A stretch of 64,000 bases of DNA, from assembly GCA_903859705.1 (NCBI GenBank), contig CAIONQ010000103.1, forward strand, positions 1 through 64,000. The letters run 5' to 3'. The translations under genes and the position numbers were made by a program. Source of the DNA: an uncultured Chthonomonas sp. GTDB taxonomy: Bacteria > Armatimonadota > Chthonomonadetes > Chthonomonadales > Chthonomonadaceae. Under the pieces are notes generated by a model. That model ran no database searches and was not told the DNA's origin. It saw only the letters and a program-made list of their open reading frames with translations. Positions within the stretch are counted from its first letter, which is position 1; each line of letters opens with the position of its first letter. Of this stretch, positions 1 to 64,000 are shown in pieces.

Positions 1-806
1 TCGACGTGGGCGAAATTGCCTGCGAAGAGATCAAAGAGGCCATCGTTGTTGAAATCTGCCCAGCAGGCACCAATTGAGTGACCGCCATCAAACCCTTCCG
101 AAGCGGCAATCACATTGCTGTACTTCGCGGTATCCAGTACCGTGCCAGCAGGTGTCATAGAGATCAGGCGGTTAGCCATCAGGCGGTAGTTAGAAACATA
201 TACTGAGGCGCGGCCAGAGACGTTGTAATCACAGGCGGTTACACCACGTGTGCGGAAATTACTATCGGTCCATGCAAGCTTAAAGCCCTTACCGGCTTCA
301 TTGAGCAGAATGTAACTGGGGTAGGTTATGTCTTTATCCCAGTCTTCGTATCCGCCGATGTACAGGTCCGGGTAGCCATCTCCGTTAAGATCTGCCCAAC
401 AGGCACCCCGTGATGCGGCGGCAGGCATGGCGGGGAGTGGAAACTCGACAAACTTCTTGCCGCCGATATTCTTGTAGAGTTTGTGTTCTGGGATGGAGTA
501 CAGGTCTATCCAGCCATCGTTATCAAAGTCTGCAGCCACAACGGAGCCACCGACCTGAGCGAGTTTTGTAAAACCTTTGCCAGCATTGTTTTTCCACACT
601 ACGCCGCCACAGATAATATCTGTCCAGCCATCGTTGTCGATATCTACGCAACACGCTTGATCGTTCACAAGCGACAGTCCGAGCTCTGCGGTACGGTCTT
701 TAAAGTGAGTTTGTGCAGCAGAGTTGGTTGTAGCGGCTACCAGTAGCAGGCCGGCAGCAATGGCAATTGCTGCACCGGCAAGGCGTTGCATAGCATGAAA
801 AAACAT
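1..806 (-). CDS. FG-GAP/VCBS repeat exported protein (C-terminus outside window)
   Basis: Partial gene running off the left edge; about 268 N-terminal residues are visible. The start ATG at 806-804 follows a GGGGAG site 8 nt upstream. A hydrophobic signal peptide spans about residues 6-33 (AIAIAAGLLLVAA core). The mature part repeats acidic calcium-loop motifs of the FG-GAP/integrin-alpha type: DIDNDGWTDI, DFDNDGWIDL, DLNGDGYPDL and DFNNDGLFDL. Such repeats fold into a beta-propeller whose loops bind Ca2+ (family knowledge), which suggests a surface or periplasmic binding protein. It lies 58 bp downstream of the calpain-like gene and reads as the third gene of that operon. The ligand is unknown. 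An ASPIC/UnbV tail, if present, would be outside the window. Confidence 0.85.
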   Translation of the reverse strand, partial: MFFHAMQRLAGAAIAIAAGLLLVAATTNSAAQTHFKDRTAELGLSLVNDQACCVDIDNDGWTDIICGGVVWKNNAGKGFTKLAQVGGSVVAADFDNDGWIDLYSIPEHKLYKNIGGKKFVEFPLPAMPAAASRGACWADLNGDGYPDLYIGGYEDWDKDITYPSYILLNEAGKGFKLAWTDSNFRTRGVTACDYNVSGRASVYVSNYRLMANRLISMTPAGTVLDTAKYSNVIAASEGFDGGHSIGACWADFNNDGLFDLFAGNFAHV

Positions 807-864
807 CGTGAATACTCCCCGGGCAGGCACGGATAGAAACGAATATGTGCTTGCCGAGAGCACT

Positions 865-2226
865 TTATGGGTGTGGGCTGGGAATACCTGCTTTCACATC
901 GGCGGCGGGCGTAACGGGAGGGGGCGGCGTGGAAGATACAGGCTGATCGGTTTCGAAAACTATCCCGGCAAGGAATGCCAGAGCATCCGTTAAGTGCAGT
1001 GAGAACTCACCCATTTCGGTATTGTATCCGGACTTCAGCCCCTCTTCACCTTTTGGGTGAAATGTGTTGCCATGCGGGTTCCAGAGAGTTATTAAGTCTT
1101 TTGTGGCATCGTAATTCAACACGGCATAGGCATGTTTTAAACTTATGCCGGGAGGTTTTAGGCCGGTTGCAGGTGTGCCAGCGCAGACAAGGCGCTTAGC
1201 TTTCATTGCTGAAACAAGCATTTCTCGCAGGTTTGCCAGGCGTGCTTCCTTCTGCTCGGTGGAAAGCACCTGTGCCTTCACAACCGGTGGCACAGGCACA
1301 GGTGGTGGAGGTGTATTTGCTGCGGCCGCAGTGTATCCGTCTGTGGGTTTGGTCGGCACGAACACGTCCGAGGCGATATGCCATGGGGCGCAGTTGAACC
1401 GCTTAATTGCATGGCCAGAGAGTATGGTGATGACTTTGCCGGCAGAGCCACCGTGGCCAATAACATCCAGGTAATTGGGGTCGTTGCTGGTGGTACCGAT
1501 CGGAACAGGCTTACCTTTCAGCGATGCGCGAGATTGGATGGTGTACATCCCGATGGCCTTTTCATACATGTTTACCCAGGTGCCATCGCCTCGCGATGTG
1601 GAGGAGAGTGCAATCTCTGCATCGGTTAATGAGTGTAGCGTTACTGGCTCGCCAGTAGCAAAATGGACTGCAACATCTCCATCTTTGGCTGGCACAAACA
1701 TTTGAACAACCTGCTGGGGATCTCGGTGAATTAATGCCCCGAGCGGAGCAAGGCAGAAACAATCTCCCAGGCGTCCCTGATGCAGCATTTCTAATCTTGG
1801 AGTGCCGGAGGCAAACAGCATGCGGTTGTAAGTGGCGATCTTTGAAAGGGAAGCTTTATACAACTGATCAAAATTCGGAGAGGCAGTGCTTCGCGGTTTC
1901 TCGACTTCGACGAGATGGGCTATGCCCGCTTTTGTGAGAACTGGGGGTGTATATGATTTGCTGTTTAGCGACCTCTTAAGTGCGGCTACGGTTGCAGCGG
2001 AAGGCCCGGCGATATGGGGATCGGCAATTAGCCTGTCGATTTCTGCCTTAGAAAGCTCGCCATTATGGTCTGCATCCCACTCTTCAAAGTGAGCGGTAAT
2101 CTGGGCGGTAAAGCTGGCATCCGAAACAGGAGCGGAGGCGGTTTGCGCAATGGCGGCAGCGGAAATACAGACTGCGAGCGCAACAATGGAAGAAACTGGC
2201 GCAGAGTAACGGGTTCGCACGGGCAT
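865..2226 (-). CDS. Exported calpain-like (C2 family) cysteine protease with EF-hand
   Basis: A 453-residue protein with a signal peptide (about 1-30, ending near AIAQTASA). A single EF-hand-like loop follows at 51-62 (DADHNGELSKAE). The protease core carries the three calpain signatures: Cys156 in QGRLGDCFCLAPLGAL, His365 in KHAYAVLNYD, and Asn383 in LWNPHGN, so the catalytic triad looks intact. A proline-rich stretch (306-315) lies between the Cys and His halves, and another is near the C-terminus. Role by family: Ca2+-dependent peptide bond cleavage; an exported position is inferred from the signal. AAGGAG sits only 2 nt before the ATG at 2226 but 8 nt before a GTG at 2220, so the real start may be the GTG. 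It lies 36 bp after a lipoprotein gene and 58 bp before an FG-GAP gene. Substrate unknown. Confidence 0.8.
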   Translation of the reverse strand: MPVRTRYSAPVSSIVALAVCISAAAIAQTASAPVSDASFTAQITAHFEEWDADHNGELSKAEIDRLIADPHIAGPSAATVAALKRSLNSKSYTPPVLTKAGIAHLVEVEKPRSTASPNFDQLYKASLSKIATYNRMLFASGTPRLEMLHQGRLGDCFCLAPLGALIHRDPQQVVQMFVPAKDGDVAVHFATGEPVTLHSLTDAEIALSSTSRGDGTWVNMYEKAIGMYTIQSRASLKGKPVPIGTTSNDPNYLDVIGHGGSAGKVITILSGHAIKRFNCAPWHIASDVFVPTKPTDGYTAAAANTPPPPVPVPPVVKAQVLSTEQKEARLANLREMLVSAMKAKRLVCAGTPATGLKPPGISLKHAYAVLNYDATKDLITLWNPHGNTFHPKGEEGLKSGYNTEMGEFSLHLTDALAFLAGIVFETDQPVSSTPPPPVTPAADVKAGIPSPHP

Positions 2227-2262
2227 ATCTCCTTTGCTTCAGGCAGACAGCAGATGAGAAAC

Positions 2263-2787
2263 CTATGGGTGTGCTGCGTTTGCAGCGGTGACAGTAAGGC
2301 GCCATGGCGCGTTGTGAGAGGAATCCTGGGCATTCCAGGTTGCTACGAAGTCTCCGAGATCGGGCAGCGGGCTAAGTTTGCCATCCGCTGCACGGTCAAT
2401 ATTGCCCTGGGGGTGTAGTCCCAGTACGCGCAGTGCCTGCAACCTCTGTTTATCTGTGAAGTCTACCATTACTGTAAGGCTCTGGAAAGTTTGACCATCG
2501 TAAGTTACCGCAAACGGATACATGTTGAGGGGCGACTCATACATGCAGGTTTGAAGGCTTACTGATTTGCCAGAGGCATATTTCGCCTTAATATCCGCCG
2601 TGGACTTTGGCAGCCCGCAGACCTTCTCGATTTGAGCGCGTGGTTTGCCCAGTAAGGTCATTAAATCTGGAGCTGATTTCTTGCATGCCGATATGAAGCC
2701 CACACTCAACCCAATACACAATGAGGCTGCGGCAAGCAAAAGCATCTGAACCCGGAAGGAAGTACGATACGAACTAAGATATTGCAT
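2263..2787 (-). CDS. Putative lipoprotein of unknown function
   Basis: A 174-residue protein whose N-terminal hydrophobic segment (about 15-34) ends in FISAC, a plausible lipobox with Cys35; KKSAPD follows. This suggests export and lipid anchoring, although the N-terminal extension before the hydrophobic core is long, and an internal ATG (Met15) would give a normal-length signal. Neither start has a clear Shine-Dalgarno site. I do not recognise the mature domain. The segment from 44 to 60 (LMTLLGKPRAQIEKVCGLP) resembles the small repeat seen in some SmpA/BamE-like or outer-membrane lipoproteins, but only loosely. It is the first gene of a three-gene minus-strand run with the calpain-like protease and the FG-GAP protein, so a role linked to that exported protease is possible but unproven. 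Confidence 0.65.
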   Translation of the reverse strand: MQYLSSYRTSFRVQMLLLAAASLCIGLSVGFISACKKSAPDLMTLLGKPRAQIEKVCGLPKSTADIKAKYASGKSVSLQTCMYESPLNMYPFAVTYDGQTFQSLTVMVDFTDKQRLQALRVLGLHPQGNIDRAADGKLSPLPDLGDFVATWNAQDSSHNAPWRLTVTAANAAHP

Positions 2788-3073
2788 GTAACGAGTATAC
2801 CTTGAGCCTCAGTAATTACCCGGCGACTGTGCGTGTTAGCGGTATCTGCCAGTGTTGCATTCAATTATCGAACTGGTAGTTATCTTTTTAGCCCCGATAA
2901 CACGTTGGAACACGAACAATCACGATTTCGTCTTCGCAGTGAAACACAAAATCACCATTGATGTGCTTCCGGCAATTAAAGCAGAACCTCCTTAAAGTTA
3001 ACGGAAGGCACTGAAATATTGGCGGATGTATCGGCAATAAGATTGTGTGGTTGTGTTATAAAGGGGGGCGGCT
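2788..3073. other. Intergenic region between divergent genes
   Basis: This 286-bp gap separates the divergent lipoprotein operon (minus) and a small plus-strand gene. It should hold promoters for both, but no pair of -35 and -10 boxes with good spacing was found on either strand. The only clear signal is an AAGGGGGG ribosome-binding site just before the plus-strand ATG at 3074. Confidence 0.5.
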
Positions 3074-3280
3074 ATGAGAAAAGTGCCAGAGACGGACATG
3101 CTTGGAAATGAGCTATTTCTTGCGGGAGAACTTGCGCCATCGGGATATTATAAGCAAATTGATGGATCACAGATTGTTGAACTGAAACATGATGACTTAC
3201 TGCCAGCATGCCTGGATGGACGCGTAACGTGCTATACACGTGTACCGCCATCAGTTATCGTAAAGCGCCCTGTTTTGTGA
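3074..3280 (+). CDS. Small hypothetical protein
   Basis: A 68-residue open frame beginning MRKVPETDML. I do not recognise the family. In favour of a real gene: a very strong purine-rich ribosome-binding site (AAGGGGGG) about 6 nt before the ATG, and a composition typical of a small soluble protein, with charged residues spread through and no long low-complexity runs. There is no signal peptide or membrane segment. It has four Tyr and two Cys residues but no recognisable metal-binding pattern. It precedes the HAD hydrolase gene by about 105 bp on the same strand, so the two could share a transcript. No function is assigned. Confidence 0.5.
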   Translation: MRKVPETDMLGNELFLAGELAPSGYYKQIDGSQIVELKHDDLLPACLDGRVTCYTRVPPSVIVKRPVL

Positions 3281-3385
3281 TAGTGGCCGCATTTTAAGTG
3301 TGCTGGTTGCGACGTCGAAACCTGGGCTAAGAGCAATTGTTTGTTTCGAAATGGCCTGAGTTATTGATAAGGACTGAGTGGTGAA

Positions 3386-4066
3386 ATGGAACAAAGGGCC
3401 AGGCAACTCGGCGATATACGATGCCTGTTTCTGGATATTGGTGGCGTACTGCTTACTAACGGGTGGGACCACCTGGCGCGAAAGCGAGCAGCAGCGAACT
3501 TTGACATCGATTGGCCAGAAATGGAACTTCGGCATAACATAAACGTCGGCACTCTGGAAGAAGGAAAATTGTCTCTTGAGGAGTACCTGGCGAGGGTAAT
3601 TTTCTATCAGGAAAGGCATTTTACCCGTGGCCAATTCCGAGAGTTCATGTTTGATCAGTCGGCATCTTACCCTGAGATGATCGAGTTATTTAGCAAATTG
3701 AAGGCAAATTACAATCTCAAGATTTTCGCCCTTAGCAACGAGGGACGGGAGCTAAACGCGCATCGAATTGAACGATATAGACTTGAGGGGGTTATAGACG
3801 CCTTTGTATCGTCATGCTTTATCCACCTGCGGAAGCCCGATCTTGCTATGTTCGAGGTAGCACTGGATATTGCGCAAGTGCCGGCTGCTCAAATAATCTT
3901 TGTAGACAACACATCCATGTTTGTTCAGATTGCAAAGAGTTTAGGGATGCAGGGCATTGTTCACACCGGGTATCAAGCAACCGTGTTGGAGCTAGGTGCT
4001 TTTGGTTTGCAGATGGATGAGAGTTTTGGAACTGATACACAATTAGCCCTGTATCCTCAGAGTTAA
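3386..4066 (+). CDS. HAD-superfamily hydrolase (YihX-like phosphatase)
   Basis: A 226-residue cytosolic phosphatase-type protein. All four HAD motifs can be placed: motif I FLDIGGVLL with nucleophile Asp17; motif II ALSNE with Ser117; motif III Lys150 in RKPD; motif IV FVDN with Asp174. The residue two after the nucleophile, usually an acid/base Asp, is Gly19. Members with DxG at this point, such as the YihX group, are known, so activity is plausible but different in detail from the classical DxD type. A helical cap lies between motifs I and II (about 25-105), as in subfamily I. AAGGAC lies upstream of the ATG. The class I aldolase follows 129 bp later on the same strand, which hints at sugar-phosphate metabolism; the substrate cannot be read from sequence. 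Confidence 0.85.
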   Translation: MEQRARQLGDIRCLFLDIGGVLLTNGWDHLARKRAAANFDIDWPEMELRHNINVGTLEEGKLSLEEYLARVIFYQERHFTRGQFREFMFDQSASYPEMIELFSKLKANYNLKIFALSNEGRELNAHRIERYRLEGVIDAFVSSCFIHLRKPDLAMFEVALDIAQVPAAQIIFVDNTSMFVQIAKSLGMQGIVHTGYQATVLELGAFGLQMDESFGTDTQLALYPQS

Positions 4067-4195
4067 CAGCAGCCCTTTGAGAAACGAAGTTACTACGGTT
4101 GAAGCTACTCAATCCACAAGAGTGCTTCCTTCTTATGAGGCACACCTGGCAATGCAATCTGACCTAACGTTTGGCGAAGAATTGGATAAACATAG

Positions 4196-5215
4196 ATGAA
4201 TCAGCAAATGCTACGAGAAACCGCGAAACAGCTGGTTGCCAACAATAAGGGCCTGCTCGCGATGGATGAGAGCAACCCGACTTGCTACAAGAGATTTGCA
4301 GACCTCGGCATACCCCAAACGTTAGAGGCCAGGCGTGCCTACCGTGAATTGATTGTTACCACGCCCGGGCTAGCGGATTGTATTAGTGGGGCAATTCTTT
4401 ACGATGAGACAATTCATCAGAAAACGATTGATGGCACGCCGTTTTTGAAGATCATCATGGACGCAGGGATTATTCCCGGGATCAAAGTTGACACCGGTGC
4501 TAAGCCACTGGCCGGCAGCCCGGGTGAGAAGGTTACAGAAGGCCTGGATGGATTGCGTGATCGACTTGCTGAGTACTCCAAATTAGGACTGCGTTTCGCT
4601 AAGTGGCGTGCGGTGATTGCCGTGGGGGCGGGCATGCCCGGCAAGGCTTGTTTAGAAGCGAATGCCCACGCGCTGGCGCGCTACGCGGCTTTATGCCAGG
4701 AAGCCGGGCTCGTACCAATTGTTGAGCCTGAAGTGCTGATGCAGGGCGATCACACACTGGAGCGGTGCCGCGATGTATCTGAGGAAACGCTTCGAACCGT
4801 TTTTGAGCAGTTGTATACGCAGGGGGTTGTACTGGAAGGGATGATATTGAAGCCCAGTATGGTGCTTCCAGGATCCGTATGTCAGCAGCAATATTCCATT
4901 AATGAAGTTGCAGATGCCACGGTATTATGTCTATTACGGGCAGTTCCAGCTGCTGTGCCCGGTATTGCTTTTTTATCTGGTGGGCAATCTGCAGAATTCG
5001 CCTCTGCACGGTTGAACGCTATGAATATCAGGTTTAAGGGTCGGATGCCCTGGCAGTTGGCATTTTCGTTTGCACGCGCCATTCAACAGCCTGCAATGGA
5101 AATATGGCGTGGTGAAGGCGCAAATATTGTACGCGCACAGGAAGCGCTACTATATCGTGCAAGGTGCAACAGCGCTGCTCGACGAGGTGAATATAACTCA
5201 GACCACGTTATTTGA
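4196..5215 (+). CDS. Class I fructose-bisphosphate aldolase
   Basis: A 339-residue Schiff-base aldolase of the animal/plant type, catalysing reversible cleavage of fructose 1,6-bisphosphate to dihydroxyacetone phosphate and glyceraldehyde 3-phosphate in glycolysis and gluconeogenesis. Active-site residues align with rabbit muscle aldolase at an offset of about 10: Asp24 (AMDESNPT), Lys136 (AKWR), Glu177 and Glu179 (VEPEV), and Schiff-base Lys219 (GMILKPSMV). The phosphate-binding LSGGQS segment is also present. Length is slightly short of the usual 350-360 residues, mainly at the C-terminus, which lacks the terminal Tyr of muscle aldolase. The ribosome-binding site is weak (GGATAAACATAG before ATG). 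The upstream HAD phosphatase may be co-transcribed. Confidence 0.95.
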   Translation: MNQQMLRETAKQLVANNKGLLAMDESNPTCYKRFADLGIPQTLEARRAYRELIVTTPGLADCISGAILYDETIHQKTIDGTPFLKIIMDAGIIPGIKVDTGAKPLAGSPGEKVTEGLDGLRDRLAEYSKLGLRFAKWRAVIAVGAGMPGKACLEANAHALARYAALCQEAGLVPIVEPEVLMQGDHTLERCRDVSEETLRTVFEQLYTQGVVLEGMILKPSMVLPGSVCQQQYSINEVADATVLCLLRAVPAAVPGIAFLSGGQSAEFASARLNAMNIRFKGRMPWQLAFSFARAIQQPAMEIWRGEGANIVRAQEALLYRARCNSAARRGEYNSDHVI

Positions 5216-5491
5216 AATCAGATGGAAGCTGGTGTGCCGAGAGTACGACGGGTAGTAGTTGGCACCCATGGCTTGCGGGTGCAATACGGCAATGGAAAGT
5301 GGTAGCAGTGAGGGATTTGAACCTAAGCACAGCCGCGGCGTGGCACACTTCGCGCAAGGGGTTGGGTGTTGCGTAAGATGTCGGCTATCGCGCCATAAAA
5401 CCGACAGAATTACTTTTCTTTGTCCGCGCTTTCAAACGTCCCTAGCAAGCTCGCGGCTACAGGGCAGCTTGTGTTGGCTGTAGTCGATGGA
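5216..5491. other. Convergent intergenic region
   Basis: This 276-bp gap lies between the 3' ends of the aldolase (plus) and proline iminopeptidase (minus) genes. It holds one short hairpin (GCACCC/GGGTGC at 5262-5282, 9-nt loop) without a T-run, and a tRNA-like minus-strand fragment that fails to fold. No gene is supported. Confidence 0.4.
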
Positions 5492-6439
5492 CTATCTCCT
5501 AAAGCGGTCTGTTGCTGCCAGAACTGCTTCCATCAGCCCGGGATCGGTGCCAGCGTGGCCCGCACCCTGTACGATGTGCAATATTGCGGTTTTCCATACG
5601 CGTGATAGTTCCCATGCCGTGGTAAGGGGGGCATCCAGGTCCAGGCGGCCATGGATCAGCGCTCCGGGAATGCCGTTTAACCGATAGGCGTTGTTCAGCA
5701 GCTCATTTTCTGCCAGCCAGGCGCCGTTTCTGAAGTAGTGGGTAACGATTCGTGCAAAGGTCATTTGAAACGCAGGGTCTTGCCATTGTCTGCTCGGGCG
5801 GTAGTCTGGATGTACAGATATCAGCGCACTTTCCCACGTGCACCATGCGCTTGCTGCTGCGATCCTTACTGCCTCGTCCTGGTGGGCCAGCAGGGCAGCA
5901 TAAGTTTCTACAAGGTTCCCGTTGCGGTGTTCCTGCGGTACGCAGTTACGGAACGCCTCCCACTGCTCGGGAAATAGCGGAGCCACGCCCTTGTAGAGCC
6001 AGTCGATTTCGGTTTGGCGGGTGGTGGTTACTCCGGTGAGCACCATCGCCAGGATGCGGTCTGGATTTCGAAGTGCATAGGCCAGAGCGAGCGTGCAGCC
6101 CCATGAACCGCCCCACAAAACGGTAGAGTGAATGTTCAGGTGGTTCAGCAACGCATCGATATCCTCAACCAGGTGCTGCGTGGTGTTAAACTCAAGGGAT
6201 GTCTCAAAGTTCGCCGCATGCGGGATGCTTCTGCCGCAGCCGCGCTGATCAAAGAGAACAATCCTATAGGCATCCGGATCAAATAGCCGGCGCATACCGG
6301 TGTTGCATCCGCTGCCTGGCCCGCCGTGTAGAACGAGCACCGGGCGCCCCTGTGGGTTGCCGCACTCTTCCCAATATATGTAATTGCCATGTGAAACTGG
6401 CAGCATGCCTGTGCAGTTTGGTTCGATAGGCGGGTACAT
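5492..6439 (-). CDS. pip: Proline iminopeptidase (alpha/beta hydrolase, S33)
   Basis: A 315-residue enzyme that removes N-terminal proline from peptides; predicted cytosolic, with no signal peptide. The S33 hallmarks are present: oxyanion-hole HGGPG (38-42), FDQRGCGRS (63-71), nucleophile Ser112 in GGSWG, Asp267 in HGRLD, and His295 in GAGHAG. A helical cap lies between about 140 and 240. Its length matches the family's usual 310-320 residues. It sits just downstream of a terminator closing the cytochrome-bearing operon, so it is probably transcribed alone. Together with the oligopeptide transporter at 28.8-34.7 kb and the pyroglutamyl peptidase at 60.6 kb it suggests active peptide use. Other S33 hydrolases share the fold, but the close match to the PIP motif set makes this call firm. 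Confidence 0.93.
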   Translation of the reverse strand: MYPPIEPNCTGMLPVSHGNYIYWEECGNPQGRPVLVLHGGPGSGCNTGMRRLFDPDAYRIVLFDQRGCGRSIPHAANFETSLEFNTTQHLVEDIDALLNHLNIHSTVLWGGSWGCTLALAYALRNPDRILAMVLTGVTTTRQTEIDWLYKGVAPLFPEQWEAFRNCVPQEHRNGNLVETYAALLAHQDEAVRIAAASAWCTWESALISVHPDYRPSRQWQDPAFQMTFARIVTHYFRNGAWLAENELLNNAYRLNGIPGALIHGRLDLDAPLTTAWELSRVWKTAILHIVQGAGHAGTDPGLMEAVLAATDRFRR

Positions 6440-6461
6440 ATGTTTCTTGACCTCTGACAGG

Positions 6462-6501
6462 AAAAAGGGCCGAAGAAGAGCTGTTGCTCCTCTCCGGCCC
6501 T
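6462..6501 (-). terminator. Rho-independent terminator closing the 13.6-6.5 kb operon
   Basis: Read on minus, the stem AGGGCCGGAGAGGAG pairs with CTCTTCTTCGGCCCT around a CAACAG loop and is followed by TTTTT. It lies 18 bp past the stop of the TIG/PPC-domain gene and before the pip start, so it isolates the two units. Confidence 0.85.
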
Positions 6502-6519
6502 GAATGGAAACTAACAGAA

Positions 6520-8673
6520 TTAGTCGTCTTTATCTGAGATCACGGCTACGCGCTTCACTTCGTTGGTTCCGAATGCGAACCGGAAGTCGTCTGAGGCGCC
6601 TTCGAGTGTTGTGAGTACGGGAGCCCATTTCGGATCGCGCGTAAGGAACGACTGTGTGTTGTTGCCATCCGGGCGCACAGTGAGCGTAATTTCATTGCCG
6701 GTGGTTGCTTCCGGGCTGGCTACCCAGCCAAGTGGCAGGCCGGTGAGATAGACCGTTACGTTGCCGGTGAAGCCTGCCCGGCGGTTTATCTTGATCTTAA
6801 CAGGCGTGGCTTTGCGCGGGTGCACCAGGATGGGACTGCGCGCATCGACAAAGGCCATAGAGAAATCGCTCTGGCCACGTACGGCAACTGTGGCATCGCT
6901 CCAGTTTCGATACCGTGGGTCGTTATTAAGGCGATACTCTTCTTGTGGCACCGCATAGGCCTTTGTTTCGCCGAACGGCCCTTTGCCTGTGACGAATACT
7001 CGCACAGGCTTTTCAATGGGAGCGGCGCCCGCAGCAGCATTGAACTGAAGCCATGCTGTGTTTCTATCAGGCGCAAGCACAACGGGTGTTACAGTAACTC
7101 CGGCTGGCAGATCCTCTGCAGAAACCGTAACTGGACCGTCAACGCCATCGCGGCGGGTGATTATTACCATAGCTGCAGTGCTAATCCCAGGCCGAACGGT
7201 GATGTTATCGGGGCGCAACACCGCATCGAGACCTGGACCAGCGCGCCGACCTTCGATGGCATATACGCAGTTGGGGCCAACAACACCATTGGCGCTGGAG
7301 ACACGCAACTGATAGGTTTGCCCTGCTTCGAGCCGCGCAGTCATTTTGCCATCGCCGCCGAAACTTGCGATTCCGGAACCGTCTGCTTTGACTATTGCTG
7401 CCGATATGCTCATCGGAGAGCTAAGGCGGCTTGCATACCCTTCAAACTCGTAAATCCCCGTGTTTGCGGGAGAGATAGGATAGACGTCCTGAGCACCGGC
7501 TTTTGCAATCTGCCCGGTAAATGAAGCCGGCATTGAGGAGGGCTTAACCCCGGCCGCAGCCACCGTTACCGGATACTGCGTTGATAAGAATGGCACCGGT
7601 CCGAAGGCACCGGGGGCATTTACCACACCGTTGTCTGTCGGTACAGTAAAGCTGTATTTACTGTTAACGCTTTCAGATCCCTTGCCGATAACCTGAGCGC
7701 TAACCACTGCGCCGGCCTGGCCGGCTGCTGGGAATACAACATTGTCGTAGGGCACCAGGCCCATGGTGAGGCGGTAAACGCTAGATGGGTTGGGGCGGCC
7801 GAGCAAATCTCGCACTTCAAGTGTATAGCTGCCATCTGCTGGACATACCCAATCAATCAGGGGGTCCATATCGAAGTAACCATGGTTCTCAATCAGTTGT
7901 GTACCTGAAGCATCGTAGAGCCTCAGGTTTGGGCTAAAGAAGAACTGGTTAGTTTCGTTGTACCGAAATGCCTTGAGGTTGAAGATTAGCCGATCGCCCT
8001 TTTTGGCCGGGAACTTCAGATAGTGGCGCTCGCCAGAAGCCATGAAGCAACCATGGACCGTGCATGGGATCGGTACTGGCTGAGGCTGATCTTTGGGAAC
8101 AGGAGCTGCAAGCACCTCTGGGAGTGCACCCACCTCAAACCAGTAGGGCGAGGAAACTCCTCGGGGCGTTGCAACACGAATTTCATAGACACCTGGCACC
8201 GAATCCGGAGCAACGGTTACCTGTGCGGTAACACGCCCGGCTCGAGCAGAGCTTACGAGGTATTGAGTTACCTTTGTGGTTTCATCGGCAGAAAGCGGTG
8301 CACTACGGGCCTTTACCATGCGCTCCACCGTGGCTGCCCACTGGCCAGGAGTAAGGCTGCGGTTTGCTGGGGAGCGCAACTCATGGCAGCTGCCACACTT
8401 TGCCTGCCACACTGGCTTATTGGTATCGTCTGCCTTTGCCCCGCCAGGTGTAAGGGTGCCGGTGAGGCCCTTGCCATGGATAAGCAGCATGTTCGCGCCA
8501 TCCAGGCCAGAACCCCGAATTTCAATCTCAGCCGTTGTGCCAGCCTTTGCCCCAATGGGGAAGAATGTGTTAATGCGCGGAATCTGTGCGATTGCAGGCA
8601 TACATGCGGAAGCGACGGTTGCTGCAGCCACAACGGCTGTGGCTCTGGGTACAAAAGTTTTGTATGGCTTCAC
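6520..8673 (-). CDS. Exported TIG/pre-peptidase-domain protein with inserted cytochrome c motif
   Basis: A 717-residue protein with a signal peptide (1-30, ending PAIAQ). A TIG-like beta-sandwich begins at about 36 (FFPIGAKAGTTAEIEI) and resumes at about 148-185 (APDSVPGVYEIRVATPRGVS). Between them, at about 84-143, is a small cytochrome c-like insert with a heme site Cys93-x-x-Cys96-His97 and candidate ligand Met119. A bacterial pre-peptidase C-terminal-type domain follows at about 215-310, then further beta-rich domains. Planctomycete homologues known to me have the TIG and PPC parts without this insert. The GTG start at 8673 shares one base with the TAG of the WD40 gene, and AGGAGG lies 8 nt upstream, so translation is probably coupled. 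No enzymatic motif is visible; a binding or electron-transfer role outside the membrane is inferred. Confidence 0.8.
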   Translation of the reverse strand: MKPYKTFVPRATAVVAAATVASACMPAIAQIPRINTFFPIGAKAGTTAEIEIRGSGLDGANMLLIHGKGLTGTLTPGGAKADDTNKPVWQAKCGSCHELRSPANRSLTPGQWAATVERMVKARSAPLSADETTKVTQYLVSSARAGRVTAQVTVAPDSVPGVYEIRVATPRGVSSPYWFEVGALPEVLAAPVPKDQPQPVPIPCTVHGCFMASGERHYLKFPAKKGDRLIFNLKAFRYNETNQFFFSPNLRLYDASGTQLIENHGYFDMDPLIDWVCPADGSYTLEVRDLLGRPNPSSVYRLTMGLVPYDNVVFPAAGQAGAVVSAQVIGKGSESVNSKYSFTVPTDNGVVNAPGAFGPVPFLSTQYPVTVAAAGVKPSSMPASFTGQIAKAGAQDVYPISPANTGIYEFEGYASRLSSPMSISAAIVKADGSGIASFGGDGKMTARLEAGQTYQLRVSSANGVVGPNCVYAIEGRRAGPGLDAVLRPDNITVRPGISTAAMVIITRRDGVDGPVTVSAEDLPAGVTVTPVVLAPDRNTAWLQFNAAAGAAPIEKPVRVFVTGKGPFGETKAYAVPQEEYRLNNDPRYRNWSDATVAVRGQSDFSMAFVDARSPILVHPRKATPVKIKINRRAGFTGNVTVYLTGLPLGWVASPEATTGNEITLTVRPDGNNTQSFLTRDPKWAPVLTTLEGASDDFRFAFGTNEVKRVAVISDKDD

Positions 8674-9899
8674 TATCGGGTTCCTCCTGCAGTAACCGGC
8701 TTGCCAGTTGCCAGGGGCTTTGTTGCGGCTGTTTGTACAGGCTTAACCGACTTCTTAACGGGTACCGGTGCAGGTTCCGGGGCACGCTCAGGAATAATCG
8801 TGGTTACGGGCTTTCCTGTGGTGACATCCCAGACATAGATAACTCCCTGCCTGCCGGCTGCGGCGGCAAGTTTGCCATCTGGAGAGATTGCTGTGCAGTA
8901 CACAGGGCCGGTAAGATCTTTGAATTCTTTAACGAGAGACCCATTATCGATATCCCAAACACATACTCTGTGGTCACCACCGCCAGTAATGGCGCGATTT
9001 AGACCGGCAGAAACAGAGAATGCGGTAACACCATCTTCATGGGCTCTTACCGTTCTAAACGGATAACCGCCAAATATCTTCTTGCGTTCGTTGTAGGTTA
9101 CCGCCCACCAGTACAGGTTGCCATCCAGGCTCGAACCCACAATTTGATCGCCATTTGCAAGAAACGAGAGGCCGGTAACACCCGCAGTTGCCTGATCGAA
9201 GTTAACAACAACCTTGTTGGTTTTGCAATCCCAGACCTTAACGAACTTATCCATGGCACCGGTTACGTAAACGTAATCCTGCTTTGGAGAGAACGCAACA
9301 GCCGTTACGCGCCCGTTGTGCTCTTCGAGTTTAATTTCGCCGTACGGGTAGGGGGTCCATGGAAAAAGGTGAGCCTTGCTATCGAAAGAAGCGGTAAGCA
9401 TTTGCTTCGCATTTTTCGAAAAGGCGATGGTTTCTATGGTGTCTTTTGCCTGCAGGTAGTTCATGTTGTGTGTAGGATCGGTTGTATCCCACACAACTAC
9501 GTTTCCACAGGAGCCTGCAATGCCGCTGCCCACTGCAATGTGCGTGTTATCTGGCAGGAAAGTTACTGCCCTTACCGCGTTTTGGATTGCAGAACCACGC
9601 AGGGTGGATTGAACCGCCCAGGCGGTGGTATCGAATACAAGCGCCTGCCGATGCGAGCCCACAGCCAACTTCTTACCATCCGGGCTAAACGCCAGGGCAT
9701 AGATGGGAGCTGGCATTTCAGTATGCTGGGCAGCTACAGGGGCTGGAAGATTAGGAGCAGGGGACGGAGTGGAAACGGGATTGCCAGCCGGGGGCACTCC
9801 GGCAATTGCAGGAGATGCGGCGATCAGCACGCTGCCAAGCAGCGCTGCGGCACCAAGGAGAAAAGAAAACCGTGATTCGACCACGAACGGAGCCCTCAT
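8673..9899 (-). CDS. Exported WD40-repeat protein
   Basis: About 408 residues from the ATG at 9899; an in-frame GTG at 9938 would start inside a hairpin and is disfavoured. A signal peptide (FLLGAAALLGSVLIAASPAIAG) is followed by roughly seven WD40 repeats, seen as FSPDGKKLAVGS, VVVWD, VAFSPKQDYVYVTGAMD, VKVWD, VCVWD, ISPDGKLAAAAG and IYVWD, forming a predicted beta-propeller. A Pro/Lys/Thr-rich low-complexity tail covers about the last 45 residues. WD40 propellers act as protein-interaction scaffolds, so this may bridge the other exported products of its operon. It lies between the DUF1501 gene (79 bp upstream, with a hairpin in the gap) and the TIG/PPC gene (1-base overlap). Exported WD40 proteins in such clusters are known in planctomycetes; the ligand is unknown. 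Confidence 0.85.
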   Translation of the reverse strand: MRAPFVVESRFSFLLGAAALLGSVLIAASPAIAGVPPAGNPVSTPSPAPNLPAPVAAQHTEMPAPIYALAFSPDGKKLAVGSHRQALVFDTTAWAVQSTLRGSAIQNAVRAVTFLPDNTHIAVGSGIAGSCGNVVVWDTTDPTHNMNYLQAKDTIETIAFSKNAKQMLTASFDSKAHLFPWTPYPYGEIKLEEHNGRVTAVAFSPKQDYVYVTGAMDKFVKVWDCKTNKVVVNFDQATAGVTGLSFLANGDQIVGSSLDGNLYWWAVTYNERKKIFGGYPFRTVRAHEDGVTAFSVSAGLNRAITGGGDHRVCVWDIDNGSLVKEFKDLTGPVYCTAISPDGKLAAAAGRQGVIYVWDVTTGKPVTTIIPERAPEPAPVPVKKSVKPVQTAATKPLATGKPVTAGGTR

Positions 9900-9911
9900 A
9901 AAACGCAATGC

Positions 9912-9940
9912 TGGTGCGGCTCCGGTTTGAAGCCGCACCA
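9912..9940 (-). terminator. Intercistronic hairpin between DUF1501 and WD40 genes
   Basis: A perfect 10-bp stem, TGGTGCGGCT with AGCCGCACCA, encloses a 9-nt loop in the 79-bp gap before the WD40 ATG. On minus it is followed 8 nt later by TTTT. It may be an attenuator, a partial terminator or an RNA-stability element that sets the expression ratio within the operon. Confidence 0.5.
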
Positions 9941-9978
9941 GACGCGATACTCAGTTTGCCTGGTTTCAGGCAGGATTA

Positions 9979-11304
9979 TCAGGCCAGAGCCTGCCGGATA
10001 TGCGTGCCGCCACGTGCTAGCGTGATGCGGACGCCATCTGGAGAGGAGATAGACTGTGAGTAGTCCAGACCAAGGCAATGGTAGATGGTTGCGGCCAGAT
10101 CCTCGGGTTTAACCGGGTCTGAAGCTGGCTCGATGCCACGGGCATCAGAGCTACCAACAACGTTGCCACCACGCACTCCACCGCCTGCGAGCAGGGTGGA
10201 GAATACGCGTGGGTGGTGATCTCGGCCGCCATCCTTGTTGATGATGGGAGTTCGCCCAAATTCGCCCATAACAACCACCAGGGTGCGCTCCAGCATACCG
10301 CGCTGCGCAAGATCAGCGATCAGTGCTGCAAAGGACTGATCAAAAACACCGCCGGTGCCGGCCATAGAGTTGTGCACGTTGCTGTGCATATCCCAGCCGC
10401 CGATGGTACATGTTACGAAGCGAACGCCGGTTTCGACCAATCGGCGTGAGAGCAGGAGGCTCTGGCCAAAGGTATGCCGACCGTATGCGTTTCGAGTTTC
10501 CTCTTTCTCTTTGCGAAGATCGAACGCTGCGCGTGCTTCCTGTGAAGAGAGAAGGGTGTAGGCACGATTGTAAAAAGAATCTACTGCCTTGGGAGTATCG
10601 TTGCCAGCCTCGTATTGCTTAAAAGTGTTGTCGATGGTTTCGCGGAGAGACTTGCGGCGATCAAACTTCTGCGGCGTCATACCGCCAGGCTGCTCGAGAT
10701 CACGCACCTGGAAGTCTCCCGATGCTGGATCGCCACCCGGGCAGAATGGGTTGAGTGCTGCACCCAAGAAGCCTGCACCCATTTCGGCGCCTGGCTGCTG
10801 TACTGAGATGTACGGGGGCAGGGCAGATCGTGGGCCAAGCAGTTTGCTGGCAACCGCACCATAGGAGGGCACAGCAAAACCCGGCAGGGGCAAGAAGCCA
10901 GTTAGCAGGTAGTGGGTACCAATTTCGTGGGCGGCGGCCGGGCTTGTCATGCTGCGGACGATGGTGATTTTGTCCATCTGTTGCGCAGTTTTAGGGAAGT
11001 AGCTCGCGATCTGAATTCCCTTGGCCTTCGTTTCGATCGGCGTTGCATTACCGCGGATTTCCAGCGGCGCGTTAGGCTTGATATCCCACGTATCCAGGTG
11101 GCTTGGGCCACCTGCAAGCCATACAAGAATTACCGAATCTGCAGTACCAGTCGTTTTGCCTGCTGGCTCTTTCGCCTTCTGTGGTGCCTGATCGGCCAGT
11201 GAGTAGTACTGGCTGAGCGAAAGGCCCAGAAAGCTAAGCATACCAACCCGCAGGAAATCGCGGCGGTGAAAGTTCTCGCAGTCATTCAGAACGTTAAAAT
11301 CCAT
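9979..11304 (-). CDS. DUF1501 family Tat-exported protein
   Basis: A 441-residue protein beginning with a Tat-like signal (HRRDFLRVGMLSFLGLSL at 13-30). It carries the DUF1501 signatures: LAGGPSHLDTWD, IVRSMTS, GWDMHSNVH, MGEFGRTPIINKDGGRDHHP, and GVRGGNVVGSSD. The family belongs to the alkaline-phosphatase/sulfatase fold group, and the Asp, His and Glu/Arg residues in these motifs look like a metal site, though its substrate is not established. A strong ribosome-binding site (GAGGAGCATC before ATG) defines the start. It follows the DUF1549/DUF1553 gene by 51 bp, a pairing widely seen in Planctomycetota and Verrucomicrobiota, and is followed by the WD40 gene. A second copy of the pair lies at 24.1-28.7 kb. 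Confidence 0.9.
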   Translation of the reverse strand: MDFNVLNDCENFHRRDFLRVGMLSFLGLSLSQYYSLADQAPQKAKEPAGKTTGTADSVILVWLAGGPSHLDTWDIKPNAPLEIRGNATPIETKAKGIQIASYFPKTAQQMDKITIVRSMTSPAAAHEIGTHYLLTGFLPLPGFAVPSYGAVASKLLGPRSALPPYISVQQPGAEMGAGFLGAALNPFCPGGDPASGDFQVRDLEQPGGMTPQKFDRRKSLRETIDNTFKQYEAGNDTPKAVDSFYNRAYTLLSSQEARAAFDLRKEKEETRNAYGRHTFGQSLLLSRRLVETGVRFVTCTIGGWDMHSNVHNSMAGTGGVFDQSFAALIADLAQRGMLERTLVVVMGEFGRTPIINKDGGRDHHPRVFSTLLAGGGVRGGNVVGSSDARGIEPASDPVKPEDLAATIYHCLGLDYSQSISSPDGVRITLARGGTHIRQALA

Positions 11305-11355
11305 GATGCTCCTCTAAACGATCGGTGCTACTCCGAGCGCCGGGTGGTATGCATA

Positions 11356-13644
11356 TCAGTGATTGAAATAGAACTCGCGGGAGGTAAGCAAGGCCCAGAG
11401 CACATCCTGTGCAGCTTCCTTCTTATCCTTAACTTCCGCAAAGGTTGCGGCCGCCTTTGCCTTTTCTGTTGCATTGGGCTGTCGGCCAACCGCCTTCATA
11501 AACAGGCGGTTAAGAGTTTCATCGTTGTCTTTAGCACCGGTTATAGATTCGGATACTGTAACGCCGTTGTTTACCTTGTCATTGATGTAGGGTGAATTGA
11601 TCATATGTAAGGCTTGAACCAGGTTGGGTTCCAACTTCGGATCGATATCTGCCAGGAACTCACGGTGAGACTGACCGAACGCATCCAGGAAGTAGTTGCC
11701 AACTGGGAACGAAGCTTGAATGGCTCGTGAGCGCTCTGGCCAGGATGTGAACTGTTCTCGGGCACCAGACGCCTCATTGATCATATCCAGCAGCACCTGC
11801 GCCGGCATTGGGCGTGGCAGGAAGCGCGAGAAGTACCGATCATCCGCAACATTTGTTTCATTGGCCTGAGCAGAGAGCTGGTAGGTTCTGGAGTTGAGAA
11901 TAAGGCTGATCATGTGTTTCATATCGTACTTATTATCAACCAGCTCTTTTGCAAGGGCATCCAAAAGTCCGGGTACGTTCTCGGGGGTGGTTGCCCGCAT
12001 ATCATCAACAGGATGGATAATGCCCTTGCCGAAATAGTAGGACCATAACCTGTTAACAGCCGCCCTGGCAAAGAACGGGTTGGTTGGGGCTGTCATCCAG
12101 TCTGCGAGTGCATTGGACATGTCTGGCTGAACCTTAGCAGGGGCTTTATCGCCAAGGAAGGTAGCCGGAGCAATTTTTCCCTTGTTTCTGCCGTTAACAG
12201 ACTGGTTGGTGATCTCTGCTCCACCATTGTACGTTACGACATTTTCATCATAAAGGCGGCCACCAGCGATACCGATTTTGCCGCAGAAGGATGCAAAGTT
12301 CCAGTAATCGTCGGTAGACCAGCGATCGAAAGGATGCTTGTGGCAGCGTGCGCAGGTCATACGTACACCAAGGAAAGCCTGACCAAGGTTCTCCATGCGG
12401 TCGTTAGGTTCCCGCTCAATTCGGAAGAAGTTTGCCGGACCATTTTGATATGTACTGCCACGCGCGGTTACAATTTCGCGTGCGAATTGATCAAACGGTT
12501 TGTTTGAGGCAACGCTGTTCCAGATCCACTCATAGTACAGTTGGCCGGCTCTATCGCCGAGTCCAGTGCCCAGCCGCTGTGGATTAACACGCAACAGATC
12601 AGAGAGGCGTAGTGCACGCAGGTCTGCGAACTCAGGCTTATCCAGGAGAGTTTTAATTAGCTTTGTGCGCTTCTGGGGATCCTTATCGGCCGTGAAGGCT
12701 GCTACTTCTGACTCTATTGGAAGGCGGCCGATTGTATCCAGCGATACACGGCGTAAGAATTCGTTATCCGTGCTAATCGCAGACTGAACAATGTTCAGGC
12801 GTTTAAGGTTATCCAACACCAGCTTATCGATAACATTGTTGGTAGGAGTTTCCGGATATGCCCCTTTGCGCACCTGCGGTAATGTGTAGAAGGAAGGCGT
12901 GATTGTTCCCAGATAGCGTGCCATTACAGCGCCGCCGCCCCAGCGTTGAACCGATACCAGCCCCTTGCCATCTACGCCAAGTACAGCACTGTTGGATGAC
13001 ATAAATACTGATTGGCTTGTAACGTCTCGAGTGCTTCCATCGGTGTAAGCTGCCAGCACCTTGATCTGTTGCTTATCGCCGACCTTTTTAAACAGGGTTT
13101 TATCCGGGGAAATCTTAAGGGCAACAAGGCGCGGATCTTTCACATCGAACGGTGCGCCCTGCTTAATCCAGGTAAGAATGGTGTTGTAGTAGGGAGAGCC
13201 CACCTCAAAGCGAGGGCCTCCGGCATGATCCAGACCACCGGTTGCTTTCACGAGCAACATGCTATTTTCCGGGTGATCAAAGTCTATTCGTCTACCCCGG
13301 CTGCCAGTAACGATAGGATCGTAATCATCCTCCGGGCTCAGAGTCATAAGTGAAAGCTGGAATCCGCCTCTGCCACCAAACTTACCGTGGCACCCAGCCC
13401 CAGAGCATCCACCGCGATCCAGAATAGGTGCGATATCCCGGAGGAACTCCACCTTTTGAGGTGCAGGTTGCGCCTTAGCTGCTACTACGGGCTTTACTAA
13501 TACCAGCTTTGTGGCTGGCTTTACGCCCGGAACAGCTGCCGGCTTTGCCACCTGTGCAGAACAAAGCGCGCTGGATAAGGCGAACAACGCTGCAAAAGCG
13601 GGTGCGTACAGGTTACTCATAGGGGAAAGTTTGTAGGTGGGCAT
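11356..13644 (-). CDS. DUF1549/DUF1553 exported protein with heme-type motifs
   Basis: A 762-residue protein with a signal peptide (about 10-31). It has an N-terminal Cys80-x4-Cys85-His86 motif (RGGCSGAGCHGKFGG), the C-x4-CH variant typical of this family's planctomycete cytochrome domain. An Ig-like domain follows at about 185-260 (TDGSTRDVTSQ), then DUF1549 (DNEFLRRVSLDTIGRLP) and a classical C-x-x-C-H (CARCHKHPFDRW). DUF1553 runs through AVNRLWSYYFGKGI, ILNSRTYQLS and the C-terminal ALLTSREFYFNH. The paired DUF1501 gene follows at once. The family is thought to act outside the cytoplasm, perhaps in polysaccharide breakdown, but no biochemical activity is established to my knowledge. It is the first gene of the four-gene operon ending at 6520. 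Confidence 0.92.
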   Translation of the reverse strand: MPTYKLSPMSNLYAPAFAALFALSSALCSAQVAKPAAVPGVKPATKLVLVKPVVAAKAQPAPQKVEFLRDIAPILDRGGCSGAGCHGKFGGRGGFQLSLMTLSPEDDYDPIVTGSRGRRIDFDHPENSMLLVKATGGLDHAGGPRFEVGSPYYNTILTWIKQGAPFDVKDPRLVALKISPDKTLFKKVGDKQQIKVLAAYTDGSTRDVTSQSVFMSSNSAVLGVDGKGLVSVQRWGGGAVMARYLGTITPSFYTLPQVRKGAYPETPTNNVIDKLVLDNLKRLNIVQSAISTDNEFLRRVSLDTIGRLPIESEVAAFTADKDPQKRTKLIKTLLDKPEFADLRALRLSDLLRVNPQRLGTGLGDRAGQLYYEWIWNSVASNKPFDQFAREIVTARGSTYQNGPANFFRIEREPNDRMENLGQAFLGVRMTCARCHKHPFDRWSTDDYWNFASFCGKIGIAGGRLYDENVVTYNGGAEITNQSVNGRNKGKIAPATFLGDKAPAKVQPDMSNALADWMTAPTNPFFARAAVNRLWSYYFGKGIIHPVDDMRATTPENVPGLLDALAKELVDNKYDMKHMISLILNSRTYQLSAQANETNVADDRYFSRFLPRPMPAQVLLDMINEASGAREQFTSWPERSRAIQASFPVGNYFLDAFGQSHREFLADIDPKLEPNLVQALHMINSPYINDKVNNGVTVSESITGAKDNDETLNRLFMKAVGRQPNATEKAKAAATFAEVKDKKEAAQDVLWALLTSREFYFNH

Positions 13645-13818
13645 ACCGGATCCTGATTGTTCTGATGCTGACAGATAGTTGCACGCGCGCGTGTGACTTA
13701 TGTGATTATGACAGACAGAGTCTGTGTCCGTTACAGGTTATTGCAATCAGAACCAAAATGTTAGCGTATGCTCGCAGCCGAGCGCCCAAAATGATGCACA
13801 TACAGATAATCAGACGTA

Positions 13819-13853
13819 ATAAAGGGCCGCATGGCGCAATCGCCAGCGGCCCT
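13819..13853 (-). terminator. Terminator of the TPR/CRTAC1 operon
   Basis: On minus, AGGGCCGC-TGGCG pairs with CGCCA-(T)-GCGGCCCT around a four-base loop and is followed by TTTATTA. It lies 20 bp beyond the stop of the 81-residue membrane protein gene. Confidence 0.75.
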
Positions 13854-13873
13854 AAGTCACAGATAGAATCGCG

Positions 13874-14119
13874 TCACTTTCCGCCAGGAGCGGTCATGCC
13901 TCCGCTACCGCCCGGAGCTGTAGGGTTAACATCGTTACCCGACTTGCCGGGCAGCTGCATCTGTTGGGGGCCAGCTTTTAGATCGACCTTCATGGGAATG
14001 GGGGGTGCATCACCGCCGGCATACGGATGGTTGGCCTTGTTCCACATAAAATATCCGGCAACTCCTACTACGAGTGCGACAACCACGACCACAACTGGTG
14101 TGCTTACCTGTTGTTTCAT
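13874..14119 (-). CDS. Small single-pass membrane protein
   Basis: An 81-residue protein: a short polar head, one transmembrane helix at about 8-25 (TPVVVVVVALVVGVAGYFMW), then a Pro/Gly/Lys-rich tail (APPIPMKVDLKAG, then repeated GGSGG and APGG units) with no predicted fold. The membrane span plus extended Gly/Pro tail suggests an inner-membrane anchor with an unstructured periplasmic tail. Its ATG overlaps the stop of the CRTAC1-like gene by 4 bases (ATGA), the classic sign of translational coupling, so it is very likely real and functionally tied to the CRTAC1-like and TPR proteins. I do not recognise the family. Confidence 0.75.
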   Translation of the reverse strand: MKQQVSTPVVVVVVALVVGVAGYFMWNKANHPYAGGDAPPIPMKVDLKAGPQQMQLPGKSGNDVNPTAPGGSGGMTAPGGK

Positions 14120-15864
14120 TTAGCGATGCCTCCTTTGTTACTGGTTGATCCTTCAACCAGCCGATGAATTCGATTTGTTTCCAGACGTTTCCAAACTTCT
14201 TCGGCTCCTGGTATTCCACCGGAGCCCGGCCAACGAACTCTCACTTCCAGGATTGTGGTATCGGTACCAAGTCCAAAGTGGACACGTAGATCGGATTGCG
14301 ACAAGTAAGAGCTGCCGCTATAGACCTCCTGCGTTTGCATCCCTGACCGTGTCTTAACCTGAACCCTTGCTCCAATGGCACTCCTATTGGCTTTCACACC
14401 CTGTAACTGAAGCTTGATCCAATTGTGCTGAAAGCTCGATTCGTTATGAATAAGTCTCACCGGACCTTTGTTATTGCTTACGAGGATATCCAGGCGGCCA
14501 TCATTATCGTAATCTCCAACCGCAAGCCCTCGCCCAACATATTTCTGCTGGAACGCAGGACCAGCGGTTGTAGAGACATCTTCAAACGATTTGCCACCAT
14601 GGTTATGGTAAAGCTGAAGTGGCTGGGCGTATTCCAGAGCCTGATTGTTTTCGTGGCAATCATCCAGAACGTGCCCGTTGGCAACCACAATGTCTTGCCA
14701 GCCATCGTTATCAAAATCGGCAAAGTGAGCTCCGAAGCCAAGGGGTACAAGGCTGGGAGGGCCAATACCTGTTCTGAGCGATTCGTAGGTAAAGTTCGCC
14801 TGGCCGGTGTTGCGATACAGTGAGTTCATTTCAAAGGAGTAGTTGGTAACGAATAGGTCGATGTTGCCATCGTTATCATAATCGCCTGCGCTAACCCCCA
14901 TGCCTGCATGGGCTGCACCATCCATGCCGTAGGCAACCCCGTATTCCACCCCACGCTCTGCAAAGGTGCCATCCCGATTGTTAATCAGTAAAAGGTTAGG
15001 CTCCAGATCGCAGGTGACGTAGAGATCCATCCATCCATCGTTATCCACATCTGTTGCGACAACTCCAAGCGACTTGCTCCGCGTTTGGATGATTCGGCTC
15101 GGGCGGGATACCTCCGTGAAGGTTCCATCCCGGTTGTTGTGGTAGAGCGTGTCTGCATGTGAGTGGTAGACCTCTGGTCCACAGTAGCTCTTATGATCTT
15201 TGCCTTTGCCGCAAAACCTGTCCTCAGAGAGTTTGTAATCCACGTAGTTGCAAACATAGAGATCGAGCCATCCATCATTATCATAATCGAAGAAGCATGC
15301 GCTTGTACTGATGCATTCGAGCCCAGCAACCCCGGCATGGATTGCGATGTCTTCAAAAACGCCATTGCCTTTATTCTTATACAGGTGATTCTTGCCAAAA
15401 CAGGTTACATATATTTCAAGGTAACCATCGTTATCGTAATCCGCTGCGCAAACGCCTCCACCGAAGCGAGTACTGCCCAGTCCGCACTTGTCTGTGACAT
15501 TTTCAAACGTACCATCTCCACGGTTCCGAAACATTTCGTGCCGAGGATGCCCCTTAACCTGGGAGCCGGGCAATAGGGCGCCGTTAACAGCGTATATGTC
15601 CAGAAATCCATCGTTATCGAAATCTATAAAGCCGCAGCCAGAGCAAAATTGCTCTACGAAGTATTTTCGGCCACTTTCCCCATCGGTATGTTTAAAGTGG
15701 ACCCCCGCTGTATCCTGAACATCTCGAAACAGAAACCCAGATGATTGTGCGACTACAGGTGCGTTGCCATGCGCAGGGCTTTTCGATCCGCATGCAGAAA
15801 GCAGGGAGCCTGCTGCAGTGACAGATGCCGACTTTATGAGCTGCCTGCGTGTGAGTGAGCTCAC
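14116..15864 (-). CDS. CRTAC1-like FG-GAP/ASPIC-UnbV Tat lipoprotein
   Basis: A 582-residue protein. The N-terminus has a twin-arginine motif (TRRQLIK at 5-11) and a lipobox-like LLSAC with Cys25, so it is a candidate Tat-exported lipoprotein. The mature part has about seven FG-GAP loops (FDNDGFLDIY, YDNDGYLEIY, YDNDGWLDLY, VDNDGWMDLY, YDNDGNIDLF, FDNDGWQDIV, YDNDGRLDIL), predicted to form a Ca2+-binding propeller. It ends in an ASPIC/UnbV domain (GARVQVKTRSGMQTQEVYSG ... VRVRWPGSG). This is the architecture of CRTAC1, known in bacteria as a surface protein of unclear ligand. It lies 3 bp after the TPR gene and overlaps the small membrane protein gene by 4 bases. Confidence 0.92.
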   Translation of the reverse strand: MSSLTRRQLIKSASVTAAGSLLSACGSKSPAHGNAPVVAQSSGFLFRDVQDTAGVHFKHTDGESGRKYFVEQFCSGCGFIDFDNDGFLDIYAVNGALLPGSQVKGHPRHEMFRNRGDGTFENVTDKCGLGSTRFGGGVCAADYDNDGYLEIYVTCFGKNHLYKNKGNGVFEDIAIHAGVAGLECISTSACFFDYDNDGWLDLYVCNYVDYKLSEDRFCGKGKDHKSYCGPEVYHSHADTLYHNNRDGTFTEVSRPSRIIQTRSKSLGVVATDVDNDGWMDLYVTCDLEPNLLLINNRDGTFAERGVEYGVAYGMDGAAHAGMGVSAGDYDNDGNIDLFVTNYSFEMNSLYRNTGQANFTYESLRTGIGPPSLVPLGFGAHFADFDNDGWQDIVVANGHVLDDCHENNQALEYAQPLQLYHNHGGKSFEDVSTTAGPAFQQKYVGRGLAVGDYDNDGRLDILVSNNKGPVRLIHNESSFQHNWIKLQLQGVKANRSAIGARVQVKTRSGMQTQEVYSGSSYLSQSDLRVHFGLGTDTTILEVRVRWPGSGGIPGAEEVWKRLETNRIHRLVEGSTSNKGGIAK

Positions 15865-15867
15865 GAG

Positions 15868-17235
15868 TTAGAGCCCTCCCACGCCCTGAAGGGCTCTGCG
15901 GGCTGCTGCATTGCCGGGTTCTCGCTGTAGGGCAATTTTGAAATCATCACGTGCGGCATCTCTGTCGCCTTTTTGCATGAGTGCCATCCCTCGCCGATAG
16001 TGCTCTTCAGCCGTATCTACGATTGAATTGTTGCGGCGCTTATCATGAACGCTGGTGATTTCATGTTTGCTTCGTTTATCAAACAACGCATAACAGGCCT
16101 TTGCTTCATCTCGTTTGCCCAGTTGAGTAAGCACTGCCGCTTTGCGGTAGAGGGCGCTATCGAAATCTGGGTTGATCTCAAGCGTTCTTTCGTATTCCCG
16201 AATTGCTGCTGCAAAATTGGACTGCTGTTCGAGGGTTAGGCCGTAATAATAATGTGCCCACTCGTTTTGTGGATCGCGATCCAGCGTTGCTTCAAAGGTA
16301 GTACGCGCGAGGGAGAGATGGTCCTGGCGAGTAACATCATTGAAATAGGCACTTGCGAGCGAATACATGATCGCGCCACTGTTCGGGTTAAGCTTAACCG
16401 CATTCTCCAAGAGCGGAATGCCTTCTTGTTGTCGAGCCTGGTTGCACAGGATGGAGCCAAGAGTGTGGTATGCATCGGAGAAATCAGATTGCCGGCTAAT
16501 AGCAGCTCGTAGCAACTCTGCCGCCCTGGTGGTTTTGCCTAGAGACTGGCATGCCTTACCATTTAGATAGAGTGCGCCTACAGCCGCAGTTTTGGGGTCG
16601 GTGCAGATCGGATCGAGCAGTGCAAGTGCGTCTGATGCCTTGCCACTATCGAGGTAAATACTGGCGAGGCTCATTATGGGACCAGGACTGCCAGGATACG
16701 CATTACGCGCCGCCATAAATATTGTTTGGGCCCCTGAAGTGTCTCCAGTTGACTGCAAGTATTCGCCCAGCTTCTGCATTACCATTAGTCGCGATTCAGG
16801 CATTGCGTTTTTAAGGGCTTCTCGATATGCGCTTATGGCCCGTTCGCGGTAGCCAACTGTGCTATAGATGAGCGCCAACATTAGATGTGCATCTGAGGAA
16901 GAGGGAGCCACAGCCACTGCTCTCTCTGCGGGCAGCATTGCTGCAAAGAAATTGTTGCGTGAGATTAGTGCCTGAGCATATTCCGTTTGTGCATGTGCAT
17001 CATTTATGGAAGCAGTTGCAGCAATGCCAAGGTCTTTAAATGTCTGTTCTGAAACCTGTGAAGCCGCTGCCTTTACTTTCTTATCGGCATCTGGCACCCA
17101 ATTTCTGCTGACGCGTTCCGCATACAGGGAAATTATGATGAGAAGGGCAGCAACAATAAGCAAGCCCAGAGGAAGTCTCTGGGGAGGACGCGGTGAGCGG
17201 TGTTCTTCGGTGTACTTTTCTGATGTGGGTTTCAT
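15868..17235 (-). CDS. Membrane-anchored TPR protein
   Basis: A 455-residue protein with a basic/Pro-rich N-terminus, one transmembrane helix at about 22-40 (LPLGLLIVAALLIIISLYAE), and then tandem tetratricopeptide repeats to the C-terminus, for example AQALISRNNFFAAMLPAERA, LGSILCNQARQQEGIPLLEN, YGLTLEQQSNFAAAIREYER and RGMALMQKGDRDAARDDFKI. The repeats are predicted to face the periplasm and serve as a docking surface. It is the first gene of a three-gene unit with the CRTAC1-like lipoprotein (3-bp gap) and the 81-residue membrane protein. No clear Shine-Dalgarno site precedes the ATG at 17235. TPR plus CRTAC1 neighbours recur in Acidobacteriota and Planctomycetota, but their joint role is not established. 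Confidence 0.9.
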   Translation of the reverse strand: MKPTSEKYTEEHRSPRPPQRLPLGLLIVAALLIIISLYAERVSRNWVPDADKKVKAAASQVSEQTFKDLGIAATASINDAHAQTEYAQALISRNNFFAAMLPAERAVAVAPSSSDAHLMLALIYSTVGYRERAISAYREALKNAMPESRLMVMQKLGEYLQSTGDTSGAQTIFMAARNAYPGSPGPIMSLASIYLDSGKASDALALLDPICTDPKTAAVGALYLNGKACQSLGKTTRAAELLRAAISRQSDFSDAYHTLGSILCNQARQQEGIPLLENAVKLNPNSGAIMYSLASAYFNDVTRQDHLSLARTTFEATLDRDPQNEWAHYYYGLTLEQQSNFAAAIREYERTLEINPDFDSALYRKAAVLTQLGKRDEAKACYALFDKRSKHEITSVHDKRRNNSIVDTAEEHYRRGMALMQKGDRDAARDDFKIALQREPGNAAARRALQGVGGL

Positions 17236-17300
17236 TAATCGGGCAATGGTTCAAGAATGGGAATGGGTGCAAAAGACCAGATTGTTAGAATGGGTTGCAA

Positions 17301-17340
17301 AAGCAATTCCCTGTTCTGGATGTGCCGGAACAGGGAAATT
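17301..17340 (-). terminator. Terminator downstream of the prepilin gene
   Basis: On minus, AATTTCCCTGTTC pairs with GAACAGGGAATT around an 11-nt loop, then GCTTTT. It lies 19 bp past the prepilin stop and 66 bp before the TPR gene start, so the prepilin is probably monocistronic. Confidence 0.75.
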
Positions 17341-17358
17341 GAGATGAGCGTTAGGATA

Positions 17359-18168
17359 CTACTTGACGTCCGTAATCGCCTGAGAGTAATCCCACGGGTG
17401 CACATTCTGAATCCAGTTTCCATCGAATGCGTTTGCCCCAGTTGGCAACACAAACGGGATGCCGAGGCGCTTAGCATGGCCATCGTAGTACGCAGCGTTC
17501 ACGAAACGCACATTGTCGCCTGCCTGTGTGCCATCCCACAGGTATGGACGTGCGGTGCCGCCATGCCAGCCCTCTTCAATAAAGAGAGCGATTTGGGAGG
17601 GCACCTGCACCAGCGAATCAGATACAGAGGCTCCCATGATGCTGGAGTACGCATCGTGCGCATGACGCTGGTAGTAGGAGCTAAAGTGTTGTCCGGGTGT
17701 AATAGCCTTGCCGTTTGGGCTGGTTGGTACTCCGCAAGCTTCAGCCCAGCCACGAGTTTCCGGATCGCTGGGGCAGCGGAAAATCTGGGTGTTCTTAAGA
17801 TAAGGGTTGTAGAGTAGTCCAATTCCACCCAGGTTTATGCCATCGTTTGCATAAACTCGCATAGAGTAGTTGCAGATATGTGATGCGCCATAGTAGCCCA
17901 GAGCAAGACCATTTCCCGGGGCAGGAACGCCGGGAAGGCCGTTCAGCCATGTCATTCGTGAATCTGGCAGGGCACCGTCATAATCCTGCATGTACATCTG
18001 GGCTGCGAGCCCAAGCTGTTTCATGTTGCTGATACATGCTGTTTTACGCGCTGCCTCTCGCGCCCGGGCAAACACCGGGAACAGGATTGCAGCAAGGATG
18101 GCAATAATTGCGATGACAACAAGTAGTTCGATCAGTGTGAAAGCACGTGGCTTTCTCGGTACACCCAT
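17359..18168 (-). CDS. DUF1559-type prepilin-like protein (type IV pseudopilin)
   Basis: A 269-residue protein with a class III prepilin signal: basic leader MGVPRKPRA, then [20 protein letters not shown]. The residue before the cleavage point is Ala9 rather than the more usual Gly; Phe10 (+1) and Glu14 (+5) are present. After the hydrophobic helix comes [15 protein letters not shown], very like Armatimonadota members, then [19 protein letters not shown]. The C-terminal half (DUF1559-like, with [27 protein letters not shown]) is the usual globular head. Processing by a PilD-type peptidase and assembly into a pseudopilus or secretion apparatus are inferred from the family. The gene has its own strong promoter, a leader of about 185 nt, an AAGGTGAGGG ribosome-binding site and its own terminator. 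Confidence 0.93.
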
Positions 18169-18361
18169 GTACGTTCCCTCACCTTGTGTTTGATGTTATG
18201 GTCGGTTATGACGACGCAGAACAATTGCGGTACCGAGTGTTTTGGGAAGCACGCGGCGGGTACTGCGCAATTGTGACCGAATCTTCGCGGCCATTTACAG
18301 TCAGCATTCGCCTGCATGCACGCGGCAATAAAGCCGCACTATCAGGCGATTTATAAATGTG

Positions 18362-18390
18362 AGTATAAGACACTCTTAAATATATGTCAA
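18362..18390 (-). promoter_or_regulatory. Sigma70-type promoter of the prepilin gene
   Basis: On minus, TTGACA (18390-18385), a 17-nt spacer and TATACT (18367-18362) form a near-consensus promoter. Transcription would begin near 18355, giving a 5' leader of about 185 nt before the ATG at 18168. The leader contains a small GCGGC/GCCGC hairpin; no known riboswitch was recognised. Confidence 0.8.
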
Positions 18391-18998
18391 CAGTATTTAA
18401 TTTGACTGCAAACTGTGGCATGGAAGATTCTGGAAAGGTTGTGATTTCTTGCATACAGGTGTTGGATAAATGCGATTTTTTAGGGGCCGTATTGCGAGTG
18501 TTCTAAAAACTTTGCCGAATTTGCGAATATTATACTTGTCGGCGTGGAGGGCTCGGAGAGATGCGCTGAGCACTCATGGGGTTTTGGTGGTAGACAGGTT
18601 GGTGCGGGCGTGGAGGCCAACAGAGACAAATGGGACATTGGGGACCTATAAGGCTACCGCTGATTGGCGCTGTTGTATGCTGAATAAGCTCTATTGTTGC
18701 GGCGCTGCTATACACTGCTCGCAGACTCGGAGGTACACCGCGGGTTGGTCAGGTTGATTTGCCAGTGTTTTAGCGGCAGATCGACGCATATTGGTGGTTG
18801 GGCCGGAGGCATGCAGTGACGTGAGAAATGGCCATGGTAAATGCCGATACAAATTAGCCCGTGTTGTTGCTGCGCGGTAGACGCAGCAACAACACGAGAA
18901 CAGAGATATTGTTATCGGTTGTGAACTAGCCCTCTGTGGCTTCGCTATCATATCCTGCTTCGTTGGGGCTGCCGTGGTAATATTTCTGATTCCGCGGA
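18391..18998. other. Long non-coding stretch
   Basis: About 600 bp upstream of the prepilin promoter and downstream of the beta-helix gene. Short frames such as 18470-18757 lack a ribosome-binding site and have Arg/Cys-rich non-protein-like composition. Apart from the 15-bp perfect inverted repeat at 18860-18896, I see no gene, RNA or repeat. Confidence 0.5.
18860..18896. repeat. Perfect 15-bp inverted repeat
   Basis: CGTGTTGTTGCTGCG and its exact complement flank a 7-nt loop (CGGTAGA). It lies about 100 bp past the stop of the minus-strand beta-helix gene. No T-run follows on either strand, so it is not a standard terminator; it may be a 3'-end stabilising structure or a protein site. Confidence 0.7.
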
Positions 18999-21032
18999 TT
19001 AGAACTCTGGTTCTGGTGCGTTCTGAGCGGGCTCTGGTTCTGAACCAATCTGGTAGGATGTGGAGCCCGCATCTTTTATGCCGGGAGTTTTGTACCAGCT
19101 CTCAAGGAATGCACTTAAGGATCCGTTGAATACGGCTCGGCGCACGTTCATCCAACTCAACTGATCGCCAACAGCATAGTAAAGGTATGTTTTGCCCTTC
19201 CATTCTACGAGGTCTGGATCCGAAGCATTGATGCCCTCGAGCATCATCTCTGGCCTGAGCACGGGGTTTGCAGAGCTTAACTCCCAGTGTTTAAGATCCG
19301 GGCTGCGGGTTATATAGGTTTCGAACCACCAACGCGGCTTGCGATGCTCCAGGTATAGTACATAGTAGTAGCCGTTGGCATAGCGAACACAGGGGCAGGC
19401 GGTGTACCTGTCTGTACCGAATGTTGCTGCCGGTAGTTTGTTCCACATTTTGAGATCGGTAGAATGTGCAAACTTGACTGTAAAAGGTGGATAGGCCGGG
19501 TCGTTTGACTCGTAGGCCATTACATACCCATCAGCACCCTTGCAAACGGAGCTATTGAAGAGCTGTTCGTTTTCTCCCTGTACAGCAACAGTTTTTGTCC
19601 ACCGTTTCATGTCTTTCGATCGGAACAGTGTAACGTCGTGCCATCCGTTTGCTTCCCATCGGCTGGCAGAGATAATAAGCTCGCCCCTGTCAACCATCAG
19701 AGCCCCGAGGCCGTATCCTTCGGCACAGGTGGCAACAATCTTATCTGCTGCAACGTCTCTCAGTGCCAGATGGTAATCTGCGGCGGTTCCGCCAGATGCG
19801 GGACGCACACACTCCATGGTCCAAAGCTTGCCTTTCCAGACAAATGGGGTTACTTCACAGAGATCGTTGCGAACGTCCTCTTTCGCAGTGAACACAGCGG
19901 TTTGAAGAGGGGCTGGTGGAACCAGGCTTCGGAACAGTTCCGCAGGCCATCCGCCCTGCTGATAGATGCCAGGAGGAGTGGTTTGCTGGAATTGTACATA
20001 GGCGCGCACGTCGCCGGTAACGGTAACTCCAATGTCCTTTACAGTGTCCTTTTGCTTGATGACCCCAAGAACTTTATAACCCATGAGGATAGTATTCTCA
20101 AGCTCTACATGCAGCAGTTTGCCCTCTTGAACGCTTTGAATAATGCCATCGGTAGGTGTACCAACCGGTTGAGAGAAGTTGAGGGCTGCCAGGCGACAGC
20201 CTTTCAGGCGAATACGTGAAAATGTATGAAACCCGAAGTTACTGCTTTTCAGGGCGCATTGTGGGCCAACGAGCGTACAGTCTTCAAAAACAGCGTCCGG
20301 GCTGGCTGGCATTGTTTTGTTTTCGAAGCGTATGTACGCGCCTGAAGTATCTCCCCAGAAATCGAGCGCCCACAGGTGGCATCTGCGAAAAGTAACGGGC
20401 TCATCTGGCCGAGAGAGGCAACTCGCAACCCCTCCGCCAAAAGCGCGGCCAATCGATGTGCAGTCTTCAATAATTATGCTGAAGGGCTCGACATGGTCCG
20501 TCATGTCAAAGAAGATACCGGCGTCTGACCCCGTTGAATACAGGCGACGCAGTGCCCATCTATCCCAACCGATGGCTGAAAAAGTTTTCTCTTTGTGATC
20601 CTTAGACCACCCCTGAGTTGTGGCCCGAATAGTGCTCCACCAATCGTAGCTTTTGAACCCTTTTTGGCCGGGATCACCGGAGTCGATGATGACATCTCCT
20701 ACAGTGCCTGAGCCCATTTTGCCGTCGGTATCGCCTACAATCTCGTTATAAGCGCCCTGTTTGCCTCGAAAGGCAGGAGAGAGATTTGCTTCGAAATAGG
20801 TATCTGGCCGGATGACTATCCGGCAGCCGCCGTCTCCGTCTGGCACTGCGCTCAGTGCTGATTGAATGCTATGGAAGGCAGCTTGCCAGCTCTTACCATC
20901 CGTGTTAGCTCCCAGGGCAGATACATACAGGGTGTGGCGTGGTGCCGCTGCCAGGGCATGTATTGAGAGCGCCATCGCTATGCAGACACAAAGTGCCGTG
21001 CGGATAGCCGGCAGCAGAGATCCAGTCATCAT
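18999..21032 (-). CDS. Exported beta-helix plus GH43-like propeller protein
   Basis: A 677-residue protein with a signal peptide (about 1-29, ending HALAAAP). The N-terminal half (about 32-330) begins LYVSALGANTDGKSWQAAFHS, the usual opening of right-handed parallel beta-helix (pectate-lyase-like) proteins, and has repeated short strands such as IIIEDCTSIGR and FRRCHLWALDF. The C-terminal half (about 370-650) resembles a five-bladed propeller of the GH43/GH32/GH130 type: FVWKGKLWTMEC, HDVTLFRSKDMKRWTK, YVMAYESNDP, FAHSTDLKMWNK, YYVLYLEH, YITRSPDLKHWE and SDPDLVEWKGKTYLYYA. Likely role: binding or cleaving an external polysaccharide. The general-acid and base residues cannot be assigned with confidence. 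It precedes no close gene and follows the ceramidase-like gene by 106 bp. Confidence 0.75.
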   Translation of the reverse strand: MMTGSLLPAIRTALCVCIAMALSIHALAAAPRHTLYVSALGANTDGKSWQAAFHSIQSALSAVPDGDGGCRIVIRPDTYFEANLSPAFRGKQGAYNEIVGDTDGKMGSGTVGDVIIDSGDPGQKGFKSYDWWSTIRATTQGWSKDHKEKTFSAIGWDRWALRRLYSTGSDAGIFFDMTDHVEPFSIIIEDCTSIGRAFGGGVASCLSRPDEPVTFRRCHLWALDFWGDTSGAYIRFENKTMPASPDAVFEDCTLVGPQCALKSSNFGFHTFSRIRLKGCRLAALNFSQPVGTPTDGIIQSVQEGKLLHVELENTILMGYKVLGVIKQKDTVKDIGVTVTGDVRAYVQFQQTTPPGIYQQGGWPAELFRSLVPPAPLQTAVFTAKEDVRNDLCEVTPFVWKGKLWTMECVRPASGGTAADYHLALRDVAADKIVATCAEGYGLGALMVDRGELIISASRWEANGWHDVTLFRSKDMKRWTKTVAVQGENEQLFNSSVCKGADGYVMAYESNDPAYPPFTVKFAHSTDLKMWNKLPAATFGTDRYTACPCVRYANGYYYVLYLEHRKPRWWFETYITRSPDLKHWELSSANPVLRPEMMLEGINASDPDLVEWKGKTYLYYAVGDQLSWMNVRRAVFNGSLSAFLESWYKTPGIKDAGSTSYQIGSEPEPAQNAPEPEF

Positions 21033-21086
21033 TCAGTCCTTCAGTACGGTTTTAGTTCCGTGGATAGAGATACAGACAAACAGCAG

Positions 21087-21111
21087 CGCCCGGAGAGATT
21101 CTCTCCGGGCG
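21087..21111 (-). terminator. Hairpin after the ceramidase-like gene
   Basis: A perfect GC-rich stem, CGCCCGGAGAGA with TCTCTCCGGGCG, lies 28 bp past the stop at 21139. The following minus-strand sequence, CTGCTGTTTGTC, is only weakly T-rich, so termination may be partial and allow read-through into the beta-helix gene. Confidence 0.6.
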
Positions 21112-21138
21112 TGCCTTGAGGAAGCGTTACCCTACCGT

Positions 21139-22527
21139 TCAGGCCTTCTTACCATCCGGCAGTGGGCTGGTGTTTATGAGACTTAGCCACTTATCGATGA
21201 GGATTTCGGCAGTGTTTTCACCCATGCACACTCGAGAGCAGTATTCGTAGCGTGGAAAGGCATTCCAGTCGACGCGCGTAAGAATGTAACCGAAGGCATC
21301 GTTTGTAAGGCCAAAGAAGAGGTTGTTTTGCCCCTTCATTTTTCGCTTTACATAGCTGCCAATGTTCGGTAATGCCTCGCCGGGACAGGTAACAATCTGG
21401 CAGTTGCCAATATTCAGAAGATTTACGCGTACCGTTATCTTTCGATCAGTTGAATGTTTGTATTTTAACGGCGACATTGTAACAACGGCCCATAGATCCG
21501 GGGATTCTATTGGGATGGTTACCGGTGTGCTGCGGCAGTACAGGGTAGGATCTGACTGCCAATCCGCTTTGCCGATGATTCGCAGCGCTTCGCTTGCCAT
21601 AGTGTGGCCAATGCGGAGGCATTCTGCCCAACTGCGTTCATCTTCCCAATATCCTCGAAGGGCATCTTTCGGCCGATCCAGGTACCTGTTGTCTGCAGTA
21701 ACCATGCCGCCCTGTGCGCTGTTCATAAACAGAGAGAGGCCGCCAGCAGAGGCCTCCACTGCATCATTAAGCGGACCGATTAGATCGGGGCTGAGTATAC
21801 CAATGTCGTTTCCCAGAACTTCCGGGTGGATAGCGTAGTTGATGAGGGTAGCGATAGTGGAGCCAGAAACTGCCTGGAACTGGATTACACCCATGCGGTG
21901 ATCACACAGATCTGGCGCATAGTAGTTGTAGCTAATCTTGCCTTTTGCCACATCTGTACCGGCGCGGAGTTTAGCGGGTACGGCCTTGTCTATGGCTTCG
22001 TTGATGGCCCCAGCAGCCAGGTTTACAACATGATCCATGTACTTCAGGTCACCCGTGTGGCCGCCCTGCCCATCGGGAAAGGCGTAGCAGTCTGGTGCAG
22101 AGTGCGTGTGGGTAGAGCCGATCAGGATATTCGTGCCAGGGATACGTGATACTTTAGCGCGCACCCTGTCGCCGAGAACCGAAGGGAATCCCAGTAGATC
22201 CAGGGCTACAATCGCGAGAGAAGTGTCACCTTTCTTCACGAAGATAGCGCGTGCTGTGATATCGCCCTGTTTGGAACTGGTTGGGTGCGTTGGGCCCATG
22301 CCGCCTGAAACAGGGAGCAGGGGATCAGGCGTGATTATCCTCTTCGCAGCACCAACGGTAAGTGTGCCTTCTGCACCTGCTGCGTAGACAGTATCTTCAA
22401 CCGCAGTAATAACTGCGCCAGCGGCAGTGATGGTACCCATAGTTTTCATGAACCCGCGCCTGGATATAGGGGATTTACCGGTGTTGCCGGCAATCGCTTC
22501 AGGCTGGTTACTTTCGTCGATCTTCAT
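21139..22527 (-). CDS. Neutral ceramidase-like Tat-exported hydrolase
   Basis: About 462 residues from the ATG at 22527. The frame stays open to 22707, but that would overlap the upstream oxidoreductase gene; GAGGA lies 13 nt before the chosen ATG. A Tat motif (ISRRGFMKTMG, Arg23-Arg24) is followed by a hydrophobic stretch. The mature protein starts LTVGAAKRIITP, the normal opening of neutral/alkaline ceramidase-type domains. It has IVALDLLGFP, the zinc site GSTHTHSAPD (His140, His142) and the further His in NYAIHPEVLG. The family hydrolyses amide bonds of ceramides, but many environmental members with this fold have unknown substrates. It is shorter than true ceramidases (650+ residues) and lacks their C-terminal immunoglobulin-like domain. 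It lies 40 bp after the Gfo/Idh/MocA gene. Confidence 0.8.
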   Translation of the reverse strand: MKIDESNQPEAIAGNTGKSPISRRGFMKTMGTITAAGAVITAVEDTVYAAGAEGTLTVGAAKRIITPDPLLPVSGGMGPTHPTSSKQGDITARAIFVKKGDTSLAIVALDLLGFPSVLGDRVRAKVSRIPGTNILIGSTHTHSAPDCYAFPDGQGGHTGDLKYMDHVVNLAAGAINEAIDKAVPAKLRAGTDVAKGKISYNYYAPDLCDHRMGVIQFQAVSGSTIATLINYAIHPEVLGNDIGILSPDLIGPLNDAVEASAGGLSLFMNSAQGGMVTADNRYLDRPKDALRGYWEDERSWAECLRIGHTMASEALRIIGKADWQSDPTLYCRSTPVTIPIESPDLWAVVTMSPLKYKHSTDRKITVRVNLLNIGNCQIVTCPGEALPNIGSYVKRKMKGQNNLFFGLTNDAFGYILTRVDWNAFPRYEYCSRVCMGENTAEILIDKWLSLINTSPLPDGKKA

Positions 22528-22567
22528 TGTGTTCGTGCATTCCTCAATCATATAACGTTCTGCGGTA

Positions 22568-23899
22568 TCAGGAGTAGATAGGCAGCTTCCAGGGCTTGCG
22601 GTACTCTCGGTGGTAAGAGCTTGTATGCTTGCCAGCCCGGCCAACAATATCCATTTTAGACTTATCGAAGCGCACTGTTTCGCCAGCGAGTACAGATGCA
22701 TTGGCAAGGTGGCATACGATGGTTGTTTGAGCCATGGATGCCAGGTTAGAACGCGGCTGTTCGCGTGATTTCAGGCAATCCACCCAGTTACGCCAGTGAT
22801 CGTTGACAGGTGTGGCTTCTACTTTCGGCAGTTCGTTGCCTTCGGCATCGCGCACGCGCCATCCTCCACGCCATACTGTAAGCACCTTGCCATCTTCTGA
22901 GACAAATTCAGCGCCCGATCCATCCTTGTTCATGTGATCTCGGCCGGTTTCCCATTGCAGGATGAAATCCGGGTTCTTAAATCGCATTATCGATATCTGT
23001 GTATCAGGTGCCGTGCGGTCATCATCTGGCCAGGCAAGCTTGCCACCTACTGAGCTAATTTCAGTTGGCATTGGTAGATCGGTATCTTTGCTCATGGCAA
23101 GCAGCACGATATCAATCATGTGCACTCCCCAGTCGCCCGTCATACCACAACCAAAGTTGAGAAACCATCTCCAGTTGCCATGTGTATATTCTGGAATGTA
23201 GGGCTTAAATGTTGCCGGGCCAACCCACATGTCGTAATCAAAGCCAGCCGGAACGGGCTGCGGCTTATGATTGCCGACGCGGGAACCATCTGTACGCCAG
23301 GCACGGGTTGTAACTATTTTCCCCAGTTTGCCGGAGCGGATGTATTCTATCGCGCTAACAAATTCTGGCTTACTGCGCTGCCAGGTTCCTACCTGAACCA
23401 CTTTGTTATAGTGCTTAACGGCATTTGCCATAGAGCGTGCTTCTACGATATCGTGAGAGATAGGCTTCTCACAGTACGCATCTTTGCCGGCTTCGACTGC
23501 ATGGATCAGGTTCAGTGCGTGCCAGTTATCAGGAGTGCCAACGATGATTGCATCGATATCTTTGCGCTCCAGCATTTTACGATAATCTTTGTAGATGTCG
23601 GGTTTCTTACCAGATTCGCGAGTAACAAATTCGATATCTCCAACCATGCGTGCATCATCTACATCGCAGAGAGCGGCTACTTGAATTTCTGGATTCTGCA
23701 TTAGCTGGTGCATATCCGAGGAGCCCATGCCACCGCAACCAATGAGGCCGAGCGTTATTCTATCATTCGGCGCTACGCGCTTAACCGGCATTGCAGGGGC
23801 TGCGCTAAACGGGTAGGCACCGAGTGCCATTCCCGCCCCAAGCTGCGCGCTCCCCGTTAATACTCTGCGCCGAGAAATCTCTGAAATGCCGTTTTCCAC
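22568..23899 (-). CDS. Gfo/Idh/MocA oxidoreductase with Tat signal
   Basis: A 443-residue protein from a GTG start at 23899 preceded by AAGGAG at 8 nt spacing. The N-terminus has a twin-arginine-like signal (ISRRRVLTGSAQLGAGMALG), then the NAD(P)-binding Rossmann motif GLIGCGGMGSSDM at about 52-64. The family's catalytic-lysine segment CEKPISHD follows, then the second domain with TRAWRTDGS and MTGDWGVHMIDIV. Proteins of this type oxidise or reduce sugar derivatives; an exported subgroup, common in Planctomycetota and Bacteroidota, includes the GH109-like glycosidases that use bound NAD+. The next gene downstream (40 bp) is the ceramidase-like protein. Substrate unknown. Confidence 0.9.
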   Translation of the reverse strand: MENGISEISRRRVLTGSAQLGAGMALGAYPFSAAPAMPVKRVAPNDRITLGLIGCGGMGSSDMHQLMQNPEIQVAALCDVDDARMVGDIEFVTRESGKKPDIYKDYRKMLERKDIDAIIVGTPDNWHALNLIHAVEAGKDAYCEKPISHDIVEARSMANAVKHYNKVVQVGTWQRSKPEFVSAIEYIRSGKLGKIVTTRAWRTDGSRVGNHKPQPVPAGFDYDMWVGPATFKPYIPEYTHGNWRWFLNFGCGMTGDWGVHMIDIVLLAMSKDTDLPMPTEISSVGGKLAWPDDDRTAPDTQISIMRFKNPDFILQWETGRDHMNKDGSGAEFVSEDGKVLTVWRGGWRVRDAEGNELPKVEATPVNDHWRNWVDCLKSREQPRSNLASMAQTTIVCHLANASVLAGETVRFDKSKMDIVGRAGKHTSSYHREYRKPWKLPIYS

Positions 23900-24044
23900 G
23901 TGCCAAGCTCCTTGTTCGATCGATAAACTATCCGAGAAAGCATGTAAGACCCCAGATTGTAGTCTCGCGGCTTTATCGGTCTCTCGGGTTAGAATGCAAC
24001 TGACGAAGTGTTATTTCCTGCGTAAGTGGACCTATACATAGCAT

Positions 24045-24072
24045 GCAGCCTCCCGAACAATCGGGAGGCTGC
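24045..24072 (-). terminator. Hairpin downstream of the second DUF1501 gene
   Basis: GCAGCCTCCCGA and TCGGGAGGCTGC form a perfect 12-bp stem around a 4-nt loop, 38 bp past the stop at 24110. No T-run follows on minus (ATGCTATG), so this may be a Rho-dependent or stability hairpin. Confidence 0.6.
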
Positions 24073-24109
24073 TATTCTGGCCATTCTTGGTTACAAACTG
24101 CGGGTTGAT

Positions 24110-25540
24110 CTATGCGATGATATCGGCAAGCACTTTACATGGTTCAACACCCACGAGGCGTGCATCCAGCCCCTGGAACTTGTATGTAAATGCTTCGTGC
24201 TTAATTCCCAGCCGATTAAGCATGGTTGCATGTAGATCGTGCACTGTTGTCAGGTTTTCGACGGCGGCATAACCGAGGTCATCGGTTGCGCCGTATACCA
24301 TGCCGCCCTTTATACCGGCCCCTGCCAACCACACAGACATGGCCTTATTGTGGTGATCTCGGCCAGAGCCCCCCTGGGACATAGGAGTTCTGCCAAACTC
24401 GCCTGCCCAAACTACCAGCGTTTCTTCCAGCATGCCGCGCTGCTTAAGATCGGTAATCAGGGCCATACAGGCTCGATCGATCTCAAGTGCTTTCAGGCGG
24501 ATACCTTCTTTGATGTCTCCATGGTGGTCCCAATCCTTGTGATACAGCTGAATAAACCGCACGCCACGTTCTGCCAGTCTCCGTGCCAGAAGGCAGTTAG
24601 AAGCGAACGAGCCATCGCCAGGGTGGCAGCCATATAGCTCCAACGTTTCTTTCTTTTCCTGTGAGATATCCATGAGTGCAGGCACGCTCGCCTGCATTTT
24701 GAATGCCAGCTCGTATTGTGCAATGCGTGTGTTTATCTCAGGATCGCCGGTTACGCTATCGTGGATGCGATTGAGGGAGTTGATTGCCTGGATATCTGCC
24801 TGTTGGCCCGTTTGCGAAACTCCCGTTGGGCTTGCAAGGTACAGAACTGGATCACCCTTCGCGCGCAGTTGTACCCCCTGGTACTTGCTGGGTAAGAACC
24901 CGTTGCTCCATTGGCGTGCTGCGATCGGCTGGTTTTGGCCACCCTGACCCAGCGATGTTAATACTACAAAGCCAGGCAGATCCTTCGATACGCTTCCGAG
25001 GCCATACGTAATCCAGGCGCCCATGCTAGGGCGGCCCGCAATCTGTGCCCCTGTATTCATGAACATGTGTGCAGGGTCGTGGTTGATGGCATCGGTGGTC
25101 ATCGAGCGCACGAGACATATATCATCCAGCACGGAACCTATGTTCGGGAACAGTTCACATATTTGGGTTTTGTTCTTACCAAAGGACGCAAAACCGTGCT
25201 GTGGGCCGAAACAGATAAGCTTTTGGCCCTGCAACTGGGCGATTTGCTGGCCTTTTGTAAAGCTCTCTGGCATGGGTTTGCCATGCATTTGTGCCAGCAC
25301 TGGTTTTGGATCAAAGGTTTCCAGGTGGCTTGGGCCGCCTGCCATCGTGAGCCAGATAACTCGTTTAGCTTTTTGTGGCAGGGTTACCAGCCCAGGGATT
25401 TGTGCCTGAGCAGAATCCAGAGAAGCAAGTGCGGCTGCTCCAACGCCTGCTGCTGCCCTGCCAAGAAATGCCCTGCGAGACATTCTGCTTGCGAGTTCGT
25501 CTGCCAATTCCATGTGTAATATCGAATTATTGTTTTGCAT
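24110..25540 (-). CDS. DUF1501 family Tat-exported protein (second copy)
   Basis: About 476 residues from the ATG at 25540 (MQNNNSILHMELADE); longer readings would overlap the upstream gene. The Tat signal reads SRRAFLGRAAAGVGAAALAS. DUF1501 motifs are complete: MAGGPSHLETFDPKP, LVRSMTTDAINHDPAHMF, LYHKDWDHHGD, WAGEFGRTPMSQGGSGRDHHN and GIKGGMVYGATDD. The protein is longer and more typical of the planctomycete consensus than the copy at 9979. It follows the PSD1-type gene by 44 bp and is probably co-transcribed and exported with it. Metal-dependent hydrolase chemistry is suggested by fold membership only; no substrate is known. Confidence 0.93.
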   Translation of the reverse strand: MQNNNSILHMELADELASRMSRRAFLGRAAAGVGAAALASLDSAQAQIPGLVTLPQKAKRVIWLTMAGGPSHLETFDPKPVLAQMHGKPMPESFTKGQQIAQLQGQKLICFGPQHGFASFGKNKTQICELFPNIGSVLDDICLVRSMTTDAINHDPAHMFMNTGAQIAGRPSMGAWITYGLGSVSKDLPGFVVLTSLGQGGQNQPIAARQWSNGFLPSKYQGVQLRAKGDPVLYLASPTGVSQTGQQADIQAINSLNRIHDSVTGDPEINTRIAQYELAFKMQASVPALMDISQEKKETLELYGCHPGDGSFASNCLLARRLAERGVRFIQLYHKDWDHHGDIKEGIRLKALEIDRACMALITDLKQRGMLEETLVVWAGEFGRTPMSQGGSGRDHHNKAMSVWLAGAGIKGGMVYGATDDLGYAAVENLTTVHDLHATMLNRLGIKHEAFTYKFQGLDARLVGVEPCKVLADIIA

Positions 25541-25584
25541 AGCTACACCCCGATGGCGCACGGTTCTATGTGCGCCAGAGTAAC

Positions 25585-28500
25585 TTACTCGCGAGTAATC
25601 GTTTCGTGCAGGTTCATCACAATACGTGCCGTGTGAGTGAGCGCCGCCAGTTCTGGTGGGTTGCAATCGGCAGGCAGTGGAGCAAATCCCACTGAGAGTA
25701 AAGACTTTGCTGCTTCCGGGGACTTTTGATATTCTGCCAGCCTATCTCGGTAAATGGACATGACTGTCTTGAGCTCGGCCGTTGTTGGCTGACGCTGAAG
25801 GGCCTGGTTCCACATCCAGGATATTCGCTGTTCAGGTGTACCTGTGCACTCCTTGACTGCTCTCACGGCAAAAGCTCGGTCCGCTTCTACATAAGAAGGA
25901 TCATTCAGTAGTACCAGCGCTTGCTGTGGGATGTTAGAGCGGCCACGATCTGCAGCACACTCTTCCCGGCTTGGCGCGTCAAATGCCAGCATGGAAGGAT
26001 GCAGGAAGGATCGCTGCCACCAAGTGTAAATCCCACGGCGATATTGGCTGTCTCCTTTATCTGGCACATAATCACGCACCGGGAAGTTAAGGTTATCCCA
26101 GTATCTATCAGGCTGATAAGGCTTAACGCTTGGGCCCCCGATTGTGAGGCTAAGCAAGCCAGAAACAGACAATGCGTTGTCTCGGATCTCTTCTGCATCC
26201 AATCGAAAACGGCCCTGACGTGCGTATTCCCGGTTGTAGGGATCCTTCTGCATTTGAAGTGGGGTAGCGATGGAAGTTTGCCGATAGACATTGCTGTTTA
26301 CTATCAGGCGAACCATGTGCTTGATATCCCAGCCACTATCCATAAATTCACATGCCAGATAATCGAGAAGGGCAGGGTTAGCCGGGGGCTCGCCCTGTGC
26401 ACCCAGGTCTTCCAGCACTTTGCTAAGGCCATTACCGAAGAACTGCTTCCATAACCTATTCATAACCGTGCGAGCCGGGAGAGGGTTCTGGCGGCTGACT
26501 ATCCAGTTGGCCAGATCAAGGCGCGTTCCACCGGTAACGCCCGGCAAGAAAGCCGGTGTTGCAGGCTGCACCACGTCGCCAGTTTCATCCATCCAGTTGC
26601 CGCGTGGTAGAACTCGCACAGTGCGCGGTGTTGAACGATGAACGGAGATTAGGCAGCGTGGAATGCTGGCTTCATAATCATCGCGAGACTTTTGTGCATC
26701 TACAATCTGTTTGCGGAGTGGAGCAAACTCAGGTGAAGCCTCTTTGAAGTATGCGATCATCCTATCTGTTTCGGCCACAGTACGCTTCGAAACGTCTTTG
26801 GAAGCTGCCAACGCTATATCTGCAGGAAGGGCATTGAGTGGTGCTTCTGCGGTGTCTTTGCTTTCGGTAACGGCTATCCTGAACCTACCCAGATTATGAG
26901 CTGCGCCATGGTTTTGCTTGATGATGATCTGCAGTTTTTCGCCTGCTGCCAGAACGGCGGCCTGCTTAAGTGCAAGTATAAGCGATTGTGGTTTGCCAGC
27001 GTTAGGGAGAATTGCCCATCCCCATTCTTCACCCTTTTGATCACCATCGATCGTAGATGAAGCGCTCCAGAGGCGGTAGGGGTTTGCTTCTGCAATCACT
27101 GCCTGTTCAAAGGTGGCCTGTGCAGAGCCGAACGGAAGGTTGCGTACGGCGCCTGCAGCATTCACTGCCTGGGCGATTACTTCCGTAATTACGAAGTTTC
27201 CGTTGCCTGCACGCCCCGGGCCGCGCTGTGGCAGGGAAGCATCGGGCAGAGTTTCAATCTGCACTCCACCGATGCTGCCAACTGCGGCAACATCCACTGT
27301 ATATATCGTTTTATCGGGGTTGGGTCCGGTGGCAAGGATGGAGCCATCCGGCTGTGGCACCAGCTGCACGCCATTGGTAGCTGCCGATGCCGATGGTGTC
27401 ATCCAACGCCACATCTGCCTCAGCAGGGCAGTTTTATGCAGGTTGCTGTCCCAGGATGCTTTTGCGGCTGCGAACTCAGCAGGGATTGCCCCATCGAAGC
27501 TCTTCTTCAGCGAGGCTATTGCATCTGTTTTTACCTGCAGAGTTTTGGATTGCTCGGCGCTTGGAACAAGCATGCCTGGCTCTCGCCCGCCGATAATGGC
27601 CTCATCAACATCCGCAAAGAAGGCTCCGAGAGTATAAAAGTCTCTCGTTCGGAGTGGATCAAACTTATGGTCGTGGCACTGGCAACAGCCTGTTGTTTGG
27701 CCAAGCCAAACGGTTCCGAGCGAGCGCACACGGTCGGTAAGATAGCGGGCCTCATAGTCTTTAGCCTGGGCACCCCCTTCTTCCGTGGTTAGCAGAAGCC
27801 GGTTAAAGGCAGAACCAACGCGCGATTCTTGATTAGCATCTGGAAGAAGATCCCCGGCGAGTTGTTCTCGTGTAAACCGATCGAAGCGCTTATTGGTGTT
27901 AAAGCTGTTAATTACATAATCTCGATAGGGCCAGATGTTTCGTGGGTTATCGCTGTGGTAGCCGATGGTATCTGCGAAGCGGACCACATCTAGCCATCCC
28001 TGCGCCATACGTTCGCCGTAGTGTGTGTTCGCGAGCAGCCTTTCTACAAGATTCGTGTATGCCTTTGGCGACTTGTCTGCAACAAAAGCAGCTACTTCCT
28101 GCGAGGTTGGCGGCAAGCCAATTAAATCAAAATACAGGCGTCTGATAATCGTTCGCCTGTCGGCGGGTGGAGATACTGGCAGGCCGATTGAGGCAAGGCG
28201 AGCATGTACGAGGTAATCAACGGCATTGCTGCTAGCAGGGACTTGTGCTTTAACGGGGAGTTCGTACGCCCAGTGCTTCTGATACACTGCGCCTTCTTGA
28301 ACCCAGCGCTTCATCAGCGATATCTGTGCAGCTGTGAGCTTTTTGTGGAAGGAGGCGGGCGGCATCGAGGCAGCATCTGCGGGTGCCAGCACGATGCGCT
28401 TAATTAGCTCACTTGCATTGGGACTGCCAGGAACGATTGCCGGGTTAGGCTGATCAAGCCGGAGGTTTGCCTGCCTCTTGTTCTTATCCGGGCCGTGGCA

Positions 28501-28677
28501 TGCAAAGCAGTTATCGGAAAGGATAGGGCGGATATCGCGATTGAAAACTACTTTGATTCCAGTAGTCCTGGAGGCCGGAGGAGAGCTCGCAATTGCGGAT
28601 TGGCCAATGGGTACCGTGATGCCAGCAGATGCCAGCAAGAGCGAGGTACGCAAGAAGAACAGACGTTTTAGTGTCAT
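25585..28677 (-). CDS. PSD1-type cytochrome c/DUF1549/DUF1553 exported protein
   Basis: A 1030-residue protein with a signal peptide (about 1-31). The planctomycete cytochrome c domain follows, with Cys57-x-x-Cys60-His61 in DNCFACHGPDKNKRQANLRLD, then MPPASFHKKLT and WVQEGAVYQKHWAY. DUF1549 contains IIRRLYFDLIGLPPTSQEV and RMAQGWLDVVRFADTIGYHSD, and a second heme-like CCQCHDHKFDP. The middle region (about 420-620) is beta-rich, resembling a carbohydrate-binding insert. DUF1553 includes ARTVMNRLWKQFFGNGL, DIKHMVRLIVNSNVYRQTS and the C-terminal ALVLLNDPSYVEADRAFA. An AAGGTGAG site precedes the ATG. The DUF1501 gene follows. The pair is the standard form of this module; function is unknown, with polymer oxidation or breakdown proposed from context in other phyla. 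Confidence 0.94.
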   Translation of the reverse strand: MTLKRLFFLRTSLLLASAGITVPIGQSAIASSPPASRTTGIKVVFNRDIRPILSDNCFACHGPDKNKRQANLRLDQPNPAIVPGSPNASELIKRIVLAPADAASMPPASFHKKLTAAQISLMKRWVQEGAVYQKHWAYELPVKAQVPASSNAVDYLVHARLASIGLPVSPPADRRTIIRRLYFDLIGLPPTSQEVAAFVADKSPKAYTNLVERLLANTHYGERMAQGWLDVVRFADTIGYHSDNPRNIWPYRDYVINSFNTNKRFDRFTREQLAGDLLPDANQESRVGSAFNRLLLTTEEGGAQAKDYEARYLTDRVRSLGTVWLGQTTGCCQCHDHKFDPLRTRDFYTLGAFFADVDEAIIGGREPGMLVPSAEQSKTLQVKTDAIASLKKSFDGAIPAEFAAAKASWDSNLHKTALLRQMWRWMTPSASAATNGVQLVPQPDGSILATGPNPDKTIYTVDVAAVGSIGGVQIETLPDASLPQRGPGRAGNGNFVITEVIAQAVNAAGAVRNLPFGSAQATFEQAVIAEANPYRLWSASSTIDGDQKGEEWGWAILPNAGKPQSLILALKQAAVLAAGEKLQIIIKQNHGAAHNLGRFRIAVTESKDTAEAPLNALPADIALAASKDVSKRTVAETDRMIAYFKEASPEFAPLRKQIVDAQKSRDDYEASIPRCLISVHRSTPRTVRVLPRGNWMDETGDVVQPATPAFLPGVTGGTRLDLANWIVSRQNPLPARTVMNRLWKQFFGNGLSKVLEDLGAQGEPPANPALLDYLACEFMDSGWDIKHMVRLIVNSNVYRQTSIATPLQMQKDPYNREYARQGRFRLDAEEIRDNALSVSGLLSLTIGGPSVKPYQPDRYWDNLNFPVRDYVPDKGDSQYRRGIYTWWQRSFLHPSMLAFDAPSREECAADRGRSNIPQQALVLLNDPSYVEADRAFAVRAVKECTGTPEQRISWMWNQALQRQPTTAELKTVMSIYRDRLAEYQKSPEAAKSLLSVGFAPLPADCNPPELAALTHTARIVMNLHETITRE

Positions 28678-28788
28678 GGCAGCTCACCTTCGCCGCGCGG
28701 CATTGCGCTGATGTTCGGAATTTGTGTCCGTAGCCGCACTGGCAGTACCGGGGTTGGTTCCCCCTACAATGCATTTCATCCCGCGCGA

Positions 28789-29781
28789 CTAACCGGTCGT
28801 CAGCCGTTCATCATGGTAATCAGGCAGTTCTACTGCATAGTGACATGCGGAGAAGTGGCCAGGCTTGACCTCAAGAAGAGGTGGTTCTATACTGCATTTG
28901 TCGGTGGAATGGGGGCATCTGTTACGGAAAACACAGCCTTCGCCGCGCCCAGATTGCGCACCGGGGTCTGCAGACGTATCTGGTGGCCGAATATCCGGGT
29001 TAGGGATAGGGATGGCTCGAAGTAGGGTGCGTGTGTAAGGATGCAGCGGATCCAGATAGATTGCTTCACTATCGGCAAGCTCAACAATCTTACCGAGGTA
29101 CATAACTGCAATTCGATCACTCATATGCCGAACAACGGCAAGATCGTGAGCAATGAACAGTATGGTGAGCCCGAGCTTTTGTTGAAGCTCCAGCAACAGG
29201 TTGAGAACCTGCGCCTGGATGGAGACATCGAGGGCAGACACGGGCTCATCTGCAATTAGGAACTCTGGATTAACGGCCAGGGCACGAGCGATACCGATGC
29301 GCTGCCTCTGGCCACCAGAGAATTCATGGGGATATCGGTTGCGGTGAGAGGTTCGCAGGCCAACCACTTCCAGCAGGCGCGTTATCTCTGTCTCTTGCTC
29401 CTGCTCCGTGAGCTTGCGGGGCTCTAACCCTTCCCGAATGATATTCGATACCGTCATTCGTGGATTCAAAGAGCCATACGGATCCTGAAACACAATTTGC
29501 ATCTTCTGGCGGTAGGGCAGCATTTCTGCCCTGGACAGCCCAAAAAGCTCTTTGCCTTCGTACTTGCAAGAGCCCGAAGTTGGTTCTATTAGCCGGATTA
29601 TAAGGCGACCTGTGGTTGATTTACCAGATCCACTTTCGCCGACGAGGCCAAGGGTCTCGCCTTTGTAAACCGTGAATGTGAGGCCATCAACAGCCTTAAC
29701 CGGAGGAGACGTTTTGCCGAGAAGTGTGGACCTACCTGGAAAGTGCTTAACGAGATCTGTTATTTCTATTAATGCTTCCAA
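28789..29781 (-). CDS. oppF: Oligopeptide ABC transporter ATP-binding subunit OppF/DppF
   Basis: About 330 residues from a TTG at 29781, one base after the oppD stop and preceded by GGGAGG at 8 nt; an upstream in-frame start would overlap oppD by 65 bp and add unrelated residues. The protein begins LEALIEITDLVKHFPG as expected. Walker A GESGSGKST is at 48-56; signature FSGGQRQRIGIARAL, Walker B FLIADEPVSALD and the switch His in FIAHDLAVV are all intact. The C-terminal oligopeptide-transporter domain has the usual Cys cluster (CVFRNRCPHSTDKC). It energises import with OppD. Last gene of the opp operon. Confidence 0.95.
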   Translation of the reverse strand: MEALIEITDLVKHFPGRSTLLGKTSPPVKAVDGLTFTVYKGETLGLVGESGSGKSTTGRLIIRLIEPTSGSCKYEGKELFGLSRAEMLPYRQKMQIVFQDPYGSLNPRMTVSNIIREGLEPRKLTEQEQETEITRLLEVVGLRTSHRNRYPHEFSGGQRQRIGIARALAVNPEFLIADEPVSALDVSIQAQVLNLLLELQQKLGLTILFIAHDLAVVRHMSDRIAVMYLGKIVELADSEAIYLDPLHPYTRTLLRAIPIPNPDIRPPDTSADPGAQSGRGEGCVFRNRCPHSTDKCSIEPPLLEVKPGHFSACHYAVELPDYHDERLTTG

Positions 29782-29782
29782 G

Positions 29783-30808
29783 TTATGCGCCTCCCTTGTG
29801 GGCCGGAGCGGAAGCCGTGTATTCTGGCTGAACAAAGCATGCTGCAAGATGCCCGGTGCCTACAGCCTCAAGCGGAGGCTGCTCCTGTCGGCATCTATCC
29901 GTAACAAATGCACAGCGCGTTTGAAACCTGCACCCTACCGGGAGGCGGAGCGGATTGGGAACCATACCAGGGATTGTTGGCAGCGGTTGCTTTGCGGGAT
30001 GATCTAGCCGTGGAACTGCGCGCAGCAGCCCCTGAGTGTAAGGATGCCTTGGCCGCTTAAAGATATCCTGTACAGAGGCTTTCTCAACTACTTTGCCGGC
30101 ATACATAACGGCAACCGTGTGGCAGTTTTCTGCGACCAGGCCGAGGTTGTGAGTGATCATCAGAATGCCGGTGCCTGTTTCGGATTGCAGATCTCGGAGC
30201 AATGATAGGATCTGCGCCTGAACGGTAACATCGAGAGCGGTGGTGGGTTCATCAGCTATAAGAACAGCCGGCCTGCAGGAGAGTGCCACTGCAATCATGA
30301 TGCGCTGACGCATTCCGCCAGACATCTCATGTGGATAGCTACGAGCACGCCGTTCTGGATCTGGAATGCCTACCGATGCCAGCAGCCTTACGGCCTCTGC
30401 CATGGCATCTGCCTTCGGCATTTTCTCTTTGCGATGTGCTTGCACTGCTTCCATCAATGGATCGCAGATTGGGTATAGCGGATCCAGGCTCGTCATAGGT
30501 TCCTGGAAGATCATTCCGAGGTCTTTGCCTCGGCGGTGGCTCATCTCAACTTCCGAGAGCTTCAGCAGGTTTTCACCGCGCAGGAGTATCTCCCCATCCA
30601 CAATGCGGCCGGGAGGGGCCACCAGGCGCATGGCAGACATTCCCGTTACGCTTTTTCCGCAGCCAGATTCGCCTACAACCCCAAGCGTTTGCCCCGGATA
30701 TACCTCCAGATCAACACCATCAACGGCGGGCACAACACCCTGATCCGTGAAAAAGTGGGTACGCAGGTTCTTTATCTGAAGTACCGGCTCCGTTACAGAC
30801 TGCGGCAC
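29783..30808 (-). CDS. oppD: Oligopeptide ABC transporter ATP-binding subunit OppD/DppD
   Basis: A 341-residue ATPase. The GTG start at 30808 lies 2 bp after the oppC stop, with GGAGG 5 nt upstream. Walker A is GESGCGKS (46-53); the signature is MSGGMRQRIMIAVAL, typical of OppD rather than OppF (SGGQ); Walker B is VLIADEPTTALD; the switch His is in MITHNLGLV. The C-terminal Cys-containing motif (CRFQTRCAFVTDRC) matches the family. It pairs with OppF to power oligopeptide or dipeptide import across the inner membrane through OppB and OppC. Confidence 0.95.
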   Translation of the reverse strand: MPQSVTEPVLQIKNLRTHFFTDQGVVPAVDGVDLEVYPGQTLGVVGESGCGKSVTGMSAMRLVAPPGRIVDGEILLRGENLLKLSEVEMSHRRGKDLGMIFQEPMTSLDPLYPICDPLMEAVQAHRKEKMPKADAMAEAVRLLASVGIPDPERRARSYPHEMSGGMRQRIMIAVALSCRPAVLIADEPTTALDVTVQAQILSLLRDLQSETGTGILMITHNLGLVAENCHTVAVMYAGKVVEKASVQDIFKRPRHPYTQGLLRAVPRLDHPAKQPLPTIPGMVPNPLRLPVGCRFQTRCAFVTDRCRQEQPPLEAVGTGHLAACFVQPEYTASAPAHKGGA

Positions 30809-30810
30809 AT

Positions 30811-31929
30811 CTACCTCCGAAGTTTCGGGTCGAGGGCATCACGCAGCCCATCGCCGAGAAAGTTAAAAGCCAGAACAGTGATAAAGATCATTGCAGCGGG
30901 GCATAGCATCCAGACCTTGGTTTGAATTACATCCAGATCCTGCGCTGCGGAGAGCATGTTACCCCAGCTCGGGAACGGAATTTTGATACCTAACCCAAGG
31001 AAGCTCAGGCCAGACTCTGCCAGGATGTATCCCGGGATAGAGAGTGTTGCCGCCACGGAAGCATAGGTGAACGCACCAGGAAGAATGTGCCTGCGGATAA
31101 TGCGGCCTTCTGGCACACCAAGTGCGCGTGCTGCCTGCACATATTCAAGCTCTCTCACCGAAAGTGAGATACCGCGAACTACGCGAGCGAGACCTGCCCA
31201 ACCTACAAAACTCAGGATGATAATAATCATCAGAAAGGTTAAGCGCGGATCTATCTTTGCCGGCAGCAGGCCAGCCAGCGCGATGAGAAGGTAGAACTGC
31301 GGCACCGACATAATCACTTCGCATATTCGCATTATTACGCTATCTACACGACCACCCCAGTACCCGGCTATGCCGCCAACTGTGAGGCCAATTGAAAACG
31401 TAATGCAGATAGCGATAATGCCGATACTCAGTGAGATTTGTGAGCCAATCAGCAATCTGCTAAAAACATCTCTGCCATCGCTATCGGTGCCTAGAAGGTG
31501 AAATGGAATATGATCGGGCGCACCAAACAGATGGATGCGCAGTGGGAGAATTCCAAGTAACCGATAGGGCTCACCCGTAACCAAGAAGTGGACAGGCTCC
31601 AAAGTGCCTGCTACTTCATGGAAAGCGTTATCTGACGGATTGAACTTTAGCTGAGTGGTGTATGGCCGCAGGGAAAACCCACCATCTGCGTTATGAAACC
31701 GAATTGGTGACGGGGGCTGAAATACCTGATCAGAGCGCAATTCCATGCGATAGGGCGACAGAAAGTTCGCCAGAATAGCACATCCGTAGAGACAAATGAG
31801 CGTGATGAGACCAGCAATCGCTGCCTTATTCTTGCGCAATTGCCGCCATGCCAGTTGCCAGGGCGTTTCTGACGGAGCCTGATCGTCTTCGATGTAATCT
31901 GGTGGGGTGGTAGCAGAAGTAGTTGTCAT
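30811..31929 (-). CDS. oppC: Oligopeptide ABC transporter permease OppC/DppC
   Basis: About 372 residues from the ATG at 31929, which begins one base after the oppB stop. It has an N-terminal cytoplasmic OppC_N segment (WQLAWRQLRKNKAAIAG) and a first membrane helix at about 38-58. An unusually long external loop of roughly 100 residues follows (about 62-160) before the PHLLGTD-like motif, here FHLLGTDSDGRDVFSRLL. The permease domain carries five more helices and the EAA loop (EYVQAARALGVPEGRIIRRHILP) that contacts the ATPases. OppC of E. coli has a much shorter loop; longer versions occur in YejE-like and some environmental members. The loop may alter contact with the binding protein. Confidence 0.94.
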   Translation of the reverse strand: MTTTSATTPPDYIEDDQAPSETPWQLAWRQLRKNKAAIAGLITLICLYGCAILANFLSPYRMELRSDQVFQPPSPIRFHNADGGFSLRPYTTQLKFNPSDNAFHEVAGTLEPVHFLVTGEPYRLLGILPLRIHLFGAPDHIPFHLLGTDSDGRDVFSRLLIGSQISLSIGIIAICITFSIGLTVGGIAGYWGGRVDSVIMRICEVIMSVPQFYLLIALAGLLPAKIDPRLTFLMIIIILSFVGWAGLARVVRGISLSVRELEYVQAARALGVPEGRIIRRHILPGAFTYASVAATLSIPGYILAESGLSFLGLGIKIPFPSWGNMLSAAQDLDVIQTKVWMLCPAAMIFITVLAFNFLGDGLRDALDPKLRR

Positions 31930-31930
31930 G

Positions 31931-32899
31931 TTACTTCCCCATCCTGATGCGTGGGTCTGAAACTGCAAGCAAGATATCGCTCAGCAGGTTACCAAGCATA
32001 AGCATCGTTGCACCCATGGTGAATGCGCCCATAACCATGTAGATGTCTTTGGATTGCACAGATTCCAGTATAAGCCGACCCAGTCCCGGCCAGGTCATAA
32101 CGTTTTCAACCAACGCGGCACCAGAAAGCAGGCCTGCGAGGCTAAATCCAAAAAGGGTGATAAGCGGGTTTATGGCATTGCGTACAGCGTGCTTAACAAC
32201 TGTTTTTGTTTCGCTGAGGCCACGGGCCCGCGCCGCGATTACATAGTTATCGCGCAGGGTATCCAGAAGGCTCCCGCGCATCTGCCGCATGATGCCTGCA
32301 CAACCGGCGAAGCCCAGCACGAGCGTTGGCAGCACAAGATGGTGGATCATATCCAGAATACGGTGGCGGCTATCCAGGTCCTCATAATCGTTTGAGTGCA
32401 TACCGCCAATGGGAAACCAGCCTGTTTTCTGAGCGAAAAGCATTGCCAGCAACGCCAGGAAAAAGGCTGGTACCGATATGCCTGTGAAGGCCATCAGGGA
32501 GCATAAGCGATCAATTATAGAGTTACGCTTGACTGCAGACATGATACCGAGAGGAATTGCCATGCCCCATGCAAGTACCATGGAGCAAAGGGAAAGAATT
32601 AGCGTATTGCCCATCCTTTCCCATAGCATTCCGGCAACAGGCTGCCTGGTGGATAGCGAAATACCGAAGTTCAATCTGGCAGCATTCCCAAGCCACAGCA
32701 GGTACTGAACGGGCCAGGGCTTATCCAGCCCAAACTCATGGGTAACCTGCTTACGAATCTCATCTGAAAATTGATCACCGCTATACAGCGACTGTACAAA
32801 ATCTCCAGGGGAGAGCCGTAGGATTAGGAAGCACAGAAACGAGATCCCGACAAGAAGCGGGATCATCGTTAATAGGCGTTTGATGATAAAACGCAGCAT
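31931..32899 (-). CDS. oppB: Oligopeptide ABC transporter permease OppB/DppB
   Basis: A 322-residue six-helix permease. The N-terminus MLRFIIKRLLTMIPLLVGISFLCF is typical, followed by LRLSPGDFV, the long first periplasmic region, SLVLAWGMAIPLG-type helices and the EAA motif (NYVIAARARGLSETKTVVKHAVRNA) for contact with OppD/OppF. The C-terminal TWPGLGRL is conserved. It forms the transmembrane channel with OppC. The gene lies 23 bp after oppA and abuts oppC, consistent with a single mRNA in the order A-B-C-D-F. Confidence 0.95.
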   Translation of the reverse strand: MLRFIIKRLLTMIPLLVGISFLCFLILRLSPGDFVQSLYSGDQFSDEIRKQVTHEFGLDKPWPVQYLLWLGNAARLNFGISLSTRQPVAGMLWERMGNTLILSLCSMVLAWGMAIPLGIMSAVKRNSIIDRLCSLMAFTGISVPAFFLALLAMLFAQKTGWFPIGGMHSNDYEDLDSRHRILDMIHHLVLPTLVLGFAGCAGIMRQMRGSLLDTLRDNYVIAARARGLSETKTVVKHAVRNAINPLITLFGFSLAGLLSGAALVENVMTWPGLGRLILESVQSKDIYMVMGAFTMGATMLMLGNLLSDILLAVSDPRIRMGK

Positions 32900-32922
32900 G
32901 TTTTGGCGCGATCTCCCGGGAT

Positions 32923-34704
32923 CTACTTCTCAGAGAATTCGTAGACGTTCCACTTCATTGCGCGCGCCAGGGCATTAGGGCGAACGTTTGTAAGCCTGTT
33001 GGAGTAGGCGGAAAGGTAGTCTTGAGTAACCAGGAAGATAAGTGGCTGCTGGTCATATACAATGGCCTGGAATTTATCGTATAGAGCCTTGCGTTTTGCC
33101 TGATCGGTTTCAACTGCTGCATCATCGAAGATTTTATCGATTTCGGCTTCCCATGCAGTTGCCGCTTTGGGCTCCTTCGGATACCAAACATGCGACATAC
33201 CGCTGCTCATCCAGATGTTTCGGCCGTTGTGTGGATCGACACCACCTGTAAAGCCGAGCAGGTTGGCTTCCCAATCGAAGGTTTTGCGCATACGCTCAAC
33301 CAGTGAATTAAACTCTACTGGATTGATTGTTACCTTGATGCCGATCTTGTGGAGGTCTTCCTGAATGGCAGTGCAGAGTGCAAGGTTAACGTTGTTACCG
33401 GTGTTGGTCATCAGGGTAAATTCAACGAGATGACCCTGATCATCGGTTAGAACACCCTCTGCATTCTTATTCTTCAGGCCAATGGATGCCAGCAGGGCGG
33501 TGGCCTTCGCAGCATCTAGTGCGTATGGCTTGAGGTCCTGATTGTAGAAAATCTTATTTGCAGAAGAGATAGGCGAGTTGATGGGTCTGCCGATGCCGCG
33601 CAGGGCAGTGGTAACCATGTTGTCCCGGTTGAGTGCGAAAGATACTGCTTGCCTGAACTCTTTTTTACTAAACCATGCACGTTTGTAATCTGGCACGTTC
33701 TTGTTTGCAGGGTTTACGTTAAAGCCCAGGTAGGTGAAACCCCATGCAGGGCCGGCATTAACCGCGGTGTATCCACCAGACGATGCCTTAGACTGAATAT
33801 CTGGCCAATCCTGTGGGCGAACACCTGTGTAATCGGTTTCCTTAGATTTGAATTTCAGGATGACCGCATTAAGATCCGGTACTATCTGGGTGGTTCCGCC
33901 ATCCAGTAACGGTAGCTGTTTCCCATCCTGGCTAACGCGCCAGTGGTAGAGATTCCGTTTAAACGCAATCGACTGACCCGGTGTGTACCGGGAGATTGTG
34001 AATGGGCCGGTGCCTACGATCTCTTCAGGCTTTGTGTTGAGCGACCACGTGTTGTTAAACTGGCCAGACTTCCAGGCAGCTTCCAGCTTATGTTTAGGAA
34101 GGATGCTGACGCCAATCACATCAAGGAAGGGACCAATTGTTGCCGGGAGCTTGAACTCTACTGTTAAATCGTCGACCTTACGGTAACCAATCGGTTTGCC
34201 ATTAATAGTCAGGATATCGCGAACGGGCGTCGGAATGGTTTTGTCGAAGACGAGATCATATGAAAAGATTACATCGTCCGCAGTAAGAGGCTGGCCGTCA
34301 GACCATTTCACATTCTTACGAAGCTTAAATGTCCAGGTCTTCTTATCGTCGGAAGAGGTCCACGAGCTTGCAAGATCCCCTTCAAATTCAAGGGTTTCCG
34401 GGTCTCGGGCCACCAGCCCATCAAATACCAGGCCAAGAATGTCTGTGCTCGAAGTTTCGCTTGCAAGCATTACGTTGAAAGTTTTTGGATCGGCAATAGT
34501 TGCATCGTTGAACTTGCCGCCGGGTTTGCCCGTAATATTGCGTTTCAAAAAGTCGGCCATGTCTGCTTCAGAAACTTTGTTTTCCCGTGCAGCACCGTCT
34601 TTTTTGCCATCGTTTTTGCCGCCACCACAGCCTGTTAAAGCTGTACCGATTATCGCGGCTCCTCCGACTAACAATCCAATACCTGTCAGCGCTTTTTTCT
34701 GCAT
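32923..34704 (-). CDS. oppA: Oligopeptide-binding lipoprotein OppA/DppA (SBP family 5)
   Basis: A 593-residue family 5 solute-binding protein. The lipoprotein signal ends in LTGC with Cys26, followed by a GGGKNDGKKDGAARENK linker. The domain signatures are FNDATIADPKTFNVMLA, FKLRKNVKWSDGQPLTADDVIFSYD (the family signature region) and AVSFALNRDNMVTTALRGIG. Length is near the 540-590 usual for oligopeptide rather than dipeptide binders. It captures peptides outside the inner membrane and hands them to OppBC. First gene of the operon; its upstream region (34705-35146) must hold the promoter. Confidence 0.95.
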   Translation of the reverse strand: MQKKALTGIGLLVGGAAIIGTALTGCGGGKNDGKKDGAARENKVSEADMADFLKRNITGKPGGKFNDATIADPKTFNVMLASETSSTDILGLVFDGLVARDPETLEFEGDLASSWTSSDDKKTWTFKLRKNVKWSDGQPLTADDVIFSYDLVFDKTIPTPVRDILTINGKPIGYRKVDDLTVEFKLPATIGPFLDVIGVSILPKHKLEAAWKSGQFNNTWSLNTKPEEIVGTGPFTISRYTPGQSIAFKRNLYHWRVSQDGKQLPLLDGGTTQIVPDLNAVILKFKSKETDYTGVRPQDWPDIQSKASSGGYTAVNAGPAWGFTYLGFNVNPANKNVPDYKRAWFSKKEFRQAVSFALNRDNMVTTALRGIGRPINSPISSANKIFYNQDLKPYALDAAKATALLASIGLKNKNAEGVLTDDQGHLVEFTLMTNTGNNVNLALCTAIQEDLHKIGIKVTINPVEFNSLVERMRKTFDWEANLLGFTGGVDPHNGRNIWMSSGMSHVWYPKEPKAATAWEAEIDKIFDDAAVETDQAKRKALYDKFQAIVYDQQPLIFLVTQDYLSAYSNRLTNVRPNALARAMKWNVYEFSEK

Positions 34705-35146
34705 TTGATCCCTTCCTGCGAGTACTTTTTATCCCTCGTAAGGTGCTGTGTCCGTGACTTTTGGACGTTCCTTTGAGGATACCCTGATTCCTGTTTTTGC
34801 GGGGAAAGATACGCGGATTTACTGGTTTCAATCTATCAAAATACGTTCGTAAACACAGCGAAGCACTTCGTGCTTAACCTCGTGAGCAGCTTTGAGGCTT
34901 TATCTGGGATAAATGGAAGCAAGGGTGTCATGCTGACTATAACGCTAATCCTTGTGTTATTTAAATCCGGATGATTTGCCAGCAAAATTAGTGCACCAAC
35001 GCGAACTGAACCACATCAAATGCTTGTCGATCAACTGGTATATCCGCGTCGTAATTTCAATATTACATCTACTCTAAAGCTTCTGAGCGAAGTAAACTTA
35101 TACTTGTTGGAATTATCGCGTCGCATTGAAAGAAAGGTTGTTCACC
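34705..35146. other. Divergent intergenic region oppA / phosphodiesterase
   Basis: This 442-bp region between divergent genes should hold both promoters. I see a TATACT at 35099-35104 on plus without a good -35 box, and a small hairpin AAGCAC-TTC-GTGCTT at 34861-34875. No open frame with a ribosome-binding site and no recognisable riboswitch was found. Confidence 0.45.
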
Positions 35147-36001
35147 ATGTACCGTCGCATGGCCGTCTGTGTAGCTTCCACTCTGTTTACTTTTGCCGTT
35201 CATGGTGCAAAGTGTGACCCCGCTCCGTTACCGGCTCTCAAACATCCTATTGCAGTGATTGCACACCGGGCGGGGCGCGGCATCAGGCCGGAAAACACAC
35301 TGAATGCAATACGTAATGCTATTCAGCTTGGAGCGGATTACGTAGAGCTCGATATACGTGCCACATTGGATGGGCACCTTGTGATCATGCATGATTCGTC
35401 TGTGGATAGAACAACTGATGGTAAAGGAGAGGTGAAAGACCTTACGTTCGGAACCATTATGTCTCTGGATGCTGGAAGCAAGTTTGGCAAGAAATATGCA
35501 GGTGAGAAGGTACCAACGTTTGATGAAGTGCTGGATACCTGCAAAGGTAAAGTAAATATCTATGTGGACCACAAGAGTGCGCCTACCGATCAGGTGCTGG
35601 CGGCAATTAAAGCTCATGGCATGGCGCATCAGGTACTTATTTACAATGGGCCAGATGGATTGAAGGAGTGGAAGCGGCTGGATGCAACATTACCAGTTAT
35701 GCCATCTTTGCCGGATGAGTATAGGAAGCCAGGCGGAATTATGGAGTTTGAACGCACGCTTGCAGCGGAGGTGCTGGACGGGAATCTGGTTGGCTGGACA
35801 AAAGAATATATTGATCAGGCACACGCTGCCGGAGTAAAGGTGTACGTAGACAACCTGGGACCCAATGACAACGACAAAGGCTTTGAAAAAGCGATACGGA
35901 TGGGTGTGGATGGAATTCAAACCGATTATCCAGACCGGTTGATAGCATTCCTGGCAAAGCGAGCCTCACGCTCAGGCAGCAAGCCAATAAAGCAACCATA
36001 G
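35147..36001 (+). CDS. Exported glycerophosphodiester phosphodiesterase
   Basis: About 284 residues from the ATG at 35147, which has AAAGG 9 nt upstream; a TTG 21 bp earlier is less likely. A signal peptide (about 1-21, AVCVASTLFTFAVHGAK) indicates export. GDPD motifs are intact: AHRAGRGIRPENT (His40, Arg41, Glu49), VELDIR (Glu67, Asp69), catalytic His82 in IMHDSSVDRTTDGKG, KVPTFDEVL, VYVDHKSAP, and C-terminal GVDGIQTDYPDRL. The enzyme hydrolyses glycerophosphodiesters to glycerol 3-phosphate and an alcohol, using Ca2+ or Mg2+. Likely role: salvage of phospholipid head groups in the periplasm. The TlpA-like gene follows 161 bp later. Confidence 0.93.
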   Translation: MYRRMAVCVASTLFTFAVHGAKCDPAPLPALKHPIAVIAHRAGRGIRPENTLNAIRNAIQLGADYVELDIRATLDGHLVIMHDSSVDRTTDGKGEVKDLTFGTIMSLDAGSKFGKKYAGEKVPTFDEVLDTCKGKVNIYVDHKSAPTDQVLAAIKAHGMAHQVLIYNGPDGLKEWKRLDATLPVMPSLPDEYRKPGGIMEFERTLAAEVLDGNLVGWTKEYIDQAHAAGVKVYVDNLGPNDNDKGFEKAIRMGVDGIQTDYPDRLIAFLAKRASRSGSKPIKQP

Positions 36002-36162
36002 TTCGGCCCGGGCAATGGGTAAAACATGTGAGCAATACCGGACAGACCAGCTATGCGGTAAAATCGGATAGTTGGTTTGTAAACCTTTCATACTCACGGC
36101 TCCTGTTGGCCCCACCACATTGTTACGCCACTTGGTGCTTATAGAGCACAGGAACAGCATAT

Positions 36163-36708
36163 ATGTCTGAAAAACCCTTTACCGTTATTGTTATAGCACT
36201 GCTTGCAATAGCTGTAACCCTTTATCTCCGATCTGAATCGGTGCCACAACGGCTGGTAACTACTCAGAATTCGGAAGAGTATGGCCCTGCACCCGATATC
36301 TCAATTCCGGTAGGACCAAATAAGACTCACGTAGACCTCTCTACCATGCGTGGCAAGGTGGTTGTACTGGATTTCTGGGCAACCTGGTGTGGGCCATGTA
36401 AGATGTCCATCCCTGAACTACAGGGGATCTGGACAACTCACAAGAACGATGACTTGAAAGTGATTGGAGTTTCAATCGACGAGGCATCCAGCCGGCGTGA
36501 GGTTGACTCAACAATCGCCGCGTTGGGAATGACCTATCCTGTTGTGCTGGCAGATGACATACCGGATGTACGCAACAAGTACCAGTTTGCTTCCATTCCG
36601 CTGATGATCATCATCGATAAAAAAGGAATAATCCGTTATCGGCTAACGGGATATGATCCGAGCACTAATACTGAAAAGTTGATTTCTGCGTTGCTGAAAG
36701 AAAAGTGA
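36163..36708 (+). CDS. TlpA/ResA-like membrane-anchored thioredoxin
   Basis: A 181-residue protein: an N-terminal transmembrane anchor (about 7-23, TVIVIALLAIAVTLYL) followed by an AhpC/TSA-thioredoxin domain. The redox site is Cys76-x-x-Cys79 in FWATWCGPCKMSIPEL. Other fold marks are GKVVVLDFWA, VIGVSIDEA and the cis-Pro loop FASIPLMIIIDKKG. The domain should face the periplasm, where such proteins reduce disulfides, for example for cytochrome c maturation. That would suit a genome rich in exported CxxCH proteins, but this link is inferred. A bidirectional terminator follows. Confidence 0.92.
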   Translation: MSEKPFTVIVIALLAIAVTLYLRSESVPQRLVTTQNSEEYGPAPDISIPVGPNKTHVDLSTMRGKVVVLDFWATWCGPCKMSIPELQGIWTTHKNDDLKVIGVSIDEASSRREVDSTIAALGMTYPVVLADDIPDVRNKYQFASIPLMIIIDKKGIIRYRLTGYDPSTNTEKLISALLKEK

Positions 36709-36740
36709 CGCGCACGTCTTAGTGACAAACCTATTATAAG

Positions 36741-36786
36741 AAAAGCCCTGACATCAAACCATTGGTTGATATCAGGGCTTTTCACT
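36741..36786. terminator. Bidirectional terminator
   Basis: AAAAGCCCTGA-ATCAA pairs with TTGAT-TCAGGGCTTTT around an 8-nt loop with one bulge; T-runs are present on both strands. It serves the convergent TlpA-like gene (plus) and sugar-binding lipoprotein gene (minus). Confidence 0.9.
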
Positions 36787-36848
36787 TTTTAGCCGTAGAA
36801 CCTCAGAAACGTTCTCGCCTTAAACGAGATCGTTGTAGGAGGTACACA

Positions 36849-37976
36849 TCATGTAGATGAGAGGCCACGTGCCTTCAGTTTATCGAGGAACGGCTTAGCA
36901 TTTTCAGGTGTAAGTACATCAACGCCCGTGTCGATGATGTGCTTTGACTTGTCGACCTTCATATTGAGTTTGTCGAGCTCAGGCTTCAGGTCATCAAGAG
37001 CCTTGTCAATACCGCCGTCCTTCTTAATCAGGTTCAGCAACATGATTGCAAGGCGGCCGAATTCGTAGGGCTTCTGCACTACGGTTACGTCCACTTCGCC
37101 TTTGCCCAGGCTCGCCAGGGTCTCCGGTTCACCGTCGAAGCATACGATCTTCATTTTGTCGCGAACACCCGCCGACTGCACAGCATGGATGATTGCCGGG
37201 CCGTTGTACGAATACAAGCCCACGCAACCCGTTAGCTGAGTGCCGTACTTGGTGATTGCATCTTCCACGTTCTTACGAGCAATACCGGTGTCTTTGTTAT
37301 CCTCGTACGGTTCGCGCAGGAACTCAATCTTGGTTCCAACAAGTGCAGCCTTGAAACCTTCGAAACGATCTCGGGCATTCTGAGCGCTCATGTTACCAAC
37401 GAAAGCAACCAACTTGCCCCCGTTGGGGAACAACTTCTTTGCGGCTTCGCCAGCGGCTCGGCCTGCTTCAAAGTTGTTGGTACCCAGGTAGCACATTCGG
37501 TTGGATTTCGGAGAATCACTATCGAATGTGATAACAGGGACACCGGCTTTCACGGCTTCATTGATTGTGGTCGATAGCGCATCGGCTTCGATAACGGAGA
37601 CCGCAATACCATCGGTTTTGGCCGCGAGGGTATCCTGGATAACTTTAACCTGAGCGGCATTGGTATCCGGATCGGGAGCCTGCCAGTCGCCATTCACTTT
37701 GATGTCGACATCGGCCTGGTAGAGACCTATAGACATAGCAGTCCAGAACGGAGAGATACCGTTGGTAACCACCTTAAACTTGGGCGCACCGGGAATTTCG
37801 GCCGGTTTGCTCGAGCCAGATGGCGCTGCAGGTGCGCTCTTCTCGGAATTCTTTACAGCGCTCTCACCCGGTGTCTTCGAGTTGTTCTCCGACCCTTTGT
37901 TTGGGTCGCAGCCTGACAGGATGACACAGGCTGTTAGGAGGCCTAGGCCTCCAATGAGGGGAATACGGATCCTCAT
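36849..37976 (-). CDS. Sugar ABC transporter substrate-binding lipoprotein (RbsB-like)
   Basis: About 375 residues from the ATG at 37976, preceded by AGGGAG at about 10 nt; the open frame extends a further 60 codons with no lipoprotein signal, so the longer start is rejected. The signal ends VILSGC with Cys23, then a Ser/Pro/Lys-rich linker (about 24-56). The periplasmic-binding fold (peripla_BP_4) is seen in KVVTNGISPFWTAMSIGL, VKVIQDTLAAKTDGIAVSV, GVPVITFDSDSPKS, GRAAGEAAKKLFPNGGK and CFDGEPETLASLGKGEVDVT. It should bind a sugar or polyol. No ATPase or permease partner lies nearby, so it is an orphan here. Confidence 0.92.
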   Translation of the reverse strand: MRIRIPLIGGLGLLTACVILSGCDPNKGSENNSKTPGESAVKNSEKSAPAAPSGSSKPAEIPGAPKFKVVTNGISPFWTAMSIGLYQADVDIKVNGDWQAPDPDTNAAQVKVIQDTLAAKTDGIAVSVIEADALSTTINEAVKAGVPVITFDSDSPKSNRMCYLGTNNFEAGRAAGEAAKKLFPNGGKLVAFVGNMSAQNARDRFEGFKAALVGTKIEFLREPYEDNKDTGIARKNVEDAITKYGTQLTGCVGLYSYNGPAIIHAVQSAGVRDKMKIVCFDGEPETLASLGKGEVDVTVVQKPYEFGRLAIMLLNLIKKDGGIDKALDDLKPELDKLNMKVDKSKHIIDTGVDVLTPENAKPFLDKLKARGLSST

Positions 37977-38234
37977 TGAGTATTGACTCCCTGTTTCCTG
38001 ATTGGAGATAGTCTGTCTGCAGTTAAGTTCAGCGGATTGCTGGCCATCTGCAGCCAATAAAGCGGTTACGGAGTTGGGCAGGGGGTTCCCTGTTCCTGTC
38101 CATATTTCCGGCAATTCAGACAGAGTGTTCGCCGAGCCTGGCGCTGTATCCTCCAATCGAAAATCATCGGATTACAGGAACAAGCATAGAAGCCCCATAT
38201 GATTCCGAAATTTGTGCCGCAACCAGCCGGCTAT

Positions 38235-38495
38235 TTATATATCCCACGATTCTACAGAGCCAATCTCTGTAACGGTTATTCCGTGCTCTGTAAGGTAATG
38301 AACCGCCTTGCTAATGTCTTCTTTTGATCCAATAACGTCTAGCACCATCACGCCGCCGGTGTGCGCATCGATGCGTGCACGGCGGACATTTGGTATCAGC
38401 CGATAATCTGATACAAGATGATAGATAATTGGTTGGGTTACCTGTTCAATCGGGTAAACGAGCTCCAATCGAGCTGTAGAATTTGCTTCAGACAT
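38235..38495 (-). CDS. Stand-alone NIL-domain protein
   Basis: An 86-residue protein that is almost entirely a NIL domain, an ACT-like fold first noted at the C-terminus of MetN methionine ABC ATPases and in some ferredoxins. Visible marks are LVYPIEQVTQPIIYHLV, NVRRARIDAHTGGVMVLDVIG and AVHYLTEHGITVTEIG. NIL domains are thought to bind small ligands such as methionine; other functions are possible. The ATG overlaps the end of the glycogen debranching gene by 8 bases, indicating translational coupling, which is an unexpected partner. Confidence 0.85.
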   Translation of the reverse strand: MSEANSTARLELVYPIEQVTQPIIYHLVSDYRLIPNVRRARIDAHTGGVMVLDVIGSKEDISKAVHYLTEHGITVTEIGSVESWDI

Positions 38496-40602
38496 TATTT
38501 GTTTTCAATCCTTTCTCAAGCATCAGCCATACACGCAACAGCTCTGCTACGCTCCAGGCCTGTGCAAAGCATCCTCCTGGAGATTGGTGTGAAAGTTCTG
38601 GAGGTGGCAAACCACCATCGTAAACTTCACTAATGCTGCCGATTCCTAGGTGGTTAAGCATTTGTCCGGCACCCTGCAACAGTTGCATGGCTTGATATCT
38701 ATTGTTATAGACGACGAAATGTGCCTCGGCGGCTGCACCTAATAACCAGGGCCATGCAGTTCCCTGGTGGTAAGAGCTATCCCGATCGTACATGTTTCCT
38801 GTATAAAGTGCACGGTAGCGTTGGTCGGATGGAGCAAGGGTTCGTACACCAAACGGTGTCCAGAGCAGAGATACAACGGTATCTACCGTGCTTTTTGCAG
38901 CGGGGTGATCGGGCAAAAGTGGGGCAAATGGTAGAGATACTGCGAATATCTGGTTTGGCCGGATGGATTCGTCATTTCTGATATCACCCATGTCTTCACT
39001 GTCAACGACGTCAAATAGTCCCAATCCGTCTGGCCTTATGAAACGACTGGTAAAAGCGACCCCATGATTATCCGCAAGCTGGGCGAAGTGTGCCGCATCC
39101 TCTGGAAGGTTTAACGATTGTGCAAATTTTGCCATGCACCGTAGCCCGGAATGCCACAGGGCATTGAGCTCAACAGGTTTACCCACCCTGGGTGTAAAAG
39201 AGGTCTCGCCAACACGGGCATCCATCCAGGTGAGCTGGCTTCCGGCCTGGCCAGCGTGAAGAAGGGCATCTGTACCCACATGAATGCCATAGCGTGTGCC
39301 GCGCAAGTGCCAATCGACTATCTGTTTAAGCGCGGGGTACAGAAGCGAACGCAGAGTAGGTACGTCGCCCGTTGCCTGATACCATCGATAAACCGCGTTG
39401 AAGTACCACAAAGATGCATCGGCGGTGTTGTACTCTGGTTCGGAGCCGGAATCTGGAAAGCGGTTAGGGATCATTCCCTGGTCAACTACCGATGCGAACG
39501 AGGTAAGGATGTTTCTGGCAGCCACTGCGTTGCCGGTGCACAGGGCGATACCCGGGAGTGCGATCATGGTATCGCGTCCCCAGTCTGAGAACCAGGGGTA
39601 ACCGGCAAGAATGGTCGTGCGCCCTTGTGGGGCGCTAACCAGGACATCAACTGCAGAGCGAGCCAGTGTTCTGGCAACTATCGATGCGCTTGCAGTGGCA
39701 TCTTCGGCCAAAACCCGCCTCTGTTTGTATTCCTCGAGAGCAACATCTGCCAGAGGTACCTGATTATTCGGCATCTGCGAGTTGCTGTGACTAATCTGCA
39801 GCACAAACCGCTGACCTACCCTCAGGTTTGCCGAGATGGTGCCGGGGCAAAACAGATCCTCCAGACAATCCTGACCACGTTCTGCATCGCGCCTATGGAA
39901 TGCGCGGTAGTACCAGCAGCCGTTTGCGGTGAAAACTATTTCGGCCTCTTCGCAACCCAATCCATGGATAGAACACTGGATGTGCATCCAGTGCCCACTG
40001 GTATCCCATTCTCTGCCAATGATAAGTGGAAGTTCGATATCCAGGTTACTGGTACCGAGCGCATTGGATTGCCAGGAAATAGTGGTGGGATGCGCGGTTT
40101 CTCGCATCTCCGAGTGGTAATCCTTCCAGGCACAGAGCGGCGTTATGATAAGCTCAGCTTCAGGTTGTGGTGCAGAAGCCAAACAGTATTCTATATAAGT
40201 TACGCCGGGTGCCATCCATAATCGGCGTTCTAACTTGCAGCCATCGTTGGTATGCCAGCTCCATTTTGGAACCGGGGTTGCCTCATACGAATGGAGTTGT
40301 GAATATCCCTGCGGATGTACGGCACCAACATATTCATTGGTGGATAGTGCATGCACGTTGTTGCCACATTTGAGAGACTCTTCAACGTGAGAAAGCAATA
40401 CTGTACGTTGCAGTGGCGGAGCCAGGGCAGGTACAAACAGGCCATGGTATCTGCGAGTGTTTGCTCCGCTTAACGAGGCTGCCGCATAACCGCCCTCGCC
40501 ATCGGTTACCAGCCATTCATGGTTGAGTGCAAAGTTAAGATCTGAGAGATCCTCATGGTCAAACTCAGACTGGCAGGGGGAAATGGTGTTGTAATCTGAC
40601 AT
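38488..40602 (-). CDS. Glycogen debranching enzyme (amylo-alpha-1,6-glucosidase, GH133 type)
   Basis: A 704-residue enzyme of the archaeal/bacterial GDE type. The N-terminal GDE_N domain (about 20-260) starts LNHEWLVTDGEGGYAAASLSG and contains ANTRRYHGLFVPAL. The C-terminal (alpha/alpha)6-barrel (about 330-695) carries GYPWFSDWGRDTMIALPG, MIPNRFPDSG, YNTADASLWYFNAVYRWY, SYHQGTAWPWLLGA, ISEVYDGGLPP and CFAQAWSVAELLRVW, all family-conserved. It removes alpha-1,6 branches of glycogen. The enzyme is cytosolic, with no signal. The NIL gene overlaps its 3' end. Confidence 0.95.
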   Translation of the reverse strand: MSDYNTISPCQSEFDHEDLSDLNFALNHEWLVTDGEGGYAAASLSGANTRRYHGLFVPALAPPLQRTVLLSHVEESLKCGNNVHALSTNEYVGAVHPQGYSQLHSYEATPVPKWSWHTNDGCKLERRLWMAPGVTYIEYCLASAPQPEAELIITPLCAWKDYHSEMRETAHPTTISWQSNALGTSNLDIELPLIIGREWDTSGHWMHIQCSIHGLGCEEAEIVFTANGCWYYRAFHRRDAERGQDCLEDLFCPGTISANLRVGQRFVLQISHSNSQMPNNQVPLADVALEEYKQRRVLAEDATASASIVARTLARSAVDVLVSAPQGRTTILAGYPWFSDWGRDTMIALPGIALCTGNAVAARNILTSFASVVDQGMIPNRFPDSGSEPEYNTADASLWYFNAVYRWYQATGDVPTLRSLLYPALKQIVDWHLRGTRYGIHVGTDALLHAGQAGSQLTWMDARVGETSFTPRVGKPVELNALWHSGLRCMAKFAQSLNLPEDAAHFAQLADNHGVAFTSRFIRPDGLGLFDVVDSEDMGDIRNDESIRPNQIFAVSLPFAPLLPDHPAAKSTVDTVVSLLWTPFGVRTLAPSDQRYRALYTGNMYDRDSSYHQGTAWPWLLGAAAEAHFVVYNNRYQAMQLLQGAGQMLNHLGIGSISEVYDGGLPPPELSHQSPGGCFAQAWSVAELLRVWLMLEKGLKTNNV

Positions 40603-40683
40603 ACGGTATTGAAGTTGTTTGATTGGAAGGCAGATAGAGCCCCGGTATATTGGGGACCAGGGCTCGCAGATTAAAAAGGAGGT

Positions 40684-41094
40684 TTACTTCTTCTTAAGGC
40701 TCGCCATGTAGGCGCACAGATCGGTAAGATCTTTTGCGCTGAGGGAATCATAGGGTGGCATCATCGTGTTGGGATGAATGCTCTTTGGCTGAACAATGGC
40801 CTTCCGAAGCCAGGCTATGGTATGTTTGCCATCGGCACCAACGGTAGAAAGATCTGGCCCGCCAGAGCCGCCCTCACCAAGGATGGCGTGGCAGTTAGCG
40901 CAGCCATTTGCGGCATAAACCTTTTTGCCATTCAGTATGTTCCCAACTAGTTTTGTAGGAACTTTGCCCTTGCCACCTGAGGGTGGGGCAGCAATGGCGG
41001 AAGTAACTGTGAGTGCTGCAAACAAACCTACACAAAACATTGCCGTTGCGAGAGTGCTATTTGCGTGCGTCTGTTTGCGGTTGAGAGAGAGCAT
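40684..41094 (-). CDS. Exported class I cytochrome c
   Basis: About 136 residues from the ATG at 41094, which has AAGGA 8 nt upstream; an ATG three codons earlier abuts that site and is less likely. A signal peptide (core MFCVGLFAALTVTSAIAA) is followed by a small single-heme domain: GKKVYAANGCANCHAILGEG with Cys65, Cys68 and His69, then SIHPNTMMPPYDSLS with Met111 or Met112 as the distal ligand, and the C-terminal helix LCAYMASLKKK. Role: periplasmic electron carrier, partner unknown. The upstream region holds a hairpin and an operator-like palindrome. Confidence 0.92.
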   Translation of the reverse strand: MLSLNRKQTHANSTLATAMFCVGLFAALTVTSAIAAPPSGGKGKVPTKLVGNILNGKKVYAANGCANCHAILGEGGSGGPDLSTVGADGKHTIAWLRKAIVQPKSIHPNTMMPPYDSLSAKDLTDLCAYMASLKKK

Positions 41095-41167
41095 GCCATT
41101 CATCCTTCCTGGTTGCCAGCAGGTAACAGATGTGTGTTACCAATGTCTGCACAGAGGTATATGTTGC

Positions 41168-41194
41168 CAACAATGCGAAATTGTTGCATTGTTG
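41168..41194. repeat. Hairpin in the cytochrome c / larE divergent region
   Basis: CAACAATGC and GCATTGTTG form a perfect 9-bp stem around a 9-nt loop, about 75 bp upstream of the cytochrome c start on minus. It may lie in that gene's leader or act as a binding site. Confidence 0.45.
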
Positions 41195-41204
41195 CAAGCG
41201 TAAC

Positions 41205-41221
41205 GGTAGTATGATACTGCC
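41205..41221. promoter_or_regulatory. Operator-like palindrome
   Basis: GGTAGTAT-G-ATACTGCC is an almost perfect 17-bp palindrome (8-bp arms with one mismatch) between the divergent cytochrome c and larE genes, a position suited to a dimeric regulator. No family is recognised. Confidence 0.35.
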
Positions 41222-41320
41222 AACCTGCATCGGCGGATAGTGCAATCTGCGCGAATCTGGAGTAGAGACAGGAATCGGCCGTAATCAGCGTGAAAACCCG
41301 CGGTGAGCGAAATCGTTTCG

Positions 41321-41329
41321 TGATATAAT
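41321..41329 (+). promoter_or_regulatory. Extended -10 promoter of larE
   Basis: TGATATAAT is a consensus TGn-TATAAT extended -10 element with no recognisable -35 box at the right spacing. Transcription would start near 41336, about 55 nt before the chosen larE start. Confidence 0.6.
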
Positions 41330-41390
41330 CTGCCGTCTGCCTGCCAGACGAATGGTTTACAAATGGCTTATCAGGAGGATCTGGGCACTA

Positions 41391-42287
41391 ATGACCGCCT
41401 CTCATATATTATCCGCCGCATCATCTCATAGCGAGAATGGGCTATCGCCTGAACTTGCAGAGAAGTATGGCAACCTGTGCGAGATTATGCGTGACATGGG
41501 CCAGGTGGTTATTGGCTACTCTGGCGGCGTGGACAGTACCCTTGTAATGAAGGTGGCTCACGACGTGCTGGGTGAGAATGCGATAGCCGTAACCGGAGAC
41601 AGCGAAGCTTTTCCACAGGGAGAGGTTGATGCTGCACAGGTAGTTGCTACCGACATGGGCATACAAATTGTACGCGTGCGGACGCATGAAATCTCCAATC
41701 CACACTTTGCGGTTAACAATCCGAATCGATGTTACCACTGCAAAACCGAGCTGTTTACCGAACTACAAAAGGTGGCTACAGAGCGAGGAGTGCGCTGGAT
41801 TGCAGATGGATCTCACAGTGATGACGGCAAGCCTGGCGATCATAGGCCGGGATTAAAAGCCGCAGAAGAGCGCGGCGTGCGAAGCCCACTGCGTGAGGCG
41901 GGTATGACCAAGGCAGATGTGCGTGATCTTGCACTTTACCTGGGCGTGCCCAACTGGGATAAGCCATCGTTTGCTTGCTTATCTTCACGGTTTCCGTATG
42001 GAACAGCGATTACGCCAGAACTTCTTGCTCGGTTAGATGGGTGTGAGAAACTGCTGCGCGAACTTGGCTTTCGTCAGTTCCGAGTGAGACACCACGATAC
42101 GGTGGCGCGAATAGAAGTAGAGCCTGCAGATATTGTTAAGGTTGTTGAGCACCGAGACACTATCAATGCACGCTTTAAAGAGCTTGGTTATACCTACATT
42201 ACGCTGGATCTGGAAGGTTACCGTTCCGGCAAGATGAACGATACCCTCAGTCAGAAATCAAATCTGATCCCGCTTGCGGTGCGGTGA
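41391..42287 (+). CDS. larE: LarE, ATP-dependent sulfur transferase of nickel-pincer cofactor synthesis
   Basis: About 298 residues from the ATG at 41391 (AGGAGG 12 nt upstream); an ATG at 41352 lacks a ribosome-binding site. The PP-loop GYSGGVDST holds Ser44-Gly-Gly-Val-Asp-Ser49. Conserved cysteines are Cys114 and Cys117 in NRCYHCKTEL and Cys196 in SFACLSSRFPYG. LarE adenylates and thiolates the LarB product. Lactobacillus LarE sacrifices its own cysteine sulfur, whereas members with three cysteines, as here, have been described as carrying an iron-sulfur cluster that supplies sulfide. larB follows 47 bp later. No larC is visible in the window. Confidence 0.93.
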   Translation: MTASHILSAASSHSENGLSPELAEKYGNLCEIMRDMGQVVIGYSGGVDSTLVMKVAHDVLGENAIAVTGDSEAFPQGEVDAAQVVATDMGIQIVRVRTHEISNPHFAVNNPNRCYHCKTELFTELQKVATERGVRWIADGSHSDDGKPGDHRPGLKAAEERGVRSPLREAGMTKADVRDLALYLGVPNWDKPSFACLSSRFPYGTAITPELLARLDGCEKLLRELGFRQFRVRHHDTVARIEVEPADIVKVVEHRDTINARFKELGYTYITLDLEGYRSGKMNDTLSQKSNLIPLAVR

Positions 42288-42334
42288 CGGGTTAGACCGA
42301 ACGCGTACCTGAACTGAGAGGAACCTGAAGCACA

Positions 42335-43144
42335 ATGGATGCTGCGAGATTGCGCGCCCTGCTAGAAGGCGTGAAAGCTGGCGATGTTAGGGTTGATGAC
42401 GCCCTTGCATCACTCAAAACTCTGCCGTATGAAGACCTTGGATTCGCCAAAGTAGATCATCACCGGAGCCTTAGAAATGGGTTTCCGGAGGTGATTTACT
42501 GCCCCGGTAAGACCACGCCGCATATTATCGATATCGTTGGCCGCATTATCGCCAATTCTCGTAAGGTGTTGGCTTCCCGGGCGGAACCGGCTGTAGCAGA
42601 TGCCGTTCGTGAAGTGTACCCGCATGCGGTTTATCACCCGATGGCCAGAATGATAGTAGTATCTGGAGTTGGGGAAGATCCACCTGTATTAGAAACTAGC
42701 TCTGGCGGAACAGTTCTGATAGTATCTGCTGGTACAGCGGATCTTCCTGTTGCAGAAGAGGCCGCCGTTACCGCGCATGAAATGGGCAGTAATGTACGCA
42801 GGCTTTACGATGTGGGCGTGGCGGGCATACATCGACTGTTAACCAACCAGAACCAGCTGTTTGATGCGAATGTAATCGTAGTTGCCGCTGGCATGGAAGG
42901 GGCGCTTGCCTCCGTTGTTGGTGGCCTCGTGGCCCGGCCGGTTATAGCAGTACCCACAAGCGTAGGATACGGCGCCAACTTCCACGGGCTATCGGCATTG
43001 CTCACCATGTTGAATTCCTGCGCAACTGGAATTGGTGTGGTGAACATAGACAATGGATTTGGTGCTGGTTTTCTTGCCCATCTTATAAATCAAAATCCGC
43101 ATCTGCCTCCTATAGCTGCAGATGGAGAAGTAGCCCCGATTTGA
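42335..43144 (+). CDS. larB: LarB, nicotinate adenine dinucleotide carboxylase/hydrolase
   Basis: A 269-residue protein. The N-terminal half carries DDALASLKTLPYEDLGFAKVD and the conserved HHRSLRNGFPEVIYCPGKT. The C-terminal half is AIR-carboxylase (PurE)-like: LIVSAGTADLPVAEEAAVTA, YDVGVAGIHRLL, IVVAAGMEGALASVVGGLV and PTSVGYGANFHGLSALLTMLNSC. LarB carboxylates the pyridinium ring of nicotinic acid adenine dinucleotide and hydrolyses the phosphoanhydride, making the substrate for LarE. An SD-like AGAGGAACC precedes the ATG. The next gene overlaps by 4 bases. Confidence 0.95.
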   Translation: MDAARLRALLEGVKAGDVRVDDALASLKTLPYEDLGFAKVDHHRSLRNGFPEVIYCPGKTTPHIIDIVGRIIANSRKVLASRAEPAVADAVREVYPHAVYHPMARMIVVSGVGEDPPVLETSSGGTVLIVSAGTADLPVAEEAAVTAHEMGSNVRRLYDVGVAGIHRLLTNQNQLFDANVIVVAAGMEGALASVVGGLVARPVIAVPTSVGYGANFHGLSALLTMLNSCATGIGVVNIDNGFGAGFLAHLINQNPHLPPIAADGEVAPI

Positions 43145-44835
43145 TCATTGGTTCGCCAGGCACGGTTGTACGAGCTACGGCAGCGGTTGTATTAACCGCT
43201 GCCGTGCTTGTGCGCATCCGCATATACCCAACTCTGGGAATTCATCCTGACGAACAAAAGCGGCGCAACACTGGTATGCGGCGCTTCGCGATGGTTTTGG
43301 GCTGCCTGTTTAGTTTGATGTGGGCTGTGTTGGCACTGGTGCGCATTAGGTATCCGTATGAACTGGAGTGGAGTGGGGGAGCGATGCTCGACCATTGCCA
43401 CCAGGTTCTTCGCGGGCTGCCGCTGTATGTGCCGCCGGGTTCCAGCTGGTTTCCGTTTGAGTATCCACCAGTGTACTTTTGGGCGTCTGCAGTGGTAATG
43501 CGGCTGATACATGATGATGGCGCTGTGGGCATGCGTATCGTAAGTTGCGCCTCAACTGTGGGATGCCTTATTGTTGTGTGGTTGTGGTTGCGTTTACTTA
43601 CTGCACGCGTTGGCAATCAATACTGGCCGCTTCTCGCCCCTGGGCTGTTTCTTGCTGCTTATCGGTTTACGGGCGCCTGGTACGATATTGAACGCCTTGA
43701 TATGCTATTTATGTTTTTGTCTGTACTTGGCGGTTACTTACTTTCATGTGGACTTCATAAGGGGGCAACCGTTTCTGCGGACAAGCTCCCACCATCACGG
43801 GGGATTTCGTTTACACAAACTGAGTTTACGCTGCTTTCTGCAGCCGTGTTTTGCGTTGCTTTTTTAACCAAGCAACAGGCCGTTTTGTTTGCGATTGGCG
43901 CAGCGGGTGCGCTGATTGTAATGGGCAACTGGCGACAGTTTTTGCTGTTTTGTACGGCATCGGTTATCTTCGATTACTGGGCAGTACATGTAATTGATGC
44001 ATCTACACACGGCTGGTTTGCATATTATTGTTTTCACGTTCCTCTGGCGAATGGAATTCGAAAGGAGTTGGCCCTACAGTTTTTACTTGTGGATATGCCG
44101 TTGGTTGCACCTGCTATTGGGTTATGCATTGTGGCAGCGTTGGCTTTTAAGGTTAAGTTAACCGATGCTATTCATAAAATCCGAACAGAGCCATGCGTGG
44201 CCCTATTTTTGTCACAGGTGCTGATGGCGCTTGCTGGAAGTTTTCTTAGCCGGGCCCATTGGGGTGGCGCAGAGAATGTGTTGATAGCCGGTTACCTGTT
44301 TGTGATGATGGCTGCATGTTTATGTGCAAGCAGGCTTGAAGAAACCGGCAAAATTCCTGGTGCGCCCCTTTACTTGCTTGCAATATGCCAGATGGCTGTA
44401 TTGACTTATCGGCCAGATCTGCAGTTGCCCCGGGCTGCAAACTATGCTGCAGGAAGCAGATATTCTGCCCTCATCAGTGAGTTGAAAAAAGAAGGTGAAG
44501 TGCTTTGCGTAGATCATGGAGGCTTTACCTCGCCGGCACACTTCCACTTGATGGCAGTTACGGACGTATTTGGCTCCGAAAAGAAAACTCCACCGTCTAT
44601 AGAGGCTGCTATTAGATATCACAGGTATGCATCGATTGTTACCGATGCACTGCCGGATGCAGAAGGACCTCTTGGCTCGTTGCTTAAAGAGTATCCATCT
44701 GTTCAGCGAGTTGGAATTGCGGAAACCTGGATTATTACAGGTTTCCCAACACCGTCGCCTGCTCGGCCCGTTTATGTGATGCGTCCCGCAAAAGCGGGGA
44801 TTAATACACCGGTTGTATCCCCAGTTGGCCAGTAA
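43141..44835 (+). CDS. Polytopic glycosyltransferase-like membrane protein
   Basis: A 564-residue multi-spanning protein. The sequence YPYELEWSGGAMLDHCHQVLRGLPLYVPPGSS followed by FEYPPVYFWAS (about 70-120) resembles the first loop of PMT/ArnT-like and DUF2029-type lipid-linked glycosyltransferases, in which an acidic pair after the first helix is catalytic. About ten hydrophobic helices follow, then a soluble tail (about 445-540). A TTG start at 43141 would overlap the larB stop as TTGA; an ATG at 43276 (before MRRFAMVLGCLFSL) gives a more natural N-terminus of 519 residues. Neither has a strong ribosome-binding site. Donor and acceptor are unknown. Confidence 0.75.
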   Translation: MIIGSPGTVVRATAAVVLTAAVLVRIRIYPTLGIHPDEQKRRNTGMRRFAMVLGCLFSLMWAVLALVRIRYPYELEWSGGAMLDHCHQVLRGLPLYVPPGSSWFPFEYPPVYFWASAVVMRLIHDDGAVGMRIVSCASTVGCLIVVWLWLRLLTARVGNQYWPLLAPGLFLAAYRFTGAWYDIERLDMLFMFLSVLGGYLLSCGLHKGATVSADKLPPSRGISFTQTEFTLLSAAVFCVAFLTKQQAVLFAIGAAGALIVMGNWRQFLLFCTASVIFDYWAVHVIDASTHGWFAYYCFHVPLANGIRKELALQFLLVDMPLVAPAIGLCIVAALAFKVKLTDAIHKIRTEPCVALFLSQVLMALAGSFLSRAHWGGAENVLIAGYLFVMMAACLCASRLEETGKIPGAPLYLLAICQMAVLTYRPDLQLPRAANYAAGSRYSALISELKKEGEVLCVDHGGFTSPAHFHLMAVTDVFGSEKKTPPSIEAAIRYHRYASIVTDALPDAEGPLGSLLKEYPSVQRVGIAETWIITGFPTPSPARPVYVMRPAKAGINTPVVSPVGQ

Positions 44836-44890
44836 CTTACAAAGATTAACGCGCTTGCGCAGGAATTAAGGGCGCAAACTCGAATTCCTT

Positions 44891-47593
44891 ATGCTGATAT
44901 CACCACACCGGGGCCGCGAGGCACGAAGAGCGGGAGAACCTTTGGCTCGAGTACTGGAATTTCTCAGCGGAATATGGAACCTGAGGACAAGCGAGCAGCG
45001 GACCAACCGGGTTCTCTGGTGGCTCGGTGTAATCGCTCTGCTCGGCCTCGTCGCAGCAAGATCCTCGCCCAGAATCTATCTATTTACGGTATGGGTGCTC
45101 TTTAGCATCATTTTCGGCGTGGTTTGCTTCTTGTGGGCAGTGCTGCACCCGCGGTCTATGAGTGATTGCAGTGAAACCGCACTCGTTTGGTCACGCTGGA
45201 TAACTGGTATCCTTGCACTTGCTGGGTTTGTTAATTTGCAAACACACTCCAGTTCTGCCAGTTTTACGCCGGTTGTTTCGTTTCTACTTATTGTGGTTGC
45301 GTCACCCTTTGTGTACCTCACCGCAGCAATGTTTAGCCTCTATGGTGGGGCTATAGGTGCATTTACTTCAAGAGATAGAGATAACCCTGACGAGTTTGTT
45401 AAGGCAGGCGTATCTGGGTGGTGGTTCTCGGTTGCGTTTATTGGGCTTGGGCTGTTTGTTATCGATACGTACGGCCTGAACGACCTCTGGTTTCCCACAC
45501 TGATAATGGGGCTCCCATTCTTCACGTTAATATTTAGCAGAATAACGGCACGAACCCACGGCGTGAATGGGGCTTCTTACAGGCATGTAATAACTGGAGC
45601 ACTTGCTAAACTAGTGTTTTATTACAACCGTGGCGGCCGTCTCCGTAAGCTCGATTTGCGTGGAATAGCCATCAGCACAGTTACTACTGCTTTTGTTCTC
45701 TTATCTGGGACAACGCTACTGGCACCGGCACAGGAGAGTGCCCTTGCATCCATGTTCCGCATGCGAATGCAAATGATTGGCGTGGTACCGGTTCGCAGCC
45801 CTGCGCCGAACCGGGTAGCAGTGATAAAAATGGATGCCACTGCACAGGCAGACGCTGTAGCAAAATCGTCTGAGGCAGCTGTGCAGGCTGCGATTGTTCG
45901 CAGGCTAGCAAACTGTGGCCCTAATATCATTTTGTTACCTGTGCCCACTGTGGACCCCGGCGCAGCAGTGAGTGGAGACACAAGCGTATCCGCGATTAGC
46001 AGGACATTACGTGACTTAGATGACCTTGTAGAGGCGGTGAAGGACCATGGCCACGTGATTCTGGTTGCCTCAACTGAGCAACGCAGAAATCCTCATCTGG
46101 ATGGTCTTGTGAGGGCTTCGTGGAAGCAAGCGACCTTCGGTGTGGACGTGATGGGTATAGCCCAGCTTCCCACTGTTCCGATGTTTTGGAATGGGGATCC
46201 GCCCGCTCCAATGGCCGCGCTTGCCGCCACCGAAGGACACGCAATTAGCGTAGAGAAAAATCCGGCGGACACGCGATTCTTGATTGTATCCGGCAAGCCG
46301 GTAGCACAGGGTATTAAAGGCAGGGCAGTATTTGATTTCAGAGCGGTACCCAACCTGGATTTGCACAAAGACTCCGTGCCAACCTATCCCTACGAATCGG
46401 TTTTGCACGGTGTAACCCTTGAAGTTCATAAGAGCTTCGGTGGGGTAGTGCAAGAAAAGCCTGAAGCATTCTTTAAGAACCAGGTGGTTGTTCTTGAACC
46501 CCTCATTCAAAAGTCGGTTGAAACTCCCATCGGGGTAATGACACAGTACGAAATGTTATCTCGGATAACAAACGCACTGCTGAATGGGGCGGAAATCAAG
46601 CCTGCGGTGCCCGGTAAGGCAATTGTTCTTACAATGCTTATTGGGCTTCTGATTGGCTCGCTTTGCGCGGGCAGGGATCCGCTACAGGCCAGCTGGCGCG
46701 TAGCACTGCTGCTTACGGCTAACTTTGTTTACTGCGTGATTGTTTATCTGGCATTTGATACCTGGATAGACCCCGTTATGCCACTGGTTGCTGCTGCTGC
46801 ATCATTTTTGCTGGTTACCCAGCTTACATTCTCCCTGGAGAGAGATGAACGCCAGCGTAACCGCCAGCTCTTTAGCAGATTTATTGCTCCAAACTTTGTG
46901 GATGAGTTGCTTGAGTCGCCGCAAACTATGAAGCTGGCGCTCGGCGGGGAAAAGCGTACGGTATGCGTGCTCTTTGCCGATGTACGTAACTTTACAGGAT
47001 TTGCTGAAAGTCACGCTCCAGAACTGGTAATCGAGATCATGAACATCTATCTCACGGCGCTTACTGATGCGCTTGATGTTTATGGCGGTGTGCTTGATAA
47101 GTATACTGGCGATGGCTTGATGGCATTTTTTGAAGTGAAAGATGACGTTGAGCGAGACCTGATACGAAGCGTTACGGCTGCGCTAGCCATGAGGGACGCA
47201 GGCATCGCCGTGGCCCGTAAGCTGGAGGCCTCCGGCCGACAGCCATTGGAAATTGGCCTGGGCCTGCATTATGGCGAGGCTGTAGTTGGACTAGTTGGCA
47301 ACGAAAAGCGGCAGATCAACTACACTGCACTTGGCCACACCGTTGTGGTGAGTGCGAGGCTCCAGACGCTTGCCGAAGGTGGGCAGGTGGTAGTGAGTGA
47401 GCCTATTTACCTGCGTGTGCGCCACCATTTCGAGTGTGTACCTATGGAACCTGTGTTTGTTAAGGGTATCAGCACAGAACAGCATCCGTATCTTGTGACC
47501 TCGGCAACAGCGCCGGGGCCGTTGGCTATGACCGCCGAGAGCAAGGAGCAGCGCATTGACATCGTCCAAACAAGCGGCACCACAGGCAACTGA
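44891..47593 (+). CDS. CHASE2-type class III adenylate/guanylate cyclase
   Basis: A 900-residue membrane protein. N-terminal hydrophobic helices lie at about 40-270. An external CHASE2-like sensor runs at about 285-570 (RVAVIKMDATAQADAV, VVQEKPEAFFKNQVVVLEP). Three further helices at about 577-650 end in SFLLVTQLTFSLERDERQRNRQLFSRFIAP, then a cyclase domain at about 685-880. The metal Asp697 (LFADVRNFTGF) and Asp741 (DKYTGDG), Lys737 and Thr812 (base recognition) and Arg823 are present. The transition-state Asn expected in GDxVN is Val819 (LGHTVVVSAR). An alternative TTG start at 44942 has a better ribosome-binding site (GGGAG). The stimulus is unknown. Confidence 0.88.
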   Translation: MLISPHRGREARRAGEPLARVLEFLSGIWNLRTSEQRTNRVLWWLGVIALLGLVAARSSPRIYLFTVWVLFSIIFGVVCFLWAVLHPRSMSDCSETALVWSRWITGILALAGFVNLQTHSSSASFTPVVSFLLIVVASPFVYLTAAMFSLYGGAIGAFTSRDRDNPDEFVKAGVSGWWFSVAFIGLGLFVIDTYGLNDLWFPTLIMGLPFFTLIFSRITARTHGVNGASYRHVITGALAKLVFYYNRGGRLRKLDLRGIAISTVTTAFVLLSGTTLLAPAQESALASMFRMRMQMIGVVPVRSPAPNRVAVIKMDATAQADAVAKSSEAAVQAAIVRRLANCGPNIILLPVPTVDPGAAVSGDTSVSAISRTLRDLDDLVEAVKDHGHVILVASTEQRRNPHLDGLVRASWKQATFGVDVMGIAQLPTVPMFWNGDPPAPMAALAATEGHAISVEKNPADTRFLIVSGKPVAQGIKGRAVFDFRAVPNLDLHKDSVPTYPYESVLHGVTLEVHKSFGGVVQEKPEAFFKNQVVVLEPLIQKSVETPIGVMTQYEMLSRITNALLNGAEIKPAVPGKAIVLTMLIGLLIGSLCAGRDPLQASWRVALLLTANFVYCVIVYLAFDTWIDPVMPLVAAAASFLLVTQLTFSLERDERQRNRQLFSRFIAPNFVDELLESPQTMKLALGGEKRTVCVLFADVRNFTGFAESHAPELVIEIMNIYLTALTDALDVYGGVLDKYTGDGLMAFFEVKDDVERDLIRSVTAALAMRDAGIAVARKLEASGRQPLEIGLGLHYGEAVVGLVGNEKRQINYTALGHTVVVSARLQTLAEGGQVVVSEPIYLRVRHHFECVPMEPVFVKGISTEQHPYLVTSATAPGPLAMTAESKEQRIDIVQTSGTTGN

Positions 47594-48878
47594 ACTAACG
47601 CCGAGTAAGGTGCCGGCAAAGGCATGGGGCGTTACTTTCGCCGGTATGGCAATTAACCTTTGTCTGGGAATTCTGTATGCCTGGAGCATATGGAAAAAGG
47701 CATTATCGGCAGATGCCAAACATGCTGCAGGAACGCTGATGCACGGGCTAAACGAGGGCTGGGTTTACCTGAATGACGCTCAGGCAACGTGGGCTTACGC
47801 TACCTGTGGTTTTGTTTTTGCGCTCTCAATGATTCCGGGCGGGAAACTTCAAGATAAGCTTGGGCCGCGCATCGGCGTTACACTTGGCGGGCTGTTTCTT
47901 GCCACAGGATGTATTGTTGCCGGGTTAATGAGATCATTCCCCGGATTGGTTTTGGGCTTCGGCCTGCTGGGAGGCATTGGCATGGGGCTTGGTTATGCCA
48001 GTGCCACTCCTGCGGCAGTACGTTGGTTCGGCCCACACAAGAGGGGGCTTATAGTAGGAATCGTGGTTGGTGGGTATGGTGGTGCTGCCATTTATATATC
48101 GCCATTGGCAACCACGCTTATCAAAACCTACGGTATCTCTGGCAGTTTTATCGCGCTTGGAATACTGTTTGCAATTGTTGTGATAATCGCTGGCAGATTA
48201 CTTTCGATGCCTCCTGAGGGATATGTGGCACCGGGCCCCCCTGTTAGCAGCACTGCCAAAGTTACCCAGGCAACCGCAAGTTGGACGGCCGCGCAAATGG
48301 TGAAAACCTGGCAGTTCTACGCGCTGGTATTCATTTTCTTTGGCTCCGCGCAGTCTGGCTTGCTGGTTATCGGTAATGCAGTTAAGGTGCTGAATGATAC
48401 TGCTAAAGGCGTGCCTTTTCTGGTGGCGGCGGGTTGGATACTATCCTCGTTCGGCGGCATTGTAAATGCCAGTGGGCGTATTTGCACTGGTATTTACTCC
48501 GACAAACTGGGCAGAAAACTGGCATTTGCTATTAACGGCCTTGTTTCCGTGTTGTGCCTTGCTCTTACACCGTACGTAATGAAATCTGGCAATGTGGCCC
48601 TGTTGTTCCTGGTGGTTGGGGTAGCCTTCTGGCAGTATGGCGGTGGGTTAGCATTGCTTCCGGCCCTTACTGCGGATTACTTTGGCCCCAAGCACCTCGG
48701 ATACAATTACGGGCTGGTGTTTCTGGGGTGGGGGTTGGCATTCTTTGTTCCCCAGCTTGCAGGTTACATGAAGGTTGCAATACACACGATGGATCCTGCG
48801 TTCTATCTTGCAGCCGGTATTCAGTTTATTGCAATACTGGTTAGCCAGAAGTTAACTCGCCCACAAATGGCAGCGTAA
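47556..48878 (+). CDS. OFA-family major facilitator transporter
   Basis: A 440-residue, about 12-helix MFS protein. The TTG start at 47556 has AAGGAG 7 nt upstream and overlaps the cyclase gene by 38 bp in another frame. Family marks: MAINLCLGILYAWSIW at the first helix, PGGKLQDKLGPR in the 2-3 loop, GGIGMGLGYASATPAAVRWF, RGLIVGIVVGGYG, and GRICTGIYSDKLGRK in the 8-9 loop. The C-terminal half contains ALTADYFGPKHLGYNYGLVF, as in oxalate/formate antiporter relatives. It probably exchanges small carboxylates, but the substrate is unknown. A bidirectional terminator follows. Confidence 0.92.
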   Translation: MTSSKQAAPQATELTPSKVPAKAWGVTFAGMAINLCLGILYAWSIWKKALSADAKHAAGTLMHGLNEGWVYLNDAQATWAYATCGFVFALSMIPGGKLQDKLGPRIGVTLGGLFLATGCIVAGLMRSFPGLVLGFGLLGGIGMGLGYASATPAAVRWFGPHKRGLIVGIVVGGYGGAAIYISPLATTLIKTYGISGSFIALGILFAIVVIIAGRLLSMPPEGYVAPGPPVSSTAKVTQATASWTAAQMVKTWQFYALVFIFFGSAQSGLLVIGNAVKVLNDTAKGVPFLVAAGWILSSFGGIVNASGRICTGIYSDKLGRKLAFAINGLVSVLCLALTPYVMKSGNVALLFLVVGVAFWQYGGGLALLPALTADYFGPKHLGYNYGLVFLGWGLAFFVPQLAGYMKVAIHTMDPAFYLAAGIQFIAILVSQKLTRPQMAA

Positions 48879-48904
48879 AACTCCGCAATCCTACTGTTAA
48901 ACAC

Positions 48905-48935
48905 AAAAACGGCGGCAAAATATGCCGCCGTTTTT
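48905..48935. terminator. Bidirectional terminator
   Basis: AAAAACGGCGGCA and TGCCGCCGTTTTT form a perfect 13-bp stem around a 5-nt loop, with T-runs on both strands. It separates the convergent transporter (plus) and esterase (minus) genes. Confidence 0.93.
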
Positions 48936-48960
48936 GTATGTAAGCTTGCTGTAGAGTTGC

Positions 48961-49893
48961 TTACTTCTGCAACAGCCCACGGCCAGCCAACCAGCTATCC
49001 AGCCGATCTGGCCAGTGTACCACTTCGTTTTTTGAAGCTCGTAACCCATATCCGTGCCCGCCAACAGGATAGGCGTGCATTTCAAACTGCACTCCGGCTG
49101 CCTTAAGTGCTAAACCATACGTAAAGATATTCTCAACGTGAACCGGGTCATCTACAGTCATCGCCATGAATGTTGGAGGTGTTTGCGATGTCACTTTAAT
49201 TTCTGGTGCAAGCTTTGTTTTGTCTGCATCCTGAGTGAGATAGGCCGGGTAGATTAGAACCGTGAAATCTGGCCGGCAGCTAAGCTGATCAGCAGCGTCC
49301 GTTGCAGGGTAGGTTCTGGCATCAAAGTTAGTGGATGCGGCGGCAGAAAGGTGCCCGCCAGCAGAGAAGCCGAGAATACCGACTCGGTTGGGGTTTATTC
49401 CCCATTCTGTGGCGTGCTGCCTCACCAGGCCTATAGAACGCTGCGCATCCTGAAGTGGAGGAGCGTAACGCGGCAGCCCGGCTCTAACGGGCACTCGGTA
49501 TTTCAGTAAGATACCGGTTACACCTACCGCGTTGAGCCGCTTACATACTTCACTGCCTTCCAGGTCATACGCAAGTATCGAGTATCCGCCGCCAGGGCAT
49601 ACAACTATTGCAGTACCGTTTGCCTTATCAGGCGCTGGAGAGTAGACGGTGATTGTTGGCACCGATACATTACCAAGGCGGATAATGCCGTCGGCAGGTT
49701 TTCCATCCTTTTGGTCAGTTGTATCGTGCTCTGCCCCTATATCACCTTTCTCGCCAGGAGCGGCCCCGGGCCAAATTGGAATAGGTTTAGAAACGGTTTG
49801 AGCGGAAGCATTGGCTCCCAACCCGGTAACCGCCATCAGCAGGGCGGCACCAACGACGCACAGGTTCACGGTTTTCTCCTTAACTTGCGACAT
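48961..49893 (-). CDS. Exported alpha/beta hydrolase (esterase, BD-FAE/acetylxylan esterase-like)
   Basis: A 310-residue protein with a signal peptide (core LCVVGAALLMAVTGLGANASAQ). Mature motifs: PIPIWPGAAPGEKGD near the N-terminus, which is common to acetylesterase-like exported hydrolases; oxyanion segment VVCPGGGYSILAYD; nucleophile Ser177 in GILGFSAGGH; Asp249 in VDDPVH; and His280 in PVGGHGYGLR. The triad is complete. Likely role: removal of ester groups from plant or microbial polysaccharides outside the cell. It lies 31 bp after the phosphatase-like membrane protein gene and may be co-transcribed. Confidence 0.9.
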   Translation of the reverse strand: MSQVKEKTVNLCVVGAALLMAVTGLGANASAQTVSKPIPIWPGAAPGEKGDIGAEHDTTDQKDGKPADGIIRLGNVSVPTITVYSPAPDKANGTAIVVCPGGGYSILAYDLEGSEVCKRLNAVGVTGILLKYRVPVRAGLPRYAPPLQDAQRSIGLVRQHATEWGINPNRVGILGFSAGGHLSAAASTNFDARTYPATDAADQLSCRPDFTVLIYPAYLTQDADKTKLAPEIKVTSQTPPTFMAMTVDDPVHVENIFTYGLALKAAGVQFEMHAYPVGGHGYGLRASKNEVVHWPDRLDSWLAGRGLLQK

Positions 49894-49924
49894 CTGACAG
49901 TGGCAACGGTAAAGTGGCTAACCT

Positions 49925-52132
49925 CTATTCAGATTTGGCCTCATTCTCAGAAGCGGGCTCGCCAGCGCGTGCAAGCGGTTCGGGGACGAGAAGTGACGCT
50001 GCAGCAGAAACCAGAAATACGTTGGAAGCGGCAAGAACTCCTGCATCGTTAAACACAAGGCAGGCTGCACCACCTAGTAATGAACCCGTAAGTGCGCGCC
50101 GCCAAGATCCCGATGCTCTGTTGCGGCGCAGAAACCACACACCACAGGCTCCTGCCACCAGGGTTGGCATCCATGGGCTGTGCGTTAGCAAGCGCATCTC
50201 CATGCCGAGCTTGCGGCGAAGGATGGCAGACCGGCTTTCACCGGTTGCCCCGTAAGCCGTGCGGATAAGATGTGATCCACCTTTGTGGCTATCCGCTAAC
50301 ATAGAAATTCCGACTATGAGGGCAAGTGCGATAACTGTGGTAACACCCCTGATTGCTCGGGTTTTGCGGGAAGTGGCTGGATGCAACATGATTAACACCA
50401 TGAGAGCAACTCCGGCCGAAGGGATAGCACCGCCTTTTGCCCCGGCAAGCGGGAAGAACATTATGCCTATACCTAGAGTAAAAGCTATGCCGAATATAAA
50501 CAGCCTATTTGTATCGGTCCTGGAATTGCTGCTGCTCTGGAAATACAGTGCGTACATTGCGCAGAACGCTCCTATAAGCACACCCATGTACTCGTTCCCA
50601 ATTCCATAGAAGCGTGAACCATCTGTAGCGCTGTAACTCATCCAGGCAATGTGCATAAGGTGTCCGCCAGTTATCAGGTCAAGCGCACACACTGAAACTA
50701 ACGCAATCAGGAAAGTACTTGCGAGGTTTGATGCGCCACTATCTGAACGAATCCTTGCGGCGGCAGATGCGCAGAGAATCAGGCCAACCACAAGGGCGAT
50801 GGCTCCTGCGGTTCTGTTGGACGGCACGAATGCTGGCAGCACAAGCATTAGGAGCGGCATACACACGATGGCACTTGCGGCAACCCTGGCAATCATCTTG
50901 AACCGTGCTGTTCTGGCTGCCAGCAGCGCTGCCAGCAGGAGCAAAAGCTGAACTGTAGGCAGGCCGCCAAAGACATTTTGCATCTCTGATTGCGCAACGG
51001 TTTGGCTATTCTGGCTAGTGAGATACTGCACAGGATCACTATTGTCAGGAAATGCTATGTGCGTTGCAGCTTGCCCATTTGCGCCCGCAGGCAACGGCTG
51101 GTGAAGCCAGCTTGCAAATGTAGCCAGAATGTCTGAATTATCAATGAGGCCAGCGCGGCGTGTAGACGGCGAAGTTAGAATCCCTCTTTCACGAGTTGCC
51201 GTGAATAACACCACGAGCCCGAGCCTATCTTGCGAACTGGTGGTGGAGTCTGCAGGAGCAGGGCAGATTACTGCGAGGTTGGAATTATGTTCGGCGTTAA
51301 CACGCACCTGGAACTGCTCGATGGCGCGATTAACAAGGGCGAGTGCAGCAGAGCGGTGTGCTGTTGCAACCTCCGGGCGTGCGAGAGCACGGTAGCGATC
51401 GGCCCGGTGCAGGTCTCCTATAGCAATTACTCGAAATGCATCGCTATGGGAGCGTGCGTCATAATCAGTGAGGATCGCATCCAGATTCGTGCGGATTCCG
51501 AATGGCGCTGTGTCTTCAGGCAAGATTTTACTAAGCCTGGCCCCGGCATCATCTGCCCTTCCCGCATGATCCATTGCAAAAAGGTACACAGAACGATCAG
51601 GTAGGTCTGCATCCATATTGCCCGCAATGTAAGTTCGTAGCCCTGCGCGGTGTACCATATCGCCAAGGGCACCAATCGTAACCGTATGATCCAACAGTTG
51701 ATTGGTTTTGATGAGCGCTTTCAGGGCTTCTGCAGGTGGGTAAGCCCTGGTGTGTAGAGCATGAGGTGTGGGGGATACAATTGCTTCCGATTCTGGCCCA
51801 ACTCTACCTCTGGACCCCGTTCCGATTGAGAGCACAAGGGATGGCAAAGGATCCCGGCCATCTTTGCGCAGCTGATCTGGATCTGTGGGGCGTGCTGCTC
51901 TGCACACCATCCAACCGGACTGCGATTGAGCTATAAGGTGCTGGAGCGCGGGCAAGCTGGCGCTCTTTATGTCTTCACTACGCAACCCGGGAATCAGCAG
52001 TACTGTTACATTCGGCGTGATAGAGGCTGTATCTTGAGCTGTTGCCCTGGCCGCAAGGCACGTTACAACTGCGAGCACTACCACAAACCAGCGATAGTTT
52101 CGCCAGCGTAAGTTTGTTATATCAGAGGTCAT
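49925..52132 (-). CDS. Phosphatase-like/polytopic membrane protein of unknown function
   Basis: About 735 residues. A signal or first helix (WFVVVLAVVTCLAARATA) is followed by a soluble domain at about 40-375 with alkaline-phosphatase-superfamily flavour (VLLIPGLRSEDI, LPALQHLIAQSQSGWM, GRADDAGARLSK), though metal ligands are not obvious. About ten transmembrane helices then follow from about 395 (TVQLLLLLAALLAA) to 715. The conserved SATDGSRFYGIGNEYMGVL motif is seen in uncharacterised membrane proteins of Firmicutes and Cyanobacteria. The ATG at 52132 lies only a few nt after the predicted transcription start; a GTG directly precedes it. No function is assigned. Confidence 0.82.
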   Translation of the reverse strand: MTSDITNLRWRNYRWFVVVLAVVTCLAARATAQDTASITPNVTVLLIPGLRSEDIKSASLPALQHLIAQSQSGWMVCRAARPTDPDQLRKDGRDPLPSLVLSIGTGSRGRVGPESEAIVSPTPHALHTRAYPPAEALKALIKTNQLLDHTVTIGALGDMVHRAGLRTYIAGNMDADLPDRSVYLFAMDHAGRADDAGARLSKILPEDTAPFGIRTNLDAILTDYDARSHSDAFRVIAIGDLHRADRYRALARPEVATAHRSAALALVNRAIEQFQVRVNAEHNSNLAVICPAPADSTTSSQDRLGLVVLFTATRERGILTSPSTRRAGLIDNSDILATFASWLHQPLPAGANGQAATHIAFPDNSDPVQYLTSQNSQTVAQSEMQNVFGGLPTVQLLLLLAALLAARTARFKMIARVAASAIVCMPLLMLVLPAFVPSNRTAGAIALVVGLILCASAAARIRSDSGASNLASTFLIALVSVCALDLITGGHLMHIAWMSYSATDGSRFYGIGNEYMGVLIGAFCAMYALYFQSSSNSRTDTNRLFIFGIAFTLGIGIMFFPLAGAKGGAIPSAGVALMVLIMLHPATSRKTRAIRGVTTVIALALIVGISMLADSHKGGSHLIRTAYGATGESRSAILRRKLGMEMRLLTHSPWMPTLVAGACGVWFLRRNRASGSWRRALTGSLLGGAACLVFNDAGVLAASNVFLVSAAASLLVPEPLARAGEPASENEAKSE

Positions 52133-52144
52133 CACAATGCCTAT

Positions 52145-52173
52145 AGTATGGCTGGAAACTGGCGTAGCTTCAA
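52145..52173 (-). promoter_or_regulatory. Promoter of the phosphatase-like membrane protein gene
   Basis: On minus, TTGAAG (52173-52168), a 17-nt spacer and CATACT (52150-52145). Transcription would begin near 52138, leaving almost no leader before the start codon, so the mRNA may be leaderless. Confidence 0.6.
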
Positions 52174-52242
52174 ATGTTCGCTTTATAGAATGTGCATATG
52201 TGTATTCCTGCTGCCTTGCTCAGGCTTTATCCGGTAATTCGG

Positions 52243-52273
52243 TAGACAAAAACGCACGTTGCCCGGGTATACT
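52243..52273 (+). promoter_or_regulatory. Possible ruvB promoter
   Basis: TAGACA (52243-52248) and TATACT (52268-52273) with a 19-nt spacer. The spacing is longer than optimal. The AGGAG ribosome-binding site follows about 20 bp later. Confidence 0.4.
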
Positions 52274-52308
52274 GGGCCAGATTTGAACAGTTCAGGAGAT
52301 ATTTTGAT

Positions 52309-53343
52309 ATGGCGAAGACACCTCCGCCAGACAGGCTGAGTTCCCCCTCAGAGATGCCGGATGATGACGGCGAGCTTTCGCTAAGGCCCCGTCGCATGCG
52401 CGAAATGATCGGGCAGCCTAAGGCTAAACAGAATCTCGGTATAGCGATTGAGGCGGCCCGTGCCCGCGGGGAAGCCCTGGATCATGTTCTGCTTTACGGA
52501 CCTCCTGGCCTGGGCAAAACCACTCTATCTAACATCCTTGCCAATGAAATGGAAGTTTCTATCCGGACTACGGCCGGACCTGCCATCGAAAAAGCGGGCG
52601 ATCTTGCCGCGATTCTTACGGGCCTTGAACCGCATAGCATACTCTTCATCGACGAGATTCATCGTTTGAATCGCACGGTTGAAGAGGTTCTCTATCCTGC
52701 CATGGAGGATTTCAAGTTTGACATCATTATTGGCAAGGGGCCCAGCGCGCGAACCGTACGACTTGATTTACCGAAGTTTACCCTTGTTGGTGCCACCACA
52801 CGCGCCGGGCTATTGAGTGCCCCACTTCGAGACAGGTTTGGGATACATCATGCCTTTGAGTTGTATTCGGAAGCCGAGCTGGACACCATTGTTCGGCGAT
52901 CGGCTGAGATACTCTCCGTGCCTATTGAGCAGAGTGGATCTCTGGAAATCGCCCGCCGTTCTCGAGGAACACCCCGTATAGCAAACCGAATGCTAAAACG
53001 CGTGCGAGATTTTGCACAGGTACGTGCAAACGGAATTATAACGCGTGAAGTTGCAGACAATGCCTTGCACATGTTAGAGGTAGATCAACTCGGGCTAGAT
53101 TCACTCGATCGCCAGTTTCTTACGGCCATTATAGATAAGTTCAGTGGGGGGCCGGTTGGCCTGGAGACGCTTGCTGCCATGCTTGGGCAAGAGCGAGATA
53201 CTCTTGAAGATGTGGTAGAGCCATACCTGATGCAACTGGGATTTCTGGATAGAACCAGCAGGGGCCGGATGACGACCCGCCCAGCCTACGAGCATCTCGG
53301 CATTGGGCACAAGTTCCGTGGACCTGACGCAACGCTTTTCTGA
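52309..53343 (+). CDS. ruvB: Holliday junction branch migration helicase RuvB
   Basis: A 344-residue AAA+ ATPase. The N-terminus reads [19 protein letters not shown]; Walker A is GPPGLGKT (64-71, Lys70); Walker B is [10 protein letters not shown] (Asp115, Glu116). The RuvB beta-hairpin ([18 protein letters not shown]) contacts RuvA, and the sensor region is [23 protein letters not shown]-terminal winged helix carries [24 protein letters not shown]. It drives branch migration with RuvA and RuvC, neither of which is adjacent. AGGAG lies 10 nt before the ATG. Confidence 0.98.
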
Positions 53344-53350
53344 TTCCAAA

Positions 53351-54310
53351 ATGACAATGACAACTTCTCAACTTAGTTCGCTTCGCGCAAAGGTGAAATA
53401 TGGCCGCAAAATAGATGGCATTGCGGCAGCTTTACTGCCGTATACCGAGAATGGCGAAATCGACTACCCCTCCTACGAACGTGTGTTGCTCAACATCAAA
53501 CAGAGCGGACTTACCTGTGCAGTGAATATGGATACCGGGTACGTAAACCTGTTAACTACTGCGCAGAAACGAGAGGTGTTACGGTTTGCGGCAAATGTTT
53601 TGAAGGGTACTCCGTTTGTTGCCGGAGCTTTTGTAGAGGGGCTCGAAGGCGATATAGCAGCACTCTACCATGTTGAGCTGCAAGAAATAGAGGCCGTTGG
53701 CGGCACGCCAATCTTATTTCAATCCGCGCGCATGCATGGGCTGACTGCAAGAGACAAAGCCGCGCTTTATGGTGAGATAGCAAAGGCCGCCTCTAAAGTG
53801 CTGGCTTTTGAGCTTGGCAACATGTTTGCTCCGAACGGAGAGATATGGGATGAAGAGACCTTTCTTCGCATTTTGGAGATACCGCAGATCGTTGGAGCCA
53901 AGCATTCTTCACTTAACAGGTTAACCGAGCTAGAGCGACTGGAAACGTGTGCCCGCCTTCGGCCGGAATTCTCTGTATACACCGGCAACGACCTTGGAAT
54001 TGACATGGTTGAATACGGTAGTGATTACCTGCTTGGCCTGGCGGCGTTTTCGCCTGATAAATTTGCAGAACGAGACCGAGCCTGGGAGGTAGGAGAGCTC
54101 GGATACCTTGAGATATCAGATGCGATTCAGCACCTGGGGTGCTGTGCATTCCGGCCGCCTGTGCCTGCCTACAAACACTCAGCTGCTTTCTTTCTATTCA
54201 CAACGGGAATCATCGCCTCTCCACATCCTCATCCTGCCTGCGCACGTCGTAGTGACTGGGAGTTGGAGCTGATGACCTCTTGTGCAAAGCGGCTCGGCTA
54301 TTCTGTGTAA
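53351..54310 (+). CDS. DapA/NAL-superfamily lyase of unknown substrate
   Basis: About 319 residues from the ATG at 53351, 7 bp after ruvB. TIM-barrel marks of the dihydrodipicolinate synthase/N-acetylneuraminate lyase superfamily are present: GIAAALLPYTENGEIDYPSYE, TPFVAGAFV and the Schiff-base Lys184 in VGAKHSSLNRL. The conserved Tyr of the superfamily's YNxP segment is not found: the matching strand reads VLAFELGNMFAP. The protein is therefore unlikely to be true DapA and belongs to an uncharacterised branch, probably an aldolase or dehydratase on a 2-keto acid or sugar acid. Confidence 0.85.
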   Translation: MTMTTSQLSSLRAKVKYGRKIDGIAAALLPYTENGEIDYPSYERVLLNIKQSGLTCAVNMDTGYVNLLTTAQKREVLRFAANVLKGTPFVAGAFVEGLEGDIAALYHVELQEIEAVGGTPILFQSARMHGLTARDKAALYGEIAKAASKVLAFELGNMFAPNGEIWDEETFLRILEIPQIVGAKHSSLNRLTELERLETCARLRPEFSVYTGNDLGIDMVEYGSDYLLGLAAFSPDKFAERDRAWEVGELGYLEISDAIQHLGCCAFRPPVPAYKHSAAFFLFTTGIIASPHPHPACARRSDWELELMTSCAKRLGYSV

Positions 54311-54434
54311 TTTTCGTTACTGATCGTCACGCTTGTATTCCTCGCTCGTTCCTGTAGATCGAGGCACTTTCTGGTGCCATAATGGTGCCAAAGCGGCGTG
54401 CAACAGCTGCTGTTGGCCAGTGATTGGAGCGAAT

Positions 54435-55838
54435 GTGGAACAGGAAACCAGCAACACAGACTTAAATGATGCCGCTGAAAAACGTCGTGAGGCAATACGG
54501 GTATTGATGTTTTTGCTGCCCACTGTGCTCTTTGGAGGTGTGATAGGGGCCATAACGGGACTAAAGACGAGTTTTCTGCTGAAAGAGCAGATGGGGCTTA
54601 ATGCCAGCGATCTTGGAACCTTAAACCTACTTCTGGGCCTGCCGAGTTACTTACAGCCATTTATTGGGATGTGGACCGATATGTTTGCCTTTTTGGGCTA
54701 TCATCGGCGGTCGTACTATTTATCGGGCAAAGTGCTGCATGCCGCCGGGCTGGCTGGCCTTGCGCTGCTGGAATCGGCAGGCAGGATAGGTGATGCCCAC
54801 CATCACAATCAGTTAACCGTGTTCGCGCTGCTTTTAATTATTGGTGCGGGCGGTATTATTCGAACTGTCATCTTTAACGCTATCCTGGTTGCTCTTGGCA
54901 ACTTTACAGGTAGGTTTGGCCAGTTTCTTGCGATTGTCAATCTTACACCCATTGTGTTGAGCATCGTGTATACTGCGAACCTTAGCGGGTATGTTGCAGA
55001 TCATTGGTCGTATCAGCATGCATTTTGGGTGGGAACTATCCTGACGATACTGTCAACACCGCTTGTATTTCTGATTGATGAAAAGAGATCTTCTAACAGG
55101 CGGCATGCAGCAGAAACCCATGAGGAGCACGCCGCCCGAATGGCTAAAAAGGTTGACGACCGGAGAAGGATCCTTGCATCCATTGTCCATGTTGCAAAAA
55201 CGCCTGGTGTTTGGGCTTTAACTGCTTTTGTGTTTTACTTGATAGTAACACCCGGCGTGAATAACGCAAAACTCTACTTTGAACAGGATAGTCTACAGTT
55301 CAGTCGAGAGCTTATCGGGCAGTTGGCACGCTTTGCGTCAATAGGTGCATTAATCGGTTATGCGGTGTATGGGCTAGTTTCGCGCAGGATACCAATTTAT
55401 ATGCTTGCGTGGGGTGCCTGGCTGATGGATTGCGCCTCTTACCCAACGCTATTGTTACTGCATTCGCCGGGATCTGCAAAGGTGTTAGAAGTTGGCACGG
55501 CGGTAATTGGTGCATTATACGCAGTTTGCCTCAATACTTTAGCGGCACGCATGTGCCCCAAGGGGCTTGAGGGCGCTGTTTACGGATTGATTCAGGCAGC
55601 CATTGCCATATCGGGTAATCTGAGCGAGAAGATAGGTGGCTGGCTATATGTACGGTTTGGCCCGGAAAATCCTGGCGCGCACTACACAATTCAGCATGGT
55701 TGGAACTGGTCGCTGTATGCCGGGCTGGCGTTTACGGTGGTAGGCGTGGTATTTATTCCGTTCTTACCAGCCTGGACGCACAGCAAAAAGCGGGTTGGGG
55801 ACTTGACTGATGAGGACGTAATTGACATGGCCGGGTAG
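54435..55838 (+). CDS. Major facilitator superfamily transporter
   Basis: About 467 residues from a GTG at 54435 with GGAG 5 nt upstream; an upstream in-frame ATG would add about 34 Cys-rich residues unlike a transporter N-terminus. Twelve helices are predicted: FLLPTVLFGGVIGAITGLK, LGTLNLLLGLPSYLQPFIGMWTD, ILVALGNFTGRFGQFLAIVN and others. The architecture is like the BT1/PucC group of MFS proteins (WTDMFAFLGYHRRSYYLSG in the 2-3 loop). Substrate unknown. A 124-bp gap separates it from the DapA-like gene, and tilS follows 4 bp later. Confidence 0.85.
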   Translation: MEQETSNTDLNDAAEKRREAIRVLMFLLPTVLFGGVIGAITGLKTSFLLKEQMGLNASDLGTLNLLLGLPSYLQPFIGMWTDMFAFLGYHRRSYYLSGKVLHAAGLAGLALLESAGRIGDAHHHNQLTVFALLLIIGAGGIIRTVIFNAILVALGNFTGRFGQFLAIVNLTPIVLSIVYTANLSGYVADHWSYQHAFWVGTILTILSTPLVFLIDEKRSSNRRHAAETHEEHAARMAKKVDDRRRILASIVHVAKTPGVWALTAFVFYLIVTPGVNNAKLYFEQDSLQFSRELIGQLARFASIGALIGYAVYGLVSRRIPIYMLAWGAWLMDCASYPTLLLLHSPGSAKVLEVGTAVIGALYAVCLNTLAARMCPKGLEGAVYGLIQAAIAISGNLSEKIGGWLYVRFGPENPGAHYTIQHGWNWSLYAGLAFTVVGVVFIPFLPAWTHSKKRVGDLTDEDVIDMAG

Positions 55839-55842
55839 CAGC

Positions 55843-57360
55843 ATGTGTTGGTGCCCGCTCTGGAGCGAGACAATAGACCCTTTTGAGGCATCGGTACTGG
55901 CGTTTCTCACGGAATGCGGCAAGATTGAAGCTGGAGATACGGCGATAATAGCCATCTCTGGCGGCGCAGACTCTGTTGCGTTACTACATGCTGTAAATGC
56001 TGTGAAGGTACATTTGGGGTTGTCAATTCATGCAGCGCACATGGAACATGGGATTCGTGGTGAAGAATCTCGGGCAGATGCCAGTTTTACCGACGAGCTC
56101 TGTGCCAGTCTGGATATTCCCATCGCAATTGAATCTGCAGATATTCCGGCAATTGCGGTGAAGAGCAAAAGATCGGTGCAAACGGCAGCACGCGTTACCA
56201 GGCACTCATTCTTGCGGGAAGAGGCTGCCCGGCATTGCAAGCCAGGCAGAGAGCGAATTTTAATTGCCCACAATTTGGAGGATCGTGCTGAAACGATTTT
56301 GATGAATGCCGCACGCGGCACAGGTTTAGATGGGCTGTGTGCAATGCCGGCGGTAAGGCTGCCATACCTGCGCCCAATTGTTGGAAAATCCAGAAGCGAA
56401 GTACTTGCGTATTTGGGTAGGGTAGGACAGGCATTTAGAACAGACAGATCGAACGCAGACAAACATTACGCACGCAATAAGGTGCGCTTAGACGTGATGC
56501 CAGCGCTTGCAGATGCTGTAAATGGAGATGTGGCCGGAGCCCTGTGCAGGCTGGCAGAGTTATGTGAACCGGAAGCTGCCCTCCTTAATGAGCTGGCCAA
56601 TAATCACCTCAAGGCGTGCACAGTTTCCAGGAATGCTGCGGCTTTGTGGATCAGCCGGCCCAATTTTGTATCCGCGCATATAGCGTTGCAGCGCAGGGCA
56701 CTGCGTCTTGCAGTACTGGGAATCCGCGGTTCGCTATCAGATATCGGGCTTGATGAAACTTCACGTATTGTAGACATGGCAGCCCTGCGAGGAACTCATA
56801 CAGTTATTACGTTGCCTATGTCTGATAGAGGTACCCACCAGATTTACCTTACCGAAACTCAGATTGGAGTGTTGGAAACCCCTTCTAAAATACTTCGGCT
56901 AGTGCCAACTGAGGAAGCTGAGATCGTTGCTAATACCGCTAAGGTTCCTTATGGTTCTCTTGAAATAGAAATCCAGCGGTTGAATCCGTCAGACCTACTG
57001 GCAACACAAGCAGCCTTGAAATCTGCTGGCTTTGAGACTTACCTTTTATTACTTGAAACCACCGATCGGCTATATTTGCGGGCCTGGCGCCCGGGTGATA
57101 GGATGCGACCCTCTGGAATGCTGGGCACTAAAAAGCTGCAAGATGTGTATACAGACTATAAGGTGCGCAGTGCCGACCGGTGGAAGTATCCTGTATTGGA
57201 GAGGCGTAGCGGTGTAGAACTGGCTGAGGCAGAAATCCTTGCGATTATCGGACTCCGCAACTCTGCATCTGTTATCCCGGCATCGCAGGTGGCGACAGAG
57301 GCAGAACAGTTTCCAGCGCGGGAACTTACTATAGTTGGCGTGCGTCCCTTGAGTATCTAA
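55843..57360 (+). CDS. tilS: tRNA(Ile)-lysidine synthase TilS
   Basis: About 505 residues from the ATG at 55843, 4 bp after the transporter stop; a TTG at 55822 would overlap it. The N-type ATP pyrophosphatase PP-loop AISGGADSVALL places Ser39-Gly-Gly-Ala-Asp-Ser44. HMEHGIRGEESRADA and ILIAHNLEDRAETILMNAARGTG are the family's conserved catalytic segments, followed by LRPIVGKSRSEV and NKVRLDVMPAL. The C-terminal TilS_C domain ends with LRAWRPGDRMRPSGMLGTKKLQDVYTDYKV in two adjoining parts. The enzyme converts cytidine 34 of tRNA-Ile(CAU) to lysidine and is essential. ftsH follows, as in many bacteria. Confidence 0.95.
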   Translation: MCWCPLWSETIDPFEASVLAFLTECGKIEAGDTAIIAISGGADSVALLHAVNAVKVHLGLSIHAAHMEHGIRGEESRADASFTDELCASLDIPIAIESADIPAIAVKSKRSVQTAARVTRHSFLREEAARHCKPGRERILIAHNLEDRAETILMNAARGTGLDGLCAMPAVRLPYLRPIVGKSRSEVLAYLGRVGQAFRTDRSNADKHYARNKVRLDVMPALADAVNGDVAGALCRLAELCEPEAALLNELANNHLKACTVSRNAAALWISRPNFVSAHIALQRRALRLAVLGIRGSLSDIGLDETSRIVDMAALRGTHTVITLPMSDRGTHQIYLTETQIGVLETPSKILRLVPTEEAEIVANTAKVPYGSLEIEIQRLNPSDLLATQAALKSAGFETYLLLLETTDRLYLRAWRPGDRMRPSGMLGTKKLQDVYTDYKVRSADRWKYPVLERRSGVELAEAEILAIIGLRNSASVIPASQVATEAEQFPARELTIVGVRPLSI

Positions 57361-57427
57361 GATTCACGCAATGGTACCTGTAGCCCTGCTTGATGGACAC
57401 TGAAAGTCCTTCTGAACAGCAGGCTTA

Positions 57428-57436
57428 TGCTATAAT
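57428..57436 (+). promoter_or_regulatory. Extended -10 promoter of ftsH
   Basis: TGCTATAAT is a TGn-TATAAT extended -10 element with no clear -35 box at standard spacing. Transcription would begin near 57443, about 50 nt before the TTG start. Confidence 0.65.
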
Positions 57437-57492
57437 GGTGAACTATACGCGGCGCCCTTCGATTCCCATTGGAATCGCAGGAGGAGGTTGTC

Positions 57493-59454
57493 TTGAAGAG
57501 TGGTAATTCGAGTTTGCGCTGGCTAATTGGAACAATAATCGTGATGGTTCTGTTCTTTCTGCTTCAGACCAGCGCGAAGACTTTCGGAGGCGGGCCAAAG
57601 AAGGAGACCTACCATGAGTTTTTGACTCGGGTAGATAGCAACAGCGCCTCCATCTCCAAGATCCAGATCCAGAAGGACGAGATCACCGGTACTCTCAAGG
57701 CGATCAACACCCTGCCTAACAGCGAGAGCCAGTTTACGGTTGTGCTGCCTGATGCCCAGGAGGCACGTAGCGAACTGTATGCTCACCTGCAGGCCAAGGG
57801 GATAGCCTTTGAGTTTACTCACCCGTTCCTGAATGAGATGGTTCAAACGATTCTCTCTATGCTTCTGGTTCCGGTGATGTTTGTGGCGTTTGTGTATCTC
57901 TTCTTCGTTCGCCAGGCCCAATCTGGCGGTAATCAGGCAATGAATTTCGGCCGGGCCAGGGCTAAGCGCCTTACGGATTCCGTTCCGAAGATCACTTTCG
58001 ACGAAGTTGCCGGCGTGGAAGAAGCAAAACAGGAGCTTGCAGAAATTGTAGAGTTCCTGAAGAACGCAAAGAAATTTCAGGCGCTTGGCGCAAAGATACC
58101 GAAGGGTGTGCTTCTGCTTGGACCTCCAGGATGCGGCAAGACAATGCTTGCACGCGCAGTGGCAGGTGAAGCAGGTGTGCCGTTCTTCCACATATCCGGC
58201 TCCGACTTTGTTGAAATGTTCGTTGGTGTTGGCGCAAGCCGCGTTCGCGACCTTTTCGATACCGCAAAAAGCAATCGACCATCGCTCATCTTTATAGATG
58301 AAATTGATGCAGTCGGTCGCCAGCGCGGAGCCGGGCTTGGTGGTGGTCATGATGAGCGCGAGCAGACGCTGAACCAGTTGCTGGTTGAGATGGACGGGTT
58401 TGACCCGAATGCTGGCGTCATAATGATTGCCGCAACCAACCGACCGGATGTACTAGACCCGGCGTTGCTCAGACCGGGCCGCTTCGACCGACGTGTGATT
58501 GTTGATGCACCTGATGTGGTTGGCCGTAAGGCAATCTTCCAGGTTCACCTGCGTGGCAAGCCAGTTGATGATGATATCAACGTTGAAACCCTCGCCAGGC
58601 TGACACCGGGGTTCACTGGCGCAGACATTATGAACGTGGTGAACGAGGCCGCCATACTTGCAGCCCGCCGTGATAAGACCCGCATTGCGATGGCAGAGTT
58701 TGACGAAGCCCGTGACCGCGTTCTGATGGGCCCCGAGCGCAAAACCCGCATGAATAGCGAGCGAAAGCTCAAAGTTGTTGCGTACCATGAGCTGGGCCAT
58801 GCCATTGTTGCTGCTAAGATTCCAAATGCAGACCCGGTATACAAGATAACGGTGATTCCGCGTGGTATGAGTGGTGGTGCTACCTGGTATCTTCCTAAAG
58901 AAGAGAGCCTGCGCACCAAGCAAGATATGCTGGATGATATCACCTCCTCTCTTGGTGGGCGCGTTGCGGAAGAGATTGTTTTCGGCGACGTTACTACTGG
59001 TGCAGTGAGTGACCTTGATCATGCGACCAACCTGGCCAGAGCCATGGTTTGTGAGTATGGTATGAGTGATCGACTTGGCCCACTACGGTTTGGCCGCAGG
59101 CATGGCAATCCATTCCTTGGCCGCGATCTGATGGAAGATCGTGATTATGGCGAGGAAATTGCTCGCGCCATCGACGAAGAAGTTCGCGCCTTTATCGACC
59201 AGGGATACGACAGGGCTCGCCACATTCTAACGGAATTCCGAGAGAAGATGGATGAGATTGCCGAGATCTTGCTCGAAAAGGAGACACTTACTCGCGAAGA
59301 GTTCCTTGCTCTGTTGGCGGGTGAGAAGACTGCGGATGACATTCGTAAAACGATGGTTACCCCACCTTCCTCTCCTACTACTGGAACGCCGGCTATAACT
59401 GAAGACTCGCATCGGATGCAGGTTCCACCATTCCTGCGCCCAGAGCCAGCTTAG
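57493..59454 (+). CDS. ftsH: ATP-dependent zinc metalloprotease FtsH
   Basis: About 653 residues from a TTG at 57493, with AGGAGG ending 5 nt upstream; a TTG 24 bp earlier has no such site. Two membrane helices ([15 protein letters not shown] and [23 protein letters not shown]) flank a periplasmic region. AAA domain: Walker A GPPGCGKT (210-217), Walker [16 protein letters not shown] and the second region of homology [21 protein letters not shown] in two adjoining parts. Zinc site His432-Glu433-Leu-Gly-His436 (HELGH rather than the usual HEAGH) with Asp507 as third ligand. It degrades membrane and regulatory proteins. The tilS-ftsH order is conserved across bacteria. Confidence 0.98.
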
Positions 59455-59483
59455 TTCTTCATGGTGTAACTGACAATCAAAAC

Positions 59484-59527
59484 GAAGAAGGCTCCAGATC
59501 TCTTATAAGATCTGGAGCCTTCTTCAT
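59484..59527. terminator. Bidirectional terminator
   Basis: GAAGAAGGCTCCAGATCT and AGATCTGGAGCCTTCTTC form an 18-bp stem around a short loop; T-rich sequence follows on plus (ATTTT) and a TCGTTTT run lies on minus. It ends ftsH and the convergent PhyH-family gene. Confidence 0.92.
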
Positions 59528-59549
59528 TTTATGGTATTGAACTATATAT

Positions 59550-60317
59550 TTAGGGAACGCGGCGCTTTCCATCTACAAGGGGTGGATCAAGTAGAACTCG
59601 TTGTGTATCGTTCAATTGATTTTCCACAGCCATATAAATCGGGTTGTCTGCGCGCGCCTCATAATTGTGCATCCCCCATCGCAGGTGTGCGGGGCTATAC
59701 TTCATAAACAGAGTTCGCCTTGGGCCTGGCCCTTGCCAGGGCTGAGTGCCGTGCTGCAGCGCTTCTGCAAAAAGTATGCAATCTCCTGCGGCAACTGGTA
59801 CCTGCTTCACCAGAGATGATGGCCGTTCTAACAGCGCAATATCGTCCGGGCATTTAAAGTTGCTCTTGTGGCTGCCGGGAATACAAGCGTAGCCACCTGC
59901 TCCGGGTGGCACATCTGTAAGGGCGAATGCCGCTACAACAAGCCCGCAGTAGATGCGATCCTTGAACACATGGTAGTATTGTGAGGCATCGTATGGCGTG
60001 GCGCCACCATGAAGAAATAGTCCTTTGCCACCTGGTTGCAGGAAGATAGCATAATCATGATCGAAGCGCATGTGGCTCCCAAGCACGGATTTTAGCTTTG
60101 GAAGCAGTACGGGGTGATCCAATAGCGATAGAAAATCGGGAGACCATGTAAACAGGTCTGTAAGTTTGTCGTTGCCGCATTGCCCAATAAATCGAGGATC
60201 CGTTTCTGCGCGGCTGTCGATGTACTGGTTCATTCTGGCTACCGTATCCTGTGATATTGCCCCCTTAATCACAATATAGCCATTCAGGTCAAACTCATAC
60301 TTTTCTTCTTCGTTCAT
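59550..60317 (-). CDS. PhyH-family (phytanoyl-CoA dioxygenase-like) protein
   Basis: About 255 residues from the ATG at 60317 with GAGGA 5 nt upstream; an ATG four codons earlier lacks a site. Jelly-roll oxygenase marks: FDLNGYIVIKGAIS at the start, FDHDYAIFLQPGGKG, LHGGATPYD, ALTDVPPGAGGYACIPGSHKS, GDCILFAEALQHGTQPW and RRTLFMKYSPAH. The metal site would use His103 and His189, with Arg200 or Arg201 for 2-oxoglutarate. The expected His-x-Asp is His103-Gly-Gly105, so the carboxylate ligand is missing at that place. This form recurs in planctomycete-type PhyH-like proteins; activity is not established. Confidence 0.85.
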   Translation of the reverse strand: MNEEEKYEFDLNGYIVIKGAISQDTVARMNQYIDSRAETDPRFIGQCGNDKLTDLFTWSPDFLSLLDHPVLLPKLKSVLGSHMRFDHDYAIFLQPGGKGLFLHGGATPYDASQYYHVFKDRIYCGLVVAAFALTDVPPGAGGYACIPGSHKSNFKCPDDIALLERPSSLVKQVPVAAGDCILFAEALQHGTQPWQGPGPRRTLFMKYSPAHLRWGMHNYEARADNPIYMAVENQLNDTQRVLLDPPLVDGKRRVP

Positions 60318-60614
60318 CCTCTTCCTCATAAGGGAATACCCATATTCTTCAGGGCTGCCTGTTCAAGTGTACCTGAGTGCAACACACAGTGATCGGTGTG
60401 ACATATACTTGCTACTTATACGCAGATACCTTGACTTTATAGCTGGATATATTGCTTAATGTGGTTGATGCCATTGTAGTATTGGTGCGGGCCAAATGCT
60501 TCATTTTGCGCATTACTAAGTGTGTTACTATTGAAGGGCACGCAACCTATTAGTGTTTTATCAATATCGAAATCTCGTTACTGCCAGACTTCTCGATTGA
60601 TATAAGAGGAACGT

Positions 60615-61223
60615 ATGCACAACACTCTCATTTCTGGTTTTGGCCCGTATGATTCCGTGCATAACAATCCAACCATGCGGCTTGCAGCGCACTTTGCCGT
60701 CAACAGCGTTCCCGGGCACAACATAACTACCTTTGTGTTTCCGGTTACTTATGCGGGAGTGGCTTCTTCGATGCGAACCATTCTGCATGCAGGTAAAAAG
60801 TTTGATACGGTTTTAATGCTTGGTGCCAATCCTATTGCATCCGACTGGCGCCTGGAGCGCTATGGCGTAAACCAAAACGACCTGAACGCTGCAGATGCTG
60901 AGGGCAAGTTTATCTATTCACAAAAGATTGTGGAGGGAGCGCCAGATAGGCTTGAATCCACCATCAATTGTGATGCGGCCGCCGCTGCCATACGTGCTGT
61001 TGGTCTTCCTGCTTCCGTCTCCGAAGATGCTGGCCGCTACCTTTGCAATCATCTGTTGTTTGTTACGCTTTCAATGCTCTTTGAGCACTCAAGCATACGC
61101 GCTGGCTTTCTGCACGTACCTCCCGACGAGCTAACGTATGCAAAGGTGCCGGATGGCGTGACGATGTATAGTTTTGCTGAACATGTTCGCGCAGTTGAGG
61201 CTGTGCTGGCATCTTTGATTTGA
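60615..61223 (+). CDS. pcp: Pyroglutamyl-peptidase I-like cysteine peptidase (C15)
   Basis: A 202-residue cytosolic peptidase. The triad aligns with the Bacillus enzyme: Glu81 (RLERYGVN), Cys144 (AGRYLCNHLLF) and His167 (GFLHVPPDEL). The N-terminal GFGPYDSVHNNPT is the family's substrate-pocket motif (normally GFEPF...NPS). Length is slightly below the usual 215. It removes N-terminal pyroglutamate from peptides. The residues between 86 and 115 diverge from the classical enzyme, so specificity might differ. AGAGGA precedes the ATG. The DNA glycosylase gene starts about 11 bp later. Confidence 0.85.
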   Translation: MHNTLISGFGPYDSVHNNPTMRLAAHFAVNSVPGHNITTFVFPVTYAGVASSMRTILHAGKKFDTVLMLGANPIASDWRLERYGVNQNDLNAADAEGKFIYSQKIVEGAPDRLESTINCDAAAAAIRAVGLPASVSEDAGRYLCNHLLFVTLSMLFEHSSIRAGFLHVPPDELTYAKVPDGVTMYSFAEHVRAVEAVLASLI

Positions 61224-61234
61224 GTGAGTGCTGT

Positions 61235-61900
61235 ATGAGTACTGAAAATCAAGAGTTGCTGACACCAGTATCTTATGAATTAGTTTCGGGGGATCCCGAA
61301 ATAACTGCTATCTCGCTCTTAAATTGCCATATTGTGCATGATGCCCCGTGGGGCCGCATGGTAGCCCGAATTACTGAAACAGAGTTATATACACGAGACG
61401 ATGCAGCGAGTCATTCCTTTCGTGGTAAGACTGACGGAAATGCCGCGATGTTTGGTTCTCCTGGCGAAGCATACGTATACCTAATATATGGAGTGCATTG
61501 TTGTTTCAACATAGTGTGTGAGGCTCCAGGGGCTGGTAGCGCAGTGCTGGTACGCTCGGCTGAGCCGGTAGAAGGCGTGGAACATCTGTGTGCAGCCCGG
61601 GGTCTTATCAACTGGGTGCCGCGACGAGATTCCGGTGATGCCCTTCATCCGGATGATGTTCGCGCTTTAACTGGTGGACCAGGCAGGCTCTGCAAGGCAA
61701 TGTCAATTGACCGATCCCTCAATGGCAAGAGCCTCCTGATACCAGCGCATATTTGGATTGCTGCGCCATTCACTGTTGGCCCTGCAGTAATCCTGAAAAC
61801 GCCACGAATTGGAATTACACGCTCAGAAGGGCTACTAAGAAGATATCTCGTAGAGGATGAGAGGTATACTTCCCGAAGATCGCTGATTAAAGCAAAATAA
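61235..61900 (+). CDS. DNA-3-methyladenine glycosylase (AAG/MPG family)
   Basis: About 221 residues from the ATG at 61235; an in-frame TTG at 61220 would overlap the pcp stop as TTGA and cannot be excluded. Family marks: ARITETELYTRDDAASHSFRGKT (catalytic Glu and DNA-intercalating region) in two adjoining parts, NAAMFGSPGEAYVYLIYGVHCCFNIVCE in adjoining parts, VLVRSAEPVEG, and LTGGPGRLCKAMSID. The enzyme excises alkylated purines, hypoxanthine and ethenoadenine from DNA. It uses a flipped-base mechanism with no cofactor. Neighbours (pcp, DUF92) suggest a loose housekeeping cluster, not a dedicated repair operon. Confidence 0.95.
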   Translation: MSTENQELLTPVSYELVSGDPEITAISLLNCHIVHDAPWGRMVARITETELYTRDDAASHSFRGKTDGNAAMFGSPGEAYVYLIYGVHCCFNIVCEAPGAGSAVLVRSAEPVEGVEHLCAARGLINWVPRRDSGDALHPDDVRALTGGPGRLCKAMSIDRSLNGKSLLIPAHIWIAAPFTVGPAVILKTPRIGITRSEGLLRRYLVEDERYTSRRSLIKAK

Positions 61901-61921
61901 TTGGACATTCCCTGAACGCCT

Positions 61922-62758
61922 ATGACCTCGCCACTGATTCTCCATCCTCCCTTCTTACTTGCTCTAGTTCTCGCCGCTTCTATCGGCGGCATAGGTCTGG
62001 CGCTTAAGTGGCTAAGCCGCTCTGGTGCAGCGGCAACGTCAGTAATCGGCACGATAATATTTTGGCTGGGTGGTGGGCCAGCTGCCATGGCGCTGGCTGC
62101 ATTTTTTGTTTCTTCCTCGGTGTTATCCGCAGTGCGCAAAGTGGGACGTAAATCCTCGGTTGCGGTTACAAACAATGGTAGGGACATGTGGCAAGTGCTC
62201 GCCAACGGAGGGGTTGGCGCTTTAATTGTGCTGGCTCACCGTCTCCTTGCATTCCGTGTGCCTCTAGACACTACCCATGTGCTAGGTCTGCTGTATGTAG
62301 CATCGCTTGCTGCCGTAAACGCAGACACATGGGCCACAGAAATTGGCAGGTTGTCGGGAGTGCAGCCTCGCCTGCTTTCAACGTGGAGAAAGGCGCCTGC
62401 AGGCATTTCTGGCGGCATTAGCTTGCCAGGAACCATTGCTTCTGCGCTGGGAGCGGCATTTATTCCGCTCACTGTGTACAGGTTGTTTGACCTCAGTACT
62501 GCTGAATTCGTAGCCATTGCCTGGGCAGGGTTTCTTGGTAGCCTGTTGGATTCCATTCTAGGAGCGGGGGTACAGGGGCAGTTCCGCAGTACCGATACGG
62601 GCGAGGTGGGGGATACGCCAGTGATCCATGGTAAGCCAGCACTCCTAATCCGTGGGCTGCCATGGTTTGACAACAACCTTGTTAATTTTTGCTGTAGCGC
62701 GGGTGGTGCCATTTTTTGCTGGCTGCTTCTAACCTATGCACTTCGCGGTTACATGTAA
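61922..62758 (+). CDS. DUF92 (VTE6/TMEM19-like) membrane protein
   Basis: A 278-residue protein with about six to seven membrane helices. DUF92 marks are GIGLALKWLSRSGAAATSVIGT, FFVSSSVLSAVRKVGR, the conserved NGGVGALIVL, NADTWATEIGRLSG, RKAPAGISGGISLPGTIAS and GFLGSLLDSILGAGVQGQFR. Plant VTE6 of this family is a phytyl-phosphate kinase in prenyl salvage; the role of bacterial members is largely unproven, though CTP-dependent prenyl- or polyprenol-phosphate phosphorylation is an inference. It begins 22 bp after the DNA glycosylase gene. Confidence 0.92.
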   Translation: MTSPLILHPPFLLALVLAASIGGIGLALKWLSRSGAAATSVIGTIIFWLGGGPAAMALAAFFVSSSVLSAVRKVGRKSSVAVTNNGRDMWQVLANGGVGALIVLAHRLLAFRVPLDTTHVLGLLYVASLAAVNADTWATEIGRLSGVQPRLLSTWRKAPAGISGGISLPGTIASALGAAFIPLTVYRLFDLSTAEFVAIAWAGFLGSLLDSILGAGVQGQFRSTDTGEVGDTPVIHGKPALLIRGLPWFDNNLVNFCCSAGGAIFCWLLLTYALRGYM

Positions 62759-62905
62759 GCAATTGGGCCGAATAAATTCTCATTTCGTTGCAAGTGATCG
62801 AATTGCGCAGGAGGGGCGCGTTCTTTGGCCGAACAATAGCCTGAGGAAAGCCGCTTGCTCTGCCTGCGGCCTTCTAAACGCTACACAGGAGGTTATCAGC
62901 CTGCT

Positions 62906-63973
62906 ATGGCAGATACAAACAATGGCGGTAAGGTACGCGTGGGCGTAATTGGTTGCGGTGGGATTTCTGGATCTCACCTTCCGAACCTGGACAGATTTGA
63001 AGATGTAGAGCTTGTTGCATTCTGCGATGTGGTAGTTGAGCGTGCGCAGAAGAAGGCCGATCAGTACGGCGGCGTAGTTTATGATGATGCAGCAAAGATG
63101 CTTGCCGGCACCCAGTGTGATGCCGCATACATCATGATCCCAACCTATGCTCATGGTACGCCGGAGCGAACTTGTATAGCTGCTGGAGTACCTTTTCTGG
63201 TAGAAAAGCCTATGGGCTTGCATCCAGATGACCTTCGCAAGCTTGCGGCAGAAGTAACGGCATCCGGGCTAATTACAGCTGCTGGCTTTATGAACCGATA
63301 TCGAACCTCGGTAAACCGCGTTCGTGAGCTCCTGGCCGGAGATCCCGCCATTCTTATGGATGGTGCATGGATCGGCGGGCCGCCACTTGATCGCGACGGG
63401 GATTACTTTGCTAAGAATCCTATTGGTCAATGGTGGCCAGTGAAAGAGAAGAGCGGCGGTCAATTTGTGGAGCAAGTTATCCACACTGTAGACCTCGCTC
63501 GTTATCTTGGTGGAGAGGTTGCTGAGGTTTTTGCTTACGCTGCAAATGGCTTTAACAAGAAGCTTCCAAACCTGGTAACGAATTACACGAATGATGATGC
63601 CATGGTAGTTTCGCTGCGGTTTGAATCTGGGGCGGTTGCCAATATCATGGCCGCTTGTTCTGCCGGAGTATCCGGCGGTGTGTTCCTGAATGTTTGGGCA
63701 GCACATCATACAGCGCGGTTTACTGATTGGGGACATCACCTCAAGTTGTATCGAGAAGGTGAGCAGGGATCCGAAGACATCAAGGGTGACCTTGGTATTT
63801 CGAGCCCAGATTCGATTTTTACGCTGGAAGATCGTGCTTTTATCGATGCCGTAAAGAGTGGCGACACATCCGGTCTGAAATCCTGTCACGCCGATGGTGT
63901 ACGCACCACACTGGTGTGCCTGGCCGCAAACGAGAGCCTGGAAACAGGTGCTCCGGTTAAAGTACAGTACTGA
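62906..63973 (+). CDS. Gfo/Idh/MocA family oxidoreductase (cytosolic)
   Basis: About 355 residues from the ATG at 62906 with AGGAGG 13 nt upstream; longer readings add unrelated Cys/Arg-rich sequence. Rossmann motif VRVGVIGCGGISGSHLPNL at about 11-29, CDVVVERAQ, the catalytic FLVEKPMGLHPDDL, AAGFMNRYR, GGQFVEQVIHTVDLARYLGG and C-terminal IDAVKSGDTSGLKS. No signal peptide, unlike the copy at 22568. It most likely oxidises or reduces a sugar or inositol derivative with NAD(P)H. The gene ends 27 bp before the window end. Confidence 0.93.
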   Translation: MADTNNGGKVRVGVIGCGGISGSHLPNLDRFEDVELVAFCDVVVERAQKKADQYGGVVYDDAAKMLAGTQCDAAYIMIPTYAHGTPERTCIAAGVPFLVEKPMGLHPDDLRKLAAEVTASGLITAAGFMNRYRTSVNRVRELLAGDPAILMDGAWIGGPPLDRDGDYFAKNPIGQWWPVKEKSGGQFVEQVIHTVDLARYLGGEVAEVFAYAANGFNKKLPNLVTNYTNDDAMVVSLRFESGAVANIMAACSAGVSGGVFLNVWAAHHTARFTDWGHHLKLYREGEQGSEDIKGDLGISSPDSIFTLEDRAFIDAVKSGDTSGLKSCHADGVRTTLVCLAANESLETGAPVKVQY

Positions 63974-64000
63974 GGCTTTAACACGCGCCAGAATGCAATT

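Follow-up and report, generated by a model that had tools for sequence, protein, structure and literature searches.

The window analysed here, a stretch of 64,000 nucleotides from an uncultured Chthonomonas sp., begins with three adjacent ORFs on the minus strand, separated by gaps of 36 and 58 bp. The coordinates agreed with this arrangement, as the initial annotation had described it. The features of the three genes are the following.

2263..2787, minus strand: predicted lipoprotein, 174 aa, with lipobox FISA-C at residue 35 (by inspection)
865..2226, minus strand: predicted exported EF-hand calpain-type cysteine protease P0001, 453 aa (ORF, Pfam and family alignment)
2131..2226, minus strand: signal peptide-like region of the protease, about residues 1–32, hydrophobic core IVALAVCISA (hydrophobicity and inspection)
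1903..2112, minus strand: EF-hand-pair domain, residues 39–108, first hand canonical and second degenerate (AlphaFold2 helices)
2041..2076, minus strand: canonical EF-hand loop DADHNGELSKAE, residues 51–62 (ligand positions 1, 3, 5 and 12 conserved in 25/25)
940..1872, minus strand: calpain (C2) catalytic core, residues 119–429 (Pfam; Foldseek)
1777..1779, minus strand: oxyanion-hole Gln150 (25/26 in the family alignment)
1759..1761, minus strand: catalytic Cys156 (26/26)
1132..1134, minus strand: catalytic His365 (26/26)
1078..1080, minus strand: catalytic Asn383 (25/26)
3..806, minus strand: FG-GAP repeat protein, 5′ 268 codons only, gene truncated by the contig end

The lipoprotein call was upheld by the lipobox. 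This protein had no match in Pfam, NCBIfam or the PDB; its stretch LGKPRAQIEKVCGLP presumably resembles BamE/SmpA-type lipoproteins. The third gene had been described as encoding an FG-GAP protein with DxDxDG-like loops. Both the repeats (Pfam, E 5e-19) and the loops (four of the form D-x-[DN]-x-[DN]-G) are present, but the gene is incomplete, since window position 1 is the first base of the contig. As this gene is cut at the contig edge, the grouping of the three genes is partly an assembly-edge effect. At the start of the protease gene (2220–2240, minus strand), a strong ribosome-binding site, AAAGGAG, precedes the annotated ATG by only 2 nt and a GTG two codons on by 8 nt, and from this spacing the true start may be the GTG at 2220.

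We observed the following for the catalytic core of the protease. Its score against Peptidase_C2 (PF00648, MEROPS C2) was 29.7 bits, above the cut-off of 23.8, and all the members of a 23-member family alignment (Planctomycetota, Verrucomicrobiota, Armatimonadota and Sericytochromatia), gathered with a single catalytic-site pattern, matched the calpain family model. A six-frame search of its own genome with the Pfam model missed the protease, which indicates a divergent member of the calpain family. The catalytic Cys, His and Asn and the oxyanion Gln occur in calpain order, in the motifs QGRLGDCF, KHAYAV and LWNPHG, and the intact Cys/His/Asn set noticed initially is conserved in the family at large. 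The AlphaFold2 model, made with a 23-sequence alignment (mean pLDDT 84, pTM 0.80), placed a calpain core after the N-terminal helices. Calpain protease cores were the sole high-significance Foldseek matches of this model, calpain-1, -3 and -9 being the best (E 2.6e-10, probability 1.00 and TM 0.52 by target length for the calpain-1 core); the large rmsd to the calpain-1 core indicates that the lobes differ. In a profile search of the PDB, the core matched calpain-2, calpain-8 and others, while the N-terminal domain separately matched EF-hand proteins.

The loop in this N-terminal domain, D51-A-D-H-N-G-E-L-S-K-A-E62, is canonical. The Pfam EF-hand score of the window protease was below the cut-off (12.5 bits against 25), and the EF-hand is therefore established by its conservation in the relatives. 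All the members with an intact N-terminus carry D at position 1, D or N at position 3, D, N or S at position 5 and E at position 12. Column by column, positions 1, 3, 5, 8, 9 and 12 keep the expected letters and the non-ligand positions vary freely. The strict loop pattern was found in 22 of the 23 family N-termini (the exception is a fragment) as against 0.11% of the shuffled N-termini. Seven held-out members from later phylum scans all have the loop, one of them with Asp at position 12, and in a six-member phylum alignment its ligands were conserved as well as the active site. The EF-hand proposed at the outset is thus borne out.

The AlphaFold2 helices (39–50, 60–67, 74–88 and 99–108; pLDDT mostly >90) are arranged like an EF-hand pair. 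A model of the isolated domain has the same four helices, with inter-loop bridge positions in both loops, and the top matches of this domain in a fold search against the PDB were mostly EF-hand proteins, at non-significant values (best E 0.35). The ligands of the second hand are lost. The domain has the build of an EF-hand, in that a loop of the form D-x-[DN]-x-[DN]-G-x-[ILV]-x-x-x-E is flanked by helices on both sides and has a degenerate hand as its partner. Identification of the protease as XopAW (NCBIfam, E 0.064) was dropped, because the match spans the EF-hand region only.

Signal peptides across the family were judged from hydrophobicity and by eye. A hydrophobic leader stands ahead of the EF loop in 24 of the 25 members, the exception being a Sericytochromatia member. 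The leader-like N-terminus, the EF ligands and the catalytic residues together support the earlier description of the protein as a probably exported calpain-type protease with an EF-hand. Two relatives are C-terminally fused to further domains. In a verrucomicrobial locus (L034:701-3535) the EF-hand calpain continues in frame into a BNR sialidase-like domain (BNR_2, E 6.5e-21), and in an Opitutae locus (L026:5622-7478) it is joined to an alpha/beta hydrolase (Peptidase_S9/DLH). These fusions fit an exported, degradative role of the EF-hand calpains and suggest that they break down (glyco)protein in the environment or on surfaces.

We then considered how widely such proteins occur. When the genome_contigs collection (84,980 species) was searched with a single alignment-based pattern covering the His motif, 22 loci were obtained, assigned by their titles to Planctomycetota, Verrucomicrobiota, Armatimonadota and Candidatus Sericytochromatia; a single-protein scan of the same collection gave no match. 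One homologue belongs to the named strain Zavarzinella formosa DSM 19928. Among 151 relatives searched, homologues of the protease were found in four other genomes, none of its own family or genus. The frequency in the sampled genomes was low: 8/291 in Armatimonadota (window genome included), ∼6/343 in Planctomycetota and ∼4/338 in Verrucomicrobiota. In Cyanobacteriota, 6/244 sampled genomes, which we judged to be of Sericytochromatia type on the basis of one named record (L042) and the tree, have calpains with N-terminal EF loops. Other planctomycetal calpains matched in the same phylum scans had no EF loop; most of the ordinary cyanobacterial calpains that were checked also lacked it, and a few had one or two EF-like loops elsewhere. 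The EF-hand calpain gene is single in 11 of the 12 genomes checked. A second match in one genome (G139) was rejected as a family member, as it contains stop codons and reads as an unrelated ORF region. The Sericytochromatia-type calpains L100–L104 and L042 lack an obvious signal peptide; the ones that were read carry two or three EF-hand loops at the N-terminus. By inspection, the next gene of L042, on the other strand, also has EF-hand-like loops.

A tree was made from the catalytic domain alone, leaving out the EF columns. In this tree 29 exported EF-hand calpains form one clade (100/99), and the Sericytochromatia-type proteins are its sister (100/97). The Armatimonadota members appear in several places, which requires three or more changes on branches with good support, and these scattered positions make gene transfer between the phyla likely. 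The sequences closest to the window protease come from Planctomycetota and Verrucomicrobiota. As judged from the sequences, it is a member of a strongly supported, phylogenetically scattered clade of bacterial EF-hand calpains.

The published surveys describe bacterial calpains as devoid of EF-hands and mostly not calcium dependent, and EF-hand control as eukaryotic. Rawlings (2015; PMC4631099) listed 66–67 bacterial homologues, three with a signal peptide and none with an EF-hand; Verrucomicrobia and Armatimonadetes are absent from the phylum list, and Planctomyces has one homologue. Those calpains, P. gingivalis Tpr included, resemble the window clade in their C2 Cys/His/Asn residues, their patchy distribution and the predicted secretion of some of them, whereas the EF-hand and the signal peptide-like leader, which define the window clade, occur there in none and in 3/66, respectively. 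According to a cyanobacterial study of 2022 (PMC9380684), the catalytic domain is all that bacterial calpains have in common with the others. The cyanobacterial calpains have a like core, but most of those checked are without the EF loop, unlike their Sericytochromatia-type relatives. We found no description of bacterial EF-hand calpains in the open-access literature that was searched, a search that did not cover subscription papers and database annotations. On sequence grounds, the clade contradicts the surveys in which no such proteins are reported.

The classical eukaryotic calpains (CAPN1/2/3/8/9) gave the best core matches, and several of them also carry EF-hands in the same polypeptide. 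The build is nevertheless different. Classical calpains are cytosolic, with a C-terminal penta-EF-hand used for dimerisation, a C2-like domain in between and two Ca2+ sites in the core. The window protease has an N-terminal EF pair with one working loop and an export leader, and lacks the C2-like domain and the core Ca2+ sites; its core ends ∼25 residues before the C-terminus, and no penta-EF-hand follows it. Site 1 of the animal calpain core is made by Ile89, Gly91, Asp96 and Glu175, and site 2 by Glu292, Asp299, Gln319 and Glu323 (PMC4631099). In the EF-hand calpain family, the equivalent of Glu175 is an invariant Gly (23/23) and that of Asp96 is variable; the loop of site 2 after the Asn-Pro is shortened and its acidic ligands are absent. 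As both the eukaryotic-type core sites are missing, any effect of calcium must go through the N-terminal EF-hand.

These observations led us to propose, with a probability of roughly 55%, that the protein is a solitary Sec-exported C2 endopeptidase in which external Ca2+, bound through the N-terminal EF-hand, is needed for folding, stability or activity. The protease would be exported by Sec as a calpain-type cysteine endopeptidase of family C2 and would act alone. After its exit from the low-calcium cytoplasm, the one working loop of the EF-hand pair would bind one Ca2+, and the EF domain so ordered would pack on the catalytic core. The enzyme would thereby rely on external calcium to fold, to stay stable or to be active, the EF-hand taking the place of the lost eukaryotic-type core sites. 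From the features described above we infer the Ca2+ binding, its effect on activity, the location of the enzyme (periplasm, surface or medium) and its substrates, which are probably environmental or surface proteins.

Another possibility, which we consider somewhat doubtful, is that the EF-hand serves permanently for structure or binding, takes up Ca2+ once on export and leaves the enzyme constitutively active; N-terminal EF-hands may be a generic add-on of exported enzymes in these phyla. Outside the cell, Ca2+ is frequently abundant and constant, in which case the EF-hand could be loaded all the time and lend stability instead of acting as a switch. The presence of ligands in one of the two hands only, unlike in typical cooperative sensor pairs, points in the same direction. 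A verrucomicrobial protein that is not a calpain (L098), matched through the EF-hand domain only, has a signal peptide-like stretch and an N-terminal EF-hand followed by an unrelated esterase-like domain, which suggests that exported enzymes of different kinds make use of such EF-hand leaders, and fusions of EF-hands to sulfatases and other domains are known in verrucomicrobiae (PMC7016017). However, the EF domain is kept across the clade of ∼29 proteins in spite of being only 22–41% identical to that of the window protease. Its Ala-rich helix (A77/A78/A81) is conserved to the same degree as the catalytic motifs, suggesting a specific interface, and the core has no Ca2+ sites of its own.

Under the calcium-dependent reading that we prefer, a wider proposal may be advanced, and only tentatively. 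There may be a bacterial line of calcium-switched calpains, comprising the exported EF-hand proteins of Planctomycetota, Verrucomicrobiota and Armatimonadota and the leaderless multi-EF-hand proteins of the non-photosynthetic Cyanobacteriota, in which EF-hand control arose independently of, or prior to, that of the eukaryotes, with the EF-hand at the other terminus of the polypeptide. With this clade it can be tested directly whether calpains acquired EF-hand control more than once. Being small, single-chain and exported, these proteins should also lend themselves to study much more readily than the animal calpains, which are heterodimers.

That the protein has the calpain fold but is not a working endopeptidase (but serves, for instance, in acyl transfer or in binding) appears improbable: calpain-like non-peptidases do exist in eukaryotes, one homologue (L031) has Asp in place of the catalytic Asn and another (L018) is without the usual Gln, but dead homologues normally lose these residues, and here they are retained almost throughout the family.

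The initial annotation had combined the three genes into a calcium-gated surface proteolysis unit. In favour of such an operon are the common strand, the short gaps, the export signals on all three products and the calcium loops in two of them, but it is very unlikely, as neither partner has a homologue in the ∼365 kb around the other family members, the partners lie apart in a congener, and a weak terminator-like hairpin, not above chance in the promoter/terminator scan, stands between the protease and FG-GAP genes. The searches were as follows. Using tblastn, the lipoprotein and the FG-GAP protein gave nothing below E 0.3 in that ∼365 kb around related proteases. An all-against-all comparison of the neighbours gave no recurring partner other than those shared by two near-identical contigs. 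Homologues of the three genes were not neighbours in the other genomes compared, the trio being found only here. Non-adjacent homologues had been named beforehand as the outcome that would speak against the unit, and they are what was observed. Gaps of this size are, by themselves, weak evidence of co-transcription. The trio was accordingly rejected as a conserved operon, and the lipoprotein and FG-GAP genes are most likely incidental neighbours of the protease.

Only one further genome of the genus was searched, that of the congener, and it gave no homologue of the protease. It has a full-length FG-GAP orthologue (68% identical) with FG-GAP_3 repeats and a C-terminal UnbV_ASPIC domain; this gene adjoins a divergent gene of 1139 codons that lies on the opposite strand, with neither of the trio partners beside it. 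The weak lipoprotein homologue of the congener (28–29% identical) is on another contig than the FG-GAP orthologue, and two further marginal homologues of the lipoprotein were found elsewhere. Through its orthologue, the FG-GAP gene can be placed as an ordinary member of the FG-GAP/UnbV_ASPIC proteins, with no link to a protease elsewhere. Several further FG-GAP matches occur in the window genome, which indicates that the calcium loops of the FG-GAP protein are generic. The window itself encodes a second, complete FG-GAP_3 and UnbV_ASPIC protein of 582 aa (14116–15864, minus strand). By inspection, it also encodes an exported protein of 717 aa in which the c-type haem motif CGSCH occurs (6520–8673, minus strand); its gene adjoins that of a WD40-type protein (8673–9938).
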